Assembly (NCBI GenBank): GCA_903943975.1
Contig: CAJAQB010000022.1
Location: 1 to 35,847, forward strand
Direction of reading: 5' to 3'
From: Synechococcus lacustris
GTDB taxonomy: Bacteria; Cyanobacteriota; Cyanobacteriia; PCC-6307; Cyanobiaceae
Length of the DNA: 35,847 bases
Part shown: in pieces, positions 1-35,847 of the stretch
Layout of the letters: every line of letters starts with the position of its first letter
Position numbering within the stretch: position 1 is the first letter of the stretch
The notes under the pieces: model-generated
Databases searched by the model: none
Seen by the model: the letters and a program-made list of their open reading frames with translations, nothing else
Told to the model about the DNA's origin: nothing
Made by a program: the position numbers and the translations under genes

Positions 1-1538
<1,538 letters not shown>

Positions 1539-1573
1539 TTCAGCCTCAGCTGATCAAATTTCCCTTGTTACCC

Positions 1574-1601
1574 AGCCTCCGCTATTGCGGGGGCTTTTTT
1601 A
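1574..1601 (+). terminator. psbDC factor-independent terminator
   Basis: AGCCTCCGC (1574-1582) pairs with GCGGGGGCT (1587-1595) across a TATT loop, with one G-T pair, followed by a run of six T. It lies 35 nt after the psbC stop and overlaps the stop codon of convergent maf by one base. Confidence 0.85.
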
Positions 1602-2199
1602 TTGACAACCAACGGCGCAGCAGCGGCAGACTCAAACCGATCACATTGCTGAAACAGCCCTCAATTCGTTCCACCACCAGGCCACCTCGGCCCTCCAGGG
1701 CAAAGCCTCCGGCGCATTGCAGAGGTTCCCCCGTGGCCACATAGGCCTGGATTTCCTCAGCAGAAAGGCTGGCAAATTGCACCCTGGTGCTCACCACCGC
1801 CTGCAAGGGTTCTGCGCCCGCGCCGCCCGGAGGATTCAGCAGGCAATGGCCCGTATGCAATTCCCCCCAGCGCCCCGCCATCCGTTGCCAGCGCTCAATC
1901 GCCTCGGCCGCCGTAGCCGGCTTGCCAAACAGTTCCCCCTCAAACACCAGCAGCGAATCACAGCCCAACACCGCCTCGTCCAGCGACGCCAAGTCACCTG
2001 AGCCCGCCACTGTCGAAGCCACTGCCAATGCCACTGCCTCAGCCTTAGCCCTGGCCAGGAGCTGCACCAGTTCCCGCGGATCTGGGGCGCTGATGGCGTC
2101 TTCGTCTACACCACTCACCTGCACGCGATGGGGAATTGCCGCTTGCTCCAGCAGGCGACGGCGGGCGGGGGAGGCGGAAGCGAGCAGAAGCCGGAACAA
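1582..2199 (-). CDS. maf: Maf family nucleoside triphosphate pyrophosphatase
   Basis: 205 residues, normal for Maf/YhdE proteins, which hydrolyse non-canonical or modified nucleotides such as dTTP, UTP or m7GTP to the monophosphate in the cytoplasm. The N-terminus [17 protein letters not shown] is the family signature (SxSPRR-like loop), and D(x)V-type catalytic residues follow around [14 protein letters not shown], then [19 protein letters not shown]. The C-terminal segment [28 protein letters not shown] is the conserved G-(F/Y)-x-x-x-G and NVxGLP-like region. The start is TTG at 2199: an in-frame TGA two codons upstream (2203-2205) rules out a longer reading frame. It converges on psbC and its stop lies in the psbC terminator. 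The exact nucleotide specificity cannot be read from sequence. Confidence 0.9.
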
Positions 2200-2291
2200 C
2201 TTTCAAATAACTAACGGCGCTGGCATTCTGGCGGGCCCCCTGGGATCAGCAGCGCAACGGCCACTGCCTAGGCTGGGGTGCCAATCGGCCA

Positions 2292-2714
2292 GTGATGGGC
2301 TCCAGCTGCGACCCCAAAGGTGATCCCATCAGTGATCCAAACGGAGATCCAAACGGAGATCCCATCAGCGACCGCCGTTCGCTTGAGCGGGCAGCTATGG
2401 CCCTTAGCTGTTTGCCCTTTCGCCGCAGCTTTTATGGGCGGCTAAGCAACGAGGCGCTCAGTAGCCAGAAACTGGAAAGCCAGCCGGAACTCTGCTGGCA
2501 AGCCCAAAGCGCAGACAGCATTGAAAATGATTTCCTTTGGCTGATCTGGCTGGGGGTTTTGCGCCGGGAGGTGGACGGCCAAGGCATCACCGAACGGGTG
2601 CGGCTTACCCCGATGGGGCGCAAGCTGCTGGAACGCTGGCCCGGGGAACTGCCCCGGGCGGGGCTGCTCACCAGGCTTTTCCAAGGAATCCGCCGCCGCT
2701 GGCCGCGGCTATGA
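2292..2714 (+). CDS. Small cyanobacterial protein, Npun_F0494-like
   Basis: 140 residues if translated from GTG 2292 or ATG 2295; an internal ATG at 2397 (residue 36) would give about 105 residues and is an equally plausible start. The core [16 protein letters not shown] followed by [20 protein letters not shown]-type sequence (here [20 protein letters not shown]) and [15 protein letters not shown] resembles a small uncharacterised cyanobacterial family I recall as Npun_F0494; the [13 protein letters not shown] and LTPxGRxL pattern looks like a winged-helix fold. The N-terminal 30 residues are a low-complexity run of [12 protein letters not shown] units encoded by short DNA repeats, which argues for the internal start. 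The stop overlaps the cobQ ATG (ATGA), so the two are translationally coupled. Function unknown. Confidence 0.7.
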
Positions 2715-4219
2715 ACGACCCGAGCCAGCGGCCATTGATGGTGTTGGGCACCAGCAGTGGCGCCGGCAAATCATTGATGACCGCTGCCCTTTGCCGGATG
2801 TTGAAAAGGCGGGGGGAACAGCCGCTGCCCTTCAAGGGCCAAAACATGAGCCTCAATGCCTGGGTGGATGGGGCCGGCGGCGAGATGGCCTACTCCCAGG
2901 CCCTACAGGCCTGGGCCGCGGGGCTGGAACCGCAGGTGGCGATGAATCCGGTGTTACTCAAACCCCAGGGAGACAGCACCAGTGAACTGATCCATCTGGG
3001 CCAATCCGTAGGCATTGCCAGGGCAGAAACCTATTACCAGGAGTGGTTTAAGCCCGGATGGCAAGCGATCCGTAGTGGTCTTGCTTCCCTCAAGGCCCAA
3101 TACCCCCACGGGCGCCTGGTGTTGGAGGGGGCCGGCAGTCCGGTGGAGGTAAACCTGCAAGCGCGGGACCTCACCAACCTGCGCCTGGCCCAATACCTGC
3201 GGGCCCGTTGCCTACTGGTGGCAGACATCGAACGGGGCGGCGTATTCGCCCAGGTGGTGGGCAGCCTGGCCCTGTTGCGGCCGGTGGAACGGCCCCTAAT
3301 CGCCGGGATCTTGATCAACAGATTTCGGGGCCGACGCGAGCTGTTTGACCAAGGCCGCCGCTGGCTGGAGGAGCACACGGGGGTGCCGGTGCTGGGGGTA
3401 ATGCCCTGGCTGGAGGAGCTGTTCCCCCCCGAAGACTCCCTCGACCTGCTGGAACGCCACAGCCGCAAACCCAACGCCGAGCTGGAGATCGCCGTATTGC
3501 GCCTGCCCTCCCTCAGCAACTTCTCCGACCTGGATCCCCTGGAGGCGGAACCCAGCCTGCGGCTGCGCTGGGTGAAACCTGGGGAGTGCCTGGGCCAGCC
3601 CGATGCGGTAGTGATCCCCGGCAGTAAACAGACCCTGCGGGACCTGGCGGCACTCCAGGCATCCAGCACCGCCACGGAATTACGCCGCTATGCCGCCGCC
3701 GCGGGGCCGGTGTTTGGAATCTGTGGGGGCTTACAGATGCTGGGGTCTGTGCTGCGCGATCCCCAGGGGCTGGAGGGGGGTGGCCAGGGGGGCCATGAAG
3801 TGCCCGGCCTAGGACTATTACCGATCACCACTACTTTTGGTGCCAGCAAAGCGCTCCAACAACGCCGCAGCCAAGCCCTCTGGCCAGCGCCGGCTGAATT
3901 TGAATTGCAAGGATTTGAATTGCAGGGATTTGAGTTGCATAGGGGCCACAGCCATTGCGATCAACCGGAGCACTGCCAGCCGATTGCCAGCGCCGCTGAC
4001 CTGGGCTGGGTGCAGGGCTCCATTGCTGGCACCTACCTGCACGGGGTATTTGAAAACGGCCCCTGGCGCCGGGCCTGGCTCAACCTGCTGCGCCAACGAC
4101 GGGGGCTCAGCCCCCTGCCCGCCAACCCCGTAAACCACCTGGTGCAGCGGGAATTGCTGCTGGATCGCTTGGCCGATGCCTTCGAAACCCATGTACAGCT
4201 AGGACCCTTGCTGGACTAA
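2711..4219 (+). CDS. cobQ: Cobyric acid synthase
   Basis: 502 residues from ATG 2711, which overlaps the preceding stop; the longer open frame upstream has no family similarity. CobQ/CbiP amidates the b, d, e and g side chains of adenosylcobyrinic a,c-diamide in cobalamin (pseudocobalamin in many picocyanobacteria) synthesis, using glutamine and ATP. The N-terminal ATP-binding domain has [11 protein letters not shown] near residue 12 and the family block [13 protein letters not shown]. The C-terminal class I glutamine amidotransferase domain has the nucleophile Cys338 in [11 protein letters not shown] and the His-containing [11 protein letters not shown] short in-frame amino-acid triplication sits just before the conserved glycine-Tyr/Phe-Glu-x-His-x-Gly element (see repeat at 3899-3943). 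No other cobalamin gene is nearby, as is usual in this group. Confidence 0.95.
3899..3943 (+). repeat. In-frame 15-bp triplication inside cobQ
   Basis: Three consecutive 15-bp units (3899-3913, 3914-3928, 3929-3943) encode [10 protein letters not shown] and the diverged FELHR. The last unit is the conserved element expected in the CobQ amidotransferase domain; the first two look like recent duplications of it. Confidence 0.85.
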
Positions 4220-4590
4220 TTCGTTGCCTGACCCTGGGACAAGGTTGATAGGTGCGGCTCTCCAGTTTCTGACCACAACCTGAGAATGCTTTGTAATGCA
4301 GCTCAAAGAATGCCGAGCAGCAGCTGGCTTTCGTCGTCAGGCAAAGCTTTCGCCGACTCTCTTGAAAATGACTAGGGTTAGATGACTAGGGTCATATTCA
4401 AGAGAGTCGCTCGATCAATCAATGCCGCGCAGCAGCAACTCCTAGCAACAGCAACGCCGCGAAGCAGCAACGCCGCTAAGGCAGAACCCTGGCAGCAACA
4501 AGGCCGCCGCCAAGCAGAATCGCATCAGGGGAGGTCGCCAATTCGCTGCCAAGAGCCGTTAAACATCACCTTGCCCACCGTGAGCCCACC
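4220..4590. other. Non-coding spacer with inverted repeat and CAGCAA-rich stretch
   Basis: About 370 nt between cobQ and the ferredoxin-like gene. It contains the long inverted repeat at 4354-4409 and, from about 4428 to 4510, a low-complexity stretch of GCAGCAAC/GCAACGCCGC-type units. A 70-codon open frame from 4382 consists mainly of this low-complexity sequence and has no recognisable family, so it is not called. Just upstream of the ferredoxin start, an 11-bp unit GTGAGCCCACC is present twice in tandem (4580-4590 and 4591-4601). No RNA gene was recognised. Confidence 0.5.
4354..4409. repeat. 19-bp inverted repeat, 18-nt loop
   Basis: CGACTCTCTTGAAAATGAC (4354-4372) is complementary to GTCATATTCAAGAGAGTCG (4391-4409) at 18 of 19 positions. 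The arms and loop also carry two direct copies of ATGACTAGGGT. There is no T-run after it, so it is not a simple terminator. Confidence 0.8.
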
Positions 4591-4851
4591 GTGAGCCCAC
4601 CACTTGTGATCCACTGGCCCGATGGCGGCGTCAGCCAGGCGAAGGCTGGCAGTGATTGGCTCACGGCGGCCAGGCTGGCGGGCTTCTCCATTCCCACCGG
4701 CTGCCTTGGGGGCAGTTGCGGCGCCTGCGAAATCCAGGTAAATGGCGAGCTGCTGCGGGCTTGTATCAGCAACCTCCCCTCTGCCAGCTCCCCAGGACAA
4801 CCAGGCCAAATTGATCTCTGGGTGGAACTGGCCAGCGATCCCTACTGGTAA
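4591..4851 (+). CDS. Small 2Fe-2S ferredoxin-like protein
   Basis: 86 residues from a GTG start. The four cysteines Cys38, Cys43, Cys46 and Cys58 (CLGGSCGACEIQVNGELLRAC is the region; key spacing CX4CX2CX11C) define a beta-grasp 2Fe-2S cluster site. In plant-type photosynthetic ferredoxins the last spacing is about 29 residues; X11 is instead like the first cluster of molybdo-hydroxylase small subunits, but there is no second cluster domain here. It would be a soluble electron carrier; partner unknown. It converges on mnmA, which starts its 3' end 28 nt away; MnmA-type thiolation needs reduced sulfur donors, but a link is speculation. The start is uncertain because an 11-bp tandem repeat containing a second GTG (other frame) lies directly upstream. 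Confidence 0.8.
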   Translation: MSPPLVIHWPDGGVSQAKAGSDWLTAARLAGFSIPTGCLGGSCGACEIQVNGELLRACISNLPSASSPGQPGQIDLWVELASDPYW

Positions 4852-4879
4852 GGCTCATTGGCAAGGCTGCCGCAGGGAA

Positions 4880-6070
4880 CTAGCGCTGGATCAAACCGCC
4901 CCCCAGCAGCAGCTCACCGGCGTAGAACACCGCCCCCTGGCCTGGGGTAATTGAAAACTGCTCCTCGGCGAAGTCCAATCGGCAGGTGCTGGGCCCCAGG
5001 GGGGTGAGCAGGGCCCGCTCGGGGCCACTGCGATAGCGCACCTGCACCTCCAGCTCCAGGGGCTGCTGGGGCGCTGGCACCGACACCCAATTAATTTCCG
5101 CCAGCTCACAGGTGGCGCGGCCGGCCTCCGCCCGCGGGGCTACCACCACCTGGTTCAGGGCCCCATCGAGGCGCACCACATGCAGGGGTTCACTCCAGGC
5201 CACCCCCAGCCCCTTGCGCTGGCCAATCGTGAAGTGTTCGATGCCGTCGTGCCCCCCCAGCACCTGGCCATCGGCCAGCACGATCTGGCCCGGCCGTTCC
5301 GGCAGGTAAGCATCCAGAAACGCCTTCATCGAGCCGTGGTGATCGGCCAGGCAGAGGTCTTGGCTTTCCGGTTTTTCGGCGGTGCGCAGGCCGCGGCGGG
5401 CAGCTTCGGCGCGGGTGTCGGGCTTGGTGAGTTCCCCCAGGGGGAATACCAAGCGGGCTAGCACCTCCTGGGGCAGGTCGTAGAGGAAATAGCTCTGGTC
5501 CTTGTGCCCATCAAGGCCCCGCAGCAACTGGGTGCGGCCGTTGGCGCTTTCGCTGGCGGGCCGCAACCGGGCGTAGTGGCCGGTGGCCAGCCGGTTGATG
5601 CCCCGCTCCCGGGCCGCCCACTCGAGCATCGGCCCAAATTTCACGGCCCGGTTACAGCGGGAGCAGGGCAGCGGCGTCAGCCCAGACCCATAGCCCTCCA
5701 CCAGAAACTGCACGATCTCCTGCTGAAAATTGGCCCGCGAATCCACCACGTGGTGGGGCACCCCCAACTGCTCACACAACCCCGCCGCATCCACCAAACC
5801 TTCCGCACAGCAAGTGCCCTTGCCACTCATCAACCAAAGGGTGAGCCCCTCCACCTGCCAGCCGGCGGCACTGAGCAGGGCCGCCGTGAGGGAACTGTCC
5901 ACCCCACCGGAAAGTCCCACAGCAATGCGCTGCTCCCCTGGCCAGGCCCGCAGGCGCTGCAACACCTCCTCCACTGCCGGAGCTGGAGCCACTGCCGGAG
6001 CAGCAGCCACTGCCGGAGCAGTAGCCGCAGCCGGAGCTGGAGAAACAGAAAGGGGTAATGGGCTGGTCAT
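4880..6070 (-). CDS. mnmA: tRNA-specific 2-thiouridylase
   Basis: 396 residues. MnmA makes 2-thiouridine at wobble position 34 of Lys, Glu and Gln tRNAs, activating C2 by adenylation and then transferring sulfur. The PP-loop SGGVDSS is at 54-60, the first catalytic cysteine region LPCSRCNR at 135-141, the target-recognition segment GHKDQSYFL near 188-196, and the second catalytic cysteine in ESQDLC at 240; IGQRKGLGV follows in the central domain and the C-terminal beta-barrel ends at GGGLIQR. The first 33 residues are a low-complexity Ala/Pro/Val run ([16 protein letters not shown]) absent from typical MnmA and encoded by imperfect DNA repeats of CCGGAGC type; the true start could lie after it only with a non-ATG codon. 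Divergent from the Nnr gene, whose first possible ATG is 6 nt away. Confidence 0.93.
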
Positions 6071-6115
6071 TCCTTCATGTTGCCTGTACAGCTAGAGGCA
6101 GCAGCACCGATAGCA

Positions 6116-7621
6116 ATGGCCTGGCCCCCCGCCGACGCCCAGCACCTGCTAGTTACCGCTGCTGTGGTTCAGGGGCTGGAGCAGGAACTGTTCGCCAATG
6201 GCCTGCCGGTGGCAGCGCTGATGGAGAAGGCGGGCCTGGGCTTAGCCCAAAGGCTGCTGGCAACGCCAGGGCTGCGACAACGGGGGGTGCTGGTGTTGGT
6301 GGGCCCTGGCCACAACGGTGGCGACGGCCTGGTGGTGGCGCGGGAACTGCAGCTGGCGGGGGTACCGGTGCAGATCTGGAGTCCCTTTGACCAGCACAAA
6401 CCGCTCACAGCTGACCATTTTCGCCAGGCGCTCTGGCTTGGGATTCCGCGCCTGGCCCAGGAACCTGATCCAACCGGCCCAGAACTCTGGCTCGATGCCC
6501 TGTTTGGCGTCGGCCAGAACCGTCCACTAACCGCCCCCATCGCCCAATTATTCGAACGCCGTTTCCAGGCGGGCGGCGAATGCTGGGGGCTCGATGGCCC
6601 CAGCGGCCTCTGCAGTGACAGCGGCCAGCTGCTCGGGACCACCGCCGCCCACTGCAGCCGCAGCCTGGTGGTGGGGCTCTGGAAACAGGGGCTCTGGCAA
6701 GACAGCGCCCTCCCCTGGGTGGGCCAGCAGGAACGCATCGACCTGGGCTTGCCCGGCCCCCTGCTAGAGCGCTGGGGGGCAAAGCAAACCCTGGGGCTCT
6801 GGGCCCAAGACAACCGGCCCAGCCCCACACCCGCAGCGGCGGCGGCAAAACACGGGCGGGGGCGCCTGCGGGTGATCGCCGGCAGCAAGGCCTATCCCGG
6901 CGCCGGTCGCCTCGCCCTGGAGGGGGCCAGCGCCAGCGGCATCGGCTGGCTGGAGGGGGCGCTGCCGCCGGAGCAGGCCAGCCAGCTCTGGCAGGTGCTG
7001 CCCCATGTGCTGCTCCAAGGGCGGCAAGAGCCGCTGGATCGCCTGGATGCCGTGGTGTTTGGCCCAGGGCTGGGCCCAGGGGAAGGGGCCCTGCCGGAGG
7101 CCTTGCAGGCGTTCACAGGTTTACTGCTGCTGGATGCCGATGGCCTCAACCGCCTAGCGCGCCAAGGGGCCAGCGGCCCCTGGCTCCGGGGCCGCCAGGG
7201 GCCCACCTGGATAACCCCCCACCGGGCCGAATTCAACCGCCTCTTCCCCGCCCTCGAGGGCCTGCCCCCCCTGGAGGCCGCCGTTGAGGCCGCAGCCCAG
7301 GGCGGCGCCTGGGTGCTGCTCAAGGGGGCCCATACGCTGATTGCCTCGCCCACGGGCCAGCGGTGGCAGCTGCTGGAAACCAGCCCCTGGGCCGCCCGGG
7401 CTGGCCTCGGCGACGTGTTATCGGGCTATGCAGCGGGCCTAGGGGCCCTGGGGCTGGCCTCAGGGCTGGAGCCCCAGGACCCAGCCCTCGGCGAACTGCT
7501 GGCCCTAGCCGCCCTGCGCCATGGCCTGGCGGGCCTGCACTGCGCCGCCAGGGGGGAGGGGGCCGCCACCGCCCTGGCCGTGGCCCAACAACTGGCCGGC
7601 ACCGAAATATGCAAAAAGTGA
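6116..7621 (+). CDS. nnr: Bifunctional NAD(P)H-hydrate epimerase / dehydratase
   Basis: 501 residues from ATG 6116; an in-frame ATG at 6077 would add 13 residues but leaves only 6 nt to the mnmA start codon, so 6116 is preferred. The protein repairs hydrated NADH and NADPH: the N-terminal YjeF domain (roughly residues 1-210) epimerises the R and S hydrates, and the C-terminal ribokinase-like domain (roughly 240-495) dehydrates S-NAD(P)HX using ADP or ATP. Visible motifs are VGPGHNGGDGLVVAR and DALFGVGQNRPL in the first domain, and VIAGSKAYPGAGRLA, VFGPGLG, LLDADGLN and the phosphate-binding AGLGDVLSGYAAG in the second. The fused two-domain form is normal for bacteria. It is followed by a small AATTGC-GGCG-GCAATT hairpin (7645-7660). 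Confidence 0.92.
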   Translation: MAWPPADAQHLLVTAAVVQGLEQELFANGLPVAALMEKAGLGLAQRLLATPGLRQRGVLVLVGPGHNGGDGLVVARELQLAGVPVQIWSPFDQHKPLTADHFRQALWLGIPRLAQEPDPTGPELWLDALFGVGQNRPLTAPIAQLFERRFQAGGECWGLDGPSGLCSDSGQLLGTTAAHCSRSLVVGLWKQGLWQDSALPWVGQQERIDLGLPGPLLERWGAKQTLGLWAQDNRPSPTPAAAAAKHGRGRLRVIAGSKAYPGAGRLALEGASASGIGWLEGALPPEQASQLWQVLPHVLLQGRQEPLDRLDAVVFGPGLGPGEGALPEALQAFTGLLLLDADGLNRLARQGASGPWLRGRQGPTWITPHRAEFNRLFPALEGLPPLEAAVEAAAQGGAWVLLKGAHTLIASPTGQRWQLLETSPWAARAGLGDVLSGYAAGLGALGLASGLEPQDPALGELLALAALRHGLAGLHCAARGEGAATALAVAQQLAGTEICKK

Positions 7622-7644
7622 ATAAACAGCCCGGCCATGCTGCA

Positions 7645-7660
7645 AATTGCGGCGGCAATT
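7645..7660. other. Small perfect hairpin downstream of nnr
   Basis: AATTGC (7645-7650) and GCAATT (7655-7660) form a 6-bp stem with a GGCG loop, 24 nt after the nnr stop. There is no T-run. It may be a weak 3' end structure or part of the sigma factor leader; the remaining 140 nt to the sigma start are AT-richer and probably hold its promoter, but no convincing -35/-10 pair can be chosen by eye. Confidence 0.4.
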
Positions 7661-7799
7661 CCAGACCGCAACAGCCCAAATCAGGCAAGTATTTTGGTGG
7701 AAATGTTTGGATTTCCCCTTAAGAATCTAAAAGGTTACTGAAAACACACCCTTTTCTGATTTCCCTGTAGGAGTCTCCTTCAACTTAGGCGGTGATTCC

Positions 7800-8729
7800 A
7801 TGGCAGCCACTCCGCTCTCCACAGCCGAGAGCAGTCGCAAGCGCGGCAGCGATCCGGTCAGCTGGTATTTGGGAACCATTGGCAGGGTGCCCCTGCTTAC
7901 CCCTGCCGAAGAGATCGAACTGGGCAACCAGGTGCAGGTGATGATGAACCTGATTGAACGCGGCGAAGCAGCTGAATACAGCATCCATGAAAATAAACTA
8001 ATCCGTGTAGGTCGCCGTTCTAAGGAACGGATGATGAAGGCAAATCTGCGCCTTGTGGTGAGTGTGGCGAAGAAATATCAGGGCAAAGGTATGGAATTAT
8101 TGGATCTAATCCAGGAGGGTTCCCTCGGCCTGGAACGGGCCGTGGAAAAGTTTGATCCCACCCGGGGCTACAAGTTTTCCACCTATGCCTTCTGGTGGAT
8201 TCGCCAGAGCATGACCCGGGCGATCGCTTGCCAGAGCCGCACGATTCGCCTGCCGGTGCACCTCAGCGAACGGCTGGCCGTTGTGCGCAAGGTGACCATG
8301 GACCTGGCCCACAAACTGGGGGCGATGCCCAACCGCAGGGAAATCGCCGAGGAGATGCAGATCAGCGTTGAGGAACTCGATGGCCTCCTGCGCCAATCCC
8401 TCACCACCTCCAGCCTTGATGCACCAATCAGTGGCGAAGAGGGTCGCAGTTTCCTTGGGGAACTAATTGCAGACACCCGCAACGACGAGCCCCTAGAGGT
8501 GGTGGAGCGACGCATGCACCACGAACAATTAGGCCGTTGGCTCAGCCACCTCACCGCCCAGGAACGCCAAGTGCTGGAACTGCGCTTTGGCCTCGACGGC
8601 GAGCAACGGCACACCCTGGCCGAAATCGGCCGGCAGATGGATGTGTCCAGGGAACGGGTGCGCCAGGTGGAACTCAAGGCCCTGCGCAAATTGCGCAATT
8701 TCACCCGCCAGCTACCCAGCCAGCTCTAG
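7800..8729 (+). CDS. RNA polymerase sigma factor, RpoD-like (group 2)
   Basis: 309 residues, the size of cyanobacterial group-2 sigma factors, which are dispensable RpoD relatives that redirect RNA polymerase under stress, light or nutrient change. Region 1.2 is [20 protein letters not shown] (18-37); region 2 runs from [17 protein letters not shown] through [20 protein letters not shown] and [11 protein letters not shown] (about 77-140), with the promoter-melting aromatics; region 4 has [17 protein letters not shown] and the helix-turn-helix [20 protein letters not shown] before the C-terminus. It lacks the long N-terminal extension of the primary SigA. A 178-nt gap upstream, AT-rich near the gene, fits an own promoter. 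The stop overlaps the convergent pdhA stop by 3 bases. Which sig paralogue this is cannot be decided without a tree. Confidence 0.92.
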
Positions 8730-9760
8730 TCCTCGGCCCAGATGTAGCGGGTGAGCTCGGCGGGGTCGGGCTCTGGGGCGGCCAGGGCGAAGTCCACGGC
8801 GTCTCTCACCTCCCCATCAATCTCCTTCTCAATCGCCTCGAGATCAGCGGCCGTGGCCAGGCCGCGGCTCTGCAGCACCCCGGCCAGGTGCTTGATCGGA
8901 TCCCGGGCGGCCCAGAAGGCCTTTTCTTCCGGATCGCGCAGTTCATCGGGGTCCGCCAGGGAGTGGCCCCGAAAGCGGTAGGTGAGGCACTCCAGCAGGG
9001 TGGGACCTTCCCCAGCCCTGGCCCGTTCCACGGCCCGCTGGGCGGCGGCGCGCACGGCCAGTACATCCATGCCGTCTACTTCCTCACCGACCATGCCGAA
9101 GGCACTGGCCTTGCGCCAGATCTCGGTGTCACTGGTGGCGCGGTGATGGGCCATGCCAATCGCCCACTTGTTGTTTTCCACCACGAACAGGATCGGCAGC
9201 TTCCAGAGGCTGGCCATGTTCAGGCATTCATAAAACTGACCGATGTTGCAGGTGCCATCGCCAAAGAAGGCAGCGGTTACGGCATTACTGCTGCTATCGC
9301 CCAGGGCATCGCGCTTGTAGCGGCTGGTGAAGGCGGCCCCCAGGGCCACGGGAATCCCCTCACCGATGAAGGCATAGCCCCCGAGTAAATGGTGCTCCTT
9401 GGAAAAAAGGTGCATGGAGCCGCCGCGGCCCTTGCTGCAACCGGTTTCCTTGCCAAACAGTTCACTCATCACCTCCCGGGCCGGCACGCCGGCACTGAGG
9501 GCATGCACATGGTCGCGGTAGGTGCTGCAGAACCAGTCGTGCTGGGTCTTCATCGCCTTGATTACCCCGGTGGAGACCGCCTCCTGACCGTTGTAGAGAT
9601 GCACGAAGCCAAACATCTTGCCCCGGTAATACATCTCGGCGCACTTGTCTTCAAAGCGCCGGCCCAGGGTCATGTCGCGATAGAGCATCAGCCCTTCTTC
9701 ACGGCTGATTTCAGGGCCGAAAGATGCAGGGGGGATGCTGGCGGCGGTTTCAGTGGTCAT
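8726..9760 (-). CDS. pdhA: Pyruvate dehydrogenase E1 component, alpha subunit
   Basis: 344 residues, normal for the alpha chain of the heterotetrameric E1. It decarboxylates pyruvate on thiamine diphosphate, feeding acetyl groups to E2. The substrate/cofactor loop [20 protein letters not shown] is at about 108-126, the thiamine-diphosphate signature begins at GDGT (167-170) and ends with VVENN (193-197), and the phosphorylation-loop region [15 protein letters not shown] follows near 267. The beta subunit gene is not adjacent; in this group pdhA and pdhB are usually unlinked. It converges on the sigma factor and diverges from the ftn2 gene, leaving 114 nt for both promoters. Confidence 0.95.
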
Positions 9761-9874
9761 GGCGCTCCAGCCCTAGCTAGTGCCCGACTTTACGGGGATG
9801 GCCTTTGGACTGGCTACAGCGCCAAGCAAGCTCAGCCAACAGACGTAAACTCCAACCTCCCGTAGCACCTCCCG

Positions 9875-11929
9875 GTGGAGCTCCCCCTAGACCATTTCCG
9901 CCTGCTGGGGGTGAGCCCTGTTGCCAACACCGAAGTGGTGTTGCGAACCCTGGAACAACGGCTGGATCGAACCCCCGGACCTGGGTTCACCAGCGAAGCC
10001 CTCGAAGCCCGGGCAGAGCTGCTGCGGACCAGTGCCGAGCTGCTCGGTGATGCCAAAAGGCGCCAAGACTATGAGTGTCTGCTAACCGAGCAGACCAGTG
10101 ATGGCTCCGGCGCCCTGCCCGCCCTGGAAGTGAGCTCCGCCCTCGAGGTGGGGGGGCTGCTGTTGTTGATGGAATCTGGCCAACCGGCCGAAGCCTTCGA
10201 GGGGGCCCGCCGCAGCCTGCAGCCCCCCCAGGCCCCCGCCCTGGGCAGTGGCCGCGAAGCCGATCTCACCCTGCTGGCGGCCCTGGCCTGCCGCCAGGGG
10301 GGCCAGGAACGCCAACGGCAAAGGCTGTTTGAACCCGCCGCCCAGCTGCTGCAGCAGGGCATCCAGCTGCTGCAACGGATGGGTCAACAACTGGACCGGC
10401 GGCTGGAGCTGGAGACTGATCTCCAGGCCCTGATGCCCTACCGGGTGCTGGATTTAATCAGCAGGGATCTGGCCGATGACCAGGCCCGCCAGCAGGGCAT
10501 CAGCTTGCTGGTGGAGCTGATCAGTCGCCGCGGCGGCCTTGACGGCGAGCAGGATCCAAACTTCCCCCAGGCGGCCTTCCAGAGCTTTTTTCAACAGATC
10601 CGCACCTTCCTCACGGTGCAGGAACAGATCGATTTGTTCCTGCGTTGGTCGGAGCAGGGTTCAGTTACGGCGGAATTCCTTAGCGCCTACGCCCTCACCG
10701 CCTCCGGCTTTGCCCAACGCAAGCCAGAACGCATTGAAGCGGCCCTGCAACGGCTGGAAGCCCTGCGGGAGGTGGGGGTGGAACGGGAAATGGCCTGCCT
10801 GCATCTGCTGCTGGGCCACACCCGCGAGGCGGAGCTTTGCTTTAACCGTTGCAGCGACCAGGAGCTGCAGCGTTGGGCCAAGGACCAGGGGGATGATCCC
10901 CTCGCTGGCATCTGCGCCTACTGCCGCGACTGGCTTGAGCGCCAGGTGCTGCCCTGCTACCGCGACCTGGAGGCGGACCCTGATCTGGAGGCTTACTTCG
11001 CCGACCGTGATGTGCAGGCGGCGATCGAACGGGAGGACCGCCGCCAGGCCCAAGGCCTGAACACCCCAGGGGCAACTATCACCGAGTTTGAGCTGCTGCC
11101 CACCCCCAGCCGCAGCGAATTTGAATCCCTGCTTGATTCGCCACCTCTGGCCAGCCCAAGCGGAGCAGCAGCACCAGAAGAAGAAGAAGAGGAGGACGAA
11201 TTCCATCCCGGCCTGGCCGATCGCCTGGCGGAGTGGTGGTATGCCCAAAACTGGGATCACCCCCGGAGCTGGCTCGAAAAGCTGCAGCAGCTTTCCAACC
11301 TCCAACGGGCGGCGGTGCTGGGGCTCGCCTTGGTTAGTGCCACCGCCGTCGGCGCCCTGCTGGGCCGCCACCAGCAGCCCAGCACTCCCCCCAGCCAAGC
11401 CCTGCTGATCCCCGCCCCGCCCCTGCCGAAACCCAGCCCAGCGCCAACCCCAGTTAGCAAAAGCCCTGCAAAACCAGCAGCTGCAAAAAACCCAGAAGCT
11501 GCGCAAAAACCAGAGGCCGCCAAACCAGAAGCGCCTAAAACAACCAACCCAGAAACCGAAACCCGGGCGTTGCTCCAGGGCTGGCTGGGGGCCAAGGCCT
11601 TGCTGATGGCCGGCGGCAATAACCAGGCAACCCTTGAACCCCTGGCAGTTCCAAACCTGGTGAGCACCGCCCTAGCCAACCGCCAGAGCGATGCCCAGCA
11701 GGGGCTACACCGCAAGATCAACGCTGAAGTGCAGGAGCTCAAGCTGATCGCCAGCAGCCCTGAGCGCCGCGAGGTGCGGGCAAGGATTCTCTATTCAGAG
11801 GAAGTGCTGAATGGCCAAGACAAGCTGCTGGAGCGCTCTGGACCGATACAGCTAACCAACGTCTATGTTTTCCACCGCCCCAGCCCAGACAGCAGCTGGA
11901 AACTGGCCGATTACCACGGGGGCCAATGA
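9875..11929 (+). CDS. ftn2: ARC6/Ftn2/ZipN-like cell division protein
   Basis: 684 residues from GTG 9875; an in-frame TAG at 9863-9865 limits extension. Ftn2 (ZipN, plastid ARC6) tethers FtsZ to the inner membrane and organises the early divisome in cyanobacteria. The N-terminal 60 residues, PLDHFRLLGVSPVANTEVVL and RAELLRTSAELLGDAKRRQDYE, form a J-like domain without the HPD triad. A helical repeat region follows to about residue 420, then an acidic linker (EEEEEEDEF), a single transmembrane helix at about 478-497 (AAVLGLALVSATAVGALLG), a long Pro/Ala/Lys-rich spacer, and a C-terminal IMS-type domain from about 562 (ALLQGWLGAKALLM to the end). This order matches the ARC6 layout. It is followed by ffh in the same direction after 68 nt. 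Confidence 0.9.
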   Translation: MELPLDHFRLLGVSPVANTEVVLRTLEQRLDRTPGPGFTSEALEARAELLRTSAELLGDAKRRQDYECLLTEQTSDGSGALPALEVSSALEVGGLLLLMESGQPAEAFEGARRSLQPPQAPALGSGREADLTLLAALACRQGGQERQRQRLFEPAAQLLQQGIQLLQRMGQQLDRRLELETDLQALMPYRVLDLISRDLADDQARQQGISLLVELISRRGGLDGEQDPNFPQAAFQSFFQQIRTFLTVQEQIDLFLRWSEQGSVTAEFLSAYALTASGFAQRKPERIEAALQRLEALREVGVEREMACLHLLLGHTREAELCFNRCSDQELQRWAKDQGDDPLAGICAYCRDWLERQVLPCYRDLEADPDLEAYFADRDVQAAIEREDRRQAQGLNTPGATITEFELLPTPSRSEFESLLDSPPLASPSGAAAPEEEEEEDEFHPGLADRLAEWWYAQNWDHPRSWLEKLQQLSNLQRAAVLGLALVSATAVGALLGRHQQPSTPPSQALLIPAPPLPKPSPAPTPVSKSPAKPAAAKNPEAAQKPEAAKPEAPKTTNPETETRALLQGWLGAKALLMAGGNNQATLEPLAVPNLVSTALANRQSDAQQGLHRKINAEVQELKLIASSPERREVRARILYSEEVLNGQDKLLERSGPIQLTNVYVFHRPSPDSSWKLADYHGGQ

Positions 11930-11939
11930 TGCCTGCTGA

Positions 11940-11982
11940 GGTTCAAGCCGGCTGCGTTTCTAGAGTGCTGGGCTGCTGAACC
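11940..11982 (+). promoter_or_regulatory. Hairpin ahead of ffh
   Basis: GGTTCAAGCC (11940-11949) pairs with GGCT-GC-TGAACC (11971-11982) with a 2-nt bulge and a 21-nt loop. It lies between the ftn2 stop and the ffh ATG, 15 nt from the start codon, so it could act as an attenuating or processing structure. No T-run follows. Confidence 0.45.
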
Positions 11983-11997
11983 ACCGGAAGGCAACTG

Positions 11998-13485
11998 ATG
12001 TTTGAGGAGCTTTCCCAGCGGTTAGAGGCTGCCGTCCGTGGCCTGCGGGGCCAGGGGTCCATCAGTGAAACCAATGTGGATGGGGCCCTCAAGGAAGTGA
12101 GGCGGGCCCTGCTGGAGGCCGATGTGAGCCTCGCGGTGGTCAAGGAATTCGTGGCGGAGGTGCGCAGCAAAGCCCTCGGCGCCGAGGTGGTGCGGGGGGT
12201 GAGCCCCGACCAGCAGTTCATCAAGCTGGTGCACGAGGAGCTGGTGGAGGTGATGGGCGGCGCCAATGCCCCCCTGGCCCGGGCCGCCACCAGCCCCACC
12301 GTGGTTCTGATGGCGGGCCTGCAGGGGGCCGGCAAAACCACGGCCACCGCCAAGTTGGGCCTGCACCTCAAGGAGCAGGGGCGCCGGGCACTGCTGGTGG
12401 CCGCTGATGTGTATCGTCCGGCCGCCATTGAGCAACTCCAAACCCTGGGGCGCCAGATCGGTGTGGAGGTGTTCAGCCTTGGCGCCGAGCTCAAACCCGA
12501 GGCGATTGCCGCCGCAGGCGTAGCCAAGGGCCGGGAGGAGGGCTTTGACACGGTGATCGTGGACACCGCCGGTCGGCTCCAGATCGACACGGCAATGATG
12601 GACGAGATGGTGCGAATCCGCGCCGCCGTGGTGCCCGACGAGGTGCTGCTGGTGGTGGATTCGATGATCGGCCAGGAGGCCGCTGAACTCACCCGCGCCT
12701 TCCACGACCAGGTGGGTCTCACCGGGGCGGTGCTCACCAAGCTCGATGGCGACAGCCGCGGCGGCGCCGCCCTCTCGATCCGCAAGGTGAGTGGGGCGCC
12801 GATCAAGTTCATCGGCACCGGCGAAAAGGTGGAGGCCCTGCAGCCCTTCCATCCGGAACGGATGGCCAGCCGGATCCTGGGCATGGGCGATGTGCTCACC
12901 CTGGTGGAAAAGGCCCAGAAGGAGGTGGAGATCGCCGATGTGGAGCGCATGCAGCGCAAGCTGCAGGAGGCCTCCTTTGACTTCTCCGACTTCGTTCAAC
13001 AGATGCGCCTGATCAAACGCATGGGCTCCCTGGGGGGGCTGATGAAAATGATCCCGGGCATGAACAAGATCGACGACGGCATGCTCAAGCAGGGGGAAGC
13101 CCAGCTCAAGCGCATCGAGGCGATGATCGGCTCGATGACCCAGCAGGAGCGGGAAAATCCCGACCTGCTGGCCGCTCAACCCTCCCGCCGGCGCCGGATC
13201 GCCAAGGGCAGTGGCCACATGCCCGCCGATGTGGACAAGGTGCTGGCCGACTTCCAAAAGATGCGGGGCTTCATGCAACAGATGAGCCGTGGGGGCGGCT
13301 TCCCGGGGATGCCGGGCATGGGGGGCTTCCCGGGCATGGGGGGCTTCCCGGGCATGGGCGGCGGCATGCCAGGGATGCCCGGAATGCCGGGAATGCCAGG
13401 CATGCCTGGGGGCGGAGCCCCGAACGCCGGCCCCCGCAAGCGCCAGCGGCCGGAGAAAAAACGCAAGGGGTTTGGCCAGCTCTGA
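11998..13485 (+). CDS. ffh: Signal recognition particle protein Ffh (SRP54)
   Basis: 495 residues. Ffh binds 4.5S RNA and signal sequences of nascent membrane and thylakoid proteins and docks on FtsY with GTP. The N domain occupies about 1-95; the G domain has GLQGAGKTTATAKLG (about 105-119), the insertion-box region, DTAGRLQID and TKLDGDSRGGAAL; the M domain begins near 310 and has the RNA-binding segment around MIPGMNKIDDG and SRRRRIAKGSGHMPADVDKVL. The last 60 residues are a Gly-Met-Phe-Pro repeat tail (GGFPGM and PGMPGM units), a longer form of the Met-rich signal-binding tail common in cyanobacterial Ffh. It is followed after 70 nt by rpsP, a pairing also seen in other bacteria. Confidence 0.96.
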   Translation: MFEELSQRLEAAVRGLRGQGSISETNVDGALKEVRRALLEADVSLAVVKEFVAEVRSKALGAEVVRGVSPDQQFIKLVHEELVEVMGGANAPLARAATSPTVVLMAGLQGAGKTTATAKLGLHLKEQGRRALLVAADVYRPAAIEQLQTLGRQIGVEVFSLGAELKPEAIAAAGVAKGREEGFDTVIVDTAGRLQIDTAMMDEMVRIRAAVVPDEVLLVVDSMIGQEAAELTRAFHDQVGLTGAVLTKLDGDSRGGAALSIRKVSGAPIKFIGTGEKVEALQPFHPERMASRILGMGDVLTLVEKAQKEVEIADVERMQRKLQEASFDFSDFVQQMRLIKRMGSLGGLMKMIPGMNKIDDGMLKQGEAQLKRIEAMIGSMTQQERENPDLLAAQPSRRRRIAKGSGHMPADVDKVLADFQKMRGFMQQMSRGGGFPGMPGMGGFPGMGGFPGMGGGMPGMPGMPGMPGMPGGGAPNAGPRKRQRPEKKRKGFGQL

Positions 13486-13555
13486 GGGGCAGTTGCCCGA
13501 GGCGCAGGTCGCCAGGTAAACTCTTGGATTCCAGTTCACGCCCCATAAGATTCCG

Positions 13556-14002
13556 ATGATCAAGCTCCGCCTGAAGCGTTTCGGTAAGAAGCGGGAAACG
13601 AGCTTCCGGATCGTGGCGTGTAACAGCACCAGTCGGCGCGATGGCCGCCCCCTGGAGGAGCTGGGTTTCTACAACCCCCGCACCAACGAAACCCGCCTAG
13701 ATACCGAAGCCCTGCGCCGCCGCCTCGAGCAGGGCGCCCAGCCCAGCGACACCGTGCGCACCCTGCTGGAAAACGGCGGCCTGCTCACCAAAACCCCTCG
13801 CCCCGCAGAAATTGTCGGCAAGGCCAAGCAGGCTGCGGCCCGCGAAGCGGCAGTGAAAGCCGCCGCCAAGGCTGAGGCCGAAGCCAAGGCTGCTGCAGAA
13901 GCTGCGGCCGCTGAAGCCAAGGCTGCCGAAGCTGCTGCGGCCGCCGCCGCCGCTGAAGCTGCCAGCGAAGCCAAAACCGAAGACGCCGGGGCCGAAGCCT
14001 GA
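13556..14002 (+). CDS. rpsP: 30S ribosomal protein bS16
   Basis: 148 residues. The first 90 are a standard bS16: [38 protein letters not shown], then [16 protein letters not shown]. bS16 is an early-binding 30S protein that supports 16S rRNA folding. The remaining 55 or so residues are an Ala/Glu/Lys tail, predicted to be a long charged helix, longer than most bS16 tails; Ala-rich extensions on bS16 are common in picocyanobacteria but the length varies. The stop is 11 nt before phoH, so ffh-rpsP-phoH likely form one unit. Confidence 0.96.
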
Positions 14003-14013
14003 GCCCTTCCCCC

Positions 14014-15009
14014 ATGGAAGGTTCGGAGCGCCGCCGCTTCGTCATAGACCTGCCGGACCAGGGGGCTGCCCTGGCCCTGGCCGGCGAGGGCGAAGTAACC
14101 CTGAGGCGGCTGGCCGAACTAACCGGTGCCCAGGTGGTGCTGCGTGGTTTGCAGTTGCATATTGATGGCCGCCCCAGCCAACTGGAGCGGGCCGCTGCCC
14201 TGGTGGAGTTGCTGCGGCCCCTCTGGAGGGAAGGCCAACCCGTCAGCGCCGTAGACCTACAGACCAGCCTCCAGGCCCTCAGCAGCGGCAAGGGCGATGA
14301 ACATCGCGAACTGAGCCAACAGGTGCTGGCCCGCAGCCAAAGCGGCAAGTTGTTGCGGCCCCGCACCCTGCGCCAAAACGCCTATGTGGAGGCGATGGAG
14401 CGCCATGAACTCACCCTGGCCCTAGGGCCCGCCGGCACAGGCAAAACCTTTCTGGCCGTGGTGCAAGCGGTGCGCAATCTGCAGGAACGGCGGGTGGAAC
14501 GCATCGTGCTCACTAGGCCGGCGGTGGAGGCGGGCGAACGCTTGGGCTTCCTGCCCGGCGACCTGCAGCAAAAGGTGGATCCCTACCTGCGCCCCCTCTA
14601 CGACGCCCTGCACAGCTTGCTCAGCCCAGAACGCACGGCAGCCCTACTGGAGAAGGGGATCATCGAGGTGGCACCGCTGGCATATATGCGCGGCCGCACC
14701 CTGGCGGATGCCTTTGTGATCCTTGATGAGGCGCAAAACACCACTACGGGCCAGATGCGCATGCTGCTTACCCGCCTAGGCGAGAACTCGCGCATGGTGG
14801 TTACCGGTGATCCCACCCAGGTGGACCTGCCCGCCGGCCAGCTGAGCGGCCTTGAGGAGGCGGCCCGGGTGCTGGAGGGGGTGGAAGGGATTGCGATCTG
14901 TCGGCTTACGGCCGCCGATGTGGTGCGCCACCCATTGGTGCAAAGGCTGGTGCAGGCCTATGCCCGGGAAGACAGCAAACGCGAACCCCCCGCCCAGCGG
15001 CGCCGGTGA
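14014..15009 (+). CDS. phoH: PhoH-like ATPase (YbeZ type)
   Basis: 331 residues. PhoH/YbeZ proteins are cytoplasmic P-loop ATPases related to RNA helicase domains and act with YbeY in rRNA processing and ribosome quality control. An N-terminal KH-like segment (about 1-80) precedes the ATPase: Walker A GPAGTGKTFLAVVQAV at about 138-153, then LTRPAVEAGERLGFLPGDLQ, Walker B DAFVILDEAQNTT, the sensor-like GDPTQVDLP, and VVRHPLVQRLVQAY near the end. These are textbook family blocks. It starts 11 nt after rpsP, in agreement with its role in ribosome assembly. A 7-bp stem (15040-15064) follows before the next gene. Confidence 0.94.
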   Translation: MEGSERRRFVIDLPDQGAALALAGEGEVTLRRLAELTGAQVVLRGLQLHIDGRPSQLERAAALVELLRPLWREGQPVSAVDLQTSLQALSSGKGDEHRELSQQVLARSQSGKLLRPRTLRQNAYVEAMERHELTLALGPAGTGKTFLAVVQAVRNLQERRVERIVLTRPAVEAGERLGFLPGDLQQKVDPYLRPLYDALHSLLSPERTAALLEKGIIEVAPLAYMRGRTLADAFVILDEAQNTTTGQMRMLLTRLGENSRMVVTGDPTQVDLPAGQLSGLEEAARVLEGVEGIAICRLTAADVVRHPLVQRLVQAYAREDSKREPPAQRRR

Positions 15010-15039
15010 TCCGTACGGCCAATTCGCAACAATTCAGCT

Positions 15040-15064
15040 AACCCCCTGGCAGCATGGGGGGGTT
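15040..15064 (+). other. Hairpin between phoH and the Bax-inhibitor-like gene
   Basis: AACCCCC (15040-15046) pairs with GGGGGTT (15058-15064) around an 11-nt loop, 31 nt after the phoH stop and 19 nt before the next ATG. There is no T-tract; it may reduce read-through or mask the ribosome site of the downstream gene. Confidence 0.5.
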
Positions 15065-15082
15065 CCCCATCCCTGATGCGCC

Positions 15083-15817
15083 ATGCCGGCTAGCAGTAAT
15101 TTCCAGGAGGCCATCCGGCAAGCGCAGAGCAGCGCCCTGGTAGGCCCCAACGTTGTAAATAAGGCCCTGCCCTTTGTGGGTGGTGGCATGGTGCTCACCT
15201 CCGTGGGGGTGCTGGGCGGCCTGTCGATGATCGCCAGCCCGGCCTTCATGCCCCTGTTCTGGGGGGCCCTGATCGGCAACTTCATTCTGTTCTTTGTGGC
15301 CCAAAACGTTGCCCTCAAGGGCAACAACGCCACGGCCCTACCGCTGTTGGCGGTCTACAGCCTGCTGACCGGCTTCACCCTCAGCGGCCTGGTGGCGATG
15401 GCCCTCAGCGGAGCGGCAGGGGTGGGTGGCGTGGCCACCGCAGCCCTGGCCACCGGCATCACCTTTGTGGTGGCCTCGGTCTTTGGCCGTCGCATGAGCG
15501 ACAGCGTGGGCCAATCGCTCACCGCTGTGGTGGGCCTGGGCATCATCGGCCTGCTGATTGCCATGGTGGTGCAGCTGGTGGGTGGCATCTTTGCCCCCCA
15601 GATGTTCCTGGGCGGCGGCATGGAGCTGCTGATCGCCGGCTTCGGCACGGTGCTGTTTGTGGGCGCCGCCTTCGTGGACTTCTACACGATGCCCCGCACC
15701 TACAACGACGACCAATACCTGGCCGGTGCCCTGGGGATGTATCTCACCTACATCAACCTGTTCATCTTCATCCTGCGCCTGATCATTGCCCTCAATGGCG
15801 GCAGCCGCCGCGACTGA
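15083..15817 (+). CDS. Bax inhibitor-1 / YccA family membrane protein
   Basis: 244 residues with seven predicted hydrophobic helices from about residue 29 to 235, the size and topology of the BI-1/TMBIM family. Helices include ALPFVGGGMVLTSVGVLGGL, PLFWGALIGNFILFFVAQNV and the C-terminal LAGALGMYLTYINLFIFIL with the acidic/tyrosine residues (FVDFYTMPRTYNDD) that belong to the calcium-leak and pH-sensing motif of the family. Bacterial members are proposed proton-sensitive calcium leak channels or FtsH modulators (YccA). The 65-residue N-terminal part is soluble-like at first (NFQEAIRQAQSSALVGPNVV). It is the last gene of the ftn2-to-phoH run and is closed by a strong terminator. The physiological role here is unknown. 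Confidence 0.9.
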   Translation: MPASSNFQEAIRQAQSSALVGPNVVNKALPFVGGGMVLTSVGVLGGLSMIASPAFMPLFWGALIGNFILFFVAQNVALKGNNATALPLLAVYSLLTGFTLSGLVAMALSGAAGVGGVATAALATGITFVVASVFGRRMSDSVGQSLTAVVGLGIIGLLIAMVVQLVGGIFAPQMFLGGGMELLIAGFGTVLFVGAAFVDFYTMPRTYNDDQYLAGALGMYLTYINLFIFILRLIIALNGGSRRD

Positions 15818-15857
15818 GCCAAACCAGGCGAGCCCGCAGAAGAGCCCGCAGACCTAG

Positions 15858-15881
15858 CGCCCCAAACGGGGCGTTTTTTTT
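15858..15881 (+). terminator. Factor-independent terminator
   Basis: CGCCCC (15858-15863) pairs with GGGGCG (15868-15873) around AAAC, followed by eight T. It ends the 9.9-15.8 kb plus-strand run. Confidence 0.9.
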
Positions 15882-16158
15882 GCTTATTAGCTTTTTAGCT
15901 TTGAAAATTCCATGTCTGAGCAATATTTTAAAAGAAGACAGCCATATCTGTAGGGCAAGCCTGTAAGGATTCTATAATCACCCAAAGTTCAATACTGAAA
16001 ATAGTCGATAGAAATGGGTGACAGGAGATAGACAGTCCCTGGCTCGCAGGGGCTGAATGGGGATTTTTCGAGGTGCCCGAAATCAAAAATGAGGCGAAAT
16101 CACAAACCGTACGGACCGTACAGAATTGAAAATCGCCACAAACAGATAAAAGCCCACG
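15882..16158. other. AT-rich spacer, possible 3' regulatory region
   Basis: About 280 nt, clearly richer in A+T than the surroundings, between the terminator and the tandem repeat behind the minus-strand gene. It contains a small stem CCCTG-GCTCG-CAGGG near 16037-16051 followed some 15 nt later by GGATTTTT, and a doubled ACCGTACGG/ACCGTAC motif near 16106-16121. Open frames here lack recognisable protein features. A small RNA is possible but unsupported. Confidence 0.4.
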
Positions 16159-16206
16159 CCTACTGCGCCACCTACTGCGCCACCTACTGCGCCACCTACT
16201 GCGCCA
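16159..16206. repeat. 12-bp tandem repeat, four copies
   Basis: CCTACTGCGCCA is repeated exactly four times. On the minus strand it reads Ala-Gln-stop-Val in frame, so it contains the stop codon of the gene at 16196-16735 and repeats that stop downstream. Confidence 0.92.
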
Positions 16207-16735
16207 CCGACAACAGCGCCGCAGCAATCGCCTGCCGCTGGTCGTCGTCGTAGCCCCAGCGCTCCAGGAAGGCCAGATCTGCCCCCTCCCCCCGGGTGGC
16301 GGCCAGCAGACCCTCGAGGCGGGCTTTAACCAGGGCCGGCTCAAGCAAACGCAACAACTCGCGGCAGCGGCCCTGCACCCGTTCTGAACCCTGCTGCTGC
16401 TCAGTGGCCCCGGATCTGCCGTGCTCCAAAACCATGGCCGTGCTCATCGCCAGGTTGCGCACACTCAGATCCACCAGTTCCGCCCCGGCGGCCCGCAACA
16501 CAATCAGCAGGGGATCCGGCAGGCGATCCATCAGCGGGTTGTCGGCCGGCAGGCTCACCACAAAAAAGCCCCGGGCCCCATCCCTGCTGGCCACTAGCTC
16601 CGCCACCCGATCAGCCAGCACCTCATCACTGAGTTCCCCCTGCTCCCAGGCATGGCACCAGAGGTCTGCCACCTCGATCGCCTGTTCAAAACTGGGCTGC
16701 AGCGGTTGGGCTGCAGCGGTCGCCTGATCGCTCAT
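16196..16735 (-). CDS. Conserved cyanobacterial hypothetical protein
   Basis: 179 residues, soluble, mostly helical with an acidic character. Recognisable segments are FEQAIEVADLWCHAWEQGEL, DEVLADRVAELVASRDGARGFFVVSLP, RLPDPLLIVLRAAGAELVDLSVRNLAMSTAMVLEH and the C-terminal LERWGYDDDQRQAIAAALLSVAQ. I do not recognise a named domain. The pattern DPLL..LR..GE.VVDL...N..MSTAM is one I associate with conserved picocyanobacterial proteins of unknown function encoded beside era; this is memory, not a search. The gene is divergent from era with 35 nt between start codons. Its stop falls in the 12-bp tandem repeat, and each repeat unit carries another in-frame stop. Confidence 0.75.
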   Translation of the reverse strand: MSDQATAAAQPLQPSFEQAIEVADLWCHAWEQGELSDEVLADRVAELVASRDGARGFFVVSLPADNPLMDRLPDPLLIVLRAAGAELVDLSVRNLAMSTAMVLEHGRSGATEQQQGSERVQGRCRELLRLLEPALVKARLEGLLAATRGEGADLAFLERWGYDDDQRQAIAAALLSVAQ

Positions 16736-16770
16736 CGCGCCGGAAATCGAGGGGCTGTCATCTTGAGGGT

Positions 16771-17688
16771 ATGGACTCCTTCGCCCTAGATGCCACCCCA
16801 GAGGGCTTTCGCTCTGGTTTCGTGGCCCTGATCGGTCGCCCCAACGTGGGTAAATCCACCCTGCTGAACCAGCTGGTGGGGGAAAAAGTAGCGATCACCT
16901 CGCCCGTGGCCCAAACCACCCGCAACCGCCTGCGGGCCATCCTCACCACCCCCACAGCCCAGCTGGTGCTGCTCGACACCCCAGGCATCCACAAGCCCCA
17001 CCACCTGCTGGGGGAACGCTTGGTGCAAACGGCGCGCAACAGCATCGGTGAGGTGGATGTGGTGCTGGCCCTGATGGATGGCAGCGTGCCCCTGGGCCGC
17101 GGTGACCAGTTCGTGCTCGACCTGCTGCAGCAATGCCGGCACCCGGTGCTGCTGGGGCTAAACAAGCAAGACCTGGTGGATCCAAGCCAGCAGGAAGAGC
17201 TGATCCATAGCTATCAGGAGGCCCTGCCAGGGGCAACGCTGCTCTCCTTCAGTGCGGCCACCGGCGCCGGCTGCCAGGGACTGGTGGAAGCCCTTGGGCC
17301 GCTGCTGCCCCTGGGCCCCATGCTTTATCCGGCAGACACGATCAGCGACCAGCCGGAAAAACTGCTGCTGGCGGAACTAATCCGCGAACAGGTGCTGCAC
17401 CACACCCGCGAAGAGGTGCCCCATTCGGTGGCGGTACAAATCGAACGGGTGGAGGAGGACGGGCCGCGCACGGCGATCCTGGCCACCGTGATGGTGGAAC
17501 GCAGCAGCCAAAAAGGCATCCTGATCGGCAAGGGCGGCGCCATGCTCAAAGCAATCGGCAGCGGCGCGCGGCTGCAGATGCAAAAGGTATTTGACGGCCC
17601 CGTTTACCTGGAACTATTCGTAAAAGTGGTGCCCCACTGGCGCCAGAAACCCGGCCGCCTGGCGGAATTGGGCTACGCCAGCGAATAG
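16771..17688 (+). CDS. era: GTPase Era
   Basis: 305 residues. Era is an essential GTPase that binds the 3' end of 16S rRNA and checks 30S maturation. The GTPase domain has G1 GRPNVGKSTLLNQL (near residue 18-31), the G2 threonines in SPVAQTTRNRLR, G3 DTPGIHKP, and G4 NKQDLVD. The C-terminal type II KH domain has RSSQKGILIGKGGAMLKAIG and LELFVKVVPHWRQKPGRL. All parts are present and standard. Together with PhoH and bS16 a few kb upstream it belongs to the ribosome-assembly theme of this region. Confidence 0.97.
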   Translation: MDSFALDATPEGFRSGFVALIGRPNVGKSTLLNQLVGEKVAITSPVAQTTRNRLRAILTTPTAQLVLLDTPGIHKPHHLLGERLVQTARNSIGEVDVVLALMDGSVPLGRGDQFVLDLLQQCRHPVLLGLNKQDLVDPSQQEELIHSYQEALPGATLLSFSAATGAGCQGLVEALGPLLPLGPMLYPADTISDQPEKLLLAELIREQVLHHTREEVPHSVAVQIERVEEDGPRTAILATVMVERSSQKGILIGKGGAMLKAIGSGARLQMQKVFDGPVYLELFVKVVPHWRQKPGRLAELGYASE

Positions 17689-17698
17689 GCAAAGGCAG

Positions 17699-17739
17699 CT
17701 TAATGATTCAATCATGATCCCTTAAGGTAAAGACAATAT
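17699..17739 (+). promoter_or_regulatory. Possible Pho-box-like direct repeats and palindrome
   Basis: CTTAATGA at 17699 and CTTAAGGT at 17721 are 22 nt apart; an 11-nt register (8-nt unit plus 3-nt spacer) also places AATCATGA at 17710 between them. Cyanobacterial PhoB boxes are 8-nt CTTAACCT-like repeats with this period. A 13-bp palindrome ATGATTCAATCAT (17703-17715) overlaps. It lies about 60-100 nt upstream of a phosphoesterase gene. The match is weak, since only the CTTAA core is kept in two of the units. Confidence 0.3.
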
Positions 17740-17800
17740 TCCGGCAATCTAACGACAAGGCGAGCTGCGTAGGGTTGTTGCAGTTCCAATTTTTAGCGCT

Positions 17801-20215
17801 ATGGCAGTTGCTGCGGATTACACCCTTCAGATTCTGCATTACTACGGTGAAAGCGGTCTGCTGGGCACTACCACGGCACCGATCATGGGCGCAATTATCG
17901 ACAAGTTTGATGATGCCTACGCCAACACCTTGGTAGTAGGCGAAGGGGATAGCTTCATTCCTGGCCCCTGGTTGGTGGGTGGAGCAGACCCCGCCCTAAA
18001 TGCCAGCCCCCAAATAAAGAGCACAGCCCTGGCTCGCCCAGATGTGGCGATCATGAATGCCTTTGGCACCGACGTATCGGCCCTTGGCAACCACGAATTC
18101 GACCTGGGTTCCCCAGTACTCCAGGGGGCAGTCGCCGGTTCAGGTACCTGGGTTGGCGCCCAGTTCCCCTTGATCACCACCAACCTCGACTTCAGCAAGG
18201 ACTCCTCCCTGGCTTCCCTGGCGGATAAGTCGCTCGGAGGCAGTGCTGCAAACAGCTTTGCTGGCCTGGAATCCACGGCAATCAAGGGCAAGATTGCCCC
18301 ATACACTGTGATAACCCAGGGGGGCCAGAAGATAGGTGTTGTGGGTGCCACCACCTTTGAACTGCTGGTTAAATCTTCTCCCAACGGCACGATCGTGAAG
18401 GGAGACAGCAGCAGCCTTAGCGAAGCCCAACGCTTAGCGATAGTTGCTGGTTATATTCAGCCAGCCGTGGATGCCTTGATTGCCGCTGGCGTAAATAAGG
18501 TAGTAATGGTTGACCAGCTTGATGTGCTGGATCGCAACAAGGCTTTGGCACCACTACTCACCGGGGTGGACGTAATGGTGGCCGGTGGAAGCCACGAACG
18601 CCTGGGCGATGCCACCGACACTGCCGTGGGTTTCAATGGCCACAGCGCAGATTTCATTGCAGACAAATACCCTATCGTCAGCAAAGGCAAGGACGGCAAG
18701 CCGACGCTGATCGTTACCACAGACACCGAATACACCTATTTGGGCAGGTTGGTGGTGGACTTCAACGCCGCCGGTGAACTGCTCACTGAAAATCTCAGCA
18801 CAGCAATCAACGGAGCCTACGCCTCCACAGAAACAAACCTAAAAACAGCCTACGCCACCACGCAAACAGCTGCTCAAATCATCGCCAGCAGCAGCATTGG
18901 CACCCAGGTAAACGAAATCACCACGGCAATCAACAATGTGATTTCCTCCAAAGATGGCAACATCTTTGGCTATACCAATGTTTATCTGGAAGGCGACAGG
19001 GCCTTTGGGCGAGCCCAAGAGGTGAACCTCGGCAATATCTCCGCCGATGCCAATATCTATGCAGCTCTGAAAGGGCTGGGCTCAACTGCTGTAGTGGGCT
19101 CCCTCAAGAATGGCGGCGGCCTACGCGCTTCCATCGGCTCGGTAAGCGCCGCTGGAAGCAAGACTGCGCCTGCGGCCACCAGTGTTAAACCTGCCGGCGC
19201 CATCTCCCAGCTAGACGTAGAGAACGCCCTGCGCTTTGACAACAAACTGATGGTGTTTGAAAGCACCCCCCAACAGCTACTAAATATTCTTGAGTTCGCC
19301 GCAGGCCTAAGTGCTGGCAATGGTGGTTACGCCCAAATCGGCGGCATCTATTTCTCCTTTGACCCCTCAAAGGCTGCCGGTAGCCGAGTCCAGGATGTGG
19401 CGGTCTACGACACCAGCGGAAACCTTGTTTCCAAAGTTATCGATAACGGCAAGGTTCTTAGCTATGCCCCAAGCAAGATCAGCATAGTTTCCCTGAACTT
19501 CACCGCCAATGGTGGTGATGGCTATCCCACTAAGGCCAACGGCAGCAACTTCCGCTACATCCTTAGCGATGGCAGTCTCTCCAAAGCGATTGACCCCAGC
19601 CTTGATTTCACTGCCGCAGCCAATATACCTAGCAATGTGATAGGTGAACAGCTTGCACTTCAGAACTATCTAAAAGCCACCTACCCCAGCACAGACAAAG
19701 CATTCAGTGTCGCCGATACCCCTGCCAGCCAAGACCAGAGACTCCAAAATCTCGCCGCCAAAACCACAGACACGGTGTTTGCCAAGCCTATTGATCAAAT
19801 CCGTTTTCTTGACACTCTGACCGGCTTACACACCTACGCTGGCGACAGCGGCGAACTGGCACGCCTGCGCAGTTCAGGCTGGAAAGAGGAGGGCTCTGCC
19901 TGGAGCCTGCAGCAAGCGGCCGGAGGGGAAAGTGGTGGTTTACAAGATATCCATCGCCTCTTCAACCCCACCTCCAAGGATCACCTGCTCACCATCAACG
20001 ACGCAGAAGTGACAGCGGCCCAAAAGCTGGGTTACATATACGAAGGCGTGGCAGGTCGGGCCCTGTCGGCGACGGCCGGAGTCTCTGGCACAACCACTGT
20101 GCAGCGCTTTTACCTTGCATCCAAGGGGGAGCACTTTTTCACAAACAACCTCCAAGAAGCTGCCCAACTAACTGGCCTTGGCTTTGTTTCCGAAGGAGCA
20201 GCCTGGGCCATCTGA
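17801..20215 (+). CDS. 5'-nucleotidase-like metallophosphoesterase with DUF5648-type repeats
   Basis: 804 residues. The first 330 residues are a calcineurin-like phosphoesterase of the UshA/5'-nucleotidase type: VVGEGDSFIPGPWL carries the second metal-binding Asp, ALGNHEFDLGS is the GNH(E/D) motif, and MVAGGSHERLGD a later His motif. The first DxH motif is not standard: LQILHYYGESGLLG takes its place. The 5'-nucleotidase C-terminal domain follows (about 385-590, including RAQEVNLGNISADANIYAAL and GGGLRASIG). The last 135 residues are three repeats of about 45 residues (HRLFNPTSKDHLLTI, QRFYLASKGEHFFTNN and an upstream degenerate copy) typical of DUF5648. No Sec signal peptide is visible, so if it acts outside the cell export must be non-classical. 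Codon use is less GC-rich than neighbours. Likely role: release of phosphate from nucleotides or other phosphate esters. Confidence 0.8.
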   Translation: MAVAADYTLQILHYYGESGLLGTTTAPIMGAIIDKFDDAYANTLVVGEGDSFIPGPWLVGGADPALNASPQIKSTALARPDVAIMNAFGTDVSALGNHEFDLGSPVLQGAVAGSGTWVGAQFPLITTNLDFSKDSSLASLADKSLGGSAANSFAGLESTAIKGKIAPYTVITQGGQKIGVVGATTFELLVKSSPNGTIVKGDSSSLSEAQRLAIVAGYIQPAVDALIAAGVNKVVMVDQLDVLDRNKALAPLLTGVDVMVAGGSHERLGDATDTAVGFNGHSADFIADKYPIVSKGKDGKPTLIVTTDTEYTYLGRLVVDFNAAGELLTENLSTAINGAYASTETNLKTAYATTQTAAQIIASSSIGTQVNEITTAINNVISSKDGNIFGYTNVYLEGDRAFGRAQEVNLGNISADANIYAALKGLGSTAVVGSLKNGGGLRASIGSVSAAGSKTAPAATSVKPAGAISQLDVENALRFDNKLMVFESTPQQLLNILEFAAGLSAGNGGYAQIGGIYFSFDPSKAAGSRVQDVAVYDTSGNLVSKVIDNGKVLSYAPSKISIVSLNFTANGGDGYPTKANGSNFRYILSDGSLSKAIDPSLDFTAAANIPSNVIGEQLALQNYLKATYPSTDKAFSVADTPASQDQRLQNLAAKTTDTVFAKPIDQIRFLDTLTGLHTYAGDSGELARLRSSGWKEEGSAWSLQQAAGGESGGLQDIHRLFNPTSKDHLLTINDAEVTAAQKLGYIYEGVAGRALSATAGVSGTTTVQRFYLASKGEHFFTNNLQEAAQLTGLGFVSEGAAWAI

Positions 20216-20247
20216 CCTGCCCCTAGAAAAATCGCCTTTGGGGCAGG
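20216..20247 (+). terminator. Perfect 8-bp stem after the phosphoesterase stop
   Basis: CCTGCCCC (20216-20223) and GGGGCAGG (20240-20247) are perfectly complementary with a 16-nt loop, starting right after the TGA. There is no T-run, so it is a terminator-like or stabilising hairpin. Confidence 0.6.
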
Positions 20248-20289
20248 ATAGGTACTTGCCATTGCATTGGGCCTGGGCCTAAGACTGCC

Positions 20290-20736
20290 GTGACGGACGT
20301 ATTCCCCCCCACCAGCGCCGCAGCCCTGCTGGCCCTCTGCGCCGGCGAATGGCTCAGCCTGCGCTCGCGCTTTCAGCCCGCCGCCAGCGATGACGATTGG
20401 CATGACAGTGATAAGGGGGAACTAAAGGTGCAGTGGAGCCCCGCCAGCAACGGCGAGGGCCTTGGCACCCTGGCGGTGCAGGGGCCAAACCAGTGCCAGG
20501 GCCGCCTGACCTTCCACAGCAACGGCAGCCTTAGCAGCGGCGACGGCCAACAGGGCCAGTGGCGACTGCAAGCTGATGGGCGCCTCGAGCTGGAGCACAG
20601 CGCTGGCGGCTGCCAGCTAACTGAAACCATCTGGTTTCGTAAACCAAACCTGCGGCTACGCAGTTTGTTGATCTGGCGAGCTGGGGAACTGCAGGGGGCG
20701 AGGTTCTGCTCGGAAATCCGCCGCGTTAGCCGCTAG
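20290..20736 (+). CDS. CpcS/CpeS-family phycobiliprotein lyase-like protein
   Basis: 148 residues from a GTG start. The family (lipocalin-like beta-barrel) attaches bilins to cysteines of phycobiliproteins. The best evidence is the C-terminal third: ETIWFRKPNLRLRSLLIW and GARFCSEIRRVS match the conserved (E)RxWFxxPNLRLRTS and FCSEIR blocks of CpcS, CpcU, CpeS and CpeU proteins. The N-terminal LCAGEWLSLRSRFQP matches the GxWxSxRxxH region. It is on the short side for the family (about 170-200 residues), so it may be a non-catalytic CpcU-type partner or a divergent member. It is first in a tight operon (4 nt to trmD), far from phycobilisome structural genes as far as the window shows. Confidence 0.75.
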   Translation: MTDVFPPTSAAALLALCAGEWLSLRSRFQPAASDDDWHDSDKGELKVQWSPASNGEGLGTLAVQGPNQCQGRLTFHSNGSLSSGDGQQGQWRLQADGRLELEHSAGGCQLTETIWFRKPNLRLRSLLIWRAGELQGARFCSEIRRVSR

Positions 20737-20740
20737 GAAC

Positions 20741-21454
20741 ATGCGCCTTGACGTGGTGAGCCTCGTGCCAGAGGCCTTTGAACCCCTCAGGCAACTGGGG
20801 GTAATCGGCCGGGCCTTCAGTGCCGGCATCGCCGAACTGCATTGCCACAATCCGCGTGATTACGCCACCGATCGCTACCGCAAGGTAGACGATGAACCCT
20901 ATGGCGGCGGTGCCGGCATGGTGCTCAAGCCTGAGCCTGTATTTGCCGCCTTTGGCGCCATTCCCCTGCACTCGCCGCGCCGCAGCCTGTTGATGACCCC
21001 CCAGGGCAAACCGCTCTGCCAGGCGGATCTGCAGCGCTGGGCCAGCAATTACCAACAGCTGGTACTGCTTTGTGGTCATTACGAGGGCTTTGATGAACGC
21101 ATCCGTGGCCTCGCCGATGAGGAGGTGTCGTTGGGGGATTTTGTGCTCACCGGCGGCGAACTGCCGGCGATGACGATCATCAACGGCGTGGTGCGGCTGC
21201 TGCCCGGCACCGTGGGCAGCGCCGACTCCTTGCTGGAGGAAAGCCACAGCGCTGGCCTGTTGGAACACCCCCACTACACCCGGCCGGCGGAGTTCCAAGG
21301 CCAGGCTGTGCCAGAGGTGCTGCGCAGCGGCGACCACGGCGCCATCGCCCGCTGGCGTTCCGACCAACAGCAGCAACGCACCCGCGAGCGGCGGCCTGAT
21401 CTGTGGGTCCGTTGGCAGGCCCTCCAGGAGCAGAATCAAGGCCTGGATCCCTAA
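20741..21454 (+). CDS. trmD: tRNA (guanine-N1-)-methyltransferase
   Basis: 237 residues, usual length. TrmD methylates G37 of tRNAs with G36G37 using S-adenosylmethionine and prevents +1 frameshifting. The SPOUT knot is visible as [20 protein letters not shown] and [16 protein letters not shown] followed by RLLPGTVG; the conserved N-terminal [12 protein letters not shown] is [18 protein letters not shown]. It starts 4 nt after the upstream gene and is 2 nt from ispF, so it is part of one operon. Nothing unusual. Confidence 0.97.
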
Positions 21455-21456
21455 CC

Positions 21457-21942
21457 ATGAACCTGCGCATCGGCAACGGCTATGACATCCACCGGCTGGT
21501 GCCGGGTCGGCCCTTGATCATTGGTGGCCAACGGCTGGAGCATCCCGAGGGGCTGGGCCTTGATGGCCACAGTGATGCCGATGTGCTGGTACACGCCGTG
21601 ATGGATGCCCTGCTGGGTGCCCTGTCGTTGGGGGATATCGGCAAGTATTTCCCCCCCGAGGATCCCCGCTGGCGGGGGGCAAACAGCCTGCTGCTGCTGG
21701 AACAGGTGATTGGTCTGGTGCGCGAACGGGGCTGGCGGGTGGGCAATGTGGATGCGGTGCTGATCGCCGAACGGCCCAAGCTCAAACCCCACATCGAAGC
21801 GATGCGCAGTGCGATCGCCGCCCGGCTAGGGGTGGATCCCGACCAGGTGGGCGTAAAGGCCACCACCAACGAAAAACTCGGCCCCTGCGGCCGCGAGGAG
21901 GGGATCGCCTGCCATGCGGTGGCCCTGTTGACGCGCCCATGA
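21457..21942 (+). CDS. ispF: 2-C-methyl-D-erythritol 2,4-cyclodiphosphate synthase
   Basis: 161 residues from ATG 21457, 2 nt after trmD; the frame is open further upstream inside trmD but the family starts at [11 protein letters not shown]. IspF cyclises CDP-methylerythritol phosphate in the non-mevalonate isoprenoid pathway, which feeds carotenoid, phytol and quinone synthesis. Metal ligands Asp9 and His11 are in GYDIH and the third His in [18 protein letters not shown]; the C-terminal [23 protein letters not shown] is the family signature. trmD-ispF linkage is common in picocyanobacteria. The stop overlaps the next ATG (ATGA). Confidence 0.97.
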
Positions 21943-22397
21943 GCGCCCTGCTGGCGCTGCTGCTGAGCCTCGTCACCCTGGTGGCACCGGCCTGGGCCCT
22001 GCGGCCATTAGATCCAGCGGCCGGTGTGGTGGAGGTGCTGCAGATGCCGGTGGCCACGGCCCAGCAACCCTGCTGGCGCCAGGCAGAACAGCAAATCTGG
22101 GAACCCTGGCTGGAAAAGCAATCGGGCTATCGGGGTAGGGAATTGCTCTGGGATCCTGAGCGGCAGCAGGCGGTAGTGCTGGTGGGGTGGGCCAGCCAAG
22201 CCGCCTGGGATGCCATCCCCGCCTCCAGCATTAGCCGCACAGAAGCCCGTTTTGATCGGGTGCTGCGCCGTTGCTTGGGTAATGGCGCCAGCAAACCGCT
22301 GCCGCTGCAACGCACCGGCTCATTGCAACCATTGATCTCCAACGCCGACACAAGCTCCAACTTCAGCTCCAGCAGCACCAGCGACCCGACCCGATGA
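21939..22397 (+). CDS. TIGR03792-like small exported cyanobacterial protein
   Basis: 152 residues beginning with a clear signal peptide ([21 protein letters not shown]), so it is likely periplasmic or lumenal. The middle ([58 protein letters not shown]) matches a dimeric alpha-beta barrel type protein family I know as TIGR03792: a conserved tryptophan-rich monooxygenase-like fold found mainly in cyanobacteria, with no known function. The C-terminal 40 residues are Ser-rich and probably disordered. It overlaps ispF and the following methyltransferase by 4 nt on each side, so it is translationally coupled in the operon. Confidence 0.75.
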
Positions 22398-23215
22398 GCT
22401 ACGTACTGGGCACCCACAGCGCTGAACGGGAACGGCTCGGGCGTCAGCACCACATCTGGCGCGCAGACAGCCAGGCCGCCTGGCAACGGGCGGGCTTCCA
22501 GGCGGGGGATCGACTGCTGGATCTGGGCTGTGGGCCGGGCTTTGCCAGCCTTGACCTGGCCGAGCTAGTGGGGGCCAACGGTCGGGTGCTAGCGATCGAC
22601 CAATCCCACGACTACATCAGCCATCTACAACAGCAAGCCGAGGCGCTCAAACTCCAGCAGCTGCATAGCCAAACCCTCAACCTGGCTGAACCGCTCGGCG
22701 CCGCTGCCCTTGGGGAGCTGGCTGCCGGCAGCTGGGACGGGGCCTGGTGCCGCTGGCTCTGCATGTTCCTGAGTGATCTGGATCCGCTGCTGGCACTGAT
22801 CGCCAGCGCCCTGCGGCCAGGGGGTCGACTGGTGCTGCACGAATACATCAGCTGGGACAGCTTCTCGCTGCATCCCCACGGCGATGCCGTGCAGCAGTTT
22901 GTGCGCTGCTGCATCCAGCACTGGCGCCAGCAGGGGGGCGACCCCGATGTGGCCAGTCGCCTGCCGGGCCTACTCGAACAAAGGGGCCTGCAGCTGCTCA
23001 GCAGCCGCAGCCTGATGGCCTGTAGCCCCAGCAACCAGCCGAAAGCCCTCTGGCTCCAGGATTTTCTGGGCAGCTATCCGTTGCAGCTCGCCGATGCCGG
23101 CCTGTGGAGCCCAGGGCAACAGGAGGCGTTGGAGCAGGAACTAGCCCAGGCCCAGCGGCATCCCAGCCTCTGGGTTACGCCGGCCCTGGTGGAACAGATC
23201 TGGATCAAGCCATGA
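22394..23215 (+). CDS. Class I SAM-dependent methyltransferase
   Basis: 273 residues. Motif I is LLDLGCGPGFASLDLAE near residue 36, motif II with the acidic ribose ligand is RVLAIDQSHDYI near 64-75, and the post-motif region GGRLVLHEYISWDSFSLHPHG is typical of the UbiE/Methyltransf_11-25 group. The substrate cannot be read: small-molecule or lipid/quinone methyltransferases are the closest in layout. It is coupled by ATGA overlaps to the TIGR03792-like gene before and larB after. No membrane or signal segments are present. Confidence 0.85.
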   Translation: MSYVLGTHSAERERLGRQHHIWRADSQAAWQRAGFQAGDRLLDLGCGPGFASLDLAELVGANGRVLAIDQSHDYISHLQQQAEALKLQQLHSQTLNLAEPLGAAALGELAAGSWDGAWCRWLCMFLSDLDPLLALIASALRPGGRLVLHEYISWDSFSLHPHGDAVQQFVRCCIQHWRQQGGDPDVASRLPGLLEQRGLQLLSSRSLMACSPSNQPKALWLQDFLGSYPLQLADAGLWSPGQQEALEQELAQAQRHPSLWVTPALVEQIWIKP

Positions 23216-23889
23216 GCGACCAGCAGCAGCACCAGCAACCAAACCATCACCTCGACCTCGACCGCCGTCGCCGCCTCGGCATGGGGGAAGCGGTGTGGGG
23301 CGAACACAAAAGCGCCGAGCAGATCATCGCCATTGCCCGGGAGCTGCAGGCCGCCGGCGAGCTAATGCTGGCCACCCGGGTGGACCCAGCCAAGGCGGCA
23401 GCGGTGCAGGCCGATCTGGCAGCCGTGCTGCACCACCCCCAGGCCCGGTGCCTCACCCTGGGGGATTTGCCAAAGCCGGCCGATCCTGCGGCGGCAAGCG
23501 TGGCGGTGCTCACCGGCGGCAGCAGTGATCTCAGCGTGGCGGCCGAAGCCCAGCTGGCCCTGGCCTGCCATGGACTGGCCACGGAGCTGATCGCCGATGT
23601 AGGAGTATCGGGCCTACAGCGACTGCTGAACCAGCTGCCCCAACTAAAACGCCATCAGGTGTTGATCGTGTGTGCCGGCATGGAGGGCTCGCTGCCAACG
23701 GTGGTGGCTGGCCTGTTGCCCCAGCCGGTAATTGGCGTGCCGGTGAGTGTGGGCTATGGCGTAAGTGCCGGCGGCCGCACCGCCCTTGAGGGGATGCTGG
23801 CCAGCTGCGCCCCGGGGCTCACGGTGGTAAACATCGATAACGGCTATGGGGCCGCCATGGCAGCATTAAGGATTCTTAGGGGTGTTTAG
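23212..23889 (+). CDS. larB: LarB, pyridinium-3,5-biscarboxylic acid mononucleotide synthase
   Basis: 225 residues from ATG 23212, overlapping the previous stop. LarB carboxylates and hydrolyses nicotinic acid adenine dinucleotide in the first step of the nickel-pincer cofactor of lactate racemase. It is related to PurE. Visible blocks are RRRLGMGEAVWGEHKSAEQI (the family start DxxRxxRxGxPExVYxxGK-type region), VLTGGSSDLSVAAEAQ, ADVGVSGLQRLL, VCAGMEGSLPTVVAGL and VSVGYGVSAGGRTAL. The Glu-Gly-x-Leu stretch and GVPxSxGYG region match PurE-like active-site loops. larC, larE and larA are not in the window; in picocyanobacteria larB often stands alone. The N-terminal QQQHQQPNHHLDLDRR is a low-complexity lead. 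Confidence 0.9.
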   Translation: MSDQQQHQQPNHHLDLDRRRRLGMGEAVWGEHKSAEQIIAIARELQAAGELMLATRVDPAKAAAVQADLAAVLHHPQARCLTLGDLPKPADPAAASVAVLTGGSSDLSVAAEAQLALACHGLATELIADVGVSGLQRLLNQLPQLKRHQVLIVCAGMEGSLPTVVAGLLPQPVIGVPVSVGYGVSAGGRTALEGMLASCAPGLTVVNIDNGYGAAMAALRILRGV

Positions 23890-23944
23890 TTGCGAGGTAT
23901 TTGATGTATTTTTTATCCTGGAAATAAGCCCACTAAATTCACTT

Positions 23945-24030
23945 ACAAACCTGATCTCATCACAAACCTAATCTCATTACAAATCTGATCTCATTTGCAA
24001 ACTTAAACTCATTTACAGATCTGATCAGCC
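23945..24030. repeat. 17-bp imperfect tandem repeat, about 4.5-5 copies
   Basis: Units at 23945, 23962, 23979, 23996 (18 nt) and about 24014 follow the consensus ACAAAYCTGATCTCATT. The first three differ from one another at only one to three positions. The last copies run into the 3' end of the solute-binding protein gene and include its stop codon. Confidence 0.9.
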
Positions 24031-24860
24031 GTGGATCCTTTCACTATGGGCAGGGAAAGCGCCGCAAATAGGTTTTTGAGGGTGCCCTTGCCTTCCTGCT
24101 CGGCCAAGCCAACATTCAATGCTGCCAGCAGCGCTGGGTTGCCTTTCCTCACGGCAATGCCAAAGGGTTTGGGTGGAAAGCAAGCTCCCACATTTAGCAG
24201 GCGAAACCTATTGCGATCCGGAGCAACACTTAGCATTCCCAGGATATTTGTGTTGTCGTTTGCCCAGGCAGCCACCAGCCCGCTGCGCAGCAGTTCAATG
24301 CCACCAGATTCGAAGTTAGTGCTGCGCTGAAGGATCCCGGGCCAGGCCCGCATGTAACGCTGCTGACTTGCCGAACCTTGGGCCACGCTGATCTCCTTGC
24401 CAATCAGTTGACTCAGCCGCTGAATCGGACTGTTTACTGGTAGCAATAAGGCTTCATGGGCGACAACGTAAGGCATCGAAAAGTCGACTAGTTTCTGACG
24501 CTCTGGCGTGATGGTGAGCTGGGCAATCACCAGGTCAATCGCCCCCTTCTGCAGCAGCGCCAACCGCTGTGGCGAATCAACGCCAACCAGTTCAACCTGG
24601 CTGGCCTTGCCCAGCAACTGGGTGCCGATCAGCAGGGCGAGGGAGGCTTCAGCCCCCTCGAATCCCGGTTTACCCACCTTGCGAAGAGACATCCCCGGCA
24701 GATCTGGGGAAACACCGATGCGCACCACCCCCCGTTGTTTGATGGTATCTAGCAGATCCGGCTGGGGGGTGGCTGCCAGCGCCTGGGCTGATAGCAATCC
24801 CAGGCAGCCAAACGAATTCAAAACCCCAAGAACAAATTTGCTGCTTAGCATTCTTCGCAT
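24009..24860 (-). CDS. Extracellular solute-binding protein, amino-acid family 3
   Basis: 283 residues from ATG 24860, which gives a good signal peptide (MRRMLSSKFVLGVLNSFGCL followed by a hydrophobic core and AQALA). Longer starts at 24923 (ATG) or 24938 (TTG) are possible but add a non-signal leader. The mature protein is an SBP_bac_3 type periplasmic receptor: LLDTIKQRGVVRIGVSPDLPG, IDLVIAQLTITPERQKLVDFS, IGKEISVAQGSASQQRY and NTNILGMLSVAPDRNRF. Such proteins deliver amino acids or related polar ligands to an ABC permease. No permease or ATPase gene is adjacent, so it is an orphan receptor or a signalling/enzymatic relative. The last codons lie in a 17-bp tandem repeat; codon use is less GC-rich than neighbours, which suggests transfer. 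Confidence 0.85.
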   Translation of the reverse strand: MRRMLSSKFVLGVLNSFGCLGLLSAQALAATPQPDLLDTIKQRGVVRIGVSPDLPGMSLRKVGKPGFEGAEASLALLIGTQLLGKASQVELVGVDSPQRLALLQKGAIDLVIAQLTITPERQKLVDFSMPYVVAHEALLLPVNSPIQRLSQLIGKEISVAQGSASQQRYMRAWPGILQRSTNFESGGIELLRSGLVAAWANDNTNILGMLSVAPDRNRFRLLNVGACFPPKPFGIAVRKGNPALLAALNVGLAEQEGKGTLKNLFAALSLPIVKGSTADQICK

Positions 24861-27808
<2,948 letters not shown>

Positions 27809-27836
27809 GCAGCCTTATCCCAGAATTGCCCCCCCC

Positions 27837-29483
27837 ATGGACATCGCCAGCGCCCTGATCGAAGCCCTGTTGCAGCGAGGCATTCGCCGGGTCTACGGCG
27901 TGCCTGGGGACTATGTGTTGGGCCTGTTTGATCGCTTCGAGCAGTCGCCGATCGAGATGATCTGCACGGCCGGCGAAGAGGGGGCGGGCTTTGCCGCCGA
28001 TGCCCATGGCCGCATGCAGGGCCTGGGGGTGGCGGTGGTGACCTACGGCGTGGGAGCCCTGAAACTGCTAAACCCGGTGGCTGGTGCCTATGCCGAGCGC
28101 TCACCGCTGCTGGTAATCAGCGGGGCCCCGGGGGTGCGCGAGTCCGATGGCCACGTACTGCTGCACCACAGCATCCGCGCTTCCGACACCCAGCAACGCT
28201 TTTTCAATGAGGTCTGCGCCGAAACGGCTCGGCTCGATTCAGGCCGAACGGCCGCTGCCGAAATCACAAAGGTGTTGGCGGCGATGCAACGGGAGTCGCG
28301 CCCGGGCTATCTAGAACTGCCGCGGGACTGCCTCACCCGGCCCCTGCCCTGGCCCCTGGCCCCCCTTGGCAGTCCAGCCCCAGCACCCGAACCTGCCCCC
28401 CTCCATCGCCAACGGGCCGATGAACTACTCACCTGGCTGCGCAGCCGGCAACGGCCGGTGGTGCTGGCTGGCATCGAACTGCACCGCTTTGGCCTGCAGG
28501 ATGCCCTGTTGAAGGTATTGGAACGGGAGGACTGGCCCTTTGCCACCAGCCTCAGTGCCAAATCCCTACTAAATGAGCGCCATCGCCTCTGCCTTGGGCT
28601 CTACGAAGGGGCCGCAGGACCCACTGAGGTGCGTGATCTGGTGGAGGGCAGCGATGGCCTGTTGATCCTGGGCATGCCATTGCAGGATCTAGACACGGGC
28701 ATTTTCACGATGCACCTGGAGGCTGACCGGGTGGTGCGAGTGGAGATGGGCGAAGGCCTTCGCTGGAGCCAGGGGGACCTCGACAGCCTTGATCCGGTGG
28801 CCCTACTGCAGGTGTGGCAAGGGGCGGCGGCCCCCAGCCCCCGCTCTCCGGCGGTGGAACCACTCCCCCAGGCGGATCCGGCCCCGTTCGAGCCCATCCC
28901 CGGGGTGCCGATCACAGTGCGGCGCTTGGTGGGCGCCGTGAACGCCCGGATCACAGCCGACACAGTGGTGGTGGTTGACCCGGGCGATGCCCTCTTCGCC
29001 GCCGCCGACCTGCGCCTACCGGCCGCCAGCGATTTCCTGGCCTGCGGCTATTGGGCCTCCCTCGGGTTCGCGATTCCAGCCGCGATCGGCGCCTGGGGCG
29101 GCTCCGCCAACCCCAGGGTCAAACCTTTGGTGTTGCTCGGCGATGGATCATTTCTGATGAGTGCCAATGAACTGGCCACCCTGGCCCGTTATCACATCCC
29201 TGCCCTGGTGGTGGTGCTCGATAACGGGGGCTACGGCACCGAACGGCCGATGCTTGATGGTCCTTTTAATGACGTGCAGCCGGTTGACCACGTTGCCCTG
29301 GCTGGGGCCTACGGATTCAAGGCGGCCGTTCGTGTGCGCTACGAAGAGGAACTTGAGCAAGCCCTTACCAAGCTGCTCGCCCCTGGCGATGGCCCCAGCT
29401 TGGTGAGTGTGGAACTAAAGCAGGGGGATGTTTCCGATGTGCTGCGCAACCTCACCGCCGCCCTGGCCAAACGGGTGCGCTAG
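27837..29483 (+). CDS. Thiamine-diphosphate 2-keto acid decarboxylase (pyruvate/indolepyruvate type)
   Basis: 548 residues, the size of pyruvate and indolepyruvate decarboxylases. These enzymes make aldehydes from 2-keto acids non-oxidatively. The N-terminal Pyr domain has Glu47/Glu48 in CTAGEEGAGFAADAHGR (cofactor-activating glutamate) and His112-His113 in HVLLHHSIR, the HH pair specific to this branch and absent from acetolactate synthase and oxalyl-CoA decarboxylase. The C-terminal PP domain has LLGDGSFLMSANELATLARY and VVLDNGGYGTERPM, where the classical ending NNxGY is changed to DNGGYG. The substrate cannot be fixed: pyruvate, phenylpyruvate or indolepyruvate are candidates. It follows katG by 28 nt and probably shares its transcript. 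Confidence 0.85.
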   Translation: MDIASALIEALLQRGIRRVYGVPGDYVLGLFDRFEQSPIEMICTAGEEGAGFAADAHGRMQGLGVAVVTYGVGALKLLNPVAGAYAERSPLLVISGAPGVRESDGHVLLHHSIRASDTQQRFFNEVCAETARLDSGRTAAAEITKVLAAMQRESRPGYLELPRDCLTRPLPWPLAPLGSPAPAPEPAPLHRQRADELLTWLRSRQRPVVLAGIELHRFGLQDALLKVLEREDWPFATSLSAKSLLNERHRLCLGLYEGAAGPTEVRDLVEGSDGLLILGMPLQDLDTGIFTMHLEADRVVRVEMGEGLRWSQGDLDSLDPVALLQVWQGAAAPSPRSPAVEPLPQADPAPFEPIPGVPITVRRLVGAVNARITADTVVVVDPGDALFAAADLRLPAASDFLACGYWASLGFAIPAAIGAWGGSANPRVKPLVLLGDGSFLMSANELATLARYHIPALVVVLDNGGYGTERPMLDGPFNDVQPVDHVALAGAYGFKAAVRVRYEEELEQALTKLLAPGDGPSLVSVELKQGDVSDVLRNLTAALAKRVR

Positions 29484-29489
29484 GCCGGC

Positions 29490-29516
29490 GAGGTGGTTGA
29501 GGTGACCTCCCACCTC
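29490..29516. terminator. Inverted repeat between convergent genes
   Basis: GAGGTGG (29490-29496) pairs with CCACCTC (29510-29516) around a 13-nt loop that can itself pair partly. It lies between the two convergent stop codons and could act in both directions, though no T-run is present. Confidence 0.45.
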
Positions 29517-31188
29517 AGGACGAACAGCTGTAGTGGGATACACCTCCGGCATTGAAAAATTCCTTGGGCTTCAGACGGTCGTAGCTCGCCTCCACCTCCG
29601 CTGATTGCCCGTCGTAGGGATTACTGAACACCGCCTGCAGCTCCTTGATCAGGCTGGGATCACCTTGCGCAGCCTTTTCATAGGCCGGGGCGATCAGCCA
29701 TTCGCGCCAGGTGAATTTGGGGTTAATGCGTTTCATCGCTTCGGATATCACTCGCGGGTCGCCGCAGGCAGTGATGCGTTCCCGCCAGCGTTGCAGCCAC
29801 TGGGTCCATTGCCCATCGAGCTGCCCTGAGCTGGGCAGGTAGAAGCTCTCCTTCAGGCTTGAAAGTTGTTCTGGAAGCTCAGAAAGCTTGCGGAAAAAGA
29901 TCGTGTAGTCAGCCTTCGAGAGAAGCATCAGCCGCAGCAGCTCGTTCACCAGCTCGCCGTCATAGCTGCCCAGGCCGAGCTTGCTGGCCCACATGGCCTC
30001 GAGCTCCTGCTGCATCGCTTCAGCGAAGCCGTCCCGGATCTGATCGAGCCTGGCCAGGGCCTCCGAATTGCCCTCGAGCAGTAGCCGGATGGCGGCCCAG
30101 AACATCTGATAGTTAGCTTCGGCAGCCAGCGGCTGGTTGATGAAGCAGAAATGCTCGCCACCGCCGGTCCAGGGCTGAAATCTGGGGTCGAATAGTTCGC
30201 AGAATCCAAAGGGGCCGTAGTCAAGGGTGAAGCCACCGGCGGCGCAGTTGTCGCTGTTGAAATTGCCCTGGCAGTAGCCAACCCGCATCCAGTGGGCCAC
30301 CAATGCCGTGAGCCGTCCGCGAAACAACCGGGCCAGCTCCACCACCTGATCGCTGAAATCCAGACTCGGATCAATCTCCTGCCGGTAGTTCCGCTCGATC
30401 AGGTGCTGCACGATCATCTGCAATTCGTTCAGTGCACCCGGATGGGCCTGGCTGCGGGCGCGACGGGCAAACAGCTCCAGCTGACCGACCCGCAGAAAGG
30501 ATGGCGCCACCCTTGTGGTGATTGCCGCGGGGTTGTCTACCAGAATGTCGGGATCGATGGACCTTGAGTTCGGGGAATACCAGGGCCTACGTACGGTTTC
30601 CGATCGGGACATAAACAGCGTCAGGGAGCGTGAGGTAGGAACCCCAAGGGCGTGCATCAACTCCTGGGCCAGAAACTCGCGCACGCTGGAACGGAGCACA
30701 GCACGGCCATCGGCGCCACGGCAGTAGGGCGTAGGGCCGCCGCCCTTCAGTTGCATCTCCCAGCGGCTGCCGTTGAAGACGCCTTCGAACACGGAAATGG
30801 CGCGGCCATCGCCGTAGCCGTTGCCGGTGCCAAACGGGCACTGCTGGATGTATTCGGTGCCGTAGATCGAAAGGGCATAACCGGTTGCCCAACCAAACGG
30901 TCGCATCGGTTCCCGCGCCACGCTGATGTCGCCGGAAAACAGACGGCGGAACTTGTCGTCGTGGGCAAGCTCATCGCCCAGGCCCAATTCGTTGAAGAGG
31001 GTGCTGCTGTGAGCCACGTACTCCGCCGCTGGAATCGCCGTGGGTGTCACCGGCACGTAATGACCGGAAAACACCTGGCGGGGCTGGTGATCGTGGCCAT
31101 CGCCGGTCGCCTGGGGATCCGCATGAAGGGAATCCAGCAGCGAATAGTCGGCCCGTTGGGCAAACTCCGCGAAGGTTGTTGTAAGCAC
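29515..31188 (-). CDS. selO: Protein adenylyltransferase SelO (YdiU/UPF0061)
   Basis: 557 residues from GTG 31188, chosen because GAGGG lies 5-9 nt upstream; other in-frame starts are ATG 31242, ATG 31260 and TTG 31275, none with a visible ribosome site. SelO is a pseudokinase-fold enzyme that transfers AMP to Ser/Thr/Tyr of redox proteins. Family blocks are seen: [20 protein letters not shown], the catalytic lysine region [41 protein letters not shown], and the metal-binding [20 protein letters not shown]. The Asn-Ser-Asp-Asn in place of the usual MNTDN, and the divergent N-terminus, place it in a non-canonical SelO branch. SelO usually carries a C-terminal selenocysteine or cysteine; here the C-terminus ends GVSHYSCSS with a Cys three from the end. 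Convergent with the katG pair. Confidence 0.9.
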
Positions 31189-31397
31189 TGGTCCCTCGGG
31201 TTTGGATCTGCCTGGGCATGGCCCTGGCGCTGAGATGATCATCTTGGCGCCGGGAATCATGGGCGGATGCCGCAAGCCGCCACGGCCCTGGGCCTGAGAC
31301 CGGCACTGGCACCACGGGTGGATTGAGGCCTATCTCGGCTGTCAAAGGCCTGCTGCCGGCAATATGCCACCTACGTTGGTGAGGCAGGTTCACTTCA
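31189..31397. other. Spacer at the left border of the accessory island
   Basis: About 210 nt between the divergent selO and DUF433 remnant. It contains a 10-bp palindrome GATGATCATC (31234-31243) and alternative selO start codons. No gene is recognised. Confidence 0.4.
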
Positions 31398-31624
31398 ATG
31401 GCAGGTAACACTAATCTGGGTTGGGCAGGCTGTTCAGCCATTGAGCAAGACCCCTTGCGCCTGAGCGGGGCCTGGGTGTTCCGCGGAAGCAGGGTGCCAG
31501 TTGCGGCATTATTTGCAAATCGGAAGGACGGCGTAAGGACGGCGTTTCGCCCTCTGAATTCGTAGAACTCTTCCCTGGTATCAGCTTGGAACAGATCCGC
31601 CTGGTTTTAGAGCACGGAGACTGA
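31398..31624 (+). pseudogene. DUF433-type antitoxin, broken by an 11-bp duplication
   Basis: From ATG 31398 the frame reads MAGNTNLGWAGCSAIEQDPL and then RLSGAWVFRGSRVPVAALFA, the DUF433 pattern of small HTH antitoxins (GxPVxxGTRVPV). At 31524-31545 the 11-bp unit AAGGACGGCGT is duplicated in tandem, shifting the frame to a stop at 31563-31565 (55 residues). Removing one copy restores KDGVSPSEFVELFPGISLEQ and IRLVLEHGD to the TGA at 31622-31624, giving a normal DUF433 protein of about 70 residues. DUF433 antitoxins usually pair with a DUF5615 PIN-like toxin downstream; none is present. The DNA-binding half after the shift is lost, so the gene is most likely dead. Confidence 0.8.
31524..31545 (+). 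repeat. 11-bp tandem duplication in the DUF433 gene
   Basis: AAGGACGGCGT occurs twice without spacer (31524-31534, 31535-31545). Since 11 is not a multiple of three, it shifts the reading frame. Confidence 0.95.
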
Positions 31625-31640
31625 GCCACAATTATTGAGC

Positions 31641-31889
31641 CTATGTTTCCAGCAGCAATGCAATTTGCTGCCTCAGCCATTGGAATTGCTGATAGGCCTG
31701 CCACACTTCTTCTAGGTCCCCATGGTCGTAGGCGTGGATCAGCAGATCGCGCATCCCCGCGATCCCTTGCCAAGGAATAGACGGATGACAATCACGGCAA
31801 TCCTGAATTAAGGCATCCTCGAGGTAGTCCGTGGACTCCAATGTTTGGAGATCAGTGATCAGAAAGCCCAGGGCGCGATCCAGCACCAT
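31641..31889 (-). CDS. HepT-like (DUF86, HEPN) toxin, shortened
   Basis: 82 residues from ATG 31889. The C-terminal half HPSIPWQGIAGMRDLLIHAY is the signature of HepT/DUF86 proteins, with the RNase motif RX4HXY complete (Arg-Asp-Leu-Leu-Ile-His-Ala-Tyr). The N-terminal part LDRALGFLITDLQTLESTDY followed by LEDALIQDCRDCHP resembles the first helices, but the usual stretch of about 16 residues between the L.QD and the HP.IPW parts (typically AVIRNLEIIGEAAKRL-like) is missing. Full-length members are about 110 residues. This looks like an in-frame internal deletion; activity is doubtful. The partner MntA nucleotidyltransferase is not present. It overlaps the end of the upstream PIN gene by 38 nt in another frame. 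Confidence 0.65.
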   Translation of the reverse strand: MVLDRALGFLITDLQTLESTDYLEDALIQDCRDCHPSIPWQGIAGMRDLLIHAYDHGDLEEVWQAYQQFQWLRQQIALLLET

Positions 31890-32394
31890 CAGGATGTCGG
31901 TCGTGAGCCTGATTCAGCACTGCGGCCACCAGGGCATCGCTGAGGTAGTACCCCTGCTCACGCAGTGCTTTGAGCAGCGGGGCACAAGCCGGAACTAAAG
32001 CGCGTTCTTTGGCGAGCAATAGGACCGCGGCGGTGCCAATGATCGAGAGCCCCTGGCGGCGTGCCTCAGCGCGGCCGCAGCGATCGTCGACCAAAAGCAG
32101 CACCTGCTGCCCGGCAGCCTGCTGTTTCAGCGCTAGGTCGATGGCACTGGCCTCACCCGCAGCCACGCCTGGGTTGAGCGGCCGATAGGGATCGTTGGCC
32201 TCAGTACCAGCTGGGGCGATGACCAGCCAGCCCTCGGTTAGGGCCAGTTGCAGGGCCTCACTGCCGGGATAGGGCTGGTGGCCAACGGACTGGGCAGCGC
32301 CACCGAGCTCCCCTGCGATCACATTCGTGATCCACACCGTTGGGAACAGGCTGCGCAGCAGAGCCAACTGATCAATGCGGGCTAGGCCAATCAA
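31852..32394 (-). CDS. DUF3368-type PIN domain toxin, N-terminally truncated
   Basis: 180 residues if translated from the TTG at 32394. The sequence LARIDQLALLRSLFPTVWIT, LNPGVAAGEASAIDLAL, VLLLVDDRCGRAEARRQGLS and the ending YYLSDALVAAVLNQAHD match DUF3368 PIN-domain RNases. The frame upstream of TTG reads DAGPLIGLA with a TGA only five codons upstream of the TTG (32410-32412). The expected protein start includes that first catalytic Asp (xxDAGPLIxLA), so from TTG the enzyme would lack it. A one-base loss between the lost start and the Asp codon would explain this. No UPF0175 antitoxin is found upstream. The last 15 residues after LNQAHD are not family-like. Treat as a probable pseudogene or a catalytically impaired copy. 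Confidence 0.6.
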   Translation of the reverse strand: MIGLARIDQLALLRSLFPTVWITNVIAGELGGAAQSVGHQPYPGSEALQLALTEGWLVIAPAGTEANDPYRPLNPGVAAGEASAIDLALKQQAAGQQVLLLVDDRCGRAEARRQGLSIIGTAAVLLLAKERALVPACAPLLKALREQGYYLSDALVAAVLNQAHDRHPDGAGSRPGLSDH

Positions 32395-32415
32395 CGGCCC
32401 CGCATCGAGTCAATG

Positions 32416-32425
32416 CTACGTAGCG
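32416..32425. promoter_or_regulatory. GCTACGTAGC palindrome upstream of the PIN gene
   Basis: A perfect 10-bp palindrome lies 22 nt before the TTG start of the PIN gene and could be a leftover operator of the module. Position and symmetry are the only evidence. Confidence 0.3.
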
Positions 32426-32483
32426 TAATTGTGGAGGCGAAGTCGTAATTTCAGGATGAGCCTGCCTGCGATGGCTATCGGCA

Positions 32484-33641
32484 CTATTGGCTGACCGTGG
32501 GTGAATATTGGGTAGGGGCACTACTCATTGTAAGGCTACATGCCGAGACACTCCAAGATCTTCTGATTCGTGATTTGTGGCCTTTCAAGGAAGGTTGATT
32601 GCGTGGCGTATTGCTGATGCGTGACTTGCCTGAGCTATCGGGATTCACATAAAGACTAATGAATTCTACGTAGTTGTCAAAAGTGTTTCTGTTGCCACTG
32701 TTGACATATGAACATGCTTTTGCACCGTTTGCCAAGACGAAAACTTCATCCTCGAATTCAAGATGATAATACCTGATTTCATGGGGAAAATCCTGTAGAT
32801 CGGTTTTAATGATGTTTAAGTCGTTCGTCAGGAATGCTGCGTTGACAATCTTGTCATCGACCCCAATGCCATGGTACTCGGACGTATATAAATCAACCGT
32901 AGGAATATTGGCATCAATGGACCCTGCGCCTATTTTAATGGGCAGTGCTTGAAAGTAAGTATCTAGTGGCACAGCTGATCTCCTGATGGTTCGCTTAGCG
33001 ACCCATTTGATGGGCATCGGACCCTTTGATGTGTAAACACGATTGCCGATGTCAAGCTCTTCTATCTTTCGCTCTCTGCCGTCGGCCATTCGGATAAATG
33101 TGCCAGAGCAGAAGCAGACTGCTGGTGATGATCCGTAAAGACTAAATACAAGTGGATTTGTTGTATCGTTTGATCCAACTCCGTTTAGGTTTTGGTACAT
33201 TGCAGGAACGCTCCATCCCGAGCCCAACGTTGTATAGTTACCAGCATTGATGCCTAGCTTGACCCTAGTAGAGTTGGATCCTCCTGTGTCCGAGGACAAT
33301 GTAAATCCTAGCCAGTATTGAGTGCCAGAAGACAGGCTTAATGTTGTTGTTGGGGTATAACTGCTGGTTGCTGATGCTGCGGGTGAAGATGGACCAGATA
33401 GTACGGAAATCAAGGAGCCTGGCGTATTTGTATTTACGCCAGCTCCATAGAGTCCAACCTGAAAGTTATTGGGTGCACTTTGACCTGCCAAGTAACTATT
33501 GGTAGTTATAGAAACCTGGTCTAAGTTGACGTCTTGCCCAGGAATGAATGCCGCGTATTGATATTGGTAATCGGTTGAACTGACTCGCCAAACACCACGT
33601 GAGTTAGTGAGGTCAGTATTGGCGATGTATAAGGTGCTCAC
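32484..33641 (-). CDS. Hint-domain protein with N-terminal extracellular-type domain
   Basis: 385 residues from a GTG start. Residues 1-170 are a Gly/Ser/Thr/Asn-rich beta domain (FQVGLYGAGVNTNTPGSLIS, SGTQYWLGFTLSSDTGGSNS) resembling 'choice-of-anchor' type domains of secreted proteins. Residues 176-340 are a Hint_2 self-processing module: CFCSGTFIRMADGRERKIEE with Cys176 as nucleophile, IGNRVYTSKGPMPIKWVAKR, the TxxH block TSEYHGIGVDDKIVNAAFL, then VFVLANGAKACSYVNSGNR. The late His of the standard (H)xVxLANG block is replaced by Asp-Glu. No Sec signal is visible; Hint_2 proteins are often type I secreted. Base composition is far lower in GC than the rest of the window, so recent acquisition is likely. 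Function unknown. Confidence 0.75.
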   Translation of the reverse strand: MSTLYIANTDLTNSRGVWRVSSTDYQYQYAAFIPGQDVNLDQVSITTNSYLAGQSAPNNFQVGLYGAGVNTNTPGSLISVLSGPSSPAASATSSYTPTTTLSLSSGTQYWLGFTLSSDTGGSNSTRVKLGINAGNYTTLGSGWSVPAMYQNLNGVGSNDTTNPLVFSLYGSSPAVCFCSGTFIRMADGRERKIEELDIGNRVYTSKGPMPIKWVAKRTIRRSAVPLDTYFQALPIKIGAGSIDANIPTVDLYTSEYHGIGVDDKIVNAAFLTNDLNIIKTDLQDFPHEIRYYHLEFEDEVFVLANGAKACSYVNSGNRNTFDNYVEFISLYVNPDSSGKSRISNTPRNQPSLKGHKSRIRRSWSVSACSLTMSSAPTQYSPTVSQ

Positions 33642-33664
33642 CTCTGCGCCACTGCGTAATTATT

Positions 33665-33798
33665 ATTAATTATCTATGGAAATTTAGGGCGATGACCATG
33701 GGTAGGGACTGTTTATATATTGTCTGATTTGCCACTAGGGCGATGATGGCATCGCTGGGATCGAGCTCACACTCGTCAACCAGCCGGCGCAATTGGTT
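33665..33798 (-). pseudogene. 3' remnant of the regulator gene, cut off by TGA
   Basis: The frame of the regulator at 33799-34251 continues past its TGA as NQLRRLVDECELDPSDAIIA and a further dozen residues before running into AT-rich sequence and a TAA near 33665. This charged helical stretch reads like genuine protein, so the TGA may be a nonsense mutation and the AT-rich boundary near 33725 the edge of an insertion carrying the Hint gene. Confidence 0.4.
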
Positions 33799-34251
33799 TC
33801 ACCATTTGCTGGAAATCTCAGTGGCCCTGCGCTGGCCAAGGGCCGGGGGCGGCGTGGTGCGGAAAGCCTCTGGCACCTCCCGCAGGCCGCAATAGCAGGC
33901 CCACCACTCCAGTGCACTCCAGATCGGGCAGTCGTTATCACCGAGCGGAACAGCGCCCTTGAGCTTCTGCTTGATCGCCTTATTCAACAGCTTGCCCCAT
34001 TCCTTTGCATCAATGCGGCGATTGAGTTCTCCTAGTTGCCAGAAGACTTTCTGCCGCAGTTCGCCCGCCTTGCCCTGCTCGATCACCGAGAGGTTGCCGT
34101 AGGAGATCATCTCAAAGCCGACCTCTTTTGCCCAGTTGCAAGCTGTGTACTTGGTCCAGCCGTTGCGCCTGCGCCAATTCAGCAACATCCGCCCAAAGGC
34201 AGGGCGGCTCTGATGCTGACGCTCAAGCAGCTCGGCGTAGGTGATGGCCAT
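33799..34251 (-). CDS. HTH-like DNA-binding protein, probably truncated
   Basis: 150 residues. The N-terminal half has the look of an XRE/phage-type helix-turn-helix protein: FGRMLLNWRRRNGWTKYTAC, GFEMISYGNLSVIEQGKAGE and FWQLGELNRRIDAKEWGKLL. The rest (PIWSALEWWACYCGLREVPE) is conserved-looking but not a domain I can name. The start ATG overlaps the stop of the upstream broken gene by one base (TAATG), so both were once one operon. The frame goes on beyond its TGA (see 33665-33798). A likely role is repressor of a mobile element or toxin-antitoxin module. Confidence 0.55.
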   Translation of the reverse strand: MAITYAELLERQHQSRPAFGRMLLNWRRRNGWTKYTACNWAKEVGFEMISYGNLSVIEQGKAGELRQKVFWQLGELNRRIDAKEWGKLLNKAIKQKLKGAVPLGDNDCPIWSALEWWACYCGLREVPEAFRTTPPPALGQRRATEISSKW

Positions 34252-34463
34252 TACTTAAGCAACTCAATTTCAGTGGCATCTGGGTAGCGGTTTTTTGCAA
34301 ATTTCCTGGCTTCTTTGCCATTGGTGGCGCGGATGGTTTCAAGCATCGGCATCGCCCACCGGAAAATTATTTTTAGCCGATAAAGCCGTGATGCCTTTGC
34401 GCTGGTGCGGCTGATGCCTTCCCCGAGATTGGGAACCAGGCCAGTCCAAGGTTCATGCCGCTC
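34251..34463 (-). pseudogene. C-terminal remnant of an unknown gene
   Basis: The frame is open for 70 codons up to an in-frame TAA (34464-34466) without any ATG, GTG or TTG until ATG 34352, which leaves only 33 residues. The reading (ERHEPWTGLVPNLGEGISRT, then KASRLYRLKIIFRWAMPMLE and KEARKFAKNRYPDATEIELL) is a plausible protein C-terminus, not random sequence. It overlaps the HTH-like gene by one base. Its first part is antisense to the antitoxin remnant at 34455. Family unknown. Confidence 0.45.
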
Positions 34464-34549
34464 TTACCGATTCCAGTCCCCCCATCCCCAATGAAGTTGT
34501 GGAAGAGCACTTTGCCAAACGTCGTTCAGACGCCCTTAAGCGCTCCTAA
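34455..34549 (+). pseudogene. Antitoxin remnant with one-base frameshift
   Basis: From the GCC at 34457 the frame reads AALTDSSPPIPNEVVEEHFA and KRRSDALKRS to a TAA (34547-34549), like the small antitoxins that precede ParE/RelE toxins. The only ATG (34455) is out of frame with it by one base: ATG-CC-GCT would be ATG-NCC-GCT before a one-base deletion. The intact product would be about 31 residues, short even for this class. Confidence 0.55.
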
Positions 34550-34852
34550 ACCTCAGTCTTTGCCAGGAACATCACCTGGTCACAGCTGGCACTCGATGAT
34601 CGCGAGCAAATTTTTAGCTGGATTGAATGGGACGAGCCATTGGCCGCCATTCGAGTTGATGAAACGCTGCAGAATCAGATAAATCGCCTTAGTGACTTTA
34701 CAGAACACGGGCGCCCAGGAAGAGTGCCCGGGACCCGAGAATTGATCATTTCAGGCACACCATGTATAGCCGTTTACCGTAGAGAAGAGACTCTGATCCG
34801 TATCCTCAGAATCCTCCACGGCATCCTTCGGTGGCCGGAAATATTTGATTGA
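34550..34852 (+). pseudogene. ParE/RelE-type toxin lacking a start codon
   Basis: The frame after the antitoxin stop encodes TSVFARNITWSQLALDDREQ, then IFSWIEWDEPLAAIRVDETL and FTEHGRPGRVPGTRELIISG to RILRILHGILRWPEIFD. These are the conserved blocks of RelE/ParE toxins (WSxxALxDL, AAxRxxxxI, GRPGRVxGTRELVIxxTPYxxxYR, ILRVLHGAQxWP). No ATG, GTG or TTG exists in frame before TTG 34640, which would give a 70-residue protein without the first strand and helix. The original start was probably near TTT/GCC at 34559. Most likely inactive. Confidence 0.7.
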
Positions 34853-34912
34853 AAAAATATTGCCAGCTTCAGCAGATTAATTGGTCAGATCAAATTACCT
34901 TTACGCACGAAA

Positions 34913-35349
34913 TCACGCCGCCCTAGCTGCTGCCCTCTCCCTTGCCCGTCGCGCTAGGGCCGCATCAACAGCAGCATCCACAGTTGCTTCATCGGTCCAG
35001 CGCCCGTAGTGGGACGAATGGGTCTGGAGGCTATGGCCAAGCAATGCAGCCGCCGCCCGGGGCATGATCCCCAGTTGATGGGGTCGTGTCCTCCTTGGGC
35101 ACCGGCGCGAACCACCGCAAAATCCAGAAACTGCCTGGTGTACTGCAGCCGCAGCTTTCGTCCTTGGGAGCCAGGCTCCCCGCCGTAACGGCTCACAAGC
35201 CCTTGCCCCCACTGGCTTTTGCTAACGGCCGACGTGCTTGAGGCTTGGCATCTGCATCGTTTGGTCGGGCGCTCGTGCTGCTCTTCCGCTGCGCCGGCTC
35301 CTGGGCGACGCGGCTTGACAGCGGCGACCAAGCCCCTAAGGTATTCCAT
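34913..35349 (-). pseudogene. Tyrosine integrase remnant (frameshifted, core deleted)
   Basis: The C-terminal end, read to TGA 34913, is AAALLGHSLQTHSSHYGRWT and DEATVDAAVDAALARRARE, the GHS...H...Y-GRW end of phage-type tyrosine recombinases with the nucleophile Tyr. In another frame further 5' (to about 35349) lies GSQGRKLRLQYTRQFLDFAV, which resembles the DNA-binding N-terminal part. The two meet near 35060-35100 in different frames and the middle domain with the catalytic Arg/Lys/His-x-x-Arg is absent. So this is a decayed integrase with a large deletion. Confidence 0.6.
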
Positions 35350-35360
35350 GGAGGGAATAC
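35341..35360. promoter_or_regulatory. 7-6-7 inverted repeat, probable operator of the HigBA pair
   Basis: GTATTCC (35341-35347) and GGAATAC (35354-35360) are perfect inverted repeats around ATGGAG. GGAGG in the centre (35350-35354) is also a good ribosome site 9 nt before the toxin ATG. This fits autorepression by the antitoxin. Confidence 0.6.
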
Positions 35361-35363
35361 TGG

Positions 35364-35723
35364 ATGTGGGATGTCGGTCAGACCGCTGTCTTCGAAGACT
35401 GGTGGGGCGAGCTCAGCGAGCAGGAGCAGGACGATGGGACGGCCATCGTCGAGCTGCTCCAGGAAATGGGGCCCCAGCTGCCCTTCCCCCACTCCTCAGG
35501 AGTGGAGAGTTCCAGACACAGCCACATGCGCGAGTTGCGCATCCAGTCCCATGGCGACCCCTTGCGCGTTTTTTATGCCTTTGATCCCAGCCGCAGCGCC
35601 ATCCTGCTGATTGGCGGCAATAAGACCGGCAAGGACAAGCGGTTCTACAAAACGATGGTCCCCAAGGCGGACGCGCTCTACGACGAACACCTCAAAAACC
35701 TGCAAGCCCAACCCAAGCCATGA
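35364..35723 (+). CDS. HigB/RelE-type toxin (phage Gp49-like)
   Basis: 119 residues from ATG 35364 with a GGAGG site 9 nt upstream. HigB-type toxins are ribosome-dependent mRNA interferases. Blocks seen: VFEDWWGELSEQEQDDGTAI, VELLQEMGPQLPFPHSSGV, HMRELRIQSHGDPLRVFYAF, DPSRSAILLIGGNKTGKDKR and FYKTMVPKADALYDEHL, which are the full set for the phage-derived Gp49-like HigB group. The order toxin then antitoxin, with a 4-nt ATGA overlap to the next gene, is typical of higBA. Nothing is broken here, unlike the neighbouring modules. Confidence 0.88.
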   Translation: MWDVGQTAVFEDWWGELSEQEQDDGTAIVELLQEMGPQLPFPHSSGVESSRHSHMRELRIQSHGDPLRVFYAFDPSRSAILLIGGNKTGKDKRFYKTMVPKADALYDEHLKNLQAQPKP

Positions 35724-35847
35724 CGCGCTCTTTCTCTGAACTCACCAAAGACCTCAGCCCTGAGCGGCGTGAGCGCATTGAGCAGCGCAAGGAGCAGCTG
35801 CGGCAGGAAATGACCCTGGCGGAACTGCGCAGGGCCTTTTCACTCAC
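35720..35847 (+). CDS. HigA-type XRE antitoxin, 5' part (runs off the window)
   Basis: The first 42 codons from ATG 35720 are visible: MTRSFSELTKDLSPERRERI, then EQRKEQLRQEMTLAELRRAF. This is the usual lead helix of HigA-type antitoxins, with the start of the helix-turn-helix (TLAELRRAFSL) at the window edge. The antitoxin neutralises the upstream toxin and represses the operon, probably at 35341-35360. The C-terminus is outside the window. Confidence 0.85.
   Translation, partial: MTRSFSELTKDLSPERRERIEQRKEQLRQEMTLAELRRAFSL

Follow-up and report, generated by a model that had tools for sequence, protein, structure and literature searches.

The window analysed here, a 35,847-nucleotide stretch of the Synechococcus lacustris contig CAJAQB010000022.1, carries near one end the remains of an antitoxin frame followed directly by a toxin frame, both on the plus strand and lying between gene fragments on the minus strand. 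The features of this segment are as follows.

33730-34251, minus strand: truncated neighbour gene, 150 codons compared with stop-to-stop frames of 241-276 codons elsewhere.
34254-34463, minus strand: small ORF with no ATG, GTG or TTG giving at least 40 residues; residues 5-68 of 70 match a homologue.
34440-34451, no strand: putative junction, placed from the limits of homology, at which the antitoxin remnant (plus) meets the small ORF (minus), both without their 5' ends.
34442-34549, plus strand: antitoxin C-terminal remnant of RelB+PaaA2 type, covering about columns 64-96 of 102; RelB domain missing, stop codon at 34547-34549.
34455-34457, plus strand: out-of-register ATG spanning two codons within the antitoxin C-terminal segment.
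34550-34852, plus strand: ParE/RelE-family toxin body, open to its stop, with no ATG, GTG or TTG before residue 31; alignable from about 34568-34571.
34565-34567, plus strand: position of the relatives' toxin start, four codons before a conserved Trp; an arginine codon in the window.
34925-35086, minus strand: integrase-like remnant; its roughly 54 residues share 60% identity with residues 352-406 of a frame of 408 codons.

The toxin frame holds 100 open codons and a nearly full-length body. By sequence it belongs to the ParE/RelE toxin family, whose products inhibit growth with gyrase or mRNA as target, matching both PF05016 (ParE_toxin; 53.9 bits, cut-off 23, profile positions 1-85 of 89) and TIGR02385 (RelE_StbE; 30.3 bits, cut-off 27.9, positions 2-84 of 88) above their curated cut-offs, and an HMM built from relatives only scores it at 124.2 bits, against a maximum of 13.4 among 500 dinucleotide shuffles. 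Between the antitoxin stop and the conserved Trp there is no in-frame ATG, GTG or TTG; the earliest is a TTG at 34640, residue 31, so that the frame does not read as a translatable gene with a usual start codon. The earlier note had described a toxin frame with all family blocks and no start before about residue 30, a description borne out by these matches. When 81 distinct toxins of relatives were compared, the window toxin was found to keep 34 of 38 nearly invariant positions (0.895), just below the lowest relative (0.897, L021; median 1.0), and by this measure it appears to be a family member that is divergent or has decayed slightly. The same 34 of 38 would also fit a gene that is still expressed in some unusual way.

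We compared the locus with 94 relatives, of which 80 are the best 80 of 270 confirmed loci from a toxin search of one-per-species genomes, a choice by which broken toxins are under-counted. The remainder are eight loci fetched from 16 antitoxin matches and six from 40 toxin matches listed among 2,101 plasmid records. Nine loci for the antitoxin and ten for the toxin, all drawn from this same set, went into the profiles that served as rulers. Intactness was classed in all 94 by profile coverage and an in-frame start codon, and starts and overlaps could be counted in 83; the 11 left out are L024 and L075 (one gene unmatched), L025 and L027 (low score) and seven without the ruler motif. Toxin identity is 51-60% to the best 80 of the 270 loci, which belong mainly to rhizobia and their relatives, plus a few others (for example two Acidobacteriaceae), and 52-57% over most of the toxin in the 40 plasmid records listed of 2,101. 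The 16 plasmid records that match the antitoxin remnant are from Agrobacterium (8), Variovorax (3), Paraburkholderia (3), Neorhizobium and Phyllobacterium.

The closest known systems are the RelB/DinJ + RelE/ParE operons of rhizobial and Burkholderiales plasmids (for example L015-L023), in which antitoxin and then toxin lie on one strand, as they do in the window. The window toxin body is 49-54% identical to ten of these loci and the antitoxin remnant 34-50% identical to nine. The antitoxins of the relatives are about 102 residues long and, in the four tested against Pfam, consist of an N-terminal RelB domain (PF04221, from residue 4 or 5 to 50-54) and a PaaA2-like segment (PF21217, from 55-58 to 81 or 82). 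Compared with these operons, the window lacks the RelB half, the toxin start and the usual four-base overlap, and has both genes in one register.

The antitoxin remnant is carried by the frame 34415-34549 (plus strand), directly upstream of the toxin frame and in the same register. Against the 102-column profile of nine relatives, its match is limited to columns 64-96 and scores 28.9 bits with the relatives-only HMM. It is recognisable as the C-terminal segment of a long-type RelB/DinJ antitoxin, the profile of the C-terminal half giving 39.3 bits, a score reached by none of 500 shuffles (best 8.8). The N-terminal half behaves otherwise: relatives-only columns 1-62 reach at best -0.1 bits in the six frames of 33900-34460, equalled or bettered by 418 of 500 shuffles, and 3.4 bits over the whole window, equalled or bettered by 19 of 20. 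A RelB half persisting upstream in another frame was rejected on these six-frame scores, no better than those of shuffles. Neither PF04221 nor TIGR02384 (RelB/DinJ) has a match in the window at E 1, and the N-terminal RelB (ribbon-helix-helix) domain is thus missing. That the missing half survives at another place in the assembled genome was also rejected, a search with antitoxin profile A2 at E 10 returning the remnant as its sole match; A2 includes the window's own row and so scores the remnant with a bias, the relatives-only 28.9 bits being the unbiased figure. Within the remnant, the only in-frame start-like codon is a late GTG at 34499, 16 codons before the stop. Judged from profile coverage, the antitoxin is cut, having lost the RelB domain, some 60 residues at its N-terminus, and not frameshifted.

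This differs from what had been claimed earlier, namely that the antitoxin is intact except that its only ATG lies one base out of register. The ATG at 34455 is indeed out of register, but the frame covers columns 64-96 only, and further ATGs, both off the antitoxin frame, lie at 34414 and 34491. The family match begins at residue 11 of the frame, whereas the ATG at 34455 overlaps residues 14-15; because it sits inside the conserved segment, it is, as the alignment reads, a chance ATG and not a displaced start. A short PaaA2-like profile matches from residue 10, so this ATG would be internal for a short ancestor too. That a whole antitoxin once began at 34455 and was thrown off register by a one-base shift is therefore most improbable: the ATG really is one base off the frame, but the match precedes it, and the relatives carry some 65 further upstream residues, including the RelB domain, none of which is found upstream here. 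Profile coverage and these extra residues contradict a one-base frameshift at the antitoxin start. The module, placed at 34455-34852 in the earlier note, is of the ParE/RelE type and apparently dead, as the note held, with its remnant beginning upstream of the start given, at about 34442. The comparison with homologues that it proposed does place the lost toxin start, at 34565-34567, but finds no missing base, the N-terminal half of the antitoxin being gone.

We also considered whether the ancestor was a short PaaA2-like antitoxin without a RelB domain, of which only the first 10-22 residues were lost or have diverged. Short PaaA2-type antitoxins of this kind exist; PaaA2 itself, the stability determinant of PaaA2-ParE2, has no RelB domain, which the relatives of the window operon add. 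The remnant corresponds to the PaaA2-like part, matching PF21217 at positions 11-30 of 33 and NF050103 at positions 23-44 of 45. The PF21217 score (18.9 bits) lies below the cut-off of 27, so that the remnant is not assigned to PaaA2, and a PF21217 search of the genome returned the remnant and two weak matches (12.2 and 9.9 bits). Against a short ancestor, the long-type C-terminal half scores about twice as high as PF21217 or NF050103 (17.0 bits), profiles that differ in breadth; an intact long antitoxin stands ahead of the toxin place in 89 of the 94 relatives; and, of the 16 best antitoxin matches, 12 carry a RelB/DinJ annotation and four carry none. A short ancestor is accordingly unlikely, if somewhat less so than the other alternatives weighed here, and we retain the cut long antitoxin.

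Between antitoxin and toxin the relatives are strongly uniform. In 80 of the 83 countable relatives the toxin start (GTG, TTG or ATG) is placed exactly four codons ahead of the conserved Trp, and in 77 the two genes overlap by four bases at the antitoxin stop and toxin start. The distance from the antitoxin His to the toxin Trp is 69 bases in the window; among the 83 relatives it is 65 in 72, 62 in eight, 64 in two and 63 in one. Antitoxin and toxin share one register in the window, whilst 82 of 84 intact pairs use the usual other register and L094 the third. The shared register need not reflect damage, since L088 is a natural in-register, non-overlapping pair, and we have softened its standing as proof of damage on account of this counterexample.

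The retention of most of the toxin raises the reading that some of it is still synthesised, at a low level, from a non-NTG codon, for which ATC at 34571 and GTC at 34556 are both in frame; from the ATC, the body would be just two residues shorter than those of the relatives, and the 34 nearly invariant residues are in keeping with such use. If translation of this sort did occur at a very low rate, which we consider highly doubtful, the product would be a tamed, antitoxin-free ParE/RelE protein, retained because weak initiation is harmless or useful. Several results speak against low-level synthesis, to which we give very little credence. An NTG start is found in 81 of the 83 countable relatives, the antitoxin is cut with no other antitoxin of the same kind in the genome, and the neighbouring genes are truncated. 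Nor is there a promoter-like pattern near the module, as far as patterns can tell: a sigma-70-like pattern scan, a weak test, found two in 33600-35847, both at 33669-33721, compared with 0.8 per shuffle. Start codons are discussed in a part of PMC4963859, and no NTG codon of that kind is present in the window toxin.

At its 5' side, the antitoxin remnant meets the small ORF of the opposite strand head to head, both without their 5' ends, and we infer from this arrangement an illegitimate join near 34440-34451, with a breakpoint placed from where the homologies stop. No direct repeats were found across the junction. Neither the uncut state nor the same join was found among relatives, 98 other genomes giving only two matches, of 23 and 30 bases. 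Residues 5-68 of the small ORF align at 47% identity with a frame of 84 codons from another genome in the same family, and matches at E 0.01 occur in 6 of 399 other family genomes. Ahead of the matched part, the 84-codon frame carries a Met and some residues without a recognisable counterpart in the window ORF, and its neighbours resemble prophage genes by eye. Beyond the small ORF, the gene at 33730-34251 is shorter than the 241-276 codon frames of its 23 best matches outside its own genome; relatives of it occur in 123 of 399 other family genomes, and across 19 loci compared the DNA similarity ends at 34250, the gene start, in 18, its other end reaching as far as 33730. Downstream of the toxin, the remnant at 34925-35086 resembles a 408-codon frame (L170) from another family genome, which we call integrase-like from the look of its sequence, no Pfam family matching this frame at E 0.01.

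Several further searches gave little. A scan of genome contigs with the single toxin sequence gave 46 candidate stretches, none of them confirmed. Nothing useful came from a plasmid search with the two minus-strand neighbours, from blastn of 34436-34849 against phages, from blastn of 34252-34600 against plasmids, or from a search of viral contigs with the toxin alignment and the neighbour gene; PHROGs likewise gave nothing useful for the neighbours other than toxins. An assembly or sequencing error in an intact operon is a further, very unlikely account of the locus: one error could alter a start codon, but about 60 missing codons and a join to an unrelated opposite-strand ORF would go unexplained unless the contig were misassembled at that point.

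At E 1e-5, none of 399 other genomes of the host family matches the toxin. In the phylum, toxin profile A1, which contains the window row, matches 55 of 386 genomes at E 1e-8, the window's own genome included. At 29 other same-phylum loci, toxin identity is 31-44% over most of the toxin, three shorter pieces reaching 50-52%; all 29 have an upstream ORF of another kind, and near the toxin the antitoxin profiles score at most 1.9 bits (N-terminal half) and 5.0 bits (C-terminal half). With no match in the family and less similar loci in the phylum, horizontal transfer from a proteobacterial-type source is the probable origin of the operon. Other ParE-family genes are present in the same genome, where PF05016 has ten matches at E 1 (loci L005-L014), six over the cut-off including the window toxin.

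Decay is also seen in other copies of this operon. Both genes are intact in 84 of the 94 relatives. In five, the antitoxin is intact and the toxin startless (L037, L060) or broken (L026, L090, L099); in two (L075, L033), the toxin is intact without an intact antitoxin; and in L024, L025 and L027 the antitoxin is not intact and the toxin broken or not found. The frameshift in L033, a finished plasmid, may be a sequencing error. Decayed same-family copies (L024, L025, L026, L027, L037, L060, L075, L090, L099) thus include startless or broken toxins and internally deleted or replaced antitoxins. In L075 (Mesorhizobium sp. NFR06; 3-326 and 349-636), a DDE transposase fragment (PF13358, 63.4 bits) replaces the antitoxin, leaving an intact toxin frame. 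At about 1498 in L060 (Rhizobium sp. PP-CC-3A-592), the stop/start overlap is altered, giving an antitoxin longer by two residues and a toxin without an NTG start. In L090 (Rhizobium sp. 32-5/1) and L099 (a Bradyrhizobium MAG), which belong to different genera, the toxin is interrupted by a stop codon at the same place, residue 26 (1573-1575), and the antitoxins are intact. Among the 95 copies compared, the 94 relatives and the window itself, the window is the only one to combine a cut antitoxin with a startless, otherwise nearly complete toxin.

It had been argued earlier that loss of the antitoxin alone would be lethal, so that the toxin start must have gone first or at the same time, and that this order can be read from the sequence. 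The argument presumes that the toxin was being expressed when the antitoxin was lost. Type II operons with the antitoxin first have their promoter upstream of it, and a cut could take away this promoter along with the N-terminal part of the antitoxin. Both genes would then fall silent at once, and an earlier death of the toxin is not required. As both patterns of loss occur among the 94 relatives, the order of events is not readable from the window sequence. That the toxin must die first is more generally an unsafe inference, given that promoter and antitoxin can both be lost to one 5' cut and that L075 keeps its toxin frame.

Taken together, neither the complete antitoxin nor the translatable toxin that in turn make up a functional type II toxin-antitoxin (TA) operon is present at this locus, which is very probably the dead remainder, truncated on its 5' side, of a type II TA operon of probable horizontal origin and has ceased to function as such a module. 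An illegitimate join near 34440-34451, a deletion or some other event, would have removed the operon promoter and the N-terminal half of the antitoxin in one step, silencing both genes; the toxin start would have been lost through small changes where antitoxin and toxin adjoin, earlier or later than this join. This is unremarkable decay of genes within a region of broken mobile DNA, with truncated genes on both sides; decayed TA modules are common in mobile islands.

Further TA-like genes lie nearby and give this end of the window the look of an island rich in TA genes. On the minus strand, a HepT-like fragment (31644-31889; PF01934, profile positions 61-108 of 120) lies beside a DUF3368 protein (31855-32394; PF11848). 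Between the TA-like genes, 32484-33641 (minus strand) encodes a Hint_2-domain protein (PF13403, 73.6 bits). Downstream, 35364-35723 (plus strand) encodes an apparently intact HigB-like toxin (Gp49, PF05973, 66.3 bits), overlapped by a plus-strand frame, possibly its antitoxin, that starts at 35720 and runs off the window. At the opposite end of the window, positions 567-753 (minus strand) encode the IsrR antisense RNA (RF01419, 166.3 bits), a regulator of isiA expression.
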